Assembly: GCF_000305775.1 (NCBI RefSeq)
Contig: NC_018866.1
Span: 1 to 64,000 of the forward strand
DNA length: 64,000 bases
DNA from: Dehalobacter sp. DCA
GTDB lineage: Bacteria; Bacillota; Desulfitobacteriia; Desulfitobacteriales; Syntrophobotulaceae
Reading direction: 5' to 3'
Shown: one piece after another, positions 1 to 64,000 of the stretch
Numbering within the stretch: position 1 is the stretch's first letter
Layout of the letters: every line of letters starts with the position of its first letter
Notes under the pieces: generated by a model
Told to the model about the DNA's origin: nothing
The model's input: only the letters and a program-made list of their open reading frames with translations
Databases searched by the model: none
Program-made: the position numbers and the translations under genes

Positions 1-1338
1 ATGTCTCCTAATATTATATATTTAAACGCTTTCTGGGAAAATATCCTTGAGAAACTGAAAGATGAATTATCTAAGCCCAGTTTTGAAACTTGGCTGTCTT
101 CAACGAAGCTGGTTGATTTCTCCAACAATCGGCTGACCATCAGTGTTTCCAATGAGTTCGCAAAAGACTGGCTGGAAAGCAGGTATTCCTCGCTCGTTAA
201 ATCCACTGTTCAAAATTACCTGAATGCACCGGTTACTCTAAACTTTATCGCCGAGCAAGATCCTTCCGATCTTCCCCCAATAGAAACCCCTGGTGTTAAT
301 TTTGGCGTTTTGTCTCATTCCCTGAACCCAAAGTATACGTTTGATACTTTTGTAATCGGCAACGGGAATCGTTTTGCCCATGCCGCAGCACTTGCAGTTG
401 CGGAATCTCCTGCTAAATCCTATAACCCTTTATTTGTCTACGGCGGCAGCGGGCTTGGCAAAACGCATCTAATGCATGCGATCAGCCATGTGATCAGCAA
501 GAATTTTCCTTCAATGAAAATTCTCTATGTCACCGGCGAACAGTTCACGAATGAAATGATTGATTCTATCCGTTATGAAAGACAGGTCGAATTCCGGAAC
601 ACTTACCGAAAAATTGACATCTTATTAATTGACGATATTCAGTTCCTGGCAGGCAAAGAAGGCACCCAGGAAGAATTCTTTCATACGTTTAACACTCTTT
701 ATGAGGCCAACAAACAAATCATTATTTCTTCAGACCGTCCCCCGAGAGAAATACCAACACTTGAGGAAAGACTTCGTTCGCGATTTGAGTGGGGTTTAAC
801 AACTGATATTAATCCGCCTGACTACGAAACAAGAATAGCTATTTTACGCAAAAAAGCTGAGCTGGAAAATTTTATTGTACCTGATGAAATTATTATTTTT
901 ATTGCTTCCGAGATTCAATCCAATATCCGGGAGCTGGAAGGTGCCTTAAGTAAAATAACAGCTTACTGCATGCTCACTAACCAACCAATAACCGTTACCC
1001 TGGCAGAAGAGATATTGAAGGATATGATCCCGCAGAAAAATCAAAAATTGATTTCTCTTGATATGATTCAAAAAAGTGTTGCTGAACATTATAAGATGTC
1101 CGTTCAGGAATTCAAACAGAAGAAAAGAACAAGAACCATTGCTTTTCCCAGACAAATCGCGATGTTCCTATGCCGCGAGATGACGGATCTTTCTTTGGAA
1201 CAGATCGGTGACAAATTCGGAGGACGGGATCATACGACAGTCATTCATGCCTGTGAAAAGATCAGCGAACTAAAAAAAAATGATCCGCTGGTTGAAAAGA
1301 GTATCAATGACATTATTAGTAAAATTAAATCAAGTTAG
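1..1338 (+). CDS. dnaA: Chromosomal replication initiator DnaA
   Basis: AAA+ initiator that binds DnaA boxes at oriC, melts the origin and loads the helicase. The 445 aa length is normal. Seen: N-terminal DnaB-contact domain (about 1-75), Walker A GGSGLGKT at 148-155, Walker B ILLIDD at 207-212, and the DNA-binding signature GGRDHTTVIHA at 407-417 in domain IV. The linker (about 80-105) is short. The window opens exactly on its ATG, so the promoter and any upstream origin half are not visible. It is followed by an AT-rich gap with a perfect DnaA box and then dnaN, the usual Firmicute origin order. Confidence 0.98.
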   Translation: MSPNIIYLNAFWENILEKLKDELSKPSFETWLSSTKLVDFSNNRLTISVSNEFAKDWLESRYSSLVKSTVQNYLNAPVTLNFIAEQDPSDLPPIETPGVNFGVLSHSLNPKYTFDTFVIGNGNRFAHAAALAVAESPAKSYNPLFVYGGSGLGKTHLMHAISHVISKNFPSMKILYVTGEQFTNEMIDSIRYERQVEFRNTYRKIDILLIDDIQFLAGKEGTQEEFFHTFNTLYEANKQIIISSDRPPREIPTLEERLRSRFEWGLTTDINPPDYETRIAILRKKAELENFIVPDEIIIFIASEIQSNIRELEGALSKITAYCMLTNQPITVTLAEEILKDMIPQKNQKLISLDMIQKSVAEHYKMSVQEFKQKKRTRTIAFPRQIAMFLCREMTDLSLEQIGDKFGGRDHTTVIHACEKISELKKNDPLVEKSINDIISKIKSS

Positions 1339-1592
1339 AGTCTGATGAACCTTTATTTTATTTACTTAAACACACCGTAAATTAATAATTGTGGATATCT
1401 TTCCATCATTTCCACATGATATCAATACATTTATCCAATCAGACAGAAACCATATTTGGCTTTTTATATCCTTTTATCCACAATTATTAACGCTATACTA
1501 CTACGGTTACTACTAAATTAATATCTTATTATGAATAGTGAATAAACATGGTATAATTTTGAAATAGAGTCAGAATACATAGGAGGTATCCG
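1339..1592. other. oriC-like dnaA-dnaN intergenic region with DnaA boxes and dnaN promoter
   Basis: This AT-rich 254 bp gap holds one perfect DnaA box TTATCCACA at 1474-1482, a near-match on the other strand at 1390-1398 (TGTGGATAT), and weaker ones near 1408-1416 and 1431-1439. A -10 hexamer TATAAT (1552-1557) with a weak -35 (1529-1534) precedes the dnaN ribosome site AGGAGGT (1581-1587). In many Firmicutes the unwinding element lies between dnaA and dnaN, so this is probably part of oriC; the region upstream of dnaA is outside the window. Confidence 0.75.
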
Positions 1593-2690
1593 ATGAAAGT
1601 CTTATGCAAAAAGGAAGATTTGATTTTAGGAATCAACACTGTACAAAGAGCCGTGTCCTCCAAAAATACGCTTCCTATACTTCAAGGAGTCAGACTGAGA
1701 GCAGAAAACCAAAATCTCTGGTTTGAAGCCACTGATCTAGAAATTGGTATTCGATGCCAAGTCCCAGTCAATGTTCAGGAAGAAGGACAAGTTGTTTTAC
1801 CGGCTAGGCTTTTTTCGGAAATTGCCAGGAAGCTTCCGGATAACGAAATTAAAATTGAAAGTACTGACAATAATATTAATATCTTTTACGATTCCTCTGA
1901 TTTTGCGGTGAACGGATATGATCCTGAAGAGTATCCTGAGATTTCTGATATTACTTCCAATGAAAGCATTGAACTTCCGGCTTTACTTTTTAAAAGTATG
2001 ATTCGCAAGACCATATTCGCCTGTTCAGTCGAAGAAACCAGACCTGTTTTTACCGGCGTGCTGCTTCAGGTGAATAAAGAAAATATAACACTTGTCGGAA
2101 CAGATACGCACCGACTGGCACTCAGCAATGAAGTTTTGCAGGGAAATCAGAAAGAGTTCAACGGGATTATTCCAGCCAAGACCCTGCATGAGATTTATAG
2201 GCTAATGGAAGATGATGACAGTATTTTAATCAGTTTTAACAATTCCAGAATTATTTTTAAATTTAGCCAGGTTCAAATTGTCACCCGTCTGATTGAAGGA
2301 CAGTTTCCAAGCTACAAACAGGTTATTCCGGCAACATGCAACACGAAACTTTTGATATATACTCGAAAATTGATGGATGCAGTAGAAAGAGCCTCTCTTT
2401 TATCCAAAGACAATTACTTGAAGACCAATACGGTCCGTTTTAATATTGAGAATTCCCATATTAACATCAATCATTATTCGGAAATGGGTAAAGTATTTGA
2501 ACAGCTCGAAGTGGAACAGAATGGAGAGGACGTTGCAATATCTTTTAATGCCAAGTATATCATCGACCTGCTTAAAGTTGTTGACACCGAAAACGTGGTT
2601 ATGGAAGTTTCGGGATCATCTAGTCCCTGTATCTTCAGGCCCGAAAGTAATGATAAATACTTATGTTTAGTTCTGCCGCTAAGAAATTAG
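1593..2690 (+). CDS. dnaN: DNA polymerase III beta sliding clamp
   Basis: Ring-shaped dimeric clamp that tethers the replicative polymerase to DNA. The 365 aa protein has the normal family length and the three-domain repeat; the start MKVLCKKEDL and the C-terminal LVLPLRN strand are typical. The ATG follows AGGAGGT with 5 bases between. It lies between the oriC-like gap and recF. The small S4-domain gene (yaaA) that often separates dnaN and recF in Firmicutes is absent: only 21 bases lie between the two. Confidence 0.97.
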   Translation: MKVLCKKEDLILGINTVQRAVSSKNTLPILQGVRLRAENQNLWFEATDLEIGIRCQVPVNVQEEGQVVLPARLFSEIARKLPDNEIKIESTDNNINIFYDSSDFAVNGYDPEEYPEISDITSNESIELPALLFKSMIRKTIFACSVEETRPVFTGVLLQVNKENITLVGTDTHRLALSNEVLQGNQKEFNGIIPAKTLHEIYRLMEDDDSILISFNNSRIIFKFSQVQIVTRLIEGQFPSYKQVIPATCNTKLLIYTRKLMDAVERASLLSKDNYLKTNTVRFNIENSHININHYSEMGKVFEQLEVEQNGEDVAISFNAKYIIDLLKVVDTENVVMEVSGSSSPCIFRPESNDKYLCLVLPLRN

Positions 2691-2711
2691 CATGATGATT
2701 CGTGTTTAAAC

Positions 2712-3809
2712 ATGTATATTAAAGACTTATATTTGGTTAATTTCAGAAATTATCAAGAACAAAAGATTGACTTCCAGCCGGGAATCAACTTGCTAATGGG
2801 TTCCAACGGTCAGGGAAAAACGAATATCCTTGAAGGAATCGGGTATCTTATTAGCGGTAAATCGGTCCGCTGTAAGTCAGAAAATGATTTAATACGCTGG
2901 GGGGAGAAAAATTTTTATCTCTCAGGTTCTTTTCTAGTTTCAGAAAGGCTCTTCATGCTGGAGAGTTATTACGAGACCGGAAAAAAAGTCATGAAGATTA
3001 ACCGATTGGCTTGTAAACGTCTTTCAGATTACGTTGGTACAGTCAATGGGGTTTCTTTTTATCCGGATGATTTAAATATTGTTAAAAAAGGACCCAACGA
3101 AAGAAGGCGTTTTATTGATCTGCTGATTGCCCAGATTAGACCTACGCATTTTGCCCTGCTCAATGCTTATTTAAGGGCTGTTCACCAGAAAAATATTCTT
3201 TTAAAAAACGAAAGGAATATTAATCTGTTAAGAATTCAGCTCCAGGCCTGGAATGATCAAATTTGTGAGATCGGTTCCAAAATTATCATTAATCGATCTG
3301 AATTTACAGATAAACTGAATACCCACTGCAGAAAGATATTTCAAAGCATTTTTTCGGATGAGGACCATCTCGATATCGTTTATCAAGCCTTAGGAAAAAA
3401 GGATTTAGAGCAGGCTTTACAAAGCTTTCCGGAGATACTTGAGAAAAAAATGATGCAGGAAATTGAGAGAAAAGCTGTATTGTTCGGACCCCACCGCGAC
3501 GAAATAATTATTTATCTGAATGGAAATGATACAAGAATATTTGCATCTCAAGGTCAGCAGCGTTCTCTGGTGCTTAGTCTAAAGCTGGCTGAAATGGAAA
3601 TCATCCGGAATGAAAAAGATGAATATCCGATTTTACTGCTGGATGATGTTCTTTCTGAATTGGATGAATATCGGAGGGACTATTTAATTGAGTATATTAA
3701 TACCCTGCAAAAACAGACGATCATCACTATGACTGGTGCAGATGACAGGATTACGAATCAGAATGCAGTGGTATATCAGGTATCTAATGGAAATATAAGG
3801 AGGAAATAG
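2712..3809 (+). CDS. recF: DNA replication and repair protein RecF
   Basis: SMC-like ATPase that helps load RecA at gaps (RecFOR pathway). Seen: Walker A GSNGQGKT at residues 30-37, an ABC-type signature SQGQQRS near 278-284, and Walker B LLLDDVLSELD near 309-319. Length 365 aa is normal. No strong ribosome site precedes the ATG, suggesting translation coupled to dnaN. The stop codon abuts the remB start, so the two genes form one operon. Confidence 0.97.
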   Translation: MYIKDLYLVNFRNYQEQKIDFQPGINLLMGSNGQGKTNILEGIGYLISGKSVRCKSENDLIRWGEKNFYLSGSFLVSERLFMLESYYETGKKVMKINRLACKRLSDYVGTVNGVSFYPDDLNIVKKGPNERRRFIDLLIAQIRPTHFALLNAYLRAVHQKNILLKNERNINLLRIQLQAWNDQICEIGSKIIINRSEFTDKLNTHCRKIFQSIFSDEDHLDIVYQALGKKDLEQALQSFPEILEKKMMQEIERKAVLFGPHRDEIIIYLNGNDTRIFASQGQQRSLVLSLKLAEMEIIRNEKDEYPILLLDDVLSELDEYRRDYLIEYINTLQKQTIITMTGADDRITNQNAVVYQVSNGNIRRK

Positions 3810-3812
3810 TTG

Positions 3813-4064
3813 ATGTTTCTGCACATCGGTAATAATATTATGGTGAGAAAAGACAAAATCATTCTGATCCTTGATTTGGATACAGCAGGAAGCAACCAGA
3901 TTTCCCGCGGTTTGTTGAATAAAATGATGAAAAAGGGAACCGTACAGAATATTACGGAAAAAGGAAAAGAAAAATCCTTTGTGATGACGGATTCGGAATA
4001 TTATCTGTCTCCGATTTCTTCGTCAACGTTAATGAAAAGATCACAAAGCGGAAGTATTCTTTAA
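3813..4064 (+). CDS. remB: RemB-like DUF370 protein
   Basis: Small DUF370 protein of the RemA/RemB (YlzA/YaaB) family, known in Bacillus as a DNA-binding regulator of matrix genes; its place between recF and gyrB is conserved. The 83 aa product begins MFLHIGNNIMV and carries the family pattern of a V-x-x-K-D-x-I-I-x-I-L-D core. I chose the ATG at 3813: AGGAGG sits inside the recF end (3799-3804); a TTG directly before is also possible. The basic middle (MMKKGTVQNITEKGKEK) would fit nucleic-acid binding. Confidence 0.85.
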   Translation: MFLHIGNNIMVRKDKIILILDLDTAGSNQISRGLLNKMMKKGTVQNITEKGKEKSFVMTDSEYYLSPISSSTLMKRSQSGSIL

Positions 4065-4125
4065 TGTATTAGCAAGTGCAAGTACTTTTTGATACATCTA
4101 GACTGCTAGGACTTCTGCCAAAGGA

Positions 4126-4195
4126 TTGGCGCCAGCCAAGTTTTCTTTAAGGAAGACGATTCGTTGTTTTATTGACCTCCGGAAGCTGGGAGGTC
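4126..4195 (+). terminator. Two hairpins downstream of remB, probable terminator
   Basis: The remB-gyrB gap has two stem-loops: TTGGC/GCCAA (4126-4130 with 4135-4139) followed by GTTTTCTTT, and GACCTCC/GGAGGTC (4174-4180 with 4189-4195). The first, with its T-rich tail, is a weak intrinsic terminator; the second has no clear T tract. They probably separate the dnaN-recF-remB transcript from gyrB, which has its own promoter. Confidence 0.45.
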
Positions 4196-4202
4196 TTCAT
4201 GT

Positions 4203-4231
4203 TTGAATGAAAGCAGATTTTATAGTATAAT
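4203..4231 (+). promoter_or_regulatory. Sigma-A type promoter of gyrBA
   Basis: TTGAAT (4203-4208), a 17-base spacer and a perfect TATAAT (4226-4231), about 37 bases before the gyrB start. This is the best vegetative promoter in the core block. Confidence 0.75.
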
Positions 4232-4249
4232 ATTAAGGTTAAAGGATAA

Positions 4250-6202
<1,953 letters not shown>

Positions 6203-6216
6203 AGGAGCGTTGAACC

Positions 6217-8685
6217 ATGTCCATGGAACTTTTTAGCGGCAAGGTTTTGCCCATTGAAATTTCCGATGAATTAAAAAAATCATTTATAGATTATTCCATG
6301 AGCGTTATTGTCAGCCGAGCCTTGCCGGATGTACGCGACGGACTGAAACCGGTTCATCGCAGAATTCTTTATGCGATGAATGAATTAGGGATGACGCCGA
6401 ATAAAGGGTATAGCAAATCGGCCAGACTGGTCGGGGATTGCATGGGGAAATATCACCCACATGGAGATTCATCGATCTATGATGCGTCTGTCAGGATGGC
6501 GCAGAATTTTTCCAGCCGTTATCCTTTAATTGACGGACATGGCAACTTTGGTTCCATCGATGGCGATTCAGCGGCTGCCATGCGTTATACAGAGATGAAG
6601 ATGGCTCCGCTGGCTACTTATATGCTGGCTGATATTGATAAGGATACCGTCAATTTTAGTCCGAACTATGATGAAAGAGAAAAAGAGCCGGACGTTTTGC
6701 CGGCAAAATTTCCGAATCTATTGGTTAACGGTTCTTCCGGGATTGCTGTCGGGATGGCCACGAATATACCGCCGCACAATCTGGGAGAAGTCATCGATGG
6801 CGTCGTATATTTGATGGACAGTGAGGATAACGAAGATGGAGCACCTCGACCTGGAATCAGAGATCTGATGAAATTTATTAAAGGACCTGATTTTCCGACC
6901 GGTGCCCAAATCATGGGCACGGAAGGAATCATCAGCGCGTACACGACTGGCAGGGGATCAATCAAGGTCCGGGCGAAGGCCAATATCGAAAAAATCGAAA
7001 AAAACGGGAAAATGCAGATCGTTGTTACGGAAATTCCGTATGTGGTCAATAAGTCCCGGCTGATTGAAAAGATAGCTGAACTTGTTCAGGAAAAGAAAAT
7101 CGAAGGTATTACCGATTTGCGCGATGAGACCACAATGAAAGGGATTCGTATTGTGATTGAACTGCGCAGGGATGTTACACCTCAGGTCATTCTGAATCAG
7201 TTGTATAAGCATACCCAGATGGAAGATAGTTTCGGGATCAATATGCTGGCGCTGGTTGACAATACCCCGAAAGTACTCAACCTGCAGGAAATTCTGGAAT
7301 ATTTTATCAAACATCAAAAGGAAGTTATTGTCCGGCGCAGCCGGTTTGAACTGAAGAAAGCAGAAGATGAGGCACATATTGTTGAAGGACTGCGCAAGGC
7401 GCTGGACTATATCGATGAAGTCATTGAGATCATTCGTTCTTCCAAGGATGATGACATCGCCAAAGCCAAACTGATCCTGCGCTTTGATTTCAGCGACAGA
7501 CAGGCCCAGGCGATTATGGACATGCGTTTAAAGCGCCTGACTGGTTTGGAACGTGAAAAACTGGATGCCCAGTATCAAAGGCTGATGGATGAGATTGCTT
7601 ACCTGACGGCAGTTTTGAATTCGGACAAAATGGTTCGTGGAATTATTAAAACTGAACTTAAGGAAATCAGGGATAAATTTGCGGACCCGAGACGTTCAGA
7701 AATTACCTTTGATGCGACGAAGATGGAAATTGAAGATCTGATCGCGGATGAGGACGTCGTAATTACGGTCACACACAGAGGGTATATCAAAAGACTGCCC
7801 TTAAACACCTATCACAGCCAGAGAAGAGGTGGACGTGGTGTCAACGGCATGTCTACCGGAGAAAATGATTTTGTGGAGAGCCTGTTTATTGCCTCTACAC
7901 ATCATCATATTCTTTTCTTCACTTCACGTGGCAAGGTTTACCGTCTGCGGGCGCATGAAATACCTGAGGCAAGCCGGACCGCTAAAGGGACTGCGATTGT
8001 GAACCTTTTGAGTCTTGCGCAGGATGAAAAAGTCACTGCGACGATTGCTGTCAAGGAGTTTAAAGACCAATTCAACCTGCTGACAGCAACGAAAAACGGG
8101 ATTGTCAAAAAGACTTCGCTCCAGGATTACGACACAAAAAGAAGTGATGGCTTGATTGCGCTGACGCTGGATGAAAATGACGAACTGATCGGCGTGCGCC
8201 TCACGAAACAAGATGATGATGTCGTGATTGCAACCCGTCTGGGCTTGGCGATTCGTTTCTCTGAGGAAGATGTCAGAGCCATGGGACGGACAGCCCGCGG
8301 CGTAAGAGGAATCTCTCTCAGGAAAGATGACTATGTCATTGCCATGGATGTCGTGGATAAAACCGCTAGTGATTTGGAATTGCTGACCGTTACCGAGAAT
8401 GGCTTTGCTAAACGAAGCGAACTCAGTGAATTCCGGATCCAGGGACGCGGTGGCAAAGGCATTATCGGGCATAGAGTAACTTCTAAGACTGGGCCTCTGG
8501 CCGCCGTCAAGGTCGTCACCGCCGATCAGGAACTGATGGTCATTACCGATGAAGGCATTGTGATCCGTCAGGAAGTCAGCGGCATCTCCGTCCAGGGGAG
8601 ATCGGCCCAGGGAGTCACTGCTATGAGAACCGGTGAAAGCAAGGTCGTGGCCGTAGCTAAATTTGTAAGCAAAGAAGAAGAATAA
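6217..8685 (+). CDS. gyrA: DNA gyrase subunit A
   Basis: DNA-cleaving subunit of gyrase. The active-site tyrosine is Y124 in AAMRYTE; the winged-helix core is followed by the beta-pinwheel C-terminal domain with the GyrA box QRRGGRG near residue 534, which marks it as gyrase and not topoisomerase IV. Length 822 aa is normal. It has AAAGGAG before its ATG and is co-transcribed with gyrB. Confidence 0.97.
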
Positions 8686-8753
8686 ACGATTAATAAAATG
8701 ATGTTAACAGGGAACAATAGGACGGTTAACAGATCTATTAGGAGGAATCATTC

Positions 8754-9638
8754 ATGGTTGAGGTAGCTTCATGGAAAGTAAAAACAGGCTTGGCGGAGAT
8801 GTTAAAAGGCGGCGTCATTATGGATGTCACAACACCCGAGCAGGCAAAAATAGCGGAGGAAGCCGGGGCCTGTGCAGTTATGGCCCTGGAAAGAGTGCCC
8901 TCTGATATCCGGGCAGCAGGCGGTGTGGCAAGAATGGCCGATCCGACCATTGTTAATAAAATCATGGAGGCTGTAACCATTCCAGTTATGGCTAAAGCAA
9001 GAATTGGACACTTTGTCGAAGCCCGCATCCTGGAAGCACTTGGCGCGGATTACATTGATGAGAGCGAAGTTCTGACTCCTGCCGACGACCTTTACCACAT
9101 TGACAAGCATAATTTTAAAGTGCCATTTGTCTGCGGTGCGCGCAATCTCGGTGAAGCCCTGCGTCGGATTGGCGAGGGTGCTGCGATGATCCGCACCAAA
9201 GGTGAACCCGGAACAGGCAATGTGGTTGAGGCAGTGCGTCATATGCGGACGGTTATGGCCGATATCCGCCGTCTGACCACCATGCCGAAAGAGGAACTGA
9301 TGACCGCAGCCAAGGAAATGGCCGCACCCTACGATTTGGTTCTATATGTTGCCGAACACGGCAAACTGCCGGTTGTAAATTTTGCCGCAGGCGGAATCGC
9401 AACACCGGCTGATGCAGCCCTCATGATGCAGCTGGGTTGCGACGGTATTTTTGTTGGCTCCGGCATATTTAAATCCTCTGAACCAGCCAAGAGAGCCAGA
9501 GCGATCGTTCTCGCAACCACCCATCACAATGATCCGGACATACTGGCCAAACTTTCCGAAGAAATCGGTGAAGCAATGCCTGGTCTGGAGATTTCCTCGA
9601 TTGCTCCGGCGGAAAGAATGCAGGATCGGGGCTGGTGA
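8754..9638 (+). CDS. pdxS: Pyridoxal 5'-phosphate synthase subunit PdxS
   Basis: TIM-barrel lyase that makes pyridoxal 5'-phosphate from ribose 5-phosphate, glyceraldehyde 3-phosphate and ammonia supplied by PdxT (DXP-independent vitamin B6 route). Catalytic lysines are visible: K81 in VMAKARIGH and about K149 before GEPGTG. The 294 aa length is standard for the highly conserved family. AGGAGG stands about 8 bases before the ATG, and pdxT overlaps its end. PLP made here would serve, among others, the PLP-dependent lysine 2,3-aminomutase at 24-25 kb. Confidence 0.98.
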
Positions 9639-9640
9639 GC

Positions 9641-10225
9641 ATGAAAAAGAAGATTGGTGTCCTGGCTATCCAGGGCGCTTTTCGCGAGCACTGCAAATCT
9701 TTGGAAAAACTTGGGGTTGGAGGAGTTGAAGTCCGCAGTGTCGATGATTTAAAAGAAATCAGCGGACTGATTATTCCCGGCGGGGAAAGCACAGCCATTG
9801 GCAAGCAGCTCGAAATTGACGGTTTTGGCGACAAAATTGCAGAAATGGCTGGTGAAGGTTTTCCCATTTTTGGGACATGCGCCGGCATGATTCTGCTCAG
9901 TAAGAGAATTGACCAGAGTAGCCAGTATTCTTTGGGGCTTCTGGATATTTCCGTCAAACGAAATGCTTTTGGCCGGCAGATTGCGAGTTTTGAAGCGGAT
10001 ATCCCGGTTAAGGGACTAAAAGGCGGAAATTTGCGGGCCGTATTCATCCGCGCGCCGTATGTGACGGAAGCAGGTCCGGAGGTCGATGTGCTGGCCGCAT
10101 ATGCCGGAAAGATTGTCTTGGTCCAGGATGATCATATTCTGGCCAGCGCGTTTCATCCCGAGCTTACCGACGATACCAGAATTCATGAATATTTCATTAA
10201 CATCGTTGATCAGTATCGAAAATAG
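9641..10225 (+). CDS. pdxT: Pyridoxal 5'-phosphate synthase glutaminase subunit PdxT
   Basis: Class I-type glutamine amidotransferase that feeds ammonia to PdxS. Seen: oxyanion-loop PGGESTAIGK near residue 47, nucleophile C80 in FGTCAGM, and the His/Glu pair in SAFHPEL near 170. I chose ATG 9641 (MKKKIGVLAIQG is the usual family start); a GTG at 9635 overlapping the pdxS stop is the alternative. About 194 aa, normal length. Translation is likely coupled to pdxS. Confidence 0.96.
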   Translation: MKKKIGVLAIQGAFREHCKSLEKLGVGGVEVRSVDDLKEISGLIIPGGESTAIGKQLEIDGFGDKIAEMAGEGFPIFGTCAGMILLSKRIDQSSQYSLGLLDISVKRNAFGRQIASFEADIPVKGLKGGNLRAVFIRAPYVTEAGPEVDVLAAYAGKIVLVQDDHILASAFHPELTDDTRIHEYFINIVDQYRK

Positions 10226-10237
10226 GAGGGGCCCGTT

Positions 10238-11503
10238 ATGCTCGATCTAAAATTTGTGCGCAGCAATCCCGAGATTGTCAAAGAAGCGTTAGCAAAACGC
10301 TGTGCCGATATCAACCTGGATGATTTTTTGCGCCAAGAGGAAAAAAGACGGCAAATCTTATTTGAGGCGGAAAATCTGAAAGCGGAACGCAATAAGGTAT
10401 CTGAAGAAGTTGCCCGGCGGAAGAAAAGCGGGCAGGATGCCGAGGAGCTGATCCTTCAAATGCGTGAGGTTGGTCAGAACATCAAAACGCTGGATGACAG
10501 TTTAAACGAGATCGAGCAAAAAATGCTGGAAGTACTCTATTTGATCCCGAATATTCCCGATGCATCTGTTCCGGTTGGTAAAGATGAAAATGATAACATC
10601 CAAGTCCGCAAATGGGGTAAACCCAGGAAGTTTGAATTTCAGCCGCTGGCCCACTATGAGCTGGGGGAAAAACTTGATATTTTGGATTTTGCCCGGGCCG
10701 GCAAAGTAACCGGGACTCGATTTACGTTCTACAAAGGGCTCGGAGCGCGCCTGGAAAGAGCCTTGATCAATTTTATGATGGACAGGCATGCCGCCAAAGG
10801 CTATACAGAGGTCTTTCCGCCGTTTATGGTCAACCGGCAGTCTATGTTTTCCACTGGCCAGTTGCCCAAATTCGAAGAAGACGCTTTTAAAGTAGAAAAA
10901 ACTGATTATTTCCTGATTCCTACAGCGGAAGTACCGGTCACCAATATTTACAGAGATGAGATCCTTGAAGCAGATATGCTTCCAATTAAATTTTGTGCCT
11001 ACAGTGCGTGTTTCCGCGCCGAAGCCGGAGCGTCCGGGAGGGATACCCGTGGGCTGATCCGCCAGCATCAGTTTAATAAAGTCGAGCTTGTAAAATTTTC
11101 CTTTCCGGAGAACTCTTTCCAGGAGTTGGAGATGCTGACCGCAGATGCTGAAGCGATTTTGCAGGAACTGGAACTCTCTTACCGCGTTATTGCCTTGTCC
11201 ACCGGCGATCTTGGATTCAGCTCTGCTAAAACGTACGACATTGAAGTATGGCTGCCAAGCTTTAATCTGTACAGGGAAATATCTTCCTGCAGCAATTTTA
11301 ATGATTTTCAGGCCAGAAGAGCGAATATTCGCTTTCGGCGCGGACCTAAGGAAAAACCGGAGTTTGTGCATACCTTGAACGGCAGCGGACTGGCCATCGG
11401 CAGGACCGTATCGGCCATTCTGGAAAACTACCAGGAAGAAGACGGTAGAATCAGGATTCCGAAAGCACTGGTTCCTTACATGGGCACGGAATTTATAGGT
11501 TAG
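10238..11503 (+). CDS. serS: Seryl-tRNA synthetase
   Basis: Class II synthetase that charges tRNA-Ser. The N-terminal helical tRNA-binding arm (about 28-105) is rich in charged heptads; motif 2 ([15 protein letters not shown]) lies near 262 and motif 3 (GSGLAIGRT) near 382. Length 421 aa is normal. AGGAGG lies between pdxT and this ATG. It stands directly upstream of a tRNA-Ser gene. I saw no T-box leader before it, only a 12-base gap from pdxT. Confidence 0.97.
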
Positions 11504-11602
11504 ATTAGAATAAAAGTTTTTTTGATTAGCTGAGAGCATTAATACAATTAGATTATTATATTGTTTGTTGCTTCATTGTTTAAAATTGGCGCAAACAGCT
11601 TC

Positions 11603-11631
11603 TTGTTTAGTTCTAAAGTTTATGTTATACT
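11603..11631 (+). promoter_or_regulatory. Promoter of tRNA-Ser(UGA)
   Basis: TTGTTT (11603-11608), a 17-base spacer and TATACT (11626-11631), 18 bases upstream of the first base of tRNA-Ser. Good spacing and position for a vegetative promoter. Confidence 0.6.
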
Positions 11632-11649
11632 ATCTCTCGTCTTACTGCT

Positions 11650-11738
11650 GGAGGGGTGTCCGAGCGGTTTAAGGAGCCGGTCTTGAAAACCGGTGACTCC
11701 GAAAGGGGCCGTGGGTTCGAATCCCACCCCCTCCGCCA
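11650..11738 (+). tRNA. tRNA-Ser (anticodon UGA)
   Basis: An 89-base tRNA with acceptor stem GGAGGGG/CCCCTCC, encoded CCA end, T arm GTGGG-TTCGAAT-CCCAC, and anticodon loop CTTGAAA in stem CCGGT/ACCGG, giving anticodon TGA at 11684-11686. The long variable arm (GACTCCGAAAGGGGC) is typical of serine tRNAs. Its last 21 bases plus TGCA recur exactly 131 bp downstream. Confidence 0.97.
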
Positions 11739-11873
11739 TGCATAATTATCAAATATTATTGTGGGATTCGAACGGGCGAGTCAGATAATGCGACCTATGG
11801 GAGCATTATCCCGCCCTGGCGTGATAGCGAGCCGAAGGCGGAGCGGAGCGAATCCCACCCCCTCCGCCATGCA
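11718..11873. repeat. tRNA-Ser 3'-end direct repeat bracketing a folded 131 bp unit
   Basis: The tRNA-Ser(UGA) 3' end is repeated exactly: 25 bases at 11718-11742 and at 11849-11873 (CGAATCCCACC, CCCTCCGCCATGCA). Between them the DNA folds as three nested inverted repeats: GTGGGATTCG/CGAATCCCAC (11761-11770 with 11849-11858), GGGCG/CGCCC (11774-11778 with 11812-11816) and GATAATGC/GCATTATC (11784-11791 with 11803-11810). It looks either like a scar or minimal remnant of tRNA-targeted integration, or like a mobile repeat family that copies tRNA ends. No reading frame is evident inside. Confidence 0.7.
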
Positions 11874-11881
11874 ATCCATAT

Positions 11882-11960
11882 GGCCTCGTAGCTCAGGTGG
11901 ATAGAGCGGGGGTTTCCTAAACCCTGTCTTGCGGGGGTTCGAGTCCTCCCGGGGCCACCA
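11882..11960 (+). tRNA. tRNA-Arg (anticodon CCU)
   Basis: Acceptor stem GGCCTCG/CGGGGCC with one G-U pair, D arm TAGCTCAGGTGGATAGAGC, anticodon stem GGGGT/ACCCT with loop TTCCTAA (anticodon CCT), T arm with GTTCGAGTC and an encoded CCA. Reads AGG codons. Confidence 0.93.
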
Positions 11961-11969
11961 TCATATTGC

Positions 11970-11992
11970 AAAGGTTTTAAGGCCTTTTTTTT
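11970..11992 (+). terminator. Intrinsic terminator after tRNA-Arg
   Basis: AAAGG (11970-11974) pairs with CCTTT (11983-11987) and runs into eight T residues. Short stem, strong T tract, ten bases after the CCA end. Confidence 0.6.
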
Positions 11993-12116
11993 ATCAGATT
12001 TGCCGCTGCAAACATTAGAAGTACTCGTACTATGTCAATCCTGAATCTGTATTTCCTGTCCAGCATATTTTGATTTTTTTGCCGACCTGGCAGGATGGTA
12101 TTCGAGGCTGAGAGAA

Positions 12117-12572
12117 ATGAAACATGAAGATTGGATGAGACTTGCGCTTGACCAAGCCCAAAAGGCGTATGAATGCAATGAGATTCCGGTTGGCGCGCTC
12201 GTTGTCGTGAATCAGCAAATTCTATCTGTCGCCTTCAATGAAAAAGAGCAGAAACAAGACCCGACCGGACATGCCGAAGTCCTCGCCATCCGGCGAGCAG
12301 CTGAAGTGATGGGTCACTGGCGGCTGACGGATGCGACGTTGTATGTCACCCTGGAACCCTGCCCGATGTGTGCCGGCGCGATTCTTCAAGCTAGGCTCAA
12401 ACATCTGGTCTACGGAGCGACGGATGCCAAAGGCGGCGCTGTTGAGTCCGTGATGAATGTATTGAACAGAAACTGCTGGAATCACAAAGTTGAAGTCACG
12501 GCAGGCGTCTTGGAAGAAGAATGCTCAGTACTGTTAAAACAATATTTCCGGGAAAAACGTACCAAAGCCTAA
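12117..12572 (+). CDS. tadA: tRNA-specific adenosine deaminase TadA
   Basis: Zinc deaminase that converts A34 to inosine in tRNA-Arg(ACG). Zinc and proton-shuttle residues are visible: H52-A-E54 and P-C82-P-M-C85-A-G-A. Length 151 aa fits. ATG 12117 starts MKHEDWMRLAL. In many Firmicutes tadA is followed by the SRP RNA gene and dnaX; neither is present here. Instead a repeat-rich stretch, tRNA-Ser(CGA) and an integrase follow, so the usual neighbours were displaced by insertion. Confidence 0.93.
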   Translation: MKHEDWMRLALDQAQKAYECNEIPVGALVVVNQQILSVAFNEKEQKQDPTGHAEVLAIRRAAEVMGHWRLTDATLYVTLEPCPMCAGAILQARLKHLVYGATDAKGGAVESVMNVLNRNCWNHKVEVTAGVLEEECSVLLKQYFREKRTKA

Positions 12573-12612
12573 AGCAAAACCCCATAAAGCTTAAAAATAA
12601 TATATTTATCAT

Positions 12613-12652
12613 GGAGAAGTAGCGAAGTGGTCATAACGCACCGCACTCGAAA
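12613..12652 (+). pseudogene. tRNA-Ser-like 5' half, copy A
   Basis: Starts GGAGAAGTAGCGAAGTGG and runs through CCGCACTCGAAATC, so it matches the acceptor 5' strand, D arm and anticodon loop (CTCGAAA) of the intact tRNA-Ser(CGA) at 12872, then diverges: no closing anticodon stem, variable arm, T arm or CCA. Not a functional tRNA. Confidence 0.6.
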
Positions 12653-12689
12653 TCATATTTTTGAGGCCGTGCCCGTTTAAATTTTACAT

Positions 12690-12733
12690 GGAGAAGTAGC
12701 GAAGAGGCCGTAACGCGCCGCACTCGAAATGTG
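12690..12733 (+). pseudogene. tRNA-Ser-like 5' half, copy B
   Basis: Second copy, GGAGAAGTAGCGAAGAGG to GCACTCGAAATGTG. It keeps the anticodon loop and a stem (CGCA/TGTG), then loses tRNA structure. It is closer to copy A than to the intact gene (both have AGTAGCGAAG where the gene has AGTACCCAAG), so the copies duplicated after diverging. Confidence 0.6.
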
Positions 12734-12871
12734 TTGGGCAATGTGGAAGCCATGTAGCCGAAAACCTTGATTTTATGGGGTTTTCCAAGCCCTCGGAGTT
12801 CGAATAGAGATGGATTTTTGAGTTGTTCTATCCAAGTTCTATCCGAGGTGTTAGAATAAAGTTAATAATTC

Positions 12872-12965
12872 GGAGAAGTACCCAAGTGGCTGAAGGGTCC
12901 GCACTCGAAATGCGGTAGGCCTGGTTTCCCCGGGCGCAAGGGTTCAAATCCCTTCTTCTCCGCCA
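12872..12965 (+). tRNA. tRNA-Ser (anticodon CGA), probable ICE attachment site
   Basis: A 94-base serine tRNA: acceptor GGAGAAG/CTTCTCC, anticodon stem CCGCA/TGCGG with loop CTCGAAA (anticodon CGA at 12906-12908), long variable arm, T loop GTTCAAATC, encoded CCA. The integrase reading frame begins 17 bases after its 3' end in the opposite direction, the standard arrangement for an element integrated at a tRNA 3' end. Confidence 0.96.
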
Positions 12966-12982
12966 TCATGGAGCTGTTAATT

Positions 12983-14334
12983 TTAAAGATTAGCAGCTCC
13001 TGCCATTTTAAGCGGTAAAGATTTTTGAATGATCTTTGCTGTTTTTTTCTTTGATTGGTATTCCAGATGGCCATAAGTATTAACCGTTGTCCGAATATCG
13101 CTCGTGACCAACCCCAATCCCTGATCCGCTCCATAGGCACCTCGTTGGCCATCATCAGCCCTACGCACGAGTGTCGAAGGTCATGGAACCTGACATGAGG
13201 CAATCCGGCCTTTCTGAGCAAATCACGGTGTCTGTTGGTTATATAGTCAGGGTCGATGATTTCTCCCAAAGGATGAACGCAAAGATAACCAAGCCATTCC
13301 TTGCTGTAAGAACTGCCGCAAAGCGCCCTCAGTTCTTTATTTTCCGCTATCTTAGCTTTTATCCTTTCCTCGACATAAGGAATTAAAGGATAAGTACGGT
13401 TGCTTGAATCCGTTTTGAGCTTGTCGGACGGGATATATATTTTTTTCTTGTCGATCACTGCTTTTGTTACGGTGTGGCTGGCCCGAAAGAATTTATACCT
13501 GAAATCAAACTGGCTTTCTCTGGTGCCAACACACTCACTACGCCGCATCCCATAGAAGCCGCCGAGCAATATAGGAATTTCAATAATATCCCCTACGATA
13601 AACTCAAGATAATACTGCATCTGATCGGCATTGAGAGTAGCGGCATTGTATTTCTCGATTTTGTGCAGGGTGATGGCGCTGTTTGGATTTACACTAATCA
13701 TCTTTTTGCTGACGGCATAATTCAATGCCTGGTTGATAATAGTGTAATCCTTGGCAACTGTCGCTTTCTTCTTGCCATGTTTCAGTCGGTAACCATAATG
13801 TCCCTTAAGCAGCTCGGGAGTAATTTCCCGGACAGTGCAGCCGTAAGCCTTGAAGGTCGGATATAAGTTGTGCTCGACGTTTTCTGCATATCCGGCCCAG
13901 GTATTGAGCTTGATTGTTTTGTCAAAGTTAAAATCTTCGCCGACTACAATATTATCTGGGTGCCTGAAGGCAAGCCATTCATTTAGTAAATCTGCAAACA
14001 AGGGATTCTCAGAATAGTTTTCATCAGAATCGTCCTGAGCATTGTTGTTTTCCTCGGGCGTTTCCTGCGCAACCGTCTTTTCATCCTTATCAGCTATGCC
14101 GTTTTTCAAGTCAAGGGAATATTGGATTCTTGCCGCCAGGCATTTGCTTTCAGCTTCCGCTTCGTTTTCCTCGGTTGTGGCAAGCCCGGTTGATGTCCAA
14201 AGGGGCTTGCGTTTTCCGTTCCGATTCTTTCGGTTGAGAACAGTATAATAATAGCCTTTCTTAGGTGTAATGAAGCCTCCTATTAATTCATCCTCGGTCA
14301 GTCCGACCATTTTCAGCATTGTGGTTAGTTCCAT
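12983..14334 (-). pseudogene. int: Tyrosine recombinase (ICE integrase), frameshifted
   Basis: Phage/ICE-type integrase that would recombine the element with the tRNA-Ser 3' end. An AP2-like arm-binding N-terminus (KKGYYYTVLNRKNRNGKR) and SAM-like core-binding domain precede the catalytic domain with GMRRSE (box I Arg) and HDLRHS (box II). Near 13105-13116 the frame breaks: upstream reads MERIRDW, whereas the expected continuation DIRTTVNTYGHLEYQSKKK, with the nucleophile Tyr, lies in another frame ending at 12983. Two single-base insertions (in the GGGG run and in GAGCGAT) would restore DWVGHEDIRTT. The unshifted frame instead runs through the tRNA gene and is meaningless there. Likely inactive unless this is a sequencing error. 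Confidence 0.88.
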
Positions 14335-14421
14335 ATGGTCCCTCCTTTCAAATTATTCACTCACCTGCCGTTGACAAGATGAATGTAGCACAATAAAAAA
14401 GGTTCGTAAAATGTGTAAATC

Positions 14422-14661
14422 TCATTTTTCTTCACTGTCTCTGCTTGGACCTATTCTCAAATAACTCAACAAAAAAGGCTTGGGGATTTTATAGGCCCGC
14501 CCAACCTTTAGGCATTCAATTCTATTTTCCTGTATCAAACCGTAACCCGTTTTAAGGCTGATGCCAAGAATTTTACACATTTGCTTTATATCAAGCACAT
14601 CGGGGTATCCTTTTAGCATGATTCGGTAGGCTTTTTCTTGCGTTAATTTTTCATTAGCCAT
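14422..14661 (-). CDS. xis: Excisionase-family DNA-binding protein
   Basis: 79 aa protein with a MerR-like winged helix as in the Tn916 Xis/helix_turn_helix_17 family: VLDIKQMCKILGISLKTGYGL (written in two parts: recognition helices about residues 22-42), then RIECLKVGRAYKIPK forming the wing. Such proteins bend DNA to direct excision. It sits just upstream of int with a GGAGG site before its ATG, the standard xis-int order. Confidence 0.85.
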   Translation of the reverse strand: MANEKLTQEKAYRIMLKGYPDVLDIKQMCKILGISLKTGYGLIQENRIECLKVGRAYKIPKPFLLSYLRIGPSRDSEEK

Positions 14662-15249
14662 AATTAAGCCTCCTCTTGCTTTTATCAGGTCTAAACTTCA
14701 TAAAAAAATTTTTATATGAAACAATCGTCATTATTTTGATTAGCGCAGCGGGAGAATGCGCCTTCGTTCAGACACGTAGCGCATATCATAAACAGGCGCA
14801 CCCCTATACTGCACTTCTGTTTTGGTTTATAAGACTATGGTTTTATTCGGCGGACAGCGGTTGACCGTCCTCATAGGAATTTCACCTCTCCCAGGTTCTC
14901 TGCAAGCCGCCCCCATTGCGTGATCCTGCTATAGCAGGGCTGTAGCTGGACGGAAGTATCATTATCCCTCTGTATGTGTCATCGCCTTAAATGCTGCCAG
15001 CATTTATTTATAGCATGGATATTAATCGCTCGTACCTGACCTAATTCAATCGCAACATCATTTATGCTTCACTAAATCTGATTGTTGAAGGATTGGTGGT
15101 TATGGCGTATCTGCTATTTGGCTTTCCTTTTCAGGGCATACAGGGAAAGTACCGAATAAAAACAATTATTTACTTGTCAAAGATCAGTAAGGGGGGAAGA
15201 ATTTGTCCCTCTAATAACCACTTCATTTTTTAGGCAAAATCGCAGGGCG
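14662..15249. other. Non-coding stretch between regulator and xis
   Basis: 588 bases with no convincing gene on either strand. It contains two clean palindromes: CCTGCTATAGCAGG (14925-14938) and AAATGCTG-C-CAGCATTT (14989-15005). Such symmetric sites next to xis could be regulator or accessory recombination sites. Very short frames exist on the - strand but lack support. Confidence 0.4.
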
Positions 15250-15672
15250 TTACAGAAAGTTTTTTAAAAACTTTTCGATATTTTTTAGTCCGCGTTCGAT
15301 GGATTCCCTAACTGCGCTTTCACTAATGCCATCTGCTTTAGCAATGGCGGTTTTGCTTATACCCAAAAAGAAATGAGCATAAACACGTTTTGCTTGCTTT
15401 TCCGGCAAACTGTTGATGGCAGTATATAACTCATGATTGGTGACTTTCCTCTCATAAATCTCTTGAGGAGACAAGGAAATGAAAACAATTTCCTGCTCAA
15501 TACCGTCACCACGGTCGAGAGAGTAATAGGCTTTGTGTCTGTATGTGCGTAATTTGTAAGCATTCTCGCTCAGCTTGAAGCACTTCAGAGAAGAAGCGAT
15601 TTCATCCGCAACTTCAACAAAAAAGTCAAATTGATAAAATGGGTAATAATCTCGCAAATTAATCCTTTTCAT
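15250..15672 (-). CDS. Sigma-70 region 4-like ICE regulator
   Basis: 140 aa protein starting MKRINLRDYYPFY. The C-terminal half has the sigma region 4 helix-turn-helix pattern: LPEKQAKRVYAHFFLG (about 94-109) followed by SKTAIAKADGISESAVRESI. Proteins of this type are standard in Tn916/Tn1549-like elements just upstream of xis-int and are thought to act in conjugative regulation. I chose the internal ATG at 15672 because GGAGG (15680-15684) lies 7 bases upstream; the longer frame reads into a non-coding leader. The leader contains several terminator hairpins and a c-di-GMP riboswitch. Confidence 0.8.
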   Translation of the reverse strand: MKRINLRDYYPFYQFDFFVEVADEIASSLKCFKLSENAYKLRTYRHKAYYSLDRGDGIEQEIVFISLSPQEIYERKVTNHELYTAINSLPEKQAKRVYAHFFLGISKTAIAKADGISESAVRESIERGLKNIEKFLKNFL

Positions 15673-15821
15673 TTTCAGACCTCCGTTTTGATTTTTTCGT
15701 AAAAACCAAAACAGAAGGCGGGGAACGGCACCTAACGGATTTAAATAATTTTCTTGAGAAAAAAGAAAATATATAATAATGGCGATTGTAAGCCTTAAGC
15801 TGATAAGCAACATGTTTTTGC

Positions 15822-15865
15822 CAAATAAAAAAGCACGCAGTTTGCTTAAGGCAAATCGCGGGCTT
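15822..15865 (-). terminator. Attenuator-type terminator in the regulator leader
   Basis: On the - strand AAGCCCGCGATTTGC (15865-15851) pairs with GCAAACTGCGTGCTT (15845-15831) with two mismatches and a five-base loop, followed by TTTTTTATTT. The loop-side segment GCCTTAAGC can instead pair with GCTTAAGGC at 15800-15792, which would disrupt the terminator. Mutually exclusive stems before a gene are the hallmark of attenuation. Confidence 0.7.
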
Positions 15866-15946
15866 ATCCACCGTGACGTTTGTCAAGTAAGATTTATAAA
15901 GAACATTATGAAATTCTTCTTTATTTACACCTCAGGAGGGTAATTT

Positions 15947-16003
15947 TTAACATGCTTCGCAATTAGCAGCACTCCCTTTGCTTGGGGCAAAGAGCAAAGC
16001 CAT
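15947..16003 (-). CDS. Possible 18-codon leader peptide
   Basis: Tiny frame MALLFAPSKGSAANCEAC between the riboswitch terminator and the attenuator. Leader peptides at this place are known in tet(M)-type attenuated ICE genes. Its ribosome site is weak (AGGGTTG). Supported only by position and by being a closed frame in a structured leader. Confidence 0.35.
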   Translation of the reverse strand: MALLFAPSKGSAANCEAC

Positions 16004-16045
16004 GAAAAAACAACCCTAATCTCAGGGGGTAATGCGACTATACGC

Positions 16046-16073
16046 AAATAAAAAAACTGCCTCGAAAGGGCAG
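16046..16073 (-). terminator. Intrinsic terminator just after c-di-GMP riboswitch
   Basis: CTGCC (16073-16069) and GGCAG (16061-16057) form a stem on the - strand followed by seven T residues (TTTTTTTATTT). It begins 17 bases after the riboswitch core, the usual expression platform distance. Confidence 0.8.
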
Positions 16074-16089
16074 GATATACCGTAAAACT

Positions 16090-16169
16090 GTTCGGCAACC
16101 AGGCTGTCATAGTGCATTGGCACGTTAGACCCTATGGCTTTGCGTCGCTGTCTTTAGACAACTTTGCCC
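16090..16169 (-). ncRNA. Class I cyclic-di-GMP riboswitch (GEMM) in ICE leader
   Basis: Read on the - strand: GGGCAAAG opens P1; a short hairpin GTTGTC-TAAA-GACAGC with a TAAA loop follows; then the family core GACGCAAAGCCATAGGGTCT, a second hairpin ACGTGCCAATGCAC, TATGACAGCC, and TGGTTGCCGAAC, which closes P1 (GGCA with TGCC). This is a close match to GEMM-I consensus in order and spacing. It is followed by a terminator. The next substantial gene in its direction is the sigma-like regulator at 15672, about 420 bases on, across two more leader elements. Confidence 0.93.
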
Positions 16170-17034
16170 TTATCTTTTTTATTTAGTTGATGCGTTAAGT
16201 TAAAGGAATAAAATACTGTCTTAATTGACATAGAATAATAAATACGCATATTGAGTTCGTATTTGTCATGTTATGTTAAATTATATGATAAACTCTTTTT
16301 GCATAAATCTATGTCAAATTGTGTTGTCGAAATAAGCGGATATTGTATAATTGAGTTGTATTTTGAGTTGATCATGGTAAAGGGCAGATACTCCCTGGAT
16401 GGTCAGTATTCCAGTTCTATTGAAGTTCCCTTTTACTCTCTTAAAACAAAAGTAATGCTTATTGATGAAAATACCCATATATTTCATAATTCGAAACATT
16501 ATTTACTGGTTCAGTGTCTTTGAAAAATAAGGGTGAACCTATAACCGTGAAATGCATTTTTTATAACTTCCTTTTTCGTTTAAATGAAGCTTCGTCGATC
16601 AAGTACACTTAGAAGCTTTAGAATTGATTCATCTGAAGAAAGGTATGATTTGGTTCAAACAAGGAGGGTTTTATCGTTAAGATAAATACACTCAACTAAA
16701 TGAGCATATAAAGTGTGCGAAACACTAAACCACCCGCTATTTGATTTGACGGGTGGTTTAGTGGTAGTTTAGTGTTTCGCTCCAGAATCACTGCATCTCG
16801 TGGTCTAAGTGCCTTATTTGTCCTTAGGACCACAATACGTCATCAGAATTATACTCTCCACGTGTGTTTTGGCATTAAAGAGATACTAATACGCGGAATT
16901 ACTGCTTTTGAAAAGGGGGCCGCTTTAGGGGGGGAGTGCGAAACTCGTAAATCTTTTCTCAAAACAATTATAAAATACTATCTTAGATTAGGTAGGTTAT
17001 TTTGCATCCAGCTGTCATAACTTTATTTAACTCA
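16170..17034. other. Non-coding stretch with overlapping hairpins (16717-16780)
   Basis: 865 bases lacking a supported gene. The main structure is at 16717-16780: CACTAAACCACCCG (16723-16736) pairs with CGGGTGGTTTAGTG (16750-16763), while GCGAAACACTAAAC (16717-16730) pairs equally well with GTTTAGTGTTTCGC (16767-16780). The two stems share bases 16723-16730 and so exclude each other. The rest is AT-rich and featureless to me. Confidence 0.5.
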
Positions 17035-17691
17035 TCATTTTGGCAAATTACTAATTGCTTGGTTTGAGCCGATAACGACTAAAATATCGCCTTGTTTAAT
17101 AAGCGCCTCCGCGCCAGGTGCCGCGATTATTTCTTCTACACTTTTAATGGCTATCACACTTACCTGATATGTTGCCCGCAAATTCAATTTTCCTATGGTC
17201 TTATCTACAAATTCCCGGGGAGCATATACTTCTATGATGCTATAATCGGGAGATAACTCAATATATTCTAATAAATCATTGGTGGAAGTGAGATTATGTG
17301 CCACCCGTATCCCCATATCGCGTTCCGGATAGATAACCCTGTCCACTCCTATTTTTTCTAAAACCCTGCCATGAAGAGCGTCTTTCGCTTTGGCGACAAC
17401 TCTCTGTACCCCAAGTTCTTTGAGCAATACAGATACTAAAATATTTGATTGAATATCATCACCAATCCCGACAATGGCGACATCAAAATTGCGAATACCT
17501 AACCTTTTTAAAGCCTCTTCGTCTCTGGCATCCAATTGAACCGCCTGGGTTACTTGATTAGCGATATCCTGTATTTCTTTTTCCGAATTATCGATGACTA
17601 ATACTTCATAACCAAGCTTATACAAGGAAGTAGCCACACTTTTCCCAAAACGTCCGATCCCAATCACCACAAACTGTTTATCCTTTTTCAT
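17035..17691 (-). CDS. ktrA: Potassium uptake regulatory subunit KtrA (TrkA-type)
   Basis: Cytosolic RCK protein that gates the KtrB channel in response to ATP/ADP. Residues 7-20 form the Rossmann start VVIGIGRFGKSVA (GxGxxG); the RCK_N domain runs to about 130 and the RCK_C (TrkA_C) domain covers about 140-218. Length 218 aa matches KtrA, not the double-length TrkA. It follows its channel gene ktrB by 11 bases in one operon. Potassium uptake by Ktr is a first response to osmotic stress. Confidence 0.93.
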   Translation of the reverse strand: MKKDKQFVVIGIGRFGKSVATSLYKLGYEVLVIDNSEKEIQDIANQVTQAVQLDARDEEALKRLGIRNFDVAIVGIGDDIQSNILVSVLLKELGVQRVVAKAKDALHGRVLEKIGVDRVIYPERDMGIRVAHNLTSTNDLLEYIELSPDYSIIEVYAPREFVDKTIGKLNLRATYQVSVIAIKSVEEIIAAPGAEALIKQGDILVVIGSNQAISNLPK

Positions 17692-17702
17692 TTCTCTTGC
17701 TC

Positions 17703-19067
17703 CTATCCAATCATTATTTTTGATTCGGGATATTTTGCTTGATTACCTGGATTGTTACCTTTACCGATGGAAAAAGCGATTGTCAATAAACCAACTCTTC
17801 CAACAAACATTGTAAGAATAATTAAGATTTTCCCAAAAAGGGTAAGATCGGAAGTTATTCCCAAGGATAGACCGACCGTCCCGAAAGCAGATACAGTTTC
17901 AAACAATAAAGTTATCAAGTCCGCCTCTTCCGTAATCGACAACAACCCAGTAACTAAAATAATCCATATAATAGCCAAGGTCATAATCGCCACTGCCTTC
18001 TGGATAACTTCTTTGGGAATAGATCTTCCATGAATGGTTACTTGACTTTTATTTCTGAATATGCTGAAAATCGATAACATGATCGCTACAAAAGTTGTTG
18101 TTTTTATCCCTCCCCCGGTCGACCCAGGCGAAGCTCCTATAAACATAAATACTATCATAAGTAGTATCGTTGTATCTTGAAGCGCGGAAATATCTATAGT
18201 ATTGAATCCGGCAGTACGGGGAGTAACCGATTGAAACAAAGAAGAAAGAATTTTTCCTTGGTACCCAAGATTGCCAAGCGTGTCAGGATTATTAAACTCC
18301 AGGAGGAAAAAGAGTATAGCCCCGATTGCAATCAATAACCCCGTCGTCCGGATTACAATCCAGGAATGCAGGCTCATCTTCCTTCCACGTTGGAAATAGA
18401 CATCTGAAATTACCGAAAACCCAATACCACCTAAGACAATCAAGACCATTACGGTAAGATTTATAACAATATCACGTTGAAACCTCATCAAACTATTTCC
18501 AAACAGGTCAAACCCTGCGTTGTTAAAAGCTGACACAGTATGAAATAAAGCGTAATAAAAAGCTTTGCCAACGTTAAAATCGAACGACCACCTTATCGTA
18601 AGGATAATGATACCTATAGCTTCGATAAGAAACGCCGCCAGGAAAATATATTTTGCCAGCCTTACAATCCCTTCCAAAGATGACTGATTATAAGCTTCCT
18701 GCAGAATCATTCTTTCTTGAAGATTTATTTTTTTCCCCAGAAGGATGGCAAAGAAGGTGGCGAAGGTCATAAAACCAAGACCACCGATCTGAATTAATAA
18801 AAGGATGACGATTTGCCCGAAAACAGAAAACACAGATCCGGTGTCTACAACAACCAGGCCTGTAACACAGACAGCTGAGGTTGCTGTAAACAAAGCATCA
18901 ATAAAAGGTAATCCTTTTCCGTTAACAGTGGCTATAGATAAGCTCAACAACAAAGTTCCGACGAGGATGACAGAAATAAATCCGATAGCCAGTATCTGTG
19001 GGGGCGAGAGTTTTTTCTTTCCTTGCGTAGTTGGCGTGTTAATATCAATTTTAAATATGTCGTTCAT
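17703..19067 (-). CDS. ktrB: Potassium uptake channel subunit KtrB
   Basis: Membrane channel of the SKT family with four M1-P-M2 repeats; filter-like glycines occur in VCVTGLVVVD, NNAGFDLF, PRTAGFNT and FGTVGLSLG. The product is about 454 aa with roughly ten hydrophobic segments after a short charged N-terminus. ATG 19067 is preferred since GGAG lies 5-6 bases upstream; four codons earlier is another ATG. It is first in a ktrB-ktrA operon. No c-di-AMP riboswitch, common before Firmicute ktr genes, was recognised in the 300 bases upstream; a TATAAT-like box occurs near 19166-19173 on the - strand. Confidence 0.93.
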   Translation of the reverse strand: MNDIFKIDINTPTTQGKKKLSPPQILAIGFISVILVGTLLLSLSIATVNGKGLPFIDALFTATSAVCVTGLVVVDTGSVFSVFGQIVILLLIQIGGLGFMTFATFFAILLGKKINLQERMILQEAYNQSSLEGIVRLAKYIFLAAFLIEAIGIIILTIRWSFDFNVGKAFYYALFHTVSAFNNAGFDLFGNSLMRFQRDIVINLTVMVLIVLGGIGFSVISDVYFQRGRKMSLHSWIVIRTTGLLIAIGAILFFLLEFNNPDTLGNLGYQGKILSSLFQSVTPRTAGFNTIDISALQDTTILLMIVFMFIGASPGSTGGGIKTTTFVAIMLSIFSIFRNKSQVTIHGRSIPKEVIQKAVAIMTLAIIWIILVTGLLSITEEADLITLLFETVSAFGTVGLSLGITSDLTLFGKILIILTMFVGRVGLLTIAFSIGKGNNPGNQAKYPESKIMIG

Positions 19068-19374
19068 ACTTGTCTCCATGTAATTATCATAAAGTTATAA
19101 TATTCATCCACTAACCGCTAACCAACCCTACCTTGTTGTCGTAAAAATATAACTGATTGCCATCAGCACTATTATAAGTTAAATTTATGACTTAGCTATA
19201 GGCGACCTGCATAATGAGGAAGGCTCTTTTTCGACGACATAAATATTTTTGGTAAAATCCTATAGTAACTGAGCTAAAAAGGAACCCATTGTCCTAAACA
19301 TACTTCCTAACCTGAAGTAACCATTATCTCCAGGTGATGACATCGATAGAAAAAATAGCTGGATAATTTTGTGT
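19068..19374. other. Intergenic region upstream of ktrB
   Basis: 307 bases between ktrB and the ArsB/NhaD-type gene. Apart from an AT-rich -10-like TTATAAT on the - strand (about 19167-19174) I see nothing identifiable; I looked for but did not find a ydaO/c-di-AMP pattern. Confidence 0.4.
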
Positions 19375-20658
19375 TTAAAACAAGTAAACTAAGTAGACAT
19401 ACACTGAGGCTATTACCACCGAGAGTAACATTAAAGGAAAACCCAGTTTAAAGAACATTTTGAACGTAATTGAAAAACCTTGCTTTTCCGCCAGCCCAGC
19501 AACGATCACATTAGCGGATGCCCCGATTAAAGTCCCATTTCCTCCCAAACAAGCCCCTAATGAAAGAGCCCACCATAGCGGTCTTAGGTTTTCTATCCCG
19601 CCCATTTCCCCTATCTTTTGAATCAAAGGAATCATAGTGGCAACAAAGGGGATGTTATCTACAAACGCTGAAGCAATCGCAGACAACCACAGAACGGACA
19701 TCGTTGTTAATGGCAACGAACCACCGGTAGCATCCAGTGCCTTTTTCGCAATCCATTCAATAATCCCTACATGCCCTAAAGCCCCGACCAGTACAAACAG
19801 TCCGGCAAAGAAAAAGATAGTTGGCCATTCGACTGACAAAAGGATATCTTCCGGCTCCTCACGGGTGATTAATAACAAAAGACTGGCGCCAGCCAACGCG
19901 ATCGTCGCGGATTCCAGATGTAACATACCATGCAGCATAAAACCTATTATTGTAACAGCAAGCACAATTAAGCATTTGCGCAAAAGAAAGTGATCCTTGA
20001 TCGCTTGACTTTCATCCAAGGACATAATTATTACTTTTTTATCATCATCCACACGTAATGATTTCCGATAAATATATTTCAGAGCAACCATCGTCGCAAC
20101 GAAAATTATAACAATAACCCCACCCAGGTTAAGGATAAAATCGACAAAGGTAAGGCCTGTGGCACTGCCGATCATGATGTTCGGCGGATCACCAATTAGC
20201 GTAGCTGTTCCTCCAATATTTGAGGCAATAACTTGCGTAAGCAAAAATGGAATAGGATTTATATCCAGTTTTTCAGTTATCGAAAATGTAACAGGGACCA
20301 TAAGCATTACCGTCGTCACATTATCCAGAAACGCAGATGCGATTGCTGTCAGAATTGCCAGGAACAGCATAATTAGCCACGGGTCTCCCTTTGCTAGCTT
20401 CGCCGCTTTTAAGGCCAGGAATTCGAACACACCTGTTCGACGGGTAATGCCGACGATGATCATCATCCCAATGAGTAATCCTATGGTGTTAAAATCAATT
20501 GCTTCAATCGCTTCCTCTTGGTTTAGAATGCCTATTAAAATGACAAGGGCACTCCCGACCAAAGCGACCACCGTTCTATGTATTTTCTCGCTTATTATAA
20601 AAGCATAGGTGGTCAAAAAAATTACCGCTGCAACGATAACTTGAGTATTATGTGACAT
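19375..20658 (-). CDS. ArsB/NhaD-superfamily ion permease
   Basis: 427 aa protein with about eleven hydrophobic segments in two related halves. Each half carries the family pattern: FLDNVTTVMLMVPV with NIGGTATLIGDPPNIMIG in the first, FVDNIPFVATMIP with LGGNGTLIGASANVIV in the second. Proteins of this superfamily include NhaD sodium/proton antiporters, arsenite exporters and SLC13-type carriers; the duplicated DN/GD(A)-N signature does not settle the substrate. No arsR or arsenate reductase is adjacent, while K+ and Na+ systems are, so sodium/proton exchange is the better guess. GGAGGA stands 6 bases before the ATG. Confidence 0.8.
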   Translation of the reverse strand: MSHNTQVIVAAVIFLTTYAFIISEKIHRTVVALVGSALVILIGILNQEEAIEAIDFNTIGLLIGMMIIVGITRRTGVFEFLALKAAKLAKGDPWLIMLFLAILTAIASAFLDNVTTVMLMVPVTFSITEKLDINPIPFLLTQVIASNIGGTATLIGDPPNIMIGSATGLTFVDFILNLGGVIVIIFVATMVALKYIYRKSLRVDDDKKVIIMSLDESQAIKDHFLLRKCLIVLAVTIIGFMLHGMLHLESATIALAGASLLLLITREEPEDILLSVEWPTIFFFAGLFVLVGALGHVGIIEWIAKKALDATGGSLPLTTMSVLWLSAIASAFVDNIPFVATMIPLIQKIGEMGGIENLRPLWWALSLGACLGGNGTLIGASANVIVAGLAEKQGFSITFKMFFKLGFPLMLLSVVIASVYVYLVYLF

Positions 20659-21020
20659 CTTGTTCCTCCACTTTTAGATTAAAGATAGACCTATTTAATA
20701 TTTTAATTTACTTTCTTTCATTTTGTCCAATTGTTCGTACACCCGCAAGGTATTTTTTATAAAAACAAAAGTGAAAAGTCTCAATAAACGACTTCCCACC
20801 CCAAAAGTCAACTTCTGATTACGTACCAGCATGGTCGCTTCAACACGTTTTAATTAATATTCCATGCGATTTACCAAGAGCTTACGACAACTCTGACTAA
20901 CGAAGGAATATTGCATATTGTCATTTGTGTCAAGCGCCGAAAACATGCTATATGGAATTGGAAGAATACAATTATCTGCTCTGCTCTTGCTTACAACTAA
21001 AGAAGAACCTGAAGAAGGTA
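20659..21020. other. Intergenic region
   Basis: 362 bases between nhaB and the ArsB/NhaD-type gene. No ORF, riboswitch pattern or strong terminator was recognised. The TTTTTTATAAAAA stretch near 20753-20765 is simply AT-rich. Confidence 0.4.
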
Positions 21021-22526
21021 TTACAACAGGTACATTGTTGCCAGCAGGCCCGTAAGAGTCATAACGACAGCGTAAGGCAGAGCCAGTTTTACCATTTCTA
21101 GGTAAGACAGACGAATCAGCGGAGCTAAAGCGGAAGTCAGGATGAACAGAAACGCCGCCTGACCGTTTGGTGTGGCAACTGAAGGGATATTTGTACCCAT
21201 ATTAATGGCAACTGCCAGCTTGTTGTACTGCTCCAGCGCAATACCTCCGGCTTCAAATGCTTGCTGTGTTTCAGTCATATATACCGTAGCAACAAAAACG
21301 TTATCACTGATTGCTGAAAGGACACCGTTGGCCGCAAAAAAAGCGACAAGCTGATTTTGCCCTTCCATGTTCAGTACCCATTGAATAATCGGCGTAAACA
21401 AATGCTGGTCATGAATAACCGCAACGACGGCGAAAAATACGACCAGCAACGCAGTAAACGGCAGCGCTTCTTCAAACGCATGACCGATATGCTTTTCTTC
21501 CGTAACCCCATTGAAAGCGGTAAGCAGGATAATAATCATCAGACCAATAAGACCAACTTCCGCCAGGTGCAGCGCCAGGGAGAAGATCAGCAGAACGCCA
21601 CACAAAGCCATAACAATCAGGCGTACACGTCCACGCATATTCCTGGCAGCATCTTTGACTTTTACATCCTCTTCCATAACCTTTCGCACAGACTCAGGAA
21701 GCTGGTAGCCGTACCCCCAGAACTTGGTAACTTCAAGGATAATGGTGGTCAGAAGACCAACGATCAATACCGGGATAGACACCGGGGCGCATTGTATAAA
21801 GAAATCTACGAAGTCCCATTCCATAATGGAGCCAATCAACAGGTTCTGCGGTTCACCAACCAGTGTTATTGCACCGCCCAGCGCAGTGCCCACAGCGCCA
21901 TGCATCATAAGATTACGCAGAAAACCACGAAACTCGTCCAGATCCTCATGAAGTTTCTCATCAACACTATGATCGTGATTAATGTCATACTTTTCGTATA
22001 CTTTTTCGCTGGAAGCAAACTTGTGGAAGATGTTATAGAAACCATACGCCACGGCGATAATCACCGCCGTTACGGTCAACGCATCCAGAAATGCGGAAAG
22101 AACCGCACCCAGTACAGCGAACAGGAATGAAATCGCGACTTTAGAGTGTACTTTCGTAAGGAGCTTGGAAAACAGGTACACAAGACCTTCTTTCATAAAA
22201 TAGATACCGGCGACCATGAACATCAGAAGAAGAATAACCGGCAGGTTCGTTTCAACTTCGGCATAGACTGTTTGCGTGTTCGTAAGTCCGAGCACAACGG
22301 CTTCGATCGCCAGAAGTCCACCGGCAGGAAGCGGATAACATTTCAGCGCCATCGCCAGGGTAAAAATGAATTCGACAATCAACACCCAACCTGTAACATA
22401 CATACCGGCGGTATACATTAAAATAGGGTTCAACACCAAAAAAGCAAGAATCGTTCTTTTGTACCAGTCCGGAGCGTGACCCAGAAAATTTGCTCTGAAT
22501 GCTTGTCCGATGCCTATTTGTTTCAT
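21021..22526 (-). CDS. nhaB: Sodium/proton antiporter NhaB
   Basis: Electrogenic Na+/H+ antiporter that expels sodium. About 501 aa, twelve hydrophobic segments. Family hallmarks run throughout: [10 protein letters not shown] near the start, [39 protein letters not shown]-like [31 protein letters not shown], and NTGTN-like [18 protein letters not shown]. NhaB is best known from gamma-proteobacteria, so its occurrence here suggests transfer or a less-known clostridial branch. ATG 22526 is 9 bases from GGGAGG; the ATG at 22535 abuts that site. A c-di-GMP riboswitch with terminator lies upstream. Confidence 0.95.
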
Positions 22527-22560
22527 ATGTATCATCCTCCCAAGTGAAAATAAAAGACAT

Positions 22561-22592
22561 AAAAAAGAGAGTAATCCAAAATGGAACTACTC
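22561..22592 (-). terminator. Riboswitch-controlled terminator before nhaB
   Basis: On the - strand GAGTAGTTC (22592-22584) pairs with GGATTACTC (22577-22569, three G-U pairs), followed by TCTTTTTTAT. It lies between the riboswitch core and the nhaB ribosome site, so transcription reads through only when the terminator is prevented. Confidence 0.8.
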
Positions 22593-22609
22593 CCCCCCAA
22601 GAAGTTCAA

Positions 22610-22700
22610 TTACTTGCAGCCTGGCAATCATAGCCACTTACAAGCAGCCTTAGACCCATAGCTTTAGCGTCCTTCACTTTCACGAAGTTTACACCAACTC
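22610..22700 (-). ncRNA. Class I cyclic-di-GMP riboswitch (GEMM) upstream of nhaB
   Basis: Read on the - strand: TAAAC, a hairpin CTTCGT-GAAA-GTGAAG with a GNRA tetraloop, then GGACGCTAAAGCTATGGGTC, a second hairpin arm TAAGGCTGC...GTGGCTATGATTG, and CCAGGCTGC. Order and core match GEMM-I and the second copy at 16090, with one extra T in GACGC-T-AAAGC. The outer P1 helix is not obvious to me, which lowers certainty about function. A terminator follows 18 bases later. Confidence 0.83.
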
Positions 22701-22853
22701 GTACAACTTTATATTGTCATTTTTGCTTAAGCTTTTATATTATAACAAATAATTCTTCTTTTGAATACCCTGAATATATCCATTTTATGCTGAAGTGTCC
22801 AGGTATTTATCTTAAGTATTTTGCTTTTTAATATGATCCTTTAGCAAATCAGG

Positions 22854-23261
22854 CTAGCTCTCATCCTTTGGAACATGGAAAAGAAAAGCGACATGGTTAG
22901 CTCCACCATTACGTAATTGAACAAAATCTTCTTCCCCTTGACAATCCACACTCGTCAACGTCTTTATCCCAATCTCATCGTCTGAAAGCGTAAATATTCC
23001 TACTATATACAAATCGCCATATTTAACTGCGATTACATCACCAGTATCAAGTTCGAGCCGGTTCTTCGGGTCGGGATATAATAAATGAGCCTCAACATTG
23101 TTTTTAGCGATAACTCCCATATAGTATTTTTTACCACACCTAAATTCCCCAAAAGAAATCTTATTCTCTGGATTTTGTATTGCTGCCCGGGCATATTCAT
23201 TTGCTAAACTTGCACGTCCGAATTTAACCGCGTCAAGTATCTGTCTTTTCCATTCTTCCAT
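22854..23261 (-). CDS. Hypothetical protein, 135 aa
   Basis: Not recognised. Soluble, mixed alpha/beta composition without signal peptide or membrane segment. The central part (about 45-90) reads like a small beta-barrel: YYMGVIAKNNVEAHLLYPD, then LELDTGDVIAVKYGDLYIVGIF. AGGAGG stands 8 bases before the ATG. It sits between the nhaB leader and the abl genes with long flanking gaps, so it is probably transcribed alone. Confidence 0.65.
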   Translation of the reverse strand: MEEWKRQILDAVKFGRASLANEYARAAIQNPENKISFGEFRCGKKYYMGVIAKNNVEAHLLYPDPKNRLELDTGDVIAVKYGDLYIVGIFTLSDDEIGIKTLTSVDCQGEEDFVQLRNGGANHVAFLFHVPKDES

Positions 23262-23443
23262 TAGAAAACCTCCTACTTACTTTTAATACCGAAATATCTC
23301 ATTAGTAATTATACCAAAAATAAAGTAATGCTCAAACCTTCGTGGTCAAGCTAATTCCTCATTATAGATCATAAAACTTATGAATAAAGGACATTTGCCA
23401 GTTATTGATGGTTTCAATGACAGGTTAATGTCCAATAATTTAC

Positions 23444-24292
23444 TTAATTTAATGATTTTATCCAAATATTCATATCTTCAAAACCACCGCAAATATTGCA
23501 GTTGTTGATAAGCCTTCCTCTATACATATACCCCAGCTTGCTTAAAGACCGATTGATTCCAAGATTGTTCGCTCTTGAAAGGCTATATACTGTAGCAAAG
23601 CCATTATGTTTCAAGTGCGTTTCCAGTTGGAATATCAGTTCACTTACTATGTTTCTGCCTTGATATTTCGGATAAGTGGCACAATCCGTTATTTCAGCGT
23701 TCATGTGCTGTTTGTCCAGATCTGCCGAAGCAATACTGATAATCTTCCTTTCTTCTTCCGCCACCATAAACAAAACATGATCCCGCATGACTTTTTGAAG
23801 ATACTCTCTGCTAAAAATTGGTGTTGGATAGGTTTCAAATACCGCTTGAAAAAGCTGAATCATCTGGGGAATATCGTCCGGCACGGCCTGCCTCATTGTA
23901 TAGTTTTTATTCTTAGTCAGCTCGAATCTATTGGTATTCTTAACGCAATAGTCAATAATTCTGTTTTCTTTCTCCTCATAGAGTGAATTTTCGCGTCTTT
24001 TGTCAAGAAAAAGCGACATACAAGTTGCATCCTCTCCCTGAAAAAAACCGTCGATAACCCCCTCTGCTACAAACCCGCATTCCTCAAAGATATTTATCTG
24101 ATGTTTATGACAATTCACGATAATTTTACCCAGGTTTTCTTTTTTGGCATAATCAACAATCTCTTTGATTATCAACTCAGACAGAAGAGAATGACTCAAT
24201 ATTTTAAGCCTTTTATTGTGATAATCTACGTATATGTCTATATCTGAAATATTAATATATTGATTCTTGAAGTTATCTTGATCTGTATTCAT
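23444..24292 (-). CDS. ablB: Beta-lysine N6-acetyltransferase
   Basis: GNAT enzyme that acetylates beta-lysine to the compatible solute N6-acetyl-beta-lysine. The 282 aa protein has the AblB layout: an N-terminal degenerate GNAT half (about 1-120) and a catalytic GNAT half (from about 131) with acetyl-CoA loop YPKYQGRNIVSELIF near 208 and SRANNLGINRSLSKLGY near 249. It overlaps the ablA end by 20 bases, has GGGAGGGG before its ATG, and completes the two-gene osmolyte pathway. Confidence 0.92.
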   Translation of the reverse strand: MNTDQDNFKNQYINISDIDIYVDYHNKRLKILSHSLLSELIIKEIVDYAKKENLGKIIVNCHKHQINIFEECGFVAEGVIDGFFQGEDATCMSLFLDKRRENSLYEEKENRIIDYCVKNTNRFELTKNKNYTMRQAVPDDIPQMIQLFQAVFETYPTPIFSREYLQKVMRDHVLFMVAEEERKIISIASADLDKQHMNAEITDCATYPKYQGRNIVSELIFQLETHLKHNGFATVYSLSRANNLGINRSLSKLGYMYRGRLINNCNICGGFEDMNIWIKSLN

Positions 24293-25550
24293 GAAACCCC
24301 TCCCTCTTGTTGAGTCTTACGTTTGTGCTTGGGATCAAACATACTTGTTCACCTCTGTATAACTTTTCTAATCCACGGTATTCTTTATTCTTGAATTTAC
24401 CGCACGTGCCGCATTTTTGGCACTGGTGCGTTTTATCCTCAGGCTCGGTATACGTACAAATTACACCTTCAAAATTTCTAAGAATGACCTTTTCCGGAGA
24501 ATATGAAATCAAATATTGCGGATTAACCGGGATCTTACCACCGCCCCCCGGCGCATCCACAACAAACTGTGGAATAGCTAGACCCGAGGTATGTCCCCGC
24601 AGCATTTCTATGATTTCTATCCCCACGGAAACCGAAGTTCTGAAATGCTCTATTCCTTCTGAAAGGTCACACTGATAAAGGTAATATGGTCTGATTCTGG
24701 ATCTAACAAGGTTTTGCACCAAATCGCGCATAATATAGGGGCAATCATTAATACCTTTTAAAAGCACTGACTGGTTGCCAAGAGGTATTCCGGCATCAGC
24801 CAATTTTCCGCATGCTTCCCTGGCCTCAGCTGTCAGTTCTTTGGGGTGGTTAAAGTGCGTATTCAGCCAAATAGGATGGTATTTTTTCAGCATTGTGCAG
24901 AGCTTATCAGTGATTCTCTGAGGCATGACAACCGGTGTTCTAGTGCCTATGCGAATTATTTCCACGTGTTTAATTTCCCGAATTAATTTTATAATTGCTT
25001 CCAGCTTGTCATCAGAGAGACACAATGGATCCCCGCCCGACAAAAGCACATCCCTGACTTCTTTATGCGCTTTAATATAGTTGATTGCCCGTTTGATATT
25101 ATCCAGGGAAAGCGCCTTATCCTCCTGACCGGCAAATCGTCTTCTGGTACAGTGACGACAATACATTGAACACTGATCAGTAATAAGCAACAGTACGCGA
25201 TCGGGATATCTGTGAGTAAGGCCGGGAACCGGCGCGTCGGCTGTTTCATGCAGCGGATCACTACTGTCAAATTTGGAGATTTTGGTTTCATGAGTCGTTG
25301 GAATAGCTTGCCGCCTTGCCGGGCAATGTTCGTCATTTGGATCCATAAGTGTAGCATAGTAGGGCGTTATTGCCATACGTAATTTTTTAAGACTTACCGC
25401 CACTCCCTGACGCTCATCCTGGGTAAGGTTGACCACTTGTTCCAATTGATCAATCCTTGTTATTCTGTTGGAAATCTGCCACTGCCAATCCCGCCATTGT
25501 TCTTCCGTTACATTTTTATACAAGGTTATATCCCTAAAATTTCTTTGCAT
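24273..25550 (-). CDS. ablA: Lysine 2,3-aminomutase
   Basis: Radical SAM, PLP-dependent enzyme that turns L-lysine into L-beta-lysine. The cluster motif is C127-x3-C131-x2-C134 (CSMYCRHC); the PLP lysine lies in PGGGGKIP; the C-terminal zinc cysteines are in CQKCGTCGKF. ATG 25550 gives 425 aa beginning MQRNFRDITLYK, with GGAGGA ten bases upstream; the longer frame would start inside a terminator. Upstream of ablB in one operon: together they make N6-acetyl-beta-lysine, an osmolyte of anaerobes, matching the nearby K+ and Na+ transporters. Confidence 0.95.
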   Translation of the reverse strand: MQRNFRDITLYKNVTEEQWRDWQWQISNRITRIDQLEQVVNLTQDERQGVAVSLKKLRMAITPYYATLMDPNDEHCPARRQAIPTTHETKISKFDSSDPLHETADAPVPGLTHRYPDRVLLLITDQCSMYCRHCTRRRFAGQEDKALSLDNIKRAINYIKAHKEVRDVLLSGGDPLCLSDDKLEAIIKLIREIKHVEIIRIGTRTPVVMPQRITDKLCTMLKKYHPIWLNTHFNHPKELTAEAREACGKLADAGIPLGNQSVLLKGINDCPYIMRDLVQNLVRSRIRPYYLYQCDLSEGIEHFRTSVSVGIEIIEMLRGHTSGLAIPQFVVDAPGGGGKIPVNPQYLISYSPEKVILRNFEGVICTYTEPEDKTHQCQKCGTCGKFKNKEYRGLEKLYRGEQVCLIPSTNVRLNKREGFHEYRSR

Positions 25551-25611
25551 ATTATTTAATTCCTCCTTCAGATTCTCATTGAAGATTGTCATCCTCAACA
25601 TTTGTGGTATA

Positions 25612-25644
25612 TAAAACAAAAAGCTGCAGAGAAGTATCTGCAGC
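25612..25644 (-). terminator. Intrinsic terminator closing the radical SAM peptide operon
   Basis: GCTGCAGA (25644-25637) pairs perfectly with TCTGCAGC (25630-25623) on the - strand, loop TACTTC, followed by TTTTTGTTTT. It separates the peptide operon from ablA. Confidence 0.85.
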
Positions 25645-25688
25645 GTATGCTAAAATATATACCTTAACTAAAGGTGTAATTAAGCATA

Positions 25689-26009
25689 TCAATCACCTTC
25701 TCTTCCACCGCTTACGAGATTAGCTGACGGATTCGGGTCGAAAGAGCTTAACCCTACCAAAGCAACCGCTTTGGATTCACCCCTATTATTTGGGTCTCCC
25801 GTTCCTAACGGATTCAGCGTATAAATATATTCAGTTGTTGTCTTAAAAAAAATAAATAAAGGTGGATAGCTATACCAATATTTGGTAGCCTCCCACCCCA
25901 GAGCCCGCTTCTCTTGAAAATGGTAATAACCATTCCAACCGAAACTAACCTTATAAAATTCTTTAATTAAGTTAATAATTAAGTCTAGCTTTCTTTTATA
26001 AGATAACAT
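25689..26009 (-). CDS. Hypothetical protein, last gene of radical SAM operon
   Basis: About 106 aa, unrecognised. The N-terminus is basic (MLSYKRKLDLIINLIKEFYK); the middle is strikingly aromatic (GWNGYYHF, ATKYWYSYPPLFIFF, YIYT); the tail is Gly/Asn/Ser-rich. It has no clear membrane anchor or signal peptide. Start: the ATG at 26009 is preferred over GTG 26021; neither has a good ribosome site. It follows the second radical SAM gene by 63 bases and precedes the terminator. It could be a second, short substrate of the radical SAM enzymes, but lacks the regular triplets of the 27 kb protein. Confidence 0.55.
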   Translation of the reverse strand: MLSYKRKLDLIINLIKEFYKVSFGWNGYYHFQEKRALGWEATKYWYSYPPLFIFFKTTTEYIYTLNPLGTGDPNNRGESKAVALVGLSSFDPNPSANLVSGGREGD

Positions 26010-26072
26010 TAAGCTACCCACATGTCAATTTAAACTGTTAATATTTGGTTGATAGAATTGTAGAACAGAAAG

Positions 26073-27053
26073 CTATCTGGCACAGCATGCAGATGATTTC
26101 CCCCTGACACTATACCCTAAACAACCTCCAATGCATTTCTTTTCGTCCCAGAACCTGCATCCGGGGCATTGCTTAAACGGAGGATTACTATATCTTTTAC
26201 TGTCAATCTCACGCAGAAAAAAATCATTCACATCTTGAACGGTATTAAAGTCTTTGATATTCACACTCAGATAATCTTCAAAAACGAAACATCGGGCGAC
26301 ACTCAAATCGGGCCGTATATCCATAACCGGCGAACATATCCCCTTGTGAATCAGATCAAAACCAGAGTAAATGAAATTTACAAGCTGCTCACCGGAAAAG
26401 ATACACTTGGGCGGATTATTGCAATCAACATGGGGAGAAATCGCGTTTCTATGGCAATCGTCTAAAAACTCAGCTAATCCGGGAACAAAACTTTCATAAT
26501 GTTCAAGACTGCCCTTCTGGCTATTATCCGAGGGCACGGTAATGCTGTACCGGATGGTCTTTAGTTTTAGTCTCTTACTTTGCTCAATAATATAATTATA
26601 TTTAAAATCCGGCTCAAAGATATTAATGCCGAGAGTAACTTGGGGTTCGATATTCTTTCTGTGATATTCGAATACCAGGTTTTCTACATTGTCTATTGTC
26701 CTATTATATAAATGCTCACCGATTACATCCGGCCCATTCAGATTAATCAAGAATGACACCTTATTATCCACAATGGATCGGCTCAAGGCATTATCCAAAG
26801 TAATAGCATTGGTGAAAATCTGAATTCTCCGGAAAAACGGATCACAGATTCCCTCATTCACCCACTTTTCGAAGTTCGGATGCAGTGTTGGCTCCCCACC
26901 GAGCAGCCTTAAATCAACATGTGCCGACTTCTTAAAGAAATCAATTATATATCCATAATTATCATCAGAAATATCGACCTTGTTCTTCCGATCACAATTT
27001 GCAAAGCAATATGAACATTTTAAGTTGCAGTAATTATTTAACATGATATTCAT
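26073..27053 (-). CDS. Radical SAM/SPASM-like protein (candidate peptide maturase)
   Basis: 326 aa radical SAM enzyme. The 4Fe-4S motif is at the extreme N-terminus, C9-x3-C13-x2-C16 (CNLKCSYC), followed by the GGEPTLHP SAM motif near 56. The C-terminal third is cysteine-rich (CSPVMDIRPDLSVARC, CPGCRFWDEKKCIGGCLG, SACCAR), which suggests SPASM-type auxiliary clusters. ATG 27053 has GGAGGT six bases upstream. It lies directly downstream of the aromatic-triplet protein, so that protein is the likely substrate. Confidence 0.85.
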   Translation of the reverse strand: MNIMLNNYCNLKCSYCFANCDRKNKVDISDDNYGYIIDFFKKSAHVDLRLLGGEPTLHPNFEKWVNEGICDPFFRRIQIFTNAITLDNALSRSIVDNKVSFLINLNGPDVIGEHLYNRTIDNVENLVFEYHRKNIEPQVTLGINIFEPDFKYNYIIEQSKRLKLKTIRYSITVPSDNSQKGSLEHYESFVPGLAEFLDDCHRNAISPHVDCNNPPKCIFSGEQLVNFIYSGFDLIHKGICSPVMDIRPDLSVARCFVFEDYLSVNIKDFNTVQDVNDFFLREIDSKRYSNPPFKQCPGCRFWDEKKCIGGCLGYSVRGKSSACCAR

Positions 27054-27108
27054 AGTAACCTCCATTCAGCCGCGCCGGTGGCGGCACAAATAGTAATGAT
27101 GCTTCCAT

Positions 27109-27876
27109 TTACCGGGTAATTACATTTTGGAAATGTTTTACATTTGTAATTGCAACAGCATTGCTCGATCCCGAACTATTGCTGGCAGTAACATAAAAAG
27201 ATATCGGCTGAACAGTTGTCCCGGCGGGGATAGTAAAAGATCCCACCCATGTATTTCCTCCGTTATTTGTAAAGGCAATTACTGTTGTATTTAAGGAATT
27301 GGTCGCATTGACGGAAGTGGTGCTCCCGGTTGTCGTCGCTGTAATCTGAACTGTTGTGTTTGGAAAGGCGACGGCCTGTACGCTTGCCACAACCGATGGA
27401 GGCGGTGTCCAATTATTCCAATTGCTATAGTTGGAATAATTGCCATAATCACCCCAATCGCCATAATTACTATAGTTGCTGTAATTGGAATAGGCTGTCC
27501 AATTAGAATATTGGCTCCATGTTTCGGTATGGTTCTCCCATTGCGTATGGTTTTCCCAAGCACCGGCATTCGAGTAATTGGCGTTCCAATTCACGTAATT
27601 GCCGTAAGTATTGTTGTAGACATCGGTATAAGCCCCATAATTTCCATAATTGCTCCATCCTGAGTTAGGCCAGGACCATTCCACCCAAGCGAAAGCTTTT
27701 TCAGGCTGCAAGGAAAACTTAAGGCCCAAAGCCTTGGAGTATTTGCCCTCCTTGGCTTTGGGCCGGTCCGGATGATTGTTGTCAAGAACCAGGTCTTGGG
27801 TTATTGAAGCATGCAGGATGCTTAATGAAACAAAGGCAAACAGTAATTTTTTCAATCTGGAAAACGTTCTTGCCAT
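27109..27876 (-). CDS. Secreted aromatic-triplet repeat protein, candidate modified precursor
   Basis: About 255 aa. The N-terminus is basic then hydrophobic (MARTFSRLKKLLFAFVSLSI), a signal-like segment. Residues from about 73 to 155 consist of about twenty three-residue units aromatic-x-Asn/Asp: for example WSNYGN, and YSNYSNYSNYGDWGDYGN without interruption, then YSNYSNWNNW. The C-terminus (about 158-255) is a Thr/Ser/Asn-rich beta-sandwich-like domain after PPP. Three-residue cyclophane-forming radical SAM/SPASM enzymes join an aromatic ring to the third residue of just such triplets, often Asn; two radical SAM genes flank it. The role is inference. ATG 27876 has TAGGTGA upstream; it overlaps the previous gene's stop region. 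Confidence 0.75.
   Translation of the reverse strand: MARTFSRLKKLLFAFVSLSILHASITQDLVLDNNHPDRPKAKEGKYSKALGLKFSLQPEKAFAWVEWSWPNSGWSNYGNYGAYTDVYNNTYGNYVNWNANYSNAGAWENHTQWENHTETWSQYSNWTAYSNYSNYSNYGDWGDYGNYSNYSNWNNWTPPPSVVASVQAVAFPNTTVQITATTTGSTTSVNATNSLNTTVIAFTNNGGNTWVGSFTIPAGTTVQPISFYVTASNSSGSSNAVAITNVKHFQNVITR
27409..27657 (-). repeat. Tandem [Y/W]-x-[N/D] triplet coding region
   Basis: Nine-base periodic coding DNA for Tyr/Trp-x-Asn/Asp units inside the secreted protein. The downstream half (27409-27495) is the most regular: nine consecutive triplets in strict phase. The upstream half includes WENHTQWENHTETW, where spacing changes to seven residues. Confidence 0.85.
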
Positions 27877-27877
27877 A

Positions 27878-29071
27878 TCATTCACCTACTGCACAGGATA
27901 ATGGCTCGGCCTGTCCTTTCCCCGCAACATAATTCTCGATCTGTTCCGCTTTATTGAAACAATACTTGCATATAGCCCCGCACTGGGCGGCGCATTGCGG
28001 CTTTTTTTCCATGAAATAATCTAGCTTGGGCAAAAACTCGAATATTTCCTTCATTTTCAGCGTTCCGTACGGATGGAAAACTTTGTTCATAAAACGTGAA
28101 TTGTAAGTATTATAGAATTCATTCAGCGCGTATTCCGGATCGGTAACACCAAGCATATAGGCCTTTATTTTATTGACCAATTCCGGCTTGGGATGATCCC
28201 TGCCAACCAGCTTGATGCTGTTAACCCCTATTTTCTCGTAGTAGGGGATTTCCCAAGGGTAAATAATCCTGTTCAGCACCATTTGAATTGCAGGACTTTT
28301 AAAGGTAATCTGATCGCAGATGAATTTGGGGAATTCCCGGAACAAAGGGCTGCATTTATGGATGTTTTCCTGCTTGCCGAACAAGGCATAATGAATATTC
28401 TTGGTCGGGCAACAAAAGATGCAGCCCTCATCGGCCATCAACTCCAAGCCAACATCAGGCAGCAGCTTTTTGAACGATTCGATAAAAGCAAAATTCTTGT
28501 TAAGATCGGAAGCCGGAATGATATTGGAGATCCCTAGATTTTCCCTGACATACTTCGCCTGGTTGATTGACCGGATATCCATCATCGTTGAAGCGTTTAC
28601 TGCCAACCCGCTGAATTCCTCTTTCAAAAAGTCGGCAAGAAGCTGGCTTCCGACAGTAATGCTTCGCACCCCGATATCCGCCAGATGCTCGACAAACTGC
28701 TTCAGCTGGGGAATATTTGATTCAAAGTCATACAGAGAAACGGTTGAGATATTATTCATCAGGTAAATAAACGCCAGCCCGTTTTCCGAAAGCATTTTTA
28801 TATAGGGCTTTAAATCTTCCAGAGTCCGAATTTTGCCGCTATCTTCCTGCAAATTAACCGACCGGCCATGTTCATGCCCTGATTTGGCATAGGAAGTAAC
28901 AGGCAAACTGTTATATACAGAGCGGATTTTATACTTCGCCTTATCCTGGCTGTTAAGCCTTATTAATTCCTGAATATACCCATAATCAAACAATAAAGGA
29001 ACTGAGTAGTACAGTTCCTGCGTCTGATTCTTTGGGGCAAATTTTTGTTTTTTCTTAAAGATATTAATCAT
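27878..29071 (-). CDS. U32 peptidase/UbiUV-like protein with cysteine clusters
   Basis: 397 aa TIM-barrel-like protein resembling the U32 (YhbU/UbiU-UbiV, RlhA, TrhP) group: VPLLFDYGYI start, then GLAFIYLMNN and GVRSITVGSQLLADFL, with cysteines at CIFCC (mid-protein) and CAAQCGAICKYC near the end that could hold a 4Fe-4S cluster. Known members do oxygen-independent hydroxylations of quinones or RNA. Placed between a radical SAM/SPASM gene and the repeat protein, it may hydroxylate or otherwise tailor the peptide; that is inference. ATG 29071 has GAGAGG 9 bases upstream. Some members are described as collagenase-like proteases, so cleavage is the alternative. Confidence 0.7.
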   Translation of the reverse strand: MINIFKKKQKFAPKNQTQELYYSVPLLFDYGYIQELIRLNSQDKAKYKIRSVYNSLPVTSYAKSGHEHGRSVNLQEDSGKIRTLEDLKPYIKMLSENGLAFIYLMNNISTVSLYDFESNIPQLKQFVEHLADIGVRSITVGSQLLADFLKEEFSGLAVNASTMMDIRSINQAKYVRENLGISNIIPASDLNKNFAFIESFKKLLPDVGLELMADEGCIFCCPTKNIHYALFGKQENIHKCSPLFREFPKFICDQITFKSPAIQMVLNRIIYPWEIPYYEKIGVNSIKLVGRDHPKPELVNKIKAYMLGVTDPEYALNEFYNTYNSRFMNKVFHPYGTLKMKEIFEFLPKLDYFMEKKPQCAAQCGAICKYCFNKAEQIENYVAGKGQAEPLSCAVGE

Positions 29072-29087
29072 GAATATCAACCTCTCT

Positions 29088-30548
29088 TTAAATCACGAGA
29101 AACTCCCTCAGCTTGTTTTCCGCGTTGACAGGAGTTTCGATCCGTTTAATAGATTCTTCTAAAATATTTTTCATCATCTTGGCGCTCCTGAACTGATGCC
29201 TGAATAAAAAGTTCAAGAATCTCGGGTTATATTTCGGCATATCGTCATAATCGATTTCATTAATAACGCTTATGATATGGCTAATCACGTGCTGATGGGT
29301 GTAGCAATTTTCAGGCTCCGGTTTATTCATGGTCAAATCATACTGGATGTTGTCATTGTAGCAGCCGCTATGACAGCTGTAGAAATAATCACAATCGCCG
29401 CAATGCTGCAGCATCCGCCGGGTTCCCTCGCGCAATCTTTTATGGTTGGGATGATTTAAGATATCCTGAACCGATTCCATTTCAAAAATATTCCCGAAAG
29501 ACACGGCAGCGCTCTCCGGCCAGTCCCGGCCGCAATGATAAATCGTACCGTCGGGCTGGGTTGAAAACCAGTAATCCTTCCCTGCGCAATCCGTAAAAGC
29601 GCAGGAACCACCGGCATCCAATGCGGCCATGAGATATCTCTCGCACAGATCCGAATCAGCCGGTCTATAAGTGTCTAAGATCCAATAGTCAAAGAATTTG
29701 CAGATTTCCTCAGCAACCACTTTCCCGTCCAGGGTATAGGAATTCATATTTTTATGGGCCGCAAAGATGAGGTTCATCTTGCAGCCCAGGCCTAAGCGTT
29801 TAAAGTATTCGTAATCGTCAATCATGTGGTGGATATTATCTTTCGTAATGATCATGATGGCGCCGCCCAAGACCTTGTTTTTATCTGCCGTGGCAATGGA
29901 CCGCATTAACCGATTAGTATTTTTCCGGGTCAAATGGTTTGTTAAGCCATCGAAACTGAACCCTGGCCGGATGTTCCACTTCCTTAACACAGCGGCGTTT
30001 TCATCGTCAATAAGCGTCAAGTTGGATTGCATACAAATATTGGCTTTCTTGAATTGCTGCTTAATCAGGGCGTTTGCTTCTTCATAAAATTCTTTTCCGA
30101 TCAGCAAAGGCTCCCCGCCGTGCCATATCCAGGTGCCGACATTCACGTCTTTGAACACTTTTAAAATCTGCCTGACCACTTCCAGCGTGATTTTGTTCCC
30201 TTCCGAGTCAAGCTCCTTGCGAAACATCACATCGTAGCAATACGGGCAATGCAAGTTGCAAGCATGCGTCGTTTTGACAATCAAAGTAGTTTTATCTGGG
30301 TAAGTAATATTTTCTGCTGCAGCCATCTTTTTGAAATCGATATCGCCCTCAAAATACTCATTATGCCTTTTTATTTGCTTGAGAGACATAGAGAACATCA
30401 AGCTTTTATTGCCGGCAATAACGTCCAGAATCTCCCCGGAACTCATGCCGGGCATAATTTCCTGGTAAACTGAGCTGCGCAGCTCCCTTTCATATTTGTT
30501 GTTGAATTTACGGAACTGATATAACTCATCCTTGGCTATTAAATTCAT
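29088..30548 (-). CDS. Radical SAM/SPASM maturase
   Basis: 486 aa. N-terminal about 85 residues may be a leader-recognition region; the radical SAM motif is C97-x3-C101-x2-C104 (CNLHCPYC), with WHGGEPLL as the SAM-binding GGE motif. The C-terminal SPASM domain is complete: CAFTDC, HCGRDW, then CGDCDYFYSCHSGC, as in anaerobic sulfatase-maturase-like and RiPP-modifying enzymes. It is upstream of the U32 and repeat-protein genes in the same operon with short gaps. ATG 30548 lies 7 bases after GGGGGT; ATG 30554 abuts it. Confidence 0.88.
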   Translation of the reverse strand: MNLIAKDELYQFRKFNNKYERELRSSVYQEIMPGMSSGEILDVIAGNKSLMFSMSLKQIKRHNEYFEGDIDFKKMAAAENITYPDKTTLIVKTTHACNLHCPYCYDVMFRKELDSEGNKITLEVVRQILKVFKDVNVGTWIWHGGEPLLIGKEFYEEANALIKQQFKKANICMQSNLTLIDDENAAVLRKWNIRPGFSFDGLTNHLTRKNTNRLMRSIATADKNKVLGGAIMIITKDNIHHMIDDYEYFKRLGLGCKMNLIFAAHKNMNSYTLDGKVVAEEICKFFDYWILDTYRPADSDLCERYLMAALDAGGSCAFTDCAGKDYWFSTQPDGTIYHCGRDWPESAAVSFGNIFEMESVQDILNHPNHKRLREGTRRMLQHCGDCDYFYSCHSGCYNDNIQYDLTMNKPEPENCYTHQHVISHIISVINEIDYDDMPKYNPRFLNFLFRHQFRSAKMMKNILEESIKRIETPVNAENKLREFLVI

Positions 30549-30559
30549 AAGCATACCCC

Positions 30560-31333
30560 CTATATCTTCAGCTGGGTGTTTTCTTCAGAATCGACCTTCC
30601 AAACTCCGTTTACCTGCAGCAAAATAATTCTTTCCTCATATTTGCTTACCCAATAGTTGCCCCCATTTTGCGCAGCATTGATGACGATGGTTAACTTCAG
30701 GAAGGCCCCTTCCTGATTATTTAATTGGGGGATTTGATTAAAACTTATATCGTCAAGGCATAGAGACTTCACTTGTCTGGTATCCTTGTTTTTGATGCTT
30801 TCCGATTTGAAATTCGGAAAAAAGTTATCCAACGAATTTTGGAAATTCGCCGTCGTGTAACTGTTTCCCGGCATTTGCGACATTGCCTCAAGCTTCTTAT
30901 AATCGGTAGATTTGAATTCTACCAGCCACCGGGCGGTCACTTCATAAGCGGCTTTCTCTTTGTCTGTTTTAGCAGCGTTATTCTGGACTTCAACCTGATG
31001 CCCCAAGCTATACAAAGATAACCCGGACTTGGCGGGAGGTTTCTGCTCCGGCTTGCTTGGCTGATCGGGTTCAGGCTTGGGCTGGGTTTTGGGCTCCTCA
31101 CTGGACTCGGCTTTTGTTTCGATTTTGACTTCCGGCCGCGGAACTTGCTCAGGTTCAACCTCTTTAATCGGCCCAAGCTCTTTTTCCGGGCTTTGATTGT
31201 CTTTTTGAGTCTGGGTATCCTGCTGGACCGGAACATTTTGTACCGGCTCAGTCTTTTTGGAACTGCATCCAAAAAGAATCAAGGACAAAACAAGAAGCAG
31301 AATAGAAAATGTTTTAACTCTTAACTTTAACAT
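30560..31333 (-). CDS. Lipoprotein with proline/lysine-rich spacer
   Basis: 257 aa. The signal peptide ends in a lipobox (LILFGC; Cys23), so the protein is anchored outside the membrane. Residues about 30-105 are a charged Pro/Glu/Lys/Gln spacer typical of wall-spanning stalks; the remainder (about 107-257) is a compact alpha/beta domain (YEVTARWLVEFKSTDYKKLE, VNGVWKVD) like NTF2-type surface modules. AGGAGG is 8 bases before its ATG. Its place in the radical SAM operon suggests it holds or receives the secreted product at the surface. Confidence 0.8.
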   Translation of the reverse strand: MLKLRVKTFSILLLVLSLILFGCSSKKTEPVQNVPVQQDTQTQKDNQSPEKELGPIKEVEPEQVPRPEVKIETKAESSEEPKTQPKPEPDQPSKPEQKPPAKSGLSLYSLGHQVEVQNNAAKTDKEKAAYEVTARWLVEFKSTDYKKLEAMSQMPGNSYTTANFQNSLDNFFPNFKSESIKNKDTRQVKSLCLDDISFNQIPQLNNQEGAFLKLTIVINAAQNGGNYWVSKYEERIILLQVNGVWKVDSEENTQLKI

Positions 31334-31580
31334 GGTCGTATCCTCCTTTCGGGCCTACCGGAACATCCTCATCACCTATTTCGATATAGGTTTGGGAAAG
31401 TGTTTTTTTCTCCGACGGGTCAGCAATTCTGCGACGTTCGTCCATATTCATCTCCATTTCCTCCAGTTGAGACAATATGGCAAGCTTGATAAATCTTTCC
31501 TTGCTCATCCCAATCGACGCGCTGAATCCTTCCGTTCTTTGATTTAAGTTATCTGAAACCTCTAGTTCCCATTTAAACAT
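31314..31580 (-). CDS. Small hypothetical protein, first gene of radical SAM operon
   Basis: 88 aa, not recognised. Acidic and helical (KERFIKLAILSQLEEMEMNMDERRRIAD); ends GPKGGYDHVKVKS, overlapping the lipoprotein start by 20 bases. ATG 31580 lies 8 bases after GAGGAG. First gene in the operon; it could be a leader-binding or regulatory partner, but no PqqD-type fold is apparent. Confidence 0.6.
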   Translation of the reverse strand: MFKWELEVSDNLNQRTEGFSASIGMSKERFIKLAILSQLEEMEMNMDERRRIADPSEKKTLSQTYIEIGDEDVPVGPKGGYDHVKVKS

Positions 31581-31586
31581 ATCCAT

Positions 31587-32061
31587 ATCTCCTCTTCAAT
31601 TATAGAATTTGCTCTTAGATATTCATTATTTCATAGATTTTCATTAGTTGTTACAACTTGATCGCCTCCCCATAAGTTGAACCAAAAAAATAGTGGTTCA
31701 GATGATTGAGGGTCCCCCAAAAAAGCTGGTCCACTTTCAATGTTAGAAATCGTTCTTATTTGCCGAAGAATCGGCAACTGTAATCTTTGGCTGGTAGATC
31801 TATCTTACTTATATCATAATGACTACATCACCCCTTGATTTTTTCTAGCCTGTTTTCTATAGATGCATTTGAATAAAAATATTATCACTTGATATGTCAT
31901 AATTTACGCCAACAAGCAAGGAGATAATAAAAACTGAGTAGGGATGCACTGGTATTTAAGAAGGTAGAAGCAAAATATAGTGAAACATTTGACGTATTTA
32001 CTACCCATTTTCTTCATATTACAATATATACATAAGAATTTAAGGGAGGTAGGAAACGGAA
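31587..32061. other. Divergent promoter region between peptide operon and defence-like trio
   Basis: 475 bases without a gene. It includes hairpin GAACCA/TGGTTC (31679-31684 with 31694-31699). The stretch about 31700-31740 (GGGTCCCCCAAAAAAGCTGG) looks like the end of a degraded insertion sequence, though no transposase remains. A GGGAGGT site precedes the XRE gene. Confidence 0.4.
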
Positions 32062-33108
32062 ATGGAAATGGAGCAATTAATTAATCAAGTTGTATTACAG
32101 TATTTTCAAAATAAGGGTGTTCAAGAAAGATTTCTGGATTATCTGAACCGGCATGATGTTGTTGGTCGAGAGATATTTTCATATCTTGGCAAGGATTACT
32201 CAAATATCGGGGACAGTCTCTTATTCCCACCTATTCCCAAAAAAGTATTCCTTCGTAGAATTCCATTCTACTTCTATAAGCCAGACATAAGCGCAAATAG
32301 AGTAGGTTGCTTGTCCCAATATATTAACAGTTTTTATATTAAAAATAGGAATGAAGAATCCTATCGCGACAAAATTGAAGTTTTTTATGAAACGCTTGAA
32401 AAGTTATTATACGATTATAAAATTCCGGTTAGTGAGATCTTTGAATACCCCATTATTCAAAGTGGGCGCATCGAACAAGCAGACCTGCTTTTACAATGGG
32501 TGCATTATCTTGAGTTAGCACAAAAATACGATATAGAGAACCTAATGCCACAACACTTTTTTATTTCCTATAATAGTCTGCTCGAAAAGGAAAAACTGCC
32601 CCCAGTCATTTTTGATTTAAAGGAAATGTACATCGGGGAATACGTGGGCAGAACGAAAAATATTTTCCGGATGGAAGGTACATTCCCTTGCGATGAAAAG
32701 GGAAGACCGATTATGCGATGGATAGGTGTTGATGTTAGAAACGCCACTCGCATATGGGCAGAGGTCAATGAAAAGCATAAGGGATATCTGTTTGTTGAAG
32801 CAAATCCTAAAACATTAATCCGAGGTCGGAATTGTTGGGGACCAAATGATGATGGTTCCGACGCTTGGTACGAGCTATATGCCGGTCCTCAACTGATGGA
32901 GTTTGATTTTGAGGCACTGAAAGACATAAGAAAGAGAGAGGGCTTAACACAGCAACAGATCGCTGATTGGATTGGTGCATCACTAAGAACATATCAAAAG
33001 TGGGAAAGCGGAGACACGAATCCAGACTGTTACTACTTACTCAGATTAATGAACGTTCTGGATATTAGGCAAGTATCGGAATTGACGAAAATAGTTGATG
33101 TTGATTGA
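32062..33108 (+). CDS. XRE-family protein with large N-terminal domain
   Basis: 348 aa. A Cro/C1-type helix-turn-helix occupies the C-terminus (about 287-340): IRKREGLTQQQIADWIGASL then RTYQKWESGD. Most such regulators have it at the N-terminus. The first 280 residues are not recognised; they include an acidic-aromatic helical part and a beta-rich part (IMRWIGVDVRNATRIWAEV). GGGAGGT stands before the ATG. It is the first gene of a + strand trio with the SIR2-like gene, in a region otherwise on the - strand; it probably controls the trio. Confidence 0.75.
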   Translation: MEMEQLINQVVLQYFQNKGVQERFLDYLNRHDVVGREIFSYLGKDYSNIGDSLLFPPIPKKVFLRRIPFYFYKPDISANRVGCLSQYINSFYIKNRNEESYRDKIEVFYETLEKLLYDYKIPVSEIFEYPIIQSGRIEQADLLLQWVHYLELAQKYDIENLMPQHFFISYNSLLEKEKLPPVIFDLKEMYIGEYVGRTKNIFRMEGTFPCDEKGRPIMRWIGVDVRNATRIWAEVNEKHKGYLFVEANPKTLIRGRNCWGPNDDGSDAWYELYAGPQLMEFDFEALKDIRKREGLTQQQIADWIGASLRTYQKWESGDTNPDCYYLLRLMNVLDIRQVSELTKIVDVD

Positions 33109-33166
33109 CTCATGTTGTACCATTATTTGTAAAGCTACTTGCATTAGAAAGAAAGGTCATTTTTAT

Positions 33167-34573
33167 ATGAAATCAGTTTTAATCGGCAATGGAATCAATA
33201 TTCAATTTGGCGGTAAGGCCTATTACAATGACTTCATCTTAATGAGGATCATGTTCAACGCCAAAGCGAATAAATATAATCCATTGTTTGACGGCCTACT
33301 TTCAGGTGAAGGCATTGAGAGCATCTTCAGAGCTTTCGTAGATATTGCAAACAAAGCTCGAAACGGTGATTATGATAGAATCGGCAATTCTGATGACCGG
33401 AAAGCCATTGCGGATTTTAAGGACAGATATACCGTTCCTGTCACCAAATATTATGAGATTATGCTTGAGGACTGGTTTCTGCTGATCCGGTTGTTCTTTA
33501 TTGCGAATGCCGACATAAAAGATCAGTGGCAGTCAGCAAAGCAAGGATTTGAGCGTATGATCCTTGATGGAATCTATAATGATGGGATGCTTACTGACGT
33601 CCATCAAAATATGAACAAAAAGGTGAAGCGTTTTTTTGCTGGATTCGATAATATTTTTTCTCTTAATTATGATTGCAACCTCGAAGCGTTAACAGGTAGG
33701 AATGTGCTTCATCTACACGGCAACTATTCTGTCCCCGCTGACAGTGAAAACCCCGACACTGTTGAAGGGTATATGCGCCAGCAGGCAGGGCAGTTGGTTG
33801 TCATTGACGAGTTCCGGCATTGCTTTTGCAATGCGCTGCTGGATTATAGCGGCGAACTCAAAATTAAACGAGCTTTAAATGTCAAGAAAGGCACCACCGA
33901 AATGAATCGCTGGCTTGAGCTATCAAGACGCGACGAAGCGGAATTTAAAAAGCAAACTGCACTTCTGAGGGCAAAGGACGAATATGCTTTCCAGTTCGTT
34001 AACACGTACGTTCAGAACCCTAATCTGAAGGTAGGCACGGATTATCATTTTGAAGCGCTCTCAAATTTAGAGGGGGAACTGCATATCATAGGGCTGTCCC
34101 CAAACAATGACAGCCATATATTTAGGTGCATAAACGAAAGCAAGTTGGACAAAGTCTGGTTTTACTATTTTTCCGAAACAAATAAAGACATCCCTGTCGC
34201 CAAACCCTATGAACCATTGTCCGTCAAGGATTTATGGAAATCGTTAGACGCTGAAAAGAAAATATATAATAACTCCTATCCCATACCGGATAACCCCGAA
34301 GTGGATAAGTTTATCGAGGTGTTCAATGCGTTGTCGTTTGACCCAATTCCCAAGAAGAAAATTATTGACGAAGTAAACTCTATCCCACAGTTTGAAGCGA
34401 CCCGGCTATGTACAATGGTAAGAAAAAAGATGGAAGAGCAAAAAAGTCGTGGAAATCCCAAAAACGAAAAAGAGCTGGAACTGGACATCTTAGAGATCGG
34501 CAGTATAGGGTTGCGTGAAGGGGTTTTGCCTGCCGCCCTGTTAATGCTGTATATAATGAATTATAAGAATTAG
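33167..34573 (+). CDS. SIR2-like protein, probable defence effector
   Basis: 468 aa. Shows the SIR2-fold sequence marks: nucleotide loop GNGINIQFGG (residues 7-16), FSLNYDCNLE near 163, HLHGNYS near 179 and HIIGLSPNNDSHIF near 304. SIR2-like domains of this kind in antiphage systems degrade NAD+ to abort infection. The remainder (about 320-468) is helical and unrecognised. ATG 33167 is supported by GAAAGAAAGG upstream; a longer frame would overlap the XRE gene. It could also be a structural or regulatory sirtuin-like protein. Confidence 0.78.
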   Translation: MKSVLIGNGINIQFGGKAYYNDFILMRIMFNAKANKYNPLFDGLLSGEGIESIFRAFVDIANKARNGDYDRIGNSDDRKAIADFKDRYTVPVTKYYEIMLEDWFLLIRLFFIANADIKDQWQSAKQGFERMILDGIYNDGMLTDVHQNMNKKVKRFFAGFDNIFSLNYDCNLEALTGRNVLHLHGNYSVPADSENPDTVEGYMRQQAGQLVVIDEFRHCFCNALLDYSGELKIKRALNVKKGTTEMNRWLELSRRDEAEFKKQTALLRAKDEYAFQFVNTYVQNPNLKVGTDYHFEALSNLEGELHIIGLSPNNDSHIFRCINESKLDKVWFYYFSETNKDIPVAKPYEPLSVKDLWKSLDAEKKIYNNSYPIPDNPEVDKFIEVFNALSFDPIPKKKIIDEVNSIPQFEATRLCTMVRKKMEEQKSRGNPKNEKELELDILEIGSIGLREGVLPAALLMLYIMNYKN

Positions 34574-34606
34574 GGTAAAAATCACCAAGCGAGCGGGGGT
34601 AAATTA

Positions 34607-35420
34607 ATGTACGAAGTTAATGTTAGTGATGATTTTGGTATATGCCAGTTTGGTAACTATGCTTTGTTTAACCCTGAAAATATTAGCAGCCTCTCAAAGA
34701 AAATTATTGATATATCTAAACCATTTACAAAATTGCTCCCTGTTTTGAAGGAAATAAAAAACATGTATATTGTCTCTTGTTTTCAAAAGAGTGATGAGAT
34801 AACCAATGCAATTGAATTAATCCGCCTATGCCGTAATAACCATACCTTTATTACGGTTATTACCCTAAAAGCCTCATTAAGAGGTCAATTGGCAGTTAAT
34901 CAAATTAAAAAATGAAGCGGACATTTTTTTGATTCTTGAAAATGAATATTGGGAAGATGAGAAAATAGTTGACCCAGTATCGTATGCAATTTCGTTTTTG
35001 GTTGAAGCATTTGATGAAGTAATAATAAGCAAAGATCACGTGCCGTCGTATGATGGCCCACTTTATGCATTTTCTAAATCTGGAACAGCGGAAATAATAA
35101 CATTTAAAGTTCTAAAAAGTGAATATGAAAAAGAAAATTATGAGATTGCTGACGAAATAAAAGAAAAACTATCTGGAAAGCGTTTAGCCTTATTAAATAT
35201 AAAGTCAGGTGATGATGTGCGTGTATGGCCTAAGGAGGTAATAACTAAGGCTGTTAAACGCGCTTCTGGAAATATGCTTTATGCTTCTTGGTGTTCTTTA
35301 TTTGGTCAAAGCATTGGTAAAAGAACATGGGTAACAGTTATTGTTTCAGATTTAGATAATAAGGATAATAGCTATAATGGCCCCAAAAATAGGACTTTTT
35401 TTCAAGGTGGACACTTATGA
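34607..35420 (+). pseudogene. FtsZ/tubulin-fold protein lacking the GTP loop, split by a frameshift
   Basis: Two frames, 34607-34915 and about 34914-35420, join if one A is removed from the A6 run at 34907-34912 (NQI-KNEADIFLILEN), giving about 270 aa. By eye the product aligns with the FtsZ C-terminal half: ITVITLKASLRGQL resembles the VVT-PF-FEGR strand, ADIFLILEN the D-LIVI-N motif, and LALLNIKSGDDVRV plus VTVIVSDLD the late strands (VLMNITGG, VTVIATG). The glycine-rich GGGTGTG loop is replaced by CFQKSDE, so GTP binding is doubtful. It follows the SIR2-like gene after 33 bases. Either a pseudogene, a sequencing error or true frameshifting. Confidence 0.65.
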
Positions 35421-35470
35421 TAACAAAACCTTCATTTCTTTCCTTATAGGAATACTCGTAAAAAATAATT

Positions 35471-36001
35471 TTAATATTTAAACAATAATGAAGTAACTAT
35501 ATAACATAAAGAGATCAAAGTGGCACCGCCACCGGGAAAAAATCTGCTTTTTACGCCATTAGCAAAGAAATTGTTATTTTCTCCGATAGCGATCAAAACA
35601 AGTGAATCTGTTTTTATATCATTAATAGTTTGGGTTAAGCCTTTAACCCGTACAGTTTGAAAAAAGAAATAAAAGAAAGCTGAAAACATGAAGAGAGCTG
35701 AATTAAAGAAGAAGGCTCCGGGTGTTAAAAACAGGCTCAGAGCCAATAACAATTTAACATCACCTCCCCTCATCGCCCCGTGGGAATAGACGAATAAGAG
35801 AATTAAGAAAAGGAATAAGAAAGAAACGCCATAGCTTACGGAATATGTTTTGGCGTATATGACATAAATTATCCCGAGAATAAATCCGGGTATTGTCACC
35901 CAATTATATATTTTCCGCTTCTGCCAATCCGTCAGAACACAAATTGACAGCATCACTAAAGGTATCAGCAATGCTAAATAATTGACCATACATTTAATCA
36001 T
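35471..36001 (-). CDS. cpaA: Type IV prepilin peptidase (TadV/CpaA type)
   Basis: 176 aa A24-family aspartic membrane peptidase. Catalytic aspartates are in LTDWQKRKI (about D25) and GGDVKLL (about D80), with about six membrane segments and no methyltransferase domain, as in Tad systems. It would process the small pilins and TadE/F-like pseudopilins encoded upstream. Last gene of the Tad operon. The start is uncertain: ATG 36001 is close to AAGGA, and ATG 35989 is also possible. Confidence 0.88.
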   Translation of the reverse strand: MIKCMVNYLALLIPLVMLSICVLTDWQKRKIYNWVTIPGFILGIIYVIYAKTYSVSYGVSFLFLFLILLFVYSHGAMRGGDVKLLLALSLFLTPGAFFFNSALFMFSAFFYFFFQTVRVKGLTQTINDIKTDSLVLIAIGENNNFFANGVKSRFFPGGGATLISLCYIVTSLLFKY

Positions 36002-36015
36002 TCCTTACATTCAAA

Positions 36016-36540
36016 TTATGGTGAGATTTTTAAAGCAGCGTCTTTCGCTATTTTAATTGTCCAATAAGGGGTTGAATTTACGATTTGGGTAAGGCCTCGC
36101 CTTACTCTGACTTCGATATAAACCACATAGGACGGCTCAGTGATAGCGTGATCGTCAATCGGGCTTACTGCCGGCAAAACATCAGAATTATAGGTTTTAT
36201 AATAAAGCGTTGCTTTATTGACATAAATAACCGGCGAGCCCGGTAGCGGATTGAGGTTATTGTCTAAAGACAAATTTTTCTTTACCATCTCTAAAAAAAC
36301 AACATCCGCTTGCGCTGGGTCTATAGCTAAAATACCTTGATTTAATTTGGCCTGGTCGGTTTGCTGGCTGGCTGCTAAAGCGGCAAATTTTATACTGTCC
36401 GTTATTCCCCGTTTTATGTTTATGGTGTGGTAGTAATCCGTCCCCCAGCCAATAAGGGCAAGAGAAATGCCCAAAAAAATCAGCAGTTCAATTAAAGATG
36501 AACCCCGGTCGTCTTTTATTATTTTATATAGCTTCTTCAT
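36016..36540 (-). CDS. TadE/F-like pseudopilin
   Basis: 174 aa. Prepilin-type N-terminus: basic KKLYKIIKDDRG, cleavage-like G, then SSLIELLIFLGISLALIGWG with Glu at position +5, followed by a soluble domain (about 50-174). ATG 36540 with GAGGTG six bases upstream; the longer frame has no support. Minor pilin of the Tad system. Confidence 0.82.
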   Translation of the reverse strand: MKKLYKIIKDDRGSSLIELLIFLGISLALIGWGTDYYHTINIKRGITDSIKFAALAASQQTDQAKLNQGILAIDPAQADVVFLEMVKKNLSLDNNLNPLPGSPVIYVNKATLYYKTYNSDVLPAVSPIDDHAITEPSYVVYIEVRVRRGLTQIVNSTPYWTIKIAKDAALKISP

Positions 36541-36551
36541 AAACACCTCAT

Positions 36552-37031
36552 TTAAGGCAAATATTGACTCATGATCGTTTTGGTTACCGTAACCGTCTCC
36601 GATTTGGAAACTGGGTGTCCGCTTGACCAATCGGTAAATTTCCGGGGTCCGGTTATGGAAATTGTTATATATTGTCCGTAAGTAACGCGGCTAGCATCAC
36701 TGCCCGATCCGGTAACCACAAATAAACCGGTATCGACGCCGGTGTGTTTCAGCTGATCTTTCATCAGATTTCGGACCTCTGTCGTAGTTCCTCCGACAAC
36801 GGCAGCCCTTTCCAACCCGAGATTCACGGCGTTAACCATGGATCCCTGCAAGTTATTAAGGAAAAACATCGATATGAATGTGAAGAATATCGCCATCCAT
36901 AATGCAAAGACAATTAAGAATTCAATCAAGGTAGATCCGCGTTCATTATCAGGGTTTTTCATTAGTTTTTTTTGTAATTTCAGCATAATTTTAAGCGGAT
37001 AGCATACGTCTGAACATATACTATCCGCCAT
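36552..37031 (-). CDS. TadE-like pseudopilin
   Basis: 159 aa. After a basic head (KLQKKLMKNPDNERG) comes STLIEFLIVFALWMAIFF, the TadE-type hydrophobic helix with Glu +5, then a small soluble domain. ATG 37031 is supported by GAGGAGG with 7 bases spacing, giving an unusually long head of about 32 residues. Next to the other pseudopilin and the two small pilins. Confidence 0.82.
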   Translation of the reverse strand: MADSICSDVCYPLKIMLKLQKKLMKNPDNERGSTLIEFLIVFALWMAIFFTFISMFFLNNLQGSMVNAVNLGLERAAVVGGTTTEVRNLMKDQLKHTGVDTGLFVVTGSGSDASRVTYGQYITISITGPRKFTDWSSGHPVSKSETVTVTKTIMSQYLP

Positions 37032-37064
37032 CTCCCTTCCTCCTCACGGTGAGGAATATTTTCA

Positions 37065-37241
37065 TTAAGGAGTGGTGATATTTGTTATACTGGTATTCAT
37101 ATCCGTCAATTTGCCGCGGATTGTAACAAACAACACCGATACGGCTGCAACCGTAGCCAGAACACCGCCGAAGATCCAAATAATATTTTGAACAAGATCT
37201 CCGCCTTCATCTTTGTAAAGGTTTTTTAGAAAATTTCCCAT
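37065..37241 (-). CDS. Small Flp-like pilin, 58 aa (paralogue 1)
   Basis: Short gene: MGNFLKNLYKDEGGDLVQNI, then IWIFGGVLATVAAVSVLFVT and a short polar tail. It shares the pattern D-E-x-G-D-L-V-Q-N-I and GG-x-LAT with the next gene, so they are paralogues. Size, single helix and place between tadC and tadE match Flp major pilins, but the usual Glu +5 and Tyr +6 are replaced by Asn-Ile. GGGGGGT upstream as ribosome site. Confidence 0.72.
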   Translation of the reverse strand: MGNFLKNLYKDEGGDLVQNIIWIFGGVLATVAAVSVLFVTIRGKLTDMNTSITNITTP

Positions 37242-37261
37242 AAAAAAATAACCCCCCCTTC

Positions 37262-37441
37262 TTAATTAAGTTTGCTCATTCCGGCTGAGTCATTTGCTAT
37301 TTTGGCTGTTATTGTATTGTAAAGAATCACCGCAATGCCTATTGTTGCCAGAATACCACCAAGCAGCAAGACGATATTTTGAACAAGATCCCCCCTTTCA
37401 TCACGCAATACTGTTGCCAGATAGCGGACAATTTTTTTCAC
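37262..37441 (-). CDS. Small Flp-like pilin, 59 aa (paralogue 2)
   Basis: GTG start at 37441, seven bases after GGAGGTG. The product begins MKKIVRYLATVLRDERGDLV, then QNIVLLLGGILATIGIAVIL and a tail YNTITAKIAND. Processing would be expected after the RG of DERG-D. One hydrophobic helix. Probably, with paralogue 1, the main pilus subunit; both are too short for usual ORF cut-offs. Confidence 0.72.
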   Translation of the reverse strand: MKKIVRYLATVLRDERGDLVQNIVLLLGGILATIGIAVILYNTITAKIANDSAGMSKLN

Positions 37442-37455
37442 ATATTGTCACCTCC

Positions 37456-38361
37456 CTACATTATTTGGCCAAGGCTTTGGTTGGCCTGGTATAGCAGCGG
37501 GACAAGAATTATTATCGGGATCATAATAAATGGAATTGCGGTCAAGGCTTCAACAAGCATTTTCTTGTTTTTATACCGCCTTATTTCTTTTAATCCCTCA
37601 ATATAATCAATATCCCGTGACCGGCTTGCCAGATATGCAACCATATTAGAACTATCAATGGTGATAGATTGCATTAAAATATCTGCTAAGTTTTTCAATT
37701 CTTCAATATCAGTTTCTTTACTCAATTTTGCGAGTGCCTGTTTTGGCCCTGTTATTGACATATCTTGCAGGAGTTTTTCTAAGAGAGGCCGTAATTTATT
37801 TGTCGCAAATAAGGCCCCCCGAATAGAATCAGGTATTGTTTGCCCTGCTTTTCTTAAATCAACAATATAGGTCATGATTTCCGACAACTCATTGATAAGA
37901 TCATTTTTGTATTGGTTATAAAAATAGGAAAGAATGGCCGTAGGCGCTATTATCCCCACAAAAAAACCTATACAGATCAGCCCTATTATCATCAGAAAGT
38001 CTTTCGTAGAAAAGCCTGCAAAGCCAAATAAGATCGCAAATATGAAAGGGGATAATTTTTTAAAAGTCATATATTCTGCATATCCTATCGGCATTGGTTT
38101 TCCGGGCTGTTTGAGTATTTCCAGCATGTTCTCCGAACGATTATGCCCCGGCTTTTTGCTTAATAATTTAGTGATATAATTTGCCGTCTTTTTGCGAAGT
38201 TTTTCTAAACTAGATTCCTGAGTTTGTCTATATGAAAGCACAGTAGTGTGAATAGAATTTATTCTTTTAGACTCCTTACGGTTTGTCCTAATAAAAAACG
38301 CCGCAAAAAGCAGCATTAAACCCAGTGAAATTCCTATAGAACAAATCAACACCATATTCAT
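37456..38361 (-). CDS. tadC: Tad pilus inner-membrane platform protein TadC
   Basis: About 301 aa, T2SF/GspF-fold platform protein with membrane segments at the N-terminus, about 110-160 and the C-terminus. The conserved helical block (LSEIMTYIVDLRKAGQTIP, then LLQDMSITGPKQALAKLS) is typical. Its start overlaps the tadB stop. ATG 38361 with GGAGG upstream (GTG 38364 also possible). Works with TadB and the CpaF ATPase to assemble the pilus. Confidence 0.87.
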   Translation of the reverse strand: MNMVLICSIGISLGLMLLFAAFFIRTNRKESKRINSIHTTVLSYRQTQESSLEKLRKKTANYITKLLSKKPGHNRSENMLEILKQPGKPMPIGYAEYMTFKKLSPFIFAILFGFAGFSTKDFLMIIGLICIGFFVGIIAPTAILSYFYNQYKNDLINELSEIMTYIVDLRKAGQTIPDSIRGALFATNKLRPLLEKLLQDMSITGPKQALAKLSKETDIEELKNLADILMQSITIDSSNMVAYLASRSRDIDYIEGLKEIRRYKNKKMLVEALTAIPFIMIPIIILVPLLYQANQSLGQIM

Positions 38362-38363
38362 CA

Positions 38364-39320
38364 CTAATCCTCCATTGATAAGAATTTTAGTAACAGAGTA
38401 GCCTCAATTAGGATGGAGATAATTATCGCATTGATATATAGGTGTCCTATTGAGGATTGTTTTACCAGGGCTATTGAGTCCGGCCAAACAAGACTTACGC
38501 CTAAATACGTAAGAATCATTACCAGCGTAAATGCCACAGCTTTTGAGATTAGAGGATTAAGATCCTCTTTAATTGATTGCGCCCTGTTTTTTCTTGATCT
38601 GATTTTGTCCGAAAGCCTGTATAAAAGATCTTCCGTGTTGCCCCCGGCCATTCTCGAAGAAACGATAACGTTGTAAAAATCCCTGAAAGACTGCAGTTTT
38701 AGAAGTATCGATATTTTATATATAACCGTGTCGAATTCTTCCCCATTATTGACCCGGGACTGGATTCGGCTAAACAAAGAGCGCATTTGAGAAGGCATGG
38801 CAGCAATTGAATCCCAGGTTGCAGCTTCAAGATTATTACGCACAATATAATTGTTTAATATAAGATTGAAAGTGTTCAAGGCTTGTTTATTCAGCATTCT
38901 TCGCATACTGTGATAGATTAAATTTAACAATACCCACGGGATCATGAAGCCGACAATCATAAAAATAACAATCCCGAAAATATTATGGCTTACGATTATA
39001 GCCCCCGGATTCTGATAGATTGGATTCGGAATTTTTTCTGAAAGGATCACTATTGACAGGAAAAAAGCAATAAAACAAAACCCTATACTAATAAAAAGAA
39101 GAGCTTTTAAGCTCAACTTCAAATTTGTAATATAGATTCTTTGATTGTAATATCTTGCAAAATTACTTATCCTATTGTTATTTTTCACTTTGTCTTGCAA
39201 ATAGTTTATCCTTTTATTTATGAAACCTGATATTTGCTTCTTTTCTTTTTTCCCGAGAAACCATACAATTACAGACAATAAAAGCCCAATGCTTATTCCA
39301 TAACAAAGAACAAGCGTCAT
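38364..39320 (-). CDS. tadB: Tad pilus inner-membrane platform protein TadB
   Basis: 318 aa GspF-fold membrane protein, paired with TadC. Cytoplasmic helical block seen at NTFNLILNNYIVRNNLEAAT and SRMAGGNTEDLLYRLSDKIR. ATG 39320 shares ATGA with the cpaF stop, so translation is coupled. Confidence 0.88.
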   Translation of the reverse strand: MTLVLCYGISIGLLLSVIVWFLGKKEKKQISGFINKRINYLQDKVKNNNRISNFARYYNQRIYITNLKLSLKALLFISIGFCFIAFFLSIVILSEKIPNPIYQNPGAIIVSHNIFGIVIFMIVGFMIPWVLLNLIYHSMRRMLNKQALNTFNLILNNYIVRNNLEAATWDSIAAMPSQMRSLFSRIQSRVNNGEEFDTVIYKISILLKLQSFRDFYNVIVSSRMAGGNTEDLLYRLSDKIRSRKNRAQSIKEDLNPLISKAVAFTLVMILTYLGVSLVWPDSIALVKQSSIGHLYINAIIISILIEATLLLKFLSMED

Positions 39321-40741
39321 ATTAACCACCTCTTAACATCACTGGCATTTTTTCTGCCTTTGGCAATAAGACGATAAGCAAGTTTTTTGCTTATGGGGTT
39401 AAAGATCATTTTCCCGTCGCTATCTCTTTTAAAAATATCTTTAATGACAATATTACACTCCGTATCCAGGTCTAATTCAGCTACCTGGGTGATTTCAATT
39501 TTTCTATCCACTATCCCTAACTGGATAATAATATCCACTGCCGTGACTATTTCAGTGTTAATTACCTTATCACTGACATTGGAGATAGTTTGAACCTTGG
39601 TTCTTAATTCCTGACAGCATGATTCAGCGTCATACGTATGAATTGAAGCCATTGTATTTGCATGGCCGGAGCGCATGGCCCGCAAAGTATACATTGCCTC
39701 GATCGGGAAACGGATTTCACCAACCAAAATTACATCCGGGTCCATTCTCATAACCTGTGGGTAGATTTCCTCTACCCCTATAGGATTATATTTTGTGTCG
39801 CGTTCCAGAATTTCAACAACCTCAAGGCCGGGGTAGTATTTTACCAGCTGCAGCTCCGGCCCATTTTCGATAGTTATTATCCGCAAACCGCTTTCGGGAT
39901 CGCCCGGACTGGTTTCATTCGGAATAAGATCTTGAAAAATCGAGGCCAGGGTGCGGATCAAGGTTGTTTTTCCGGTGTGAGTCCCGCCGCTGACTATGAT
40001 CGTAGCCCCCGCTCTTACCACATCCCGAATAAAATTAAGCTGCCGGTAAGAATGTTCTTCGTTCGGAGCAATTTTGATCTGTTCACACTCTTTATTAAGA
40101 GAGCTGCGATATTTGCTTCTTTCAGCTGTTTTTAACGTCCCGATCTTTTCAAGTTCTTCCAGGGAAAAGTTTTTATCCCTGAATCTTCGGATATTTAAGG
40201 TAATTCCGTGGCTGGGGACGATAGCGCTTTTATTGATTACAACCCTGCTTCGATCCGGAAGCCACGCATTATCCACCATAGGGCTTCCCTCGTTGGCCTC
40301 CGAGTGGCAGGTGAGCAATATGCGTTCTGTTATTTTTTCAAGATGGGCCAGATCTACAAACTTTATATCCTTGGCTAAATACCTGACTCCATTCTTTTTA
40401 TAAGTGATTTGATGCGGACCGTTTACGCATATTTCCGTTATCTCCGGATCAAGAAGGAGGTCATGGATAACATCATATCCAATAATGGTTTTATATGCCT
40501 CCCAAGCAATCTCATCGATACTCATATCGGGTACATCGAGTTTTTCATGGCGAATGACATCTTTTATAACATTGCGGATTTGTTTTTGAGATTCCCCTAC
40601 TCCATAAATGGCGTCGTTAAGCAACTTTGGGTGGTTTTCAGTCAATATTGACTGGATAATACTTGTTGTTTTATATAGATGGGTTTTGCTATCTGTGTCA
40701 TATGCATTTGGGTCAATAGCTTTCGCTGAACTGATTCTCAT
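39317..40741 (-). CDS. cpaF: Tad pilus assembly ATPase (CpaF/TadA family)
   Basis: 474 aa secretion ATPase of the VirB11/PulE superfamily, powering pilus assembly. N-terminal all-helical part; then GYDVIHDLLLDPEITEI, Walker A GGTHTGKTT near 251-259, Walker B/Asp box MDPDVILVGEIRFPIEA, and the His box (HANTMASIHTYDA). Coupled at both ends (ATGA overlaps with its neighbours). Confidence 0.95.
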   Translation of the reverse strand: MRISSAKAIDPNAYDTDSKTHLYKTTSIIQSILTENHPKLLNDAIYGVGESQKQIRNVIKDVIRHEKLDVPDMSIDEIAWEAYKTIIGYDVIHDLLLDPEITEICVNGPHQITYKKNGVRYLAKDIKFVDLAHLEKITERILLTCHSEANEGSPMVDNAWLPDRSRVVINKSAIVPSHGITLNIRRFRDKNFSLEELEKIGTLKTAERSKYRSSLNKECEQIKIAPNEEHSYRQLNFIRDVVRAGATIIVSGGTHTGKTTLIRTLASIFQDLIPNETSPGDPESGLRIITIENGPELQLVKYYPGLEVVEILERDTKYNPIGVEEIYPQVMRMDPDVILVGEIRFPIEAMYTLRAMRSGHANTMASIHTYDAESCCQELRTKVQTISNVSDKVINTEIVTAVDIIIQLGIVDRKIEITQVAELDLDTECNIVIKDIFKRDSDGKMIFNPISKKLAYRLIAKGRKNASDVKRWLI

Positions 40742-41577
40742 TTCAATATCCTCCCTCCGATCCTAGTTCTGTGCCAGAAAAACATACGGCGTTTTTTTAC
40801 GGCCACAGATAAATGAAGCTGCAGCAGAATGTTTTCAATAGATTTTTCAAACTTGCCGTATTTCAATAATGGAATAAGCGAAACAGTGGAGTTATCATAA
40901 ATTACCTTGGAAACACCGTGTATTGTCCCCAGCAAAGACAGCCCAAGATTGCTCTCAATTTTGTTTTTCGTGTACAGCGCCTTATTGGAATATTGGTTGA
41001 TGATCAGCTTGAATTTACTTATATCTATATTTCGGACATGCAGATTATTAAGCCATTTGGCGGTGTTCTCAATCGTGTTTCTGTTTTGGTCTACAACAAC
41101 CAAAACGTCCGTTGCTTTCTTAAGTGCTACGTCGGTAGGTATAATCAACGTATCGCTTTGGACGTCAATAAAGAGTATATCTACTAGATCGGACAACTCA
41201 GTGATGATTGTACGGGCTTGAATATCTCCCAGTTTATCTATTAATTCAGGTTCTTTCGTCAATCCCGTCCAGCATAATAAATTGGGAAGGTTCTTCGTTA
41301 TGTGGGCATTTTCCTTAAGTAAATCGTGATAAGAAAAATTATCCTGCCAAGACTTAAGGATATATTCAATCGAGCTTTCTTTATCTTCCAGCTCTAAAAA
41401 CAGGTGGAGGCAGGGCGTTATTAACGAAAAATCCAATAGCCCTATTTTTAAGTTTGTTTCCTTTGCCAGTTTCCGGGCAAAATTGCAAGCAAGTGTCGAC
41501 TTCCCAACACTGCCCACACTCCACAACGCGATTATTTTCTTTGTCTGCTCTTTGACCGCTTTATTTTCATCAGCCAT
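40738..41577 (-). CDS. cpaE: CpaE/TadZ-like MinD-family ATPase
   Basis: About 279 aa. Deviant Walker A near the start (WSVGSVGKSTLACNFARKLA), then DVLFIDVQSD-like Asp strand and DVLVVVDQNRNT. TadZ/CpaE proteins place the pilus at the cell pole. No receiver-like N-terminal domain is present, in contrast to classical CpaE. ATG 41577 has GGAGG 6 bases upstream; the longer frame overlaps cpaB. Confidence 0.85.
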   Translation of the reverse strand: MADENKAVKEQTKKIIALWSVGSVGKSTLACNFARKLAKETNLKIGLLDFSLITPCLHLFLELEDKESSIEYILKSWQDNFSYHDLLKENAHITKNLPNLLCWTGLTKEPELIDKLGDIQARTIITELSDLVDILFIDVQSDTLIIPTDVALKKATDVLVVVDQNRNTIENTAKWLNNLHVRNIDISKFKLIINQYSNKALYTKNKIESNLGLSLLGTIHGVSKVIYDNSTVSLIPLLKYGKFEKSIENILLQLHLSVAVKKRRMFFWHRTRIGGRILK

Positions 41578-41596
41578 AAGTTTCCTCCAATAACAA

Positions 41597-42358
41597 TTAC
41601 TTTTGAAGCTGAAGCAATGAAACAATAAAATCTTTGCCAATATTCATCTGTGAATTTTCGATAACATCGTTTATGTTGTAGAGATCTTTGGCATTCCTAT
41701 CGCGCTGCCCCAACGAAATCGTTCCCATTGTTTCGGCCTGTTTGATTACTAAAAACTGTTTAGTCGTAACCTTGGCAATTATTTCTGTCGGGATGCCGGT
41801 TGCTTGCTCACTGCCTGACGAACTCACAACAGATGCTGGTCCATTCAAATGCGGGATATCTGCGGAAGATAATATCTTGCCCGCTGAATCGGCAGTCGCT
41901 TCAATAAATAAATCCGTGACAATATATCCTGCAAGCGATAAATTGCCCGTTTGTTTCGGGTCAAGAGTTAAAACAAGATCAACGGTTTGTCCGTATTTAG
42001 CAAGACCGGCAATGGATCCGTTGTAATCTGTTTTGAAGGCAATTAATCTCGAATTTTCAACCTCCGCCTTTGTGTTTTGTTCTATTTTATCCAACCGCAC
42101 CGGATCGTCTTCTTTTAAAGGCCAATTCAGAGACTTGTTTGCTACCTGGCTGATACTTGTAGCAACTCCCGAAGGCACACTTTCCTTTGGAACATTTTTC
42201 ACTTTCAATTGCTGTGCGCTAATAACGGTATCCTCAGAAATATTTGTGGCGGCATAAACCACAGGAATTAAAGCCTTTGCATAATCCAGATAAAAATAAA
42301 GGCCTATGCCGCTCCCTAAAGCGATAACCAAACCTAAAATAAAAAATACTTTTCTCAA
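41597..42358 (-). CDS. cpaB: CpaB/RcpC-like pilus protein with SAF domain
   Basis: About 253 aa. One N-terminal membrane helix (MRKVFFILGLVIALGSGIGL), then a SAF-like part (VVYAATNISEDTVISAQQLK) and a beta-rich domain with DLVLTL. TTG 42358 is favoured: GAGGAG lies 8 bases upstream, while GTG 42367 touches it. Gram-positive Tad loci keep CpaB although there is no outer membrane. Confidence 0.83.
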   Translation of the reverse strand: MRKVFFILGLVIALGSGIGLYFYLDYAKALIPVVYAATNISEDTVISAQQLKVKNVPKESVPSGVATSISQVANKSLNWPLKEDDPVRLDKIEQNTKAEVENSRLIAFKTDYNGSIAGLAKYGQTVDLVLTLDPKQTGNLSLAGYIVTDLFIEATADSAGKILSSADIPHLNGPASVVSSSGSEQATGIPTEIIAKVTTKQFLVIKQAETMGTISLGQRDRNAKDLYNINDVIENSQMNIGKDFIVSLLQLQK

Positions 42359-42383
42359 AAGAAACACTCCTCAATTTATTATT

Positions 42384-43073
42384 TTAGAAACCGGAAAATA
42401 AAATTTCAGGTTTTCCAAGGAAGTAACCTTGTCCATAGTGAGAACCGTTTATCCTTGCCGCCTGCAATTGTTCATGGTTTTCTATGCCTTCAACAATCAC
42501 CTTGGTATTCAGCCTTGCAGCATGTCCAACAAAAGCCGTTATCAGGCTATCGCGGGTTACAACATTCTTTGATTGGATGAGACTCTTATCAAGCTTAATA
42601 TATTCAGGATCTACAAGGCACAAAGATTCTAATGTTGCCGAACCAGTACCAAAATCATCTAAAGCCAAAATAAAACCTAAGTCTCTTAGGACATTTAAAG
42701 ACGGAAAGCAAATTCTATCCGATTCCGTTATTTCCAATACTACATTTTGACCTTTTAAACATTCCCAAAAATAAGGATCGGGCAAGCTTGGATGAACGTT
42801 AATAAACGTCTTTTCTTTTGTGCTTTTTCCGATCCGGCATATTTCCGCTAAAATTATAGTTTCCAATTCCAGCACTAAATTTTTTTGGGCAGCCTCCCTA
42901 AAAACTTCATCAGGCCTAAGATTTTCCCATCGGACTAAAGCTTCAAAGCCGAATACCTTCATTTTTTGCAAATCCCAAATTGGCTGAAAAGCTATTTCTG
43001 TTTTTATCCTTCCGGACAAAATATTGTCCAGAAAACAGGCTGAGCTTTTTGATTGGCTATTCGTGATAATCAC
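42384..43073 (-). CDS. EAL-domain cyclic-di-GMP phosphodiesterase
   Basis: 229 aa stand-alone EAL domain that would hydrolyse c-di-GMP to pGpG. All catalytic signatures are seen: E44-A-L in GFEALVRW, the Asn in FINVHP, EITE, LDDFGTG, KLDKSLI, VEGIEN and GQGYFLGKP. No sensor domain. GTG start. It is the first gene of the Tad operon (17-25 bases to cpaB), and two c-di-GMP riboswitches lie elsewhere in the same region, so it may reset their signal locally. Confidence 0.93.
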   Translation of the reverse strand: MIITNSQSKSSACFLDNILSGRIKTEIAFQPIWDLQKMKVFGFEALVRWENLRPDEVFREAAQKNLVLELETIILAEICRIGKSTKEKTFINVHPSLPDPYFWECLKGQNVVLEITESDRICFPSLNVLRDLGFILALDDFGTGSATLESLCLVDPEYIKLDKSLIQSKNVVTRDSLITAFVGHAARLNTKVIVEGIENHEQLQAARINGSHYGQGYFLGKPEILFSGF

Positions 43074-43105
43074 CTGCCTTTACTTTCAAGATAGGAGACA
43101 GCTAG

Positions 43106-45034
43106 CTATTCAAAAAACTTAGGTCTGCCAATCATATAGAAGCCTGATGAACTTGAGCCGGAAACACTGGTTACCGCTACATTGTTTTCTCCGGCATTGC
43201 AATTGGCAATCAACAGATCTCCGTTTTGCTTACCTACAACTATGCCTACATGGCTTAAATTGGAATAAAACGCCAGATCTCCCGGTTGTGCCTGATTCCA
43301 ACTTACCGCAGTACAGGCAGTATACTGACTGGAGGTACCGAATCCGATTCTATCCGCGACATCTGAATTTTCCGTAGCATTGGCAAACACCCATGCCACA
43401 TAGCCCGAGCAGTCCAATCCGAAAGGCCGTACTGTTCCGGTGGTAGGACTTCCCTCGGCTGTTACCTTGGTAAGTGTTCCCCACCGGCTGTCCCAGCCGA
43501 TAACTGTGGATTTGCCACCCCAAAAATAGTTTACTTTGCCGAGAAGGGAATAAGCAGCCAGCACAGTATTTTTCCGTTGTTCATCCAAATCTTCCGGTAG
43601 GTTTTGCGTAATAGCCGCGATTTCCTGCGGGGAAAGGGTAATATCCATATAGCTGCCGATAAGCCTCATAAATAGCTGCTGGTATTTGTCCTGCATAAGC
43701 TCGTTCAACATTCCCACTTGCTGCGGATTGAAATGGTATTCGACGATTATGTTCGAATAAGATTTAGAGGTGACATGAATATGCAAGACTGTCTCGGTGC
43801 TGATAACCGTTTCTTCGCTTGTGTTGCCGTCCTTATCCGTGGTGGTTGCCGTTCCCTCATGCTCAATTGTTTCCAGCCAGTAGTCGATTTTGTTCATATC
43901 CCAAAAAATATTCCGCAAGATCCCAACTTTTGTGTCGTCAAGGGTGGCAACTTCAATGCCGTTTTCCGGATCAGAGGCCACTTTTACCGCGTAAACCGCC
44001 AGGATGTCCCGCCAGTTACTGACTATATTGCTACTATAGTTGTTGGATAAATCCAGCGTGTCATGCGGGTTTTCCTTCTCTATCTGATCAAGTTTTGTCG
44101 CAAATTCTCCGTTCAGCTGGCTAACGGCCTCTGTCATAACCGGCGTATTCTTACCGGTGTCTTCATTGGAAAAGAAAACCCCGAAAACTGACTCTGACAT
44201 GAGCCCTACCAGGCATACCAGCAGGATGATAACAACCGCTGCCCAGCCGCCTGCGGCAATCATTGCAAGCAGGCTCTTCGACGCCGCAATGATTGCTTTA
44301 ATTGTGGTCTGCATTGCTTTTACCGCCGCTTTTGCTGAGACAGCCGCCACTCTTGTTGCCGCCTGCGTAGCCCTTTTAGCGGTTTGGGCGGTCTTAACGG
44401 TGTTTTGGGTTGCTGACCGTGAGATCTTAATGGCTGTCTTAGCACTGCGTTCGATGGTCTTAACTCTTCTTTGCGCCGTTTTTACCGTGCCTTTAGCCGC
44501 TTGCTTTACGGTTATACTACTCTCTCTGGCAGATTGTTTGATCCTGCGTCCTGTTTGGCCGTGAATTTTACCGCCCTGCAATGCTGCTTTTTCTGCGGAC
44601 TGAAAAACTGAATTTTGGAAGGTCTGTGCAGCTTTTCTTTCAGCCGCTTGCTTCGCCGTTAAAGTTGCTTTGCCCTGAACATATCTCTGTTTTGATTTTG
44701 GGACTTTAGCGCCGGGATAGGAGGTATGCCCCGACTGATCCCCGCGAGTAATAGTGTTAGAAGTACCCGTCACGCCTGCCCGCCGTTCCTTGATTTCCCA
44801 CACCGCGTTTTTACCGTGTTCTCCCACAGTTAGCGCTTTTTGAGCAACTGTTTCCGTACCGTCTTTTACTCCACTCACTGCCTTATCCACATAGTTACTG
44901 TCTTCGTTATGCCCATTTTGCTCCGTCTGCTCCTTTGTACGGATATAGGCGTTTTTCATCCTATGAGATACATCCGAAGCCTTATCCAGTACCTTAATAT
45001 CTCTGATAACAGATTTCGTCCTTATTTCTCTCAT
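43106..45034 (-). CDS. Conjugation-linked NlpC/P60 cell wall hydrolase
   Basis: 642 aa. Residues about 1-215 are a Lys/Thr/Ala-rich region with repeated KTAQ/AAVKA blocks; a membrane helix follows at about 243-265 (LLAMIAAGGWAAVVIILLVC); the C-terminus is an NlpC/P60 peptidase with Cys in GLDCSGYVAWVF and His in SHVGIVVG. Tn916/Tn1549-type elements encode such enzymes to open the wall for the transfer channel. ATG 45034, with GAGGAGGTG upstream. End of the conjugation block, directly next to the EAL gene. Confidence 0.87.
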   Translation of the reverse strand: MREIRTKSVIRDIKVLDKASDVSHRMKNAYIRTKEQTEQNGHNEDSNYVDKAVSGVKDGTETVAQKALTVGEHGKNAVWEIKERRAGVTGTSNTITRGDQSGHTSYPGAKVPKSKQRYVQGKATLTAKQAAERKAAQTFQNSVFQSAEKAALQGGKIHGQTGRRIKQSARESSITVKQAAKGTVKTAQRRVKTIERSAKTAIKISRSATQNTVKTAQTAKRATQAATRVAAVSAKAAVKAMQTTIKAIIAASKSLLAMIAAGGWAAVVIILLVCLVGLMSESVFGVFFSNEDTGKNTPVMTEAVSQLNGEFATKLDQIEKENPHDTLDLSNNYSSNIVSNWRDILAVYAVKVASDPENGIEVATLDDTKVGILRNIFWDMNKIDYWLETIEHEGTATTTDKDGNTSEETVISTETVLHIHVTSKSYSNIIVEYHFNPQQVGMLNELMQDKYQQLFMRLIGSYMDITLSPQEIAAITQNLPEDLDEQRKNTVLAAYSLLGKVNYFWGGKSTVIGWDSRWGTLTKVTAEGSPTTGTVRPFGLDCSGYVAWVFANATENSDVADRIGFGTSSQYTACTAVSWNQAQPGDLAFYSNLSHVGIVVGKQNGDLLIANCNAGENNVAVTSVSGSSSSGFYMIGRPKFFE

Positions 45035-45079
45035 CAACCCACACCTCCTCCCCGACTGGACATAATCTATCTGAAAGGT

Positions 45080-45487
45080 TTACAGTTCCTTTGCAGAGAG
45101 CTGCCGATCAGGATGCTCCGTACCCCGGCAATACTCGGGATAGCGCAGCCGGATAGCTTCAAAAAAGTAAGGAGCAAAACGGCAGTCAAACAGTTCATAC
45201 GGCGCGGAGTACCTCTCTTTTCCCCCCTCTGTCCACCCGTTCCAAAGGTTAAAAGCCAAGCGGCACAGATGGATGGTTCCTCCCGTCTGCCAGGCTGCCG
45301 CAAGATTTTGCGTCTCGATGCAATTCTCTTCAAAATCAAATAAGGAATGAATATTCTCCCTTGTTTCCTTACTAATCCCCATCGTGTAAAAAAACGCCCT
45401 GTGATACACGTCGGTATTACCTGCCGCTTTAAGCATATTGTAATAAAAGGCCTCATGCTCTTTGCCTGCAAATCGGATATTTTCCAT
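45080..45487 (-). CDS. Small ICE protein of DUF6075 type
   Basis: 135 aa soluble protein: HEAFYYNMLKAAGNTDVYHR, FFYTMGISKETRENI and a hydrophobic core TGGTIHLCRLAFNLWNG. I recall this as a common ICE accessory of unknown function; the family name is from memory. Lies between virB4 and the wall hydrolase. Confidence 0.65.
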   Translation of the reverse strand: MENIRFAGKEHEAFYYNMLKAAGNTDVYHRAFFYTMGISKETRENIHSLFDFEENCIETQNLAAAWQTGGTIHLCRLAFNLWNGWTEGGKERYSAPYELFDCRFAPYFFEAIRLRYPEYCRGTEHPDRQLSAKEL

Positions 45488-45557
45488 TGAATTTCCTCCT
45501 TCAATATGATGAAAAAGCCGTCATTACGTACCGGCTTTCCCCAATGAACATATAGGA

Positions 45558-47894
45558 TTAGATTTCAGCCTGTTCGCCAGGTTTTGTAGTCATCAGGCGA
45601 TAGAGCCTGGTGTTGCGCGGAAATTGATCGGCAAAGGGGACAAGGGAGCTTCCCACCTTAATCAACCCGTTCCCGGCGTCCACGTTAGTGATGTAGCTGA
45701 GCTGAAGGTCAGAAATGTTCAAAAGCCTGGCCAGCTCCATTCTGTCGGTGCTAGCCTGATTGAGCATGACGATAAATTCACTGTTGGCCAGCATGGTCCT
45801 GGCTGTGTGACTCTGCAGCAAATCATCAACATTTTGGGTAATGCCTGTGCAGAACGCCCCGTACTTCCGGACGCGCTTCCACAGGGTAAAAAGGAAATTA
45901 GCCGAATACTCATGCTGAAACATCAGGTAAATTTCATCAATAATTATAAAAGTATTTCTACCCTTGGCCCGGTTCCGGGTAATCCGGTTTAGGATGCTGT
46001 CCAGTACCACCAGCATACCGATGGGCAAAAGCTGCTTGCCCAAGTCCAGAATGTCGTAGCAAATCAGGCGGTTGTTGACGTCCACATTGGTCGGTTTGGC
46101 GAAAGTGTTCAGGCTGCCGCTGGTGAACAGCTCAATAGCCAGGGCAATTTCCTGCGCTTCCGATTCATCCTGTTTTAAAAGCTCCGCATGAAAATCCTGC
46201 AAGGTGGGCGTTATCCCATGAAAGTTGCTTTGCAGATACTTCCGGTAAACACTTGCGGTGCAGCGATCGATCAGGGACTTTTGTTTAGCCCCCAGGTTTT
46301 GGCCACCGATCAGCTGCTCACATAAGGAAAGGACAAATTCAGATTTTAGGATGACCGGATTAGCCCCGTCGCCGTAATCGCGGTTCATGTCCATGGCATT
46401 GATATGGTTCGGTGAAGTTGCGGAAATATGGATGATCTCACCGCCCATGGCTTTGACAAGGGAAGAATATTCTCGCTCCGGGTCGATCAGTATTATGTCG
46501 TCATCGCTGGATAGGATCTGGTTGACAATCTCCCGCTTGGCTGTAAAGCTCTTGCCGGAACCGGATACGCCCAGGATGAAGCTGTTACCGTTTAAGAGCA
46601 GCTTGCGGTTGGCGATTATCATGTTCTTGGATATGACATTCTGGCCATAATAGATGCCGCCGCTGTGGGAAATTTCCTGCGCCCGGAAAGGAATAAACAC
46701 CGCCGTACTCTCGGTGGTTAGCGTCCGGATAGCTTCGATTTTCCTTAGCCCATAGGGCAGCGCCGTATTTAATCCGTCCATCTGCTGGAATGTCAGGGTG
46801 GAAAACTGGCAGAGATGCTTCCGCGCAGTGGTCAGCAAGGTTTCGGTATCGCTGTCCAGCTGCTCCTTACTGTCTGCAACATGCACCATGGTCAGCACCG
46901 CAAACATCATCCGCTGGTCGCGGGTTGTCAGGTCGTCGAGGAATTCCTTACTTTCTTTGCGTTGCTGTTCCATGTCGTAGGGCACAACGGCGGAAAAGTT
47001 ATTGTTCTGGTTTTGCCGTCTCTGCCAGTTTGTGATGTTGGTTTCCACCCCAAGCAGTCTATTTTCCACCTCCCGTACCGCTTCATCCGTGGGGATGGGG
47101 ATAATATCCAACGACAACATCATGCTGCGGTTAAAATCGCAGAGTTCGGATATCATGCTGTCTTTGATATAGCTGGCGTATTCCCTTAAGAAAATGACGC
47201 GCCCGTACTTGTTTCCCATGCGGAAGTGGTCTTTTGCAAATTCAAAGGTGTCTGGAGAAATATAATCCTTGAAGTCGTGCCCCTTTTGCATTGTTTCGGA
47301 TAGATCGAACCGGAAATCCGTTTCTTCGCCGGGACGGAAAAAATCATGCAGGATGCGCAGGCGGTCCATAGTATCCAGTTCCACGCACTTGGAGCCAAGG
47401 TGGGAAAAGTGGGTGATCAGGTCGGCTCCGATGCGAGAGAAGTAGTTCCGTGCTTCCTCAATATTCTTTTTCAGCACCGATACGGTTACATATTTATCCT
47501 GGACAATCCCGTTAGCGCCGGTGGCCTTATCCAAAAGCATCCGGTTGTATTCCCCACGATAATCGTCCAGCCCGTCCCCTCTATGCGGGATGAGAATAGA
47601 GCTTTCAAAGTCCATTTTGTTCAAGCGGCGGTTGTTGATGGTGATTTTGGTGGTCGCTCCGCTGTCCAAAGAATTGAGCAGCTCCGAATAAGACAGGAAC
47701 ATTGCTTCCTTGTCTTCTTTGGAGGCCACCGCGTAATTAATATCTGTAAAACGAAAGGACATGGAAAATTTGTTGCCCACCTTAAAAATCCCGTCAGACC
47801 AAATGGCCTTAATCGGGATAACCTGCTGGACGCCTTTGGGGACAACAAACTTCTCCTTATCCTGCTTCACAATTTTCTGCAGGGTCTTAATCAT
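45558..47894 (-). CDS. virB4: VirB4-family conjugation ATPase
   Basis: 778 aa motor ATPase of the type IV secretion channel. N-terminal CagE-like region; Walker A GVSGSGKS near 439-446, Walker B FIIIDEIYLMF near 620. The start overlaps the end of the PrgI gene. Typical of TraE/VirB4 in Tn1549-like elements. Confidence 0.94.
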   Translation of the reverse strand: MIKTLQKIVKQDKEKFVVPKGVQQVIPIKAIWSDGIFKVGNKFSMSFRFTDINYAVASKEDKEAMFLSYSELLNSLDSGATTKITINNRRLNKMDFESSILIPHRGDGLDDYRGEYNRMLLDKATGANGIVQDKYVTVSVLKKNIEEARNYFSRIGADLITHFSHLGSKCVELDTMDRLRILHDFFRPGEETDFRFDLSETMQKGHDFKDYISPDTFEFAKDHFRMGNKYGRVIFLREYASYIKDSMISELCDFNRSMMLSLDIIPIPTDEAVREVENRLLGVETNITNWQRRQNQNNNFSAVVPYDMEQQRKESKEFLDDLTTRDQRMMFAVLTMVHVADSKEQLDSDTETLLTTARKHLCQFSTLTFQQMDGLNTALPYGLRKIEAIRTLTTESTAVFIPFRAQEISHSGGIYYGQNVISKNMIIANRKLLLNGNSFILGVSGSGKSFTAKREIVNQILSSDDDIILIDPEREYSSLVKAMGGEIIHISATSPNHINAMDMNRDYGDGANPVILKSEFVLSLCEQLIGGQNLGAKQKSLIDRCTASVYRKYLQSNFHGITPTLQDFHAELLKQDESEAQEIALAIELFTSGSLNTFAKPTNVDVNNRLICYDILDLGKQLLPIGMLVVLDSILNRITRNRAKGRNTFIIIDEIYLMFQHEYSANFLFTLWKRVRKYGAFCTGITQNVDDLLQSHTARTMLANSEFIVMLNQASTDRMELARLLNISDLQLSYITNVDAGNGLIKVGSSLVPFADQFPRNTRLYRLMTTKPGEQAEI

Positions 47895-48252
47895 GTCGTT
47901 TCCATTCCTCCTTTTCCTTGTTTTGAATGCTCTGCTTCAACGCTTCGAAATACACGTTTGTCGGATAAAACATCAGTTTTTTGGGCAGGATAAACTCCGA
48001 TTTGAAATACGCCCAGAAAAACTGTTCCGCTGTCATGCCGTGATAGCGGATAAACCCCATGACGGCAAAGGGGAACGCACCCAAAATGCACACCCAGCTC
48101 ACTGTTTCCGTGCCTAAGACATTCCGCAGGCCGAAGTAGATGCCGACGGCAACGCCAACAGCTAGGAGAGAAAAAACAAACTGCCGCATGGACAGTCCAA
48201 AGAACAAGCTTTCCGTGTAATCCCGGATTTCCCGGTTGATTTTAACTTCCAA
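47887..48252 (-). CDS. prgI: PrgI-family membrane protein
   Basis: 121 aa with two adjacent hydrophobic helices (about 28-75) after EVKINREIRDYTESLFFGLS, the PrgI/VirB3-like signature. Partner of VirB4 in the channel base; genes overlap by 8 bases. Confidence 0.88.
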   Translation of the reverse strand: MEVKINREIRDYTESLFFGLSMRQFVFSLLAVGVAVGIYFGLRNVLGTETVSWVCILGAFPFAVMGFIRYHGMTAEQFFWAYFKSEFILPKKLMFYPTNVYFEALKQSIQNKEKEEWKRHD

Positions 48253-48267
48253 AGTATATCCACCTCC

Positions 48268-48297
48268 GAAAAAAAACAGCGCCCCTCAACGAAGCGC
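48268..48297 (-). terminator. Terminator upstream of prgI
   Basis: GCGCTTC pairs with GGGGCGC (two G-U pairs) on the - strand, loop GTTGA, followed by TGTTTTTTTT. It would end transcripts from the 48312-48509 gene, or attenuate the conjugation operon. Confidence 0.6.
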
Positions 48298-48311
48298 CAT
48301 CAAGATTTTTT

Positions 48312-48509
48312 TTACCGTTCCTGCCGGTTTTTTTTATGCTTTTCTTTTTCGATTTGGATCTTGACCACCAATTCGTCAACCTTACGGTTCTGTTCCATAA
48401 ATGCCTCATCCTCTATAAGGCGAATACCGTTTTTCAAAGTTTTATTACCAAGTCTGTTAAGTTTTTTCTTCTCTCTTTCAAACTCGTCATAGAGAGACCC
48501 CTTTTTCAT
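48312..48509 (-). CDS. Small charged hypothetical protein, 65 aa
   Basis: Highly charged helical protein (YDEFEREKKKLNRLGNKTLK, VKIQIEKEKHKKNRQER), probably a coiled coil. It is transcribed divergently from the XRE repressor across the operator region at 48647-48693. Not recognised. Confidence 0.55.
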   Translation of the reverse strand: MKKGSLYDEFEREKKKLNRLGNKTLKNGIRLIEDEAFMEQNRKVDELVVKIQIEKEKHKKNRQER

Positions 48510-48646
48510 TCTCTAATCTCCTTTGTCTGATTTTAAGCCGGATGACAAAAGAGTGTTCTTCATCATCCTCATAATGCAGCTTGATGTGTTTACGTACCAT
48601 GAAACAGCAGATTTCTGTCTCATCTTTTAGAAGGACTCCTTTCGGT

Positions 48647-48693
48647 TTTTACTGCGATTATCGACTTATTTTTATATTTTACTGCGATTATCG
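48647..48693. promoter_or_regulatory. Tandem operator for the XRE repressor
   Basis: TTTTACTGCGATTATCG occurs at 48647-48663 and again at 48677-48693, 30 bp apart (about three helix turns). Each holds the palindrome CGATTATCG; the second extends to GCGATTATCGC. Lies between divergent genes, 60-100 bases upstream of the XRE start: the expected operator layout. Confidence 0.65.
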
Positions 48694-48749
48694 CATTAAA
48701 ACCATTGTCTCTTCACATAAAATTGAGAAGAATAGTGAGGTGCAAGGGT

Positions 48750-49004
48750 ATGAAACCACGACAGAACCCGCCCGGCAATAAAAACATGATTGGAGCCAAG
48801 GTTGTTGCCCTTAGGAAAGCAAAGAAAATTAAGCAGAAAGATTTTTTAGCGAAACTGCAAACCGTGGGCTTGGACATCAGTGCGACAAGTCTTTCACGTC
48901 TTGAAGGGCAATACCGTCTTGTTCAGGATTATGAGATTGTTGCGATTGCGAAAGCATTGGATATTTCTATTGAAGATTTGCTGGGGAAAAGACGGAATGA
49001 TTAA
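48750..49004 (+). CDS. XRE-family repressor
   Basis: 84 aa. Begins MKPRQNPPGNKNMIGAKVVA; helix-turn-helix about 24-70: LRKAKKIKQKDFLAKLQ, ISATSLSRLEG, DYEIVAIAKALDISIEDLLG. ATG 48750 with GAGGTG 7 bases upstream; ATG 48786 is an alternative. It probably binds the tandem operator in front of it and controls the conjugation genes. Confidence 0.82.
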   Translation: MKPRQNPPGNKNMIGAKVVALRKAKKIKQKDFLAKLQTVGLDISATSLSRLEGQYRLVQDYEIVAIAKALDISIEDLLGKRRND

Positions 49005-49093
49005 TAAAGGTACGCCGCTAAAATAGTCCGTGCACAGCCTTCCATTTCCTTCCTTGATACGTAATAATAGGGATAGGAAAGGAGGGTTCGTTT

Positions 49094-49372
49094 GTGTTGT
49101 ATACATCCATTTTCTTATTTTTACTGATGCTGGCTCTAAACTTCATCTTTAAGATTGCGTCGGTTTTTCGCTTGGGCGTGCCGTTGCTTTATGTTCTTTT
49201 GGTGGGCGCTTTGTTCCCAAACTTTGTACAGGAACATGAAATGCTGACAACCCTAATCTTTTTAGCCCTGCTTGGCCTTGTGGCTCTGAGTTGGGTTGCG
49301 GCCATCCGTCGAAAAATCCGGCACAGGCGGGAGCAGAAGGAAAACCAATATTATGAGGACATAAACACCTGA
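49094..49372 (+). CDS. Small membrane protein, 92 aa
   Basis: Two to three hydrophobic helices (YTSIFLFLLMLALNFIF, VPLLYVLLVGALF, LTTLIFLALLGLVALSWVAA) and a basic cytosolic tail. GTG start 7 bases after GGAGGG. Downstream of the XRE gene; an ICE accessory of unknown role. Confidence 0.65.
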   Translation: MLYTSIFLFLLMLALNFIFKIASVFRLGVPLLYVLLVGALFPNFVQEHEMLTTLIFLALLGLVALSWVAAIRRKIRHRREQKENQYYEDINT

Positions 49373-49383
49373 GAGTATTAAAT

Positions 49384-50223
49384 TTACAACCCCATCATTT
49401 CCCGCACCACCCGGTCAGCCATTTTTACAGCCCCGACCAGCACCAGCATATTGAAAATCGACTCCCCGATATAGGACCATACCATTGTGACGGCGCTGGC
49501 ACCGGTGTCCACCATCGGTGGGGAGGACGCAAAGACGGAAAAGATTACGCAGGCCAGGACGATAATGGCTCCTTCCAGACACACGGCGGCGTAGCCTTTC
49601 AGAAAGGCTTTGCCGATGCTTTGGCTCGGCTCTCCGGCGAAGGAGGCCAGAGGCACAGGGGCAATTGCGGTGTATAAAAATATTTTAAAAAAACGGGCGT
49701 ACACCGTAAGGATCATAATGAAGGAAAGCACCGTAATAAATAATCCGCCGATAAGCGTCACCGCCCACAGTGGAATACTCGCCCAGAAACCGCAATTCTC
49801 AATGGCCTGCACAATGGTGTCGGGCAGTACGGTCTGGGTGGTCGTCCCAAAGCCTGCAGCGCTCATGATGGTGGAGATAATCCCCTGCACGATATTGAAC
49901 AGAGCCATCATTAGGTCCAGTCCATAAGTCACGACGCCTTTGGCCAGGGCAAAACGGATGAACAGCTTTAAAGCGTGTTCCGGCTTTTTGACTTCGGCGA
50001 AGCTGCCGCAGGTTTTCACTACGCCAATGACAAAAAACAACACCAACAGGGCCATGCCAACGGCCTGCAATGCGCCATGAATATTAACAATAACATTCCA
50101 AATACCGCCGCCTTTAAATTCAGTTGGCGATTGGGTAATAATTTGCAAAATCTCCGCCAGCTTTGCATTCCAGGTTGCCAGGGCGTTATTGAGATTGTCG
50201 ATGACCCAGTTGCCGTTTGACAA
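49384..50223 (-). CDS. VirB6/TrbL-like conjugation channel protein
   Basis: 279 aa polytopic membrane protein with about six helices, VirB6/TrbL-like (GALQAVGMALLVLFFVIGVV; GYAAVCLEGAIIVLACVIF; conserved Trp/Pro and VREMMGL tail). Start is TTG at 50223, 6 bases after GAGGTGAG. Forms the inner-membrane channel with PrgI and VirB4. Confidence 0.87.
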   Translation of the reverse strand: MSNGNWVIDNLNNALATWNAKLAEILQIITQSPTEFKGGGIWNVIVNIHGALQAVGMALLVLFFVIGVVKTCGSFAEVKKPEHALKLFIRFALAKGVVTYGLDLMMALFNIVQGIISTIMSAAGFGTTTQTVLPDTIVQAIENCGFWASIPLWAVTLIGGLFITVLSFIMILTVYARFFKIFLYTAIAPVPLASFAGEPSQSIGKAFLKGYAAVCLEGAIIVLACVIFSVFASSPPMVDTGASAVTMVWSYIGESIFNMLVLVGAVKMADRVVREMMGL

Positions 50224-50286
50224 ATAAACTCACCTCATTTCCGAGACAAAGCCCGCGTACGAAACGTGGGCTTATCATTGTAATCG

Positions 50287-50514
50287 TTACCGGCATGGTT
50301 CATCCCTGCTGGGCATTTTGTCCCTGATGACGCCATATTTGTCATCCACGTAGAATTTATTGACAAACGGGTTATAGATTGCATGACACTTGACTCCGTT
50401 ATATTCAGCAAGATAATCGTTGTCACCCAGCCTCTTGAGGATGGTAGCTTTCCGCAGTTCGCTGTTCAGTGAATGAATGTGCATTTCTTCATTGATCGGA
50501 AATGTATTAAACAT
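50287..50514 (-). CDS. Small ICE hypothetical protein, 75 aa
   Basis: Soluble 75 aa protein (LKRLGDNDYLAEYNGVKCHAIYNPFVNKFYVDD), beta-rich, with AGGAGG before the ATG. Sits between the VirB2-like and VirB6-like genes, six bases from the former. Function unknown. Confidence 0.65.
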   Translation of the reverse strand: MFNTFPINEEMHIHSLNSELRKATILKRLGDNDYLAEYNGVKCHAIYNPFVNKFYVDDKYGVIRDKMPSRDEPCR

Positions 50515-50519
50515 GGCGA

Positions 50520-50828
50520 TCAGCCTCCTGTAATCAGAGTAAGAATCTCTTTGGCAAAGGTAATAATCACTCCGCCCGCCAGCGTCAGGAAGCCGTTGGC
50601 CCGCTGGGAAGGGTCGTGGGATTTAAGGGAAAGGCCGATTTGCACAATGCCGAAGCCTAAGAGAATCATCCCAATGGCGCGGATCAGTCCAAAGATGAAG
50701 TCGGACAGATTGTTGACCACCTGAAGGGGATCGCCTGCCGCGTAAGCAGGGGCGGCCAAGAAGGAAAGCATTAGTACCAGTGTGCAGTAAACGGCAATAG
50801 TCATTTTGATTTTCCTGGACATTTTCAT
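50520..50828 (-). CDS. VirB2/Maff2-like conjugation pilin-like protein
   Basis: 102 aa: signal-peptide-like start with AYA-A cleavage pattern (LAAPAYAAGD), then two helices (FGLIRAIGMILLGFGIVQIG; GFLTLAGGVIITFAKEIL). The layout matches VirB2/TrbC-type subunits in Tn1549-like elements. Confidence 0.82.
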   Translation of the reverse strand: MKMSRKIKMTIAVYCTLVLMLSFLAAPAYAAGDPLQVVNNLSDFIFGLIRAIGMILLGFGIVQIGLSLKSHDPSQRANGFLTLAGGVIITFAKEILTLITGG

Positions 50829-50855
50829 AGAATCATGCCTCCAATGTATTGTTTT

Positions 50856-52619
50856 TCAGGATTGTATCTGGGTTTCGAGTTCTTCCTCGGAGAGAAGCTC
50901 GTAATCGCTGTTTTCGTTTAGGACCACAGCTTTCCAGTCCAGGGCGGTTTCCGTACCGCCGTGCCGGAAAGCTTGGCCGCCGCCGTCAACAGTCAGTTTC
51001 AGATTGGAGTGTTTAAGGATATCATACTTGTCGTCCATAATGGCCCGTTCACCGCGGATAAAGAGCAAGGCATAGCGGTTGTCCAGCATCCGCACCTCGT
51101 CGGGGGTCAGAAGCTCGCGCCCCGACAACTGATAATTGACGGAGTAGCTTCCATTACGGCCCTTACTCTGACCGTAGGTGTTCATGTCAATGGTTTCCTT
51201 GCCTAAAAGCTCGGATACATACTTATGGGTACTTTGCTCATTGCCGCCCAAATATAGAAACTCGTCACAATTACCCAGAATAGATTCCCAGGTATCCTTA
51301 AACAGGGCTTTGAGCTGTGCCAGGTTTTGCAGGATGATGGACACGGATATTTCCCTGGAACGTATGGTGGAAAGCAGCTTGTCAAATTCATCAGGCAGAG
51401 CGACATTGGCAAATTCATCCATGACAAAGTGGACATGAATGGGCAACCTGCCTCCGTACTTATAGTCGGCAAGGTACATGAGGCTTTGGAATAGCTGGGT
51501 GTAAAGCATCCCGACGATAAAATTGAAGGATGAATCGTTGTCGGGTATCACGGCAAAGAGCGCTGTCTTTTTTTCCCCGACTGAGGACAGTTCCATTTCA
51601 TCCACCGTGGTGATTCCCGCAAGGGTGGACAGGTTGAACTTTTCCAGCCGGACACCCAAACCGATGAGAATAGATTTGGCGGTTTTGCCCGCCGCCAGTT
51701 TGAAGATGTTATATTGCTTGACTGCTAGGTGCTCCGATTCCCGCATTTCCAGCCTTTCGAACAGCTCGTCAAGGGGGCTTTGATAGGATTCGTCATCCTC
51801 ATGGACCTCGGCGGCGGCGATCATCTCCATGACCATCGGAAAATTCTGCTCTTCCTTAGGCGCTTCATAAAGAAGATAGAGGATTAATGCCTCCAGTAAA
51901 GCGGTTTCAGCGCGTTCCCAAAAGGGGTCATTGGTGTTGGAACCTTTGGGCGTAGTGTTGCGGATCAGGTTGGTGACGAGCTTTAACACGTCTTTGTCGT
52001 CCTTGAGGTAAGCGAAGGGATTGTAGCAATGGGACAGGTGCATGTTAATTAAATCCAGAATCTTGATTTCATAACCTTTTGCTTTCAGCAGGTTTCCCGT
52101 GTCCCGCAAAATTTCCCCCTTGGGGTCGAGAACGATAAAAGAGGTGTTAGCCTGCATGACGTTGGGTTTGGCGTAAAACCTTGTCTTGCCGGAGCCGGAG
52201 CCGCCCACCACCATGACATTCAAATTCCGTTTGTGCTTACGACCGTCCAGGCCGATACGAACGTTTTGCGTCAGGAGTTTGTTTTTTTGAGGATCTTTGT
52301 CCCGGTATTTCTTGCAGACAGTCGCCGCGCCTCCCCAGCGCGCGCTGCCGTGCTCCTCCCGCCTGCGGTAATTGCGCTTGGTAGAGAGGTAAATCCCTGT
52401 GCCCATGGCGTAGGCGGCAACAAAGAGCAGGATGCACTTGAGCGAATCGTTTACCCACCGAATGTCAAAAGGATTGTTTATCGCTAGCGTGAGATTGGCA
52501 AGAATTTCAGGAAGCCCTCCGGAAAGGGAAGGGGCGGTCAGCAAGGCCGCCCATACCACAGGGATTAAAAAAACCGCAAAGGGTATCAGGTTGCTCCTTG
52601 CGGTTTCAGCGCGCTTCAT
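50856..52619 (-). CDS. virD4: VirD4/TcpA type IV coupling protein
   Basis: 587 aa DNA pump that brings the relaxosome to the channel. Two N-terminal membrane helices; Walker A GGSGSGKT near 136-143; Walker B HFVMDEFANVALPDEF; ALLFIRGERA near the C-terminus. ATG 52619 overlaps the preceding small gene and has AGGAG upstream. Confidence 0.93.
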   Translation of the reverse strand: MKRAETARSNLIPFAVFLIPVVWAALLTAPSLSGGLPEILANLTLAINNPFDIRWVNDSLKCILLFVAAYAMGTGIYLSTKRNYRRREEHGSARWGGAATVCKKYRDKDPQKNKLLTQNVRIGLDGRKHKRNLNVMVVGGSGSGKTRFYAKPNVMQANTSFIVLDPKGEILRDTGNLLKAKGYEIKILDLINMHLSHCYNPFAYLKDDKDVLKLVTNLIRNTTPKGSNTNDPFWERAETALLEALILYLLYEAPKEEQNFPMVMEMIAAAEVHEDDESYQSPLDELFERLEMRESEHLAVKQYNIFKLAAGKTAKSILIGLGVRLEKFNLSTLAGITTVDEMELSSVGEKKTALFAVIPDNDSSFNFIVGMLYTQLFQSLMYLADYKYGGRLPIHVHFVMDEFANVALPDEFDKLLSTIRSREISVSIILQNLAQLKALFKDTWESILGNCDEFLYLGGNEQSTHKYVSELLGKETIDMNTYGQSKGRNGSYSVNYQLSGRELLTPDEVRMLDNRYALLFIRGERAIMDDKYDILKHSNLKLTVDGGGQAFRHGGTETALDWKAVVLNENSDYELLSEEELETQIQS

Positions 52620-52797
52620 CGTGACTCCTGCGCTTCTGCTTTTTGGTCGGGGCGTCGATGGTTTTGAGAAGCAGCTCATCTACAGCATCGGTGGGGCGTT
52701 GTTCTTCAATCAGGTCGTTTCGCAGTTCGTTCAAAGCGTTCACCACCACGCCGTATTCGTAGTCGTCCAGGGTGAGCACCCTTTCTTCTTCCTTCAT
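52606..52797 (-). CDS. Small ICE protein, 63 aa
   Basis: Acidic helical protein (MKEEERVLTLDDYEYGVVV, ALNELRNDLIEEQRPTDAVD) with basic tail KKQKRRSHDEAR; overlaps the virD4 start by 14 bases, implying coupled translation. GGAGGG 9 bases before ATG 52797. Confidence 0.72.
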   Translation of the reverse strand: MKEEERVLTLDDYEYGVVVNALNELRNDLIEEQRPTDAVDELLLKTIDAPTKKQKRRSHDEAR

Positions 52798-52809
52798 AGG
52801 CAATCCCTC

Positions 52810-53709
52810 CTAACGTTCCGGTTCCGGCCGTTTTTGCTGCCGCTGCTGCGCCAGCATCCGGTTCATCCTGCCGGAAATTTCACCAGCAGTTTCTCGAATG
52901 GTTGAAAGCTCGGCGCGAATCTCCTGTGGATTCATGTTTTCCAGCATTTCTGGAGCGTGGTTGAAACGGTAACTGCTTGTATCCGCACCGTATTGCTTGC
53001 AAAGCATATATGACGCGCAGTAGGCGTGGAAGCCATGTTCGGAACGGCCATAATCTCCGTCGCCTTTGTCCATTTCGGCATGGGCTAGTTCCTGGGATAA
53101 GGCGCGGAAAATATTTTCCGCGTCCATGCCGCGCCGGATTTGAATTTCCCGCGTGTCCGGCTGATACAGCGCGTTTGTGCCTTCCGGCAGCGTATCACTG
53201 ATACGAATAGGAACAGGGGCGTGATCCATCAGCGCCTTGATACGGGTGCGGTCGTCGGGATAGGCCGAAGTCTCGTGTTTTAGGGCTTTCCCGGTCTGGG
53301 AAATGTCGAACATCTTTTTGGGGTTATAGCTGATGCCGCTGGTGCCGTCGTCGCGTTGGTATTCCTCACCCGGTTCCAGGATGTAAAAACCGCTTTCCTT
53401 TTTGCGGATATAGATGCCTTGCTCTTTCCAAGTATCGAAATCCGCAATGCGGGTAGCAGTCGGTTTTTGGGCAAGGATTAAGAGGGCGTTGGAAACGCTG
53501 TAACGGTCAAAGCGACTCTGTACATCCAGATAGCTTTGGAATTTTGCGCTGTCCTGCGCTATGGTCTCCGCCGTGTCGTCGATCAGGGAGTATACCATTT
53601 CCCGCTGTTCCTGCTTCCGTTGCTTCCATACCTCTTTGTCAAAGGGCTGGTCGCTTCGGGAGGCAGGTGCTTCTTTTTCCTGCCGGAAAAGATCATCGAA
53701 ACTGCTCAT
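52810..53709 (-). CDS. ArdC-like antirestriction protein
   Basis: 299 aa. N-terminal ArdC-type single-strand DNA-binding region (RFDRYSVSNALLILAQKPTATR, WKEQGIYIRK) and a C-terminal metalloprotease-like region with SQELAHAEMDKGD, where a QELAH motif stands in for HExxH. ICE ArdC proteins shield incoming single-stranded DNA. Followed by short conjugation genes. Confidence 0.8.
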   Translation of the reverse strand: MSSFDDLFRQEKEAPASRSDQPFDKEVWKQRKQEQREMVYSLIDDTAETIAQDSAKFQSYLDVQSRFDRYSVSNALLILAQKPTATRIADFDTWKEQGIYIRKKESGFYILEPGEEYQRDDGTSGISYNPKKMFDISQTGKALKHETSAYPDDRTRIKALMDHAPVPIRISDTLPEGTNALYQPDTREIQIRRGMDAENIFRALSQELAHAEMDKGDGDYGRSEHGFHAYCASYMLCKQYGADTSSYRFNHAPEMLENMNPQEIRAELSTIRETAGEISGRMNRMLAQQRQQKRPEPER

Positions 53710-53715
53710 AGCATC

Positions 53716-54543
53716 TTACCTCTCTTTCGGTTTTTTGGATTTGGACTTTAATTTCTGCCTGTTTGATTTAGCTGTCTGTTTTGTAGTTTTCTGCATTTCT
53801 TTAGCAGGCTCGCGCTTGGCTTCCGTCTGCTCCCTTTGAGCCTCCCGGATTTCCTTCAATTCCTGACGGACGGATTTCCGTTCAGGCTCAACTGTACCCC
53901 CGGCGGTTTTCCCGCTGCGCTCTGAGGTAGGCTCGGACGGAAGGGGTTTCTCCGCCGTCGCCGTCGTAGGGTTTGGGTTGTCAGGCTGTTTGGCGGCAGG
54001 CTCCGACTGTGTGGGTTTTAGCATGAGTTCGTCCAGGAAAGCGTCCGCACTTTTTTCGGCGGGAGTTCCCTTTATGGGAGGCGCTTTCTCGTCCGGGCCT
54101 TTTTTATCCGGCGCTTCTTTTTGCTTGGCTGCCCTGGATTTTTCGATTTCACTCCTGATGCTTGCGGTGTCCACGGTAGCCAGCTTGAAACGTTCCACGA
54201 TGCGGTTGATTTTGGAGGCGTCTTCGGCCCGTACCATGATGTCGCACATCTCGTCCAGATTCTTTTTGTCCCGCAGGGCGCAGTATAAAATGCCGTAGCG
54301 TCTGGCTTCCTGGGTGAATTTCTGCAAGTCCTCGTTTCTGACTGTAAAGACTTTCAGTTCCTTGCCGCTGCGCAAAAGCGTTTCAAGACGGGTTTTACCT
54401 CTGGTTTTCTTCTGATCTCTCAACACAGCGTACAGGTAGGTGGCAAGGTTTTTAGCACCTTCGCCGGAGATTCTGGCTAGTACCTCAATTCCTTTAAAGG
54501 TCATATTAACGATCTGATCCGCTGCGTCGGCTCCGTTGTTCAT
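53716..54543 (-). CDS. PcfB-family relaxosome protein (DUF3801)
   Basis: 275 aa: conserved part about 1-130 (VNMTFKGIEVLARISGEGAK, YLYAVLRDQKKTRGKTRLET, LQKFTQEARRYGILYCALRD) and a long basic, Pro/Lys-rich disordered tail. PcfB links relaxase to coupling protein. ATG 54543 has AGGAGGA upstream; overlaps the relaxase stop region. Confidence 0.87.
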   Translation of the reverse strand: MNNGADAADQIVNMTFKGIEVLARISGEGAKNLATYLYAVLRDQKKTRGKTRLETLLRSGKELKVFTVRNEDLQKFTQEARRYGILYCALRDKKNLDEMCDIMVRAEDASKINRIVERFKLATVDTASIRSEIEKSRAAKQKEAPDKKGPDEKAPPIKGTPAEKSADAFLDELMLKPTQSEPAAKQPDNPNPTTATAEKPLPSEPTSERSGKTAGGTVEPERKSVRQELKEIREAQREQTEAKREPAKEMQKTTKQTAKSNRQKLKSKSKKPKER

Positions 54544-55891
54544 AGGTCTTTTCCTCCTTCCTTTGCTGGATTTCCTCCTGCTTAATCCGGGACAGCTTTT
54601 TCTGCATTTCCCCAGAACGGGACAGGATGTCCGCACAGAGCTTTACTTGCTTACGGAGCAGGCTGATTTGTTGGGAAAGCCCGGAGATCTGCCCCTTGTA
54701 TGCCGAAACTTGCTTATCGTTCTTGCACCGGCGTATCCGGTTATAAAGAGCTTTGCGGGAGTCAAACAAAGTAGTCATTTCCTGCTGTAATCCCTGCTTA
54801 TAGGTGAGAAGCTGCTCTTTGCTCGAAATATGGCGGGCGCAGAGTAGCTTTGTTTGGGCGGTAAGTTCCTTCATGTGCCGGAGATCCTCGCGCAATAAAA
54901 AATGCGTCCTTTTGCTGGACGCGGATTTTTTTGGCAAAATGCCCATTTTATAGAGGTAGTGAAGGTAAAGTGCCTGCATACCGGTAAGCTTTTTTGTGGC
55001 TTTCAAGTTCTTACTACTCCGGATGGCATAGCGTTTTCGCTTTGGCTCCGGAAATGAATGTGGCCGTTTCGGAGCGCGGTTTCGAAGAATCCGCTGCTTA
55101 ATAGCTTCCTCGGCATAATCGTCGCCCAAAGTTTTCAACCGAACAAAACGTTCTTTTCCCGGGGGACGCACCGCCATATATTTTACACCCGTTTTTACCT
55201 CGTAGCCCTGTTGACGTAGGGCGACGATAAATTGCGTGAAGGTAATGGATGCGGCAACGGCTTTGTCCACATCCTTGCGGATGAGGCCTCGCCAGGTGGC
55301 TTTTCCTTCCTGTTCGGCCTGCCACTCGGCGTGGTGCTTGGATTTGCCCCACTGCGGGTTTTCGATGACGGACAGGGCGTATTCCCGACACAGCCGGTCG
55401 GAAGTCTCCCGCATGAGGGCATAGGTAGCGTTGTTGTCGTAGTACCGCTTGCCGTCCGCGAAGGATACGGAGTTGAGAACAAAATGATTATGAAGGTGAT
55501 GCTTGTCAATATGGGTGGAAACCACCACCTCAAAGCGGTTACCCCAAAGTTCTTTTGCCAGCTTTACACCGATGTGATGGGCGGCTTCGGGAGTAGCTTC
55601 TCCCGGCATAAAGGATTGATAGCCGTGGAAGGCAAGGATGCCGTCGGTTTTCTGGAATTGCAGCTTTGTCCGGGTCATTTGCTCACAGGCAATAACCGGA
55701 TCACAATTGATACCGGTTACGTAAAACTGTTTTTCAGTCTTATCATCCTGTGCGGTATATTCCAGCACGTTGCGAAGCCCCTGGAAATCCGGATTTGAGA
55801 AATCGAGGTTCTCTGTTTTCTGGGGATTAACGGCATAGTTGATTACCCGATCAAGGCGGTCTTTTACATCCCATATTGCTGTGGTCGCCAT
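54506..55891 (-). CDS. Relaxase (MobP/VirD2-type mobilisation nuclease)
   Basis: 461 aa. Begins MATTAIWDVKDRLDRVINYA as is standard for Tn1549-family relaxases; metal-binding motif HIDKHHLHNHF near 126-136; catalytic Tyr probably in the first 20 residues (Y19). The C-terminal half is basic and coiled (LRKQVKLCADILSRSGEMQK). It nicks oriT and leads DNA into the recipient. ATG 55891 is 8 bases after AAAGGAG. Confidence 0.93.
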   Translation of the reverse strand: MATTAIWDVKDRLDRVINYAVNPQKTENLDFSNPDFQGLRNVLEYTAQDDKTEKQFYVTGINCDPVIACEQMTRTKLQFQKTDGILAFHGYQSFMPGEATPEAAHHIGVKLAKELWGNRFEVVVSTHIDKHHLHNHFVLNSVSFADGKRYYDNNATYALMRETSDRLCREYALSVIENPQWGKSKHHAEWQAEQEGKATWRGLIRKDVDKAVAASITFTQFIVALRQQGYEVKTGVKYMAVRPPGKERFVRLKTLGDDYAEEAIKQRILRNRAPKRPHSFPEPKRKRYAIRSSKNLKATKKLTGMQALYLHYLYKMGILPKKSASSKRTHFLLREDLRHMKELTAQTKLLCARHISSKEQLLTYKQGLQQEMTTLFDSRKALYNRIRRCKNDKQVSAYKGQISGLSQQISLLRKQVKLCADILSRSGEMQKKLSRIKQEEIQQRKEEKTYEQRSRRSGSDR

Positions 55892-56222
55892 CTTCATTTC
55901 TCCTTTCCGGCGACGTGACCGCTGCCTGGATGTCCAGCACGGTCTTTCTCAGCCGGGTGGCTTCATACTGGAATAGAGTCCGGTCAATGTGCCCCGTGGC
56001 ATTAGCCTTGGCCGCGATTTGGTTCAAGTTGACGCCAATGGCGCGAAGCTCGCGCATCATGGCGTAGTAATCGGGTGGAGGAAGTTCTTTGGGCACATAA
56101 CCGTTAATGAGAGTACGGATAAAGGTTTCCTGGGACAGACCCGATTTCTTTACCTGCTTGGCAAGGTTCTGCCGTTCTTTGGTGTCCAGTCGTACAAGAA
56201 TTGGAATATTGCGTTTTCTCAT
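55851..56222 (-). CDS. mobC: Mobilisation protein MobC (ribbon-helix-helix)
   Basis: 123 aa relaxosome accessory. N-terminal ribbon-helix-helix (NIPILVRLDTKERQNLAKQV) and the MobC stretch RAIGVNLNQIAAKANATGHI. Overlaps both neighbours by a few bases, so tightly coupled to the relaxase. Confidence 0.92.
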   Translation of the reverse strand: MRKRNIPILVRLDTKERQNLAKQVKKSGLSQETFIRTLINGYVPKELPPPDYYAMMRELRAIGVNLNQIAAKANATGHIDRTLFQYEATRLRKTVLDIQAAVTSPERRNEDGDHSNMGCKRPP

Positions 56223-56629
56223 CGTGCCTGCTCCTTAGGCTTGGGCTGGGAGAGTTCCTTTTCCTTTTTCATAGCAATCCGCGCAGCCTGATTGAGGATG
56301 GCGGGATGTTCATATAAGTTTAGGGCGAAAATACGCAGAGGCTCTTTTTCTTCCGCAGGTGCCGGTTGGATTTCCGGATAGCGGTTCGCCCAAGCTTTGA
56401 CTTTACTGGAGTAACGCTTGTCCCAAGGAGCTTCCCGGATAGTGTTGGACAGCAAAAGGGACACATTCTCCAAGCCATGTGTCCCAATAAGCTGTTCCAT
56501 AAACTTCTTTAATGTGTTGCTGTTGTACGCCTGCGATAAGGCACAGTCATCCATCATGGCTTTTTTGCAGTCCCGCAATTTGTAGTAGTATTCATTACGC
56601 CATTGGTCTATAGTGCCATAATTTCCCAT
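56219..56629 (-). CDS. ICE conserved hypothetical (DUF3849-like), 136 aa
   Basis: 136 aa. YYYKLRDCKKAMMDDCALSQ is followed by LIGTHGLENVSLLLSNTIRE and a Pro/Glu spacer. This kind of protein is common as a separate gene or domain near mobC in Tn1549-like elements; the family name is from memory. ATGA overlap with mobC. Confidence 0.7.
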   Translation of the reverse strand: MGNYGTIDQWRNEYYYKLRDCKKAMMDDCALSQAYNSNTLKKFMEQLIGTHGLENVSLLLSNTIREAPWDKRYSSKVKAWANRYPEIQPAPAEEKEPLRIFALNLYEHPAILNQAARIAMKKEKELSQPKPKEQAR

Positions 56630-56734
56630 TCATTTTCCTCCCTTTCGTATTAAATGTTCTTATAAAAATACATAAAGGCGGACCCAATGGCATCGCCAAA
56701 AAATAAGGCATTCATTTGTAATCAAAAGGCCGCG

Positions 56735-56965
56735 GTACGAGGAGTGTCACCACTCAGCGTACGGCGGACCGATCCCCGCGAGTGCTTTGATGTGCCATCA
56801 TTCATGATTCAGTGCATAGGCACATGAAAGCGGGAGTAAGACGGAATAGGAATACCCATGAGCCCTGCATTTTTTTTGGGGTTTTAGGGGGGCATCCCCC
56901 TAACAAGCGAATTTGGCTAGCCAAATTCAGTGCTTGCTGCAACACAAGACATCAGTCTTGTGTTG
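56735..56965. other. Candidate oriT with four inverted repeats
   Basis: Non-coding region upstream of the mob operon. It holds (1) GTACG-AG-GAGTG/CACTC-AG-CGTAC (56735-56762), (2) TGTGCC/GGCACA (56791-56796 with 56819-56824), (3) a perfect 20 bp palindrome GAATTTGGCTAGCCAAATTC (56909-56928) framed by CAAGC/GCTTG, preceded by GGGGGGCATCCCCC, and (4) CAACACAAGAC/GTCTTGTGTTG (56940-56950 with 56955-56965). Relaxosome binding sites and nic typically lie here. The exact nic site is not determined. The remaining bases 56966-57158 show nothing. Confidence 0.6.
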
Positions 56966-57158
56966 TAAAAAAGTCACGATTGGTCTCAATAGATACCTGC
57001 CGAAAAGAAAATTCTGCCAGTCATCGTTCGCACTCGCAAAACTAAAATATTTATTGCAAATACTAATTATAAGAAGGAAATAAAAACCTGGTTAACATAT
57101 TTGTCAATCAGGTATTTGTAAACGTAATTGTCTTATTTTTAAGGCTATGCTTGTGTAT

Positions 57159-58379
57159 TTAATACACGTCCATCAACAGGAATTCCGCAAGATGCTTGTG
57201 CTTAATGCCCTCCACGTTATCATTCCAAAAATCATCCATTGTAACGACGTATTTCGGATAATGGTCTTTGATGGCCAGCAGCGGAGCAAACTCACGGTTA
57301 ATGGTTTCCTGGGCGACAGCGGGTGTATAGGATACTTGAACGTAAACTTTTTCATTTTTTCTCTCAGCAATGAAGTCAACCTCTTTGGTATCGAGCTTTC
57401 CTACAAAAACACGGTAGCCCCTTCGCTCAAGCTCCAGCATAACGATGTTTTCCAGTATCCCGGCAATCAGCCTGTCTTTGTAGCCCATGACCGCATAGGC
57501 CAAGGACTGATCCCCGATATAATATTTTTCGTTGGTTTGTAGAATCTCTTTGCCCTTGATGTCATAACGGGGAATCTTTCTGATTATATAGGCGCTTTCG
57601 AGGGCGCTTAAATAGTTGTAGACGGTATTTAAGTCAATCTTGCGCTGCTGGCTCTTAAAATAGTCGGCTACATTTTTTGCGGAAAAGGTATTGCCGATGT
57701 TGTCAAACACAAACTTGACCACCCGCTCCAACAGTTCGATATTGCGGATGTTATGCCGCTGTACGGTGTCGCGGAGAATTGCCGAAGAATAGATGTCGTT
57801 CACAATGCGGTAAGCCGTGTCTTCTTCATAATCACCGATGTGGACGGCGGGAAACCCGCCAAGACGGATATAGTCCCTGACTTCCTCCCGCATATTGACC
57901 GGTTTCTCGCCTGTGCGCACCTCCTTAAACAGCAGATATTCCTTGAAAGAGAGTGTGTTGATTTTAATCTCGATATAACGGCCTGCGATGTAGGTCGCAA
58001 GTTCGGATGACAGCAGGCGCGAATTTGAGCCTGTGATATACAAGTCGGAGTTGGCGCCTGCCAGCAGAGAGTTGACCGCTTTCTCCCAGCGCTTGACTTC
58101 TTGGATCTCATCTAAAAGGATATAATATCGGCCTTCACCTGTCATGCGCGCTTTCACATAACTGTGCAGCTTCTCCGCCGTATTCAGGTCGGAGAAATCA
58201 AGGTTTTCAAAATTGATATACAGGATGTTTTCCGGTGCAACGCCGCTGCTCTGAAGCTCATCCCGCAGCATCATCAGAATGGAGGATTTCCCACAGCGCC
58301 GGATGCCTGTCAGCACCTTAACAAACGGTTTCCCGATGAACGGCCTGATTTGCTTCATGTATAAATCTCTTTGGATCAT
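57159..58379 (-). CDS. AAA ATPase with DUF4143-type C-terminus
   Basis: 406 aa. Walker A GIRRCGKSS near residue 23, Walker B YYILLDEIQEVKRWE, sensor TGSNSRLLS; the C-terminus has VDFIAERKNEKVYVQVSY, an Asp/Glu-x-Gln-x-like nuclease-fold core as in DUF4143 proteins. These are widespread archaeal/bacterial ATPases of unclear function, sometimes toxin-like. It is cargo placed between oriT and primase. ATG 58379 preferred over 58430. Confidence 0.8.
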   Translation of the reverse strand: MIQRDLYMKQIRPFIGKPFVKVLTGIRRCGKSSILMMLRDELQSSGVAPENILYINFENLDFSDLNTAEKLHSYVKARMTGEGRYYILLDEIQEVKRWEKAVNSLLAGANSDLYITGSNSRLLSSELATYIAGRYIEIKINTLSFKEYLLFKEVRTGEKPVNMREEVRDYIRLGGFPAVHIGDYEEDTAYRIVNDIYSSAILRDTVQRHNIRNIELLERVVKFVFDNIGNTFSAKNVADYFKSQQRKIDLNTVYNYLSALESAYIIRKIPRYDIKGKEILQTNEKYYIGDQSLAYAVMGYKDRLIAGILENIVMLELERRGYRVFVGKLDTKEVDFIAERKNEKVYVQVSYTPAVAQETINREFAPLLAIKDHYPKYVVTMDDFWNDNVEGIKHKHLAEFLLMDVY

Positions 58380-58529
58380 GATAACCACCGCCTTATTGGT
58401 ATTATACCACAGAACGGTGCAGATATACATAAAACGTTTAGGGTTATAACCCTATAAATATATAAAATTATTTTGCTTTTTGCATCCTATCATTGTTTTA
58501 TAGGTGATAACAGGCAAATAATAAAATAG

Positions 58530-59477
58530 TTATCGCTCCTGTCCATGTCGTTTTTCCAATACATTTTTCAGATAATCGTTCATATCTTTCCCGCACTTCG
58601 GCGGTTCGTCGGAAATAGCGTAAGCAGGGGAAAGGATGGTTTGAAGGGTTTTTGCCGCCAGCCGTCCCGCCGTATCGTTGTCCAGGTGTAACGCAATTTC
58701 CTTGATCTGCGGGAAGTCTTTTAAGTATTGGACGAGCGCGGCGGGTGAGGTGCTTTGTTCGATAATCTTTTTCGGCTTATAGATTCCCGCAAGGGACAGA
58801 CAGTTTTCCTTCCTCCAGTCCCTGCCGGAAAACAGCTCCAGCGTGCCGTAGGAAAGGAGGTCAATGGCGCTTTCAAAAAGATGGAGTTTACGGCTTCCCT
58901 GCCGTGCCGGAATGGAAAAGGAAAAATGCTTGTCGCTTCCTTCGGCTTCCCCTAAAAACCGTTTGCCGGTTGTTCCACGAAACGTCGCATATTTGGGAAC
59001 ACCCTGGCGGTTAAAACCGACAAATACAGCATTATGATGTTCGTGGCCTTCGTATAGCCGTCCGGTCCGGATGCTGTATTCAATTAAAGTCCTGTGGATG
59101 CCGCGCCCGGAGAGATAAGCAATCACACAGTTGTTGTTTTTGTTTTTTTCCGGCAAAAGTAAGTTTCTCTGGTTGGTGGGTTCTTGTGCTTTTGACGGGA
59201 CCGGCGGCATGATAGCCGCCCGTCCGTCTATCTGAATGACTGCTTCAGGGAGCGTCATACCTCGAACCTTGATGAGATAGTCCAATGCAGAGCGCCCGCC
59301 GATGCTGCGCGACCACCAGCACCATCTTCCGTTACTGATTTTCAGGCTGTCATGAGTGCGGGTGGTATAGACGTTGCCGGAAAAGTGCACCAGCTCATGC
59401 GGCTCGTAATATTGCAAATAAGTCAGCAGATCCATTTGCTTGGCCCGTTCAATCTGCTCTGGTGTTACATAAGGCAT
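58530..59477 (-). CDS. DUF3991/TOPRIM primase-like protein
   Basis: 315 aa. N-terminal CHC2-related zinc-less region (about 1-75: WCWWSRSIGGRSALDYLIKV) and a TOPRIM core: LFESAIDLLSYGT, then IALHLDNDTAGRLAAKTL. Such proteins prime the transferred strand or serve rolling replication of ICEs. Adjacent to the helicase gene (12 bases). Confidence 0.87.
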   Translation of the reverse strand: MPYVTPEQIERAKQMDLLTYLQYYEPHELVHFSGNVYTTRTHDSLKISNGRWCWWSRSIGGRSALDYLIKVRGMTLPEAVIQIDGRAAIMPPVPSKAQEPTNQRNLLLPEKNKNNNCVIAYLSGRGIHRTLIEYSIRTGRLYEGHEHHNAVFVGFNRQGVPKYATFRGTTGKRFLGEAEGSDKHFSFSIPARQGSRKLHLFESAIDLLSYGTLELFSGRDWRKENCLSLAGIYKPKKIIEQSTSPAALVQYLKDFPQIKEIALHLDNDTAGRLAAKTLQTILSPAYAISDEPPKCGKDMNDYLKNVLEKRHGQER

Positions 59478-59489
59478 TTCTTTATCACC

Positions 59490-61532
59490 TCACCTTTCAT
59501 AACCCACAGTTTTCTTTTCCGGAACATCTATATCCTCGTCAGGCTCGCAGTCGATCACCTCGTTTTCATGTTTATCCATGTTGAGCAAAATGTTCAGCTC
59601 TGCCAGTCGCGCAGACTTGGTTTGCAGCTCCTGTTCCTTCTCAAAGGGGATGTCAATCTGTTCTTTAGCCGTTTCCATCTGCTGGCGAAGAGTGCTTAAT
59701 TGCTCCCGGCAATATTCCAGTTTTTTGGGCATTTCAGCAAGGGCATTGTTAAGTCGGGTAATATTCCCGTAAATGTCCGTACCCAGTGATACTGTATGGC
59801 TTAGAGTGCCCTGCAGGGTGATTTGATATTGCTTATGGAAGCTGTCAAAGGAAAACAGCATTGGAAAACCCATGTAGCTGCCCAGCTCCTGCGGTTCGGG
59901 AGAAGTCATCAGCTTACATGCTTCCAGAATTGCCGCGCCTGCCTTGGCTTTTTCAGTGTAGGCAACGTTTTTCACCGTCATGCCTGCAAATTGGCTGTCT
60001 TCTGTGTTGCCTTCGGTGGGTTCCAATACGCTGTGATGCTCATACAGGGTAAGGTCTTTTTCATAGCCCGCAATGCGTTCCTCGGTGGTTTTGATCTGCT
60101 GCGGATAATGTTTGAGCAATCTGTCTTCCAAAGCATAACGCTGGCTTAAGTGATTGGCTTTCAGTAATTTCAGCTTGGAAACCTGAATGTCCAGATCCAT
60201 CTTTTCGCGTATATAGGGGTTACCTGTCGCCAGTGCCTTCACTTCGGCATAGGAAAGCGCCGTCTCGTCAATGTCCTCGGCGCTTCGCACGGGGGATTTA
60301 CTGGTCATAATCTGGGAAATAAACCGCTGCTTGTTCTCCAATACCTGATAGAGATAGGCGTCAAAGGTGTTTTCCGTCACATAGCGGAAGATATGCACCT
60401 CGTCGTTTTTGTTTCCCTGGCGGACAATCCTGCCGCTTCGCTGTTCCAGATCACGGGGACGCCAAGGGCAGTCCAGATCGTGAAGGGCAATCAGCTTATC
60501 CTGCACGTTGGTCCCGGCCCCCATTTTAAAGGTGGAGCCTAACAGGATTCGTACCTGTCCCTTGCGCACCTTGGCAAACAGTTCTTTTTTCTTCGTTTCC
60601 GTGTCGGCATTATGAATGAAAGCAAGCTCATCGGCGGGAACACCTTGGAAAACGAGCTTTTGCTTGACATCATCGTATACGTTGAAATTCCCATCGCCTT
60701 TGGGTGTGGACAGGTCGCAGAACACAAGCTGAGTGAGCCTCTTATCTCTGTTTTCCCGCCAGAAACGAAACACATTTTCCACGCAGGCGTTTACCTTGCT
60801 GTTCTCGTGATCGGGAAGCATGGGACTCACCAGCCGCTGGTCAAGAGCCAGCTTGCGGCCGTCGTTGGTTATTTTCAGCATGTTGTCCTCATTCGGTTCT
60901 ACCATCCGGTTGCGCACCCGTTCGGCGCGCTCCGCAAGCTCGGCTACCATATCCTGCTGGAATTCGCTCGGCTTGACCGCAACATTATGGTAGTTGGCTT
61001 TCGGCACGGGAAGGTTAAGCATATCCGCAGTCTTGATGTCGGCGATTTCCTTGAACATATTCATGAGTTCCGGCAGGTTATAGAAGCGGGCGAACCTGGT
61101 TTTCGCCCGATAGCCTGTCCCCTCCGGCGCAAGCTCGATGGCCGTCACGGTTTCCCCGAAGGTAGAGGCCCAACAGTCAAAATGCTGGAGTCCGTTTTGG
61201 CGCAGAGCTTCATATTGCAGATACCGCTGCATGGTGTACATCTCCGTGATGGAGTTGCTGATCGGCGTTCCTGTGGCAAAGATAATGCCGCGCCCCTCCG
61301 TCAGTTCATCCAGGTAACGGCACTTGGCAAACATGTCGGAGGACTTCTGCGCCTCAGTCTGGGACAGGCCTGCCACGTTGCGCATTTTGGTATATAAGAA
61401 CAGGTTCTTGTAAAAATCGGCCTCGTCCACAAATAAGCGGTCAACGCCTAATTCCTCAAAAGTGACGACATCATCCTTACGGCTGGTGTCATTGAGCTTA
61501 TCCAGCTTCAGCTTTAAGGTTTTCTTTGTCTT
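59490..61532 (-). pseudogene. ICE giant helicase, C-terminal part (split by IS)
   Basis: C-terminal fragment of the SF2/SNF2-type helicase found in Tn1549-like elements. Seen: VDEADFYKNLF (DEAD-like motif II region), IIFATGTPISNS (motif III), GSTFKMGAGTNVQ (motif V) and QRSGRIVRQGNKNDEV (motif VI), then a coiled C-terminus. The reading frame enters from inside the IS (MLAVFRLISPKVRK), so any product would be a truncated fusion. Upstream half: 63568-64000 and beyond. Confidence 0.88.
61398..61532. repeat. Target-site duplication, left copy (134-135 bp)
   Basis: Identical to 63567-63701. Encodes the helicase segment from KTKKTLKLKLDKLND to VDEADFYKNLFL on the - strand. One ambiguous G at the inner edge makes the length 134 or 135 bp. 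Confidence 0.93.
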
Positions 61533-61572
61533 CCTGACTTTAGGACTTATAAGACGAAAAACTGCTAGCACT

Positions 61573-61611
61573 CAGCCCTGAAAACCGTTTAGATAGCGGA
61601 GTTCAGGGCTG
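61573..61611. terminator. Hairpin near the IS left end
   Basis: CAGCCCTGAA (61573-61582) pairs with TTCAGGGCTG (61602-61611), followed by ATTTTTATG on the + strand. It would stop incoming transcription before the transposase promoter. Confidence 0.6.
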
Positions 61612-61677
61612 ATTTTTATGTAGAAAATATATTATATTTTGTCCTATTATGTCCTTTTATATTAGTTGCGATTATGG

Positions 61678-61683
61678 TATAAT
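61678..61683 (+). promoter_or_regulatory. Transposase -10 box
   Basis: TATAAT at 61678-61683, 35 bases before the transposase start. A TTATAT/TTGCGA-like weak -35 lies about 17-22 bases upstream. Confidence 0.45.
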
Positions 61684-61718
61684 AGTTTTAGATATTTTTA
61701 TCCAGAGGAGCCTTCTGT

Positions 61719-63488
61719 ATGTACGTTGCCATAACAGGCTCGGGCAAGGCCCGGGTCATACAGTTTAGAGAAGATACCCGTATTCCGGGAACAACGAAGA
61801 AAAAGACGCATGTCGTGAAGACGATTGGTAACTATGAACGAATGCTCGCTGAGGATCCGGACATTATTGCCAAGCTTAAGGCTGAAGCAGCTGAACTGAC
61901 AAGGGCAAAGAAGGAAACGAACGCTCCTCTCGCTTTAAGCGTTACCGTTATGGACATCACATCACCTCAGGATGTTGTTCCTTCCTTCAGGTTCGGTCAT
62001 GCGCTAATCAAACAGCTTTGGAGCACTATGGGGTTAGACGCCTTTTTTCTTGCTAATTGCGGAAAGCGCAATGCTACAGCTGTTGGACAAGCTCTATTCT
62101 ACCTTGTCGCCCATCGCTGCGCAGATCCTTGCAGTATCCATGCGAGTGCATTGGAACAGAATTCCTATGCGGGTATCCTTTCTCTTGGGATCGATGTCCT
62201 TTACGATGTTCTTGATGTACTCTCCCAGCAGAAAGAGGCCATCATAAGCCACCTTGCTGACTTCTTTGAAAAGAAAACCAGCCGCAGTGGTCCTGAAGCA
62301 TACTATGACGTCACAACGTACGCTTTTGAGAGCACCCGCTGGGGCGAATTACGAATGTTTGGCTTCTCGAAGGATCACAAAAATAACGAAGTTCAGGTGG
62401 TCATGGGGCTGCTTTTGGACAACAACGGCATACCCATAACGTATGAACTTTTTCCAGGCAACACGATGGATCAGTGTACTCTGACCCGATCGGTAGAGAA
62501 GCTTAAGAGTCTGTACAGGCTGGAAAAGATCACGGTGGTTGCCGACAGAGGACTCAACAGCGGCAGCAATCTTGAGTACCTCTGCAAGGGTGGGCACGAC
62601 TTCGTCATCAGCTATACTTTAAAGCGTTCTCCTGACTCCTTTAAGGAACTTGTATGGAACGACGAAGGATGGCAAGATAGTGTGGACCTTGCCACAGGGG
62701 AGATAACCTCTCGTTCCAAGATCGTAGAGCAAATACTGGAGGTCAAGGTTCCCATAGATCAGGATGAGGAAAGTGCTGAAAAGAAAAAAAGAGGAAGGCC
62801 CAGGAAGTACACTATTGAAAAAATTCCCGTAAAGATACACTTAACCTGGTCGGCCAAACGGGCTAACAAAGACAGATCCGACAGGGAACGCGTACTAGAG
62901 AAGCTCAAGAAACGCCTTGACAAACCCTATCAGCTTAAGGCTGCAGTAAAACGGGGTTGCAATCAGTTTTTGCAGATGGAGCTTGACACAGAAGATTGGA
63001 AGCTGGATGAAGCAAAAATTGAGCAAGCCGCCCGCTATGATGGGTATTATGCGGTCATTACCAACAACCTGAACTTGAGCACAGATGAGGTTTCCAAGAT
63101 ATACGGAGGACTATGGAAGATCGAAGAGAGTTTTAGAATACTTAAGACTGACCTTAGAGCACGACCGGTTTTCGTATGGAATGACGAACATATTAAGGGG
63201 CACTTTGCCATGTGTTTCATCGCGTTATGCATACTCCGTTATGCACAGTACTTACTCGAACAATCAATGGGCAAGAGCGTTTCGGCCGCGCAAATCATGG
63301 AAGCAATACAGGACCCCCTTGCATTAGTTCAGGGAGAATACCCAAATAATATCGTTACCCCAACCCAAGTTTCCCAGACTTATCTCGATCTCGCATCGAT
63401 ACTCAAACTGACTCCTCTAAAGACAAACATGACACTGACCAAGTTCCGTTCATGCACAAAATTGGATCTAACAATAAACCTAAAATAA
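61719..63488 (+). CDS. IS1634-family DDE transposase
   Basis: 589 aa IS4-superfamily transposase. The catalytic triad is D197 (YYDVTTYAFES), D276 (VVADRGLNSG) and E469 (WKIEESFRILKTDLRARPVF, the Y-R-E-K signature region). DUF4277-like N-terminus about 85-170. A basic insertion KKKRGRPRK near 350 is AT-hook-like. Intact. Confidence 0.95.
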   Translation: MYVAITGSGKARVIQFREDTRIPGTTKKKTHVVKTIGNYERMLAEDPDIIAKLKAEAAELTRAKKETNAPLALSVTVMDITSPQDVVPSFRFGHALIKQLWSTMGLDAFFLANCGKRNATAVGQALFYLVAHRCADPCSIHASALEQNSYAGILSLGIDVLYDVLDVLSQQKEAIISHLADFFEKKTSRSGPEAYYDVTTYAFESTRWGELRMFGFSKDHKNNEVQVVMGLLLDNNGIPITYELFPGNTMDQCTLTRSVEKLKSLYRLEKITVVADRGLNSGSNLEYLCKGGHDFVISYTLKRSPDSFKELVWNDEGWQDSVDLATGEITSRSKIVEQILEVKVPIDQDEESAEKKKRGRPRKYTIEKIPVKIHLTWSAKRANKDRSDRERVLEKLKKRLDKPYQLKAAVKRGCNQFLQMELDTEDWKLDEAKIEQAARYDGYYAVITNNLNLSTDEVSKIYGGLWKIEESFRILKTDLRARPVFVWNDEHIKGHFAMCFIALCILRYAQYLLEQSMGKSVSAAQIMEAIQDPLALVQGEYPNNIVTPTQVSQTYLDLASILKLTPLKTNMTLTKFRSCTKLDLTINLK

Positions 63489-63500
63489 TAGGACAATTTA

Positions 63501-63545
63501 AAATCGCTGAATCTCTTGCGCATCAAGTGATTCAGCGATTTTTCG
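63501..63545 (+). terminator. Transposase terminator
   Basis: AAATCGCTGAATC (63501-63513) pairs with GATTCAGCGATTT (63529-63541), followed by TTTTCG. Stops transposase transcription before the helicase fragment. Confidence 0.75.
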
Positions 63546-63566
63546 TCTTTTATCTTCTAAAGTCAG

Positions 63567-63701
63567 GAACAGGTTCTTGTAAAAATCGGCCTCGTCCACA
63601 AATAAGCGGTCAACGCCTAATTCCTCAAAAGTGACGACATCATCCTTACGGCTGGTGTCATTGAGCTTATCCAGCTTCAGCTTTAAGGTTTTCTTTGTCT
63701 T
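63567..63701. repeat. Target-site duplication, right copy
   Basis: Exact copy of 61398-61532 across 135 bases, diverging immediately outside on both sides. See the IS entry. Confidence 0.93.
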
Positions 63702-64000
63702 TTCAAGCTGCTTGATGGCGTAGCGTTCACCGCGTTCCTCCTTGAGTTCCTGGATACCGTTGGTAATCTCCTCAATTTGCTCCTGCAGCTGCCGCTTTTG
63801 GCGCTCAGCGGAAATGGGAATTTTCTCAAACTGACTGTGGCCGATAATTACCGCGTCGTAGTCGCCAGTAGCGATTCTCGCACAGAATTTCTTACGGTTT
63901 TTGGTTTCAAAGTCTTTTTTCGTCGCCACAAGGATATTGGCTGATGGGTAGAGCTGCAAAAATTCCCCGGCCCACTGCTCGGTCAGGTGGTTGGGAACGA
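63568..64000 (-). pseudogene. ICE giant helicase, upstream part (runs off window)
   Basis: Continuation of the split helicase, open to the window edge (VPNHLTEQWAGEFLQLYPSA is read at the start). Includes TKKDFETKNRKKFCARIATG, YDAVIIGHSQFEKIP and a helical linker, then the duplicated segment. Beyond 63567 the frame runs into the IS and stops at 63498 (LTLEDKRRKIAESLDAQEIQ). The N-terminal part, often with a methylase-like domain, lies outside. Confidence 0.85.

Follow-up and report, generated by a model that had tools for sequence, protein, structure and literature searches.

A c-di-GMP-I riboswitch and a putative arrest-peptide leader upstream of the sigma-like regulator of an ICE in Dehalobacter sp. 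DCA

The gene for a sigma-like regulator of an ICE in Dehalobacter sp. DCA is preceded by a region that would control the sigma-xis-int module of the element from its 5' side. We consider it probable that c-di-GMP gates transcription of this gene in one clade, with a predicted OFF direction, and that a leader carrying a RAPP-like arrest motif gates sigma translation throughout the family, with stalling predicted from the conserved motif. The analysis suggests that a jammed ribosome switches the ICE regulator on; the leader motif was found in nearly all related elements examined. A sequence-only reading of the same DNA had proposed two checks before sigma/xis/int expression, a second messenger followed by translation. 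That order is kept here, and the short peptide and terminator loop it had named as the translation check are replaced by a different leader frame, which appears from its conservation to be the translation check and ends in R-S-P-P before a hairpin over the sigma Shine-Dalgarno sequence.

The element and its control region

The window (64,000 nt) is the start of the Dehalobacter sp. DCA genome, which is a single contig of 3.07 Mb. Genome positions ~12.9-77.3 kb are a Tn1549/CTn-type ICE of ~64 kb, assigned as such because of an integrase at tRNA-Ser, xis, sigma, VirB4-like ATPase, VirD4, relaxase and ParA/ParB-like genes and a distal tRNA-Ser repeat. The relaxase matched PF03432 and VirD4 matched PF02534, and the VirB4-like ATPase, tyrosine integrase and xis were also identified. 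The VirB4-like ATPase, VirD4 and MobA/VirD2-type relaxase genes lie in the right part of the window, and beyond it the ParA/ParB-like genes extend up to the tRNA-Ser 3' repeat near 77.3 kb. The sequence-only reading had overlooked this extent (~12.9-77.3 kb), as well as the RSPP frame and the Shine-Dalgarno hairpin. Features of the control region and the module downstream were located as follows.

12862-14334, minus strand: tyrosine integrase adjoining tRNA-Ser, frameshifted near the C-terminus (tblastn with the L014 integrase)
14422-14661, minus strand: excisionase, xis (TIGR01764 and PF12728)
14871-14965, minus strand: pemK RNA motif between sigma and xis (RF02913, 72.2 bits)
15250-15672, minus strand: sigma-70 region-4-type ICE regulator, 140 aa (PF08281)
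~15680-15719, minus strand: hairpin sequestering the sigma Shine-Dalgarno (GGAGG, 15680-15684), from folding of 43 leaders
15716-15730, minus strand: TGC CGT TCC CCG CCT, Cys-Arg-Ser-Pro-Pro, putative translation-arrest motif (45 distinct leaders)
15659-15931, minus strand: leader reading frame with C-R-S-P-P, ending past the sigma start, open for 68 codons upstream of the Arg
~15822-15865, minus strand: T2, second terminator, inside the RSPP reading frame (fold z -1.3)
15946-16002, minus strand: 18-codon frame MALLFAPSKGSAANCEAC, a hairpin-rich stretch and not a conserved peptide (fold z -2.3)
~16050-16073, minus strand: T1, intrinsic terminator of the riboswitch expression platform, CTGCC-GGCAG with a T7 tail (terminator scan)
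16091-16178, minus strand: c-di-GMP-I (GEMM-I) riboswitch aptamer (Rfam RF01051, 82.2 bits, E 1.2e-14)
16225-16317, minus strand: probable promoter/operator of the riboswitch transcript, proposed from the inverted pair TTGACATAGATTTAT / ATTATTCTATGTCAA around TATAAT

The window copy of the ICE is probably no longer mobile, because the integrase is frameshifted and an IS element interrupts a helicase gene. The tblastn match to the L014 integrase was split over two frames, with the break between residues 403 and 407 (window positions 13102-13114), and an IS-type transposase gene (61719-63488) lies inside the large helicase gene. Related ICE copies appear intact. The pemK RNA motif was found between the sigma and recombinase genes in most family loci and not ahead of a pemK gene. 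A second ICE in the same genome, probably at ~77-181 kb (L009), carries RSPP and the hairpin before a sigma gene of the same family, and in the stretch of it that was scanned (genome 172500-180000) no c-di-GMP-I aptamer was found.

As cargo the ICE carries TrkAH and NhaB, one beta-lysine-type and one Tad-pilus-like locus, and an EAL protein. A probable beta-lysine osmolyte locus in this cargo has Na+ and c-di-AMP riboswitches in tandem (25693-25940, minus strand) 5' of genes for a lysine 2,3-aminomutase-like protein and a GNAT acetyltransferase. A second c-di-GMP-I aptamer (22612-22703, minus strand) lies 5' of NhaB (21021-22535).

The c-di-GMP-I aptamer and terminator T1

A GEMM-I aptamer had been read by eye in the sigma leader on the minus strand, and the Rfam search bore this out, the score being far above the RF01051 gathering score of 35 bits. 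The T7-tailed terminator claimed after it was likewise recovered, as T1, by the terminator scan, which placed it at 16057-16073. T1 directly follows the aptamer, as an RF01051 expression platform would, and in a comparison of 13 relatives its stem had compensatory changes above shuffles with 96% of cells paired. Upstream, TTGACA and TATAAT are retained in close relatives at a non-canonical spacing. The scan for a sigma-70 promoter, which covered this one promoter type, found no independent promoter directly 5' of sigma.

At the gathering threshold, a same-strand aptamer was found 0.4-1.3 kb 5' of sigma in 16 loci, the window and 15 others (L011-L017, L023, L025, L036, L043, L054, L056, L059 and L072). 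Judged by this comparison, the aptamer is a genuine part of the ICE anatomy at a conserved place. No same-strand c-di-GMP-I aptamer was found at that threshold in the remaining scanned sigma loci, about half of the total, which counts against the proposal.

The riboswitch is predicted to act in the OFF direction, with ligand leading to termination at T1, because T1 does not overlap P1 of the aptamer and either strand of P1 can alternatively pair with a T1 arm. In the predicted antiterminator 82.7% of cells were paired, a share well beyond that of slid versions and no better than that of shuffles; its covariation thus gave no support, a point against the proposal. With c-di-GMP bound, T1 would be favoured and transcription would stop; at low c-di-GMP, polymerase would pass T1 towards sigma.

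Whether such polymerases serve sigma bears on a competing explanation, in which T2 insulates sigma from the riboswitch and the aptamer either serves a neighbouring XRE-family repressor gene or is a cargo leftover. T2 lies between riboswitch and sigma and could insulate in this way. In L012 and L025 a sense XRE-family gene directly follows the aptamer and is itself followed by a terminator before sigma; in L013, L015 and L016 the XRE-family gene is antisense between aptamer and sigma, and in L023 it is 5' of the aptamer. Against this, the aptamer is always on the sigma strand and is kept in the window, L011 and L014, where the interval from aptamer to sigma showed no XRE-type gene. We regard this explanation as a serious possibility, if the lesser one, and c-di-GMP control of sigma transcription in the aptamer-bearing clade is preferred.

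The genome encodes 19 GGDEF domains, and inside the ICE a gene adjoining the Tad-pilus-like genes (42384-43073, minus strand) encodes a stand-alone EAL-domain protein that has the usual catalytic motifs. As a speculation, this protein could lower c-di-GMP and increase read-through at the riboswitch. Similar small EAL genes were found in genomes of the same genus, in their ICEs. The EAL gene was considered as a general partner of the riboswitch and rejected; in the more distant genomes that were checked, no such gene was found near the transfer genes.

The leader reading frame and the Shine-Dalgarno hairpin

The translation check had earlier been assigned to a tet-type attenuator formed by the 18-codon frame and by pairing of the T2 loop with 15792-15800. 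The window does show both features: the frame is present, as is a 9-nt match between loop and downstream strand. Comparison of leaders across related ICEs, which had been proposed as a check on the peptide, told against its conservation. ATG is replaced by ATA in L036, a 1-nt deletion shifts the frame in L033, and L034, L035 and L011 have only two changes, both non-synonymous. The 18-codon peptide was rejected as a control element on the ground of this start loss and frameshift. The loop pairing was rejected also, since outside the window it occurs only in L034, which is the same locus; the other four of five relatives (L011, L033, L035 and L036) have lost it. Neither a conserved tiny ORF nor a conserved alternative pairing, as a tet-type attenuator would have, was found, and this explanation is extremely improbable. 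The second terminator itself proved real, and one stem mismatch weakens it in the window; L011, a close relative free of this mismatch, had a fold z of -3.6, versus -1.3 in the window. By reading, some relatives, L012 and L015 among them, have unrelated terminators at this position. Because T2 is inside the leader frame, leader translation might reduce termination there.

Leaders were collected by a scan with the sigma protein, which yielded 15 loci in species genomes, and by further searches, which brought the set to ~45 distinct leaders. The motif R-[S/A/T]-P-P directly 5' of sigma had Arg and Pro-Pro in 45/45 distinct leaders and Ser (41), Ala (3) or Thr (1) at position 2, with Cys before the Arg in at least 39 of the 45; as many leaders are related, these counts do not represent independent events. 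First and second codon positions of the motif are almost fixed and third positions are free, with Arg encoded by CGN or AGA, Ser by TCN or AGY, Ala by GCN and Thr by ACA.

The leader frame is open upstream of the motif for a median of 60 codons, versus 10 and 10.5 in the other frames (34 representatives; Wilcoxon p 4e-6 and 2e-7, indicative only as the sequences are related). In the groups that were tested, substitution scoring beside the motif favoured the leader frame. Together these give a strong signature of a coding frame upstream of sigma. The block TGYCGNTCNCCNCC could instead be a non-coding binding site for DNA- or RNA-binding factors, as it is short and adjoins structured RNA; its variation at third codon positions, with exchanges within Arg CGN/AGA, Ser TCN/AGY and Ala GCN, and an upstream frame open for at least 30 codons in 31/34 representatives as opposed to 5-6/34 in the other frames, make such a site very unlikely and a coding motif the better reading.

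Among 264 control ORFs, ten had the motif at a comparable distance, all of them sigma-family genes or sigma-like paralogs missed by the filter, and no unrelated gene in that control set had it. Exceptions were also seen. Some sigma-like paralogs lack motif or hairpin, and Cohnella L086 has CRSPL with the hairpin intact (by reading), which counts against the arrest proposal. In L067, L074 and L088 a different sigma-like ICE gene (MEVTINYNGQAVAVEV...) has R-x-P-P at equal upstream distance. The leader peptides matched no known protein families, and a gut-type leader had no match in plasmids searched. No obvious N-terminal signal or membrane segment was recognised in the leaders as read by eye, besides a separate hydrophobic mini-ORF in the window lineage (15745-15813, minus strand; MLLIRLGLTTAIIIYFLFSQEKY in relatives), the stop of which is lost in the window so that it runs in frame into sigma.

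The hairpin was folded in the 43 leaders with a normal motif-sigma distance. Fold z was below -2 in 43/43 (median -5.6), and at least 4 of 6 Shine-Dalgarno bases were paired in 42/43 folds. The stems of different subgroups are entirely diverged but compensate to keep pairing, and each stem position shows several of the standard pair types; as stems were taken from the folds, pairing in this comparison is 100% by construction. Counted from the first Pro nucleotide, the stem begins 2-10 nt downstream (median 4), and by computation a ribosome footprint reaching +15 would break 95% of the pairs in the Shine-Dalgarno region. In anatomical terms the motif is placed where a stall could open the downstream hairpin.

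Under the proposed mechanism, a ribosome would stall at (C)R[S/A/T]PP in the leader, next to a hairpin with the Shine-Dalgarno as its 3' arm. The footprint of the stalled ribosome would cover the 5' arm, the Shine-Dalgarno would be free and sigma would be made; with the leader untranslated, or with no stall, the hairpin would close and sigma would be off. A simpler account is translational coupling without arrest, in which any ribosome on the leader melts the hairpin and RSPP is either slowly translated or inherited by accident. Leader frames often overlap or run past the sigma start, so that a special stall would be unnecessary. The stop of the leader frame is not conserved, ranging from 52 nt before the sigma start to fusion in frame with sigma, and R-x-P-P is kept across very different hairpins while this stop varies; in L063 the frame ends right after CRSPPL. 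These two observations make coupling alone rather improbable, and arrest at the motif is retained as the preferred explanation.

A clear in-frame start with a Shine-Dalgarno was found in only ~10 representatives, including L019, L021, L039, L063, L066, L068, L080 and L082. The window lineage yielded no leader start preceded by a good Shine-Dalgarno, which counts against the proposal; candidate starts in the window are TTG 15886 and GTG 15871, neither with a clear Shine-Dalgarno. In another subgroup, 13 of the 14 loci checked have an A7 run phased for -1 slippage at the point where the leader frame opens. There the leader frame opens 6-12 nt before the run, and slippage would occur from an overlapping frame. 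The run in -1 phase is associated with L085, L060, L087, L013 and L012-L020. An incoming-frame start with a Shine-Dalgarno was found only in L013, which starts with ATG, and in L060, L085 and L087, which start with GTG behind a AAGGAGGT- or AGGAGGT-type sequence. Because of the A7 phase in 13/14 loci and the starts in these four, programmed -1 frameshifting into the leader frame is a reasonable lead. A three-tier RNA logic for ICE activation, combining the c-di-GMP riboswitch (one clade), A7 -1 frameshifting (part of the family) and RAPP-like arrest, is offered tentatively and is on balance doubtful.

Relation to known systems and to ICE activation

In RAPP-type arrest, the structural basis of which has been solved (PMC10951233), the ribosome stalls with the third and fourth motif codons in the P and A sites (PMC12992588; PMC10951233). 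The Arg is irreplaceable and Ser for Ala is partly permissive (PMC12992588). RSPP is only partly active in ApdA and ApdP contexts (PMC12992588), which counts against the present proposal, and RSPP is underrepresented in bacterial proteomes. The leaders described here share with ApdA, ApdP, ApcA and SecM an R-x-P-P core, an invariant Arg and a small upstream frame. They differ in that position 2 is mostly Ser and sometimes Ala or Thr, no localization signal was recognised by eye, the downstream gene is an ICE sigma-like regulator and not a protein-localization gene, and the hosts are Bacillota, from which RAPP/RGPP upstream ORFs are reported to be largely absent (PMC12992588). The ribosome stalled on SecM melts the hairpin that covers the secA Shine-Dalgarno (PMC10987492); here too the Shine-Dalgarno of the downstream gene lies in a hairpin adjoining the putative stall site. 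By these likenesses, the RSPP leader resembles SecM/ApdA-type arrest more closely than a tet-type attenuator.

The C. difficile c-di-GMP-I riboswitch Cdi-1-3, located before flgB, has OFF logic (PMC6200980). It belongs to the same aptamer family as that in the window and likewise has a terminator directly after the aptamer, and OFF logic is predicted here also; the riboswitch here, in contrast, precedes an ICE recombination-control module. Like other Tn1549/CTn-type ICEs, the element has a MobA/VirD2-type relaxase, VirD4, VirB4-like ATPase, sigma-like regulator, xis and a tyrosine integrase at tRNA-Ser, and it departs from them in its cargo for salt tolerance, its Tad pilus locus, its EAL-domain protein and its c-di-GMP aptamer. 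In Tn916, tet(M)/orf12 attenuation feeds orf7-orf8. The present elements would resemble Tn916 in having a translation-sensitive leader upstream of a sigma-like regulator, with an XRE gene antisense between them in some relatives, and would differ in the signal, in the use of R-x-P-P and a Shine-Dalgarno hairpin instead of an orf12-type leader, and in relaxase type. A search of openly available papers found none joining arrest peptides to conjugative elements in this way.

To our knowledge, the excision decision of ICEs in this widespread family is poorly understood. If the leader stalls, the master regulator of the ICE would be tied to the state of the ribosome, as set for example by drugs or by the supply of EF-P or amino acids; one clade would add a tie to c-di-GMP. 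Published surveys with RAPP/RGPP in annotated ORFs reported few in Bacillota; the present proposal, if true, would widen the range of RAPP-like arrest peptides to include mobile elements and Bacillota.
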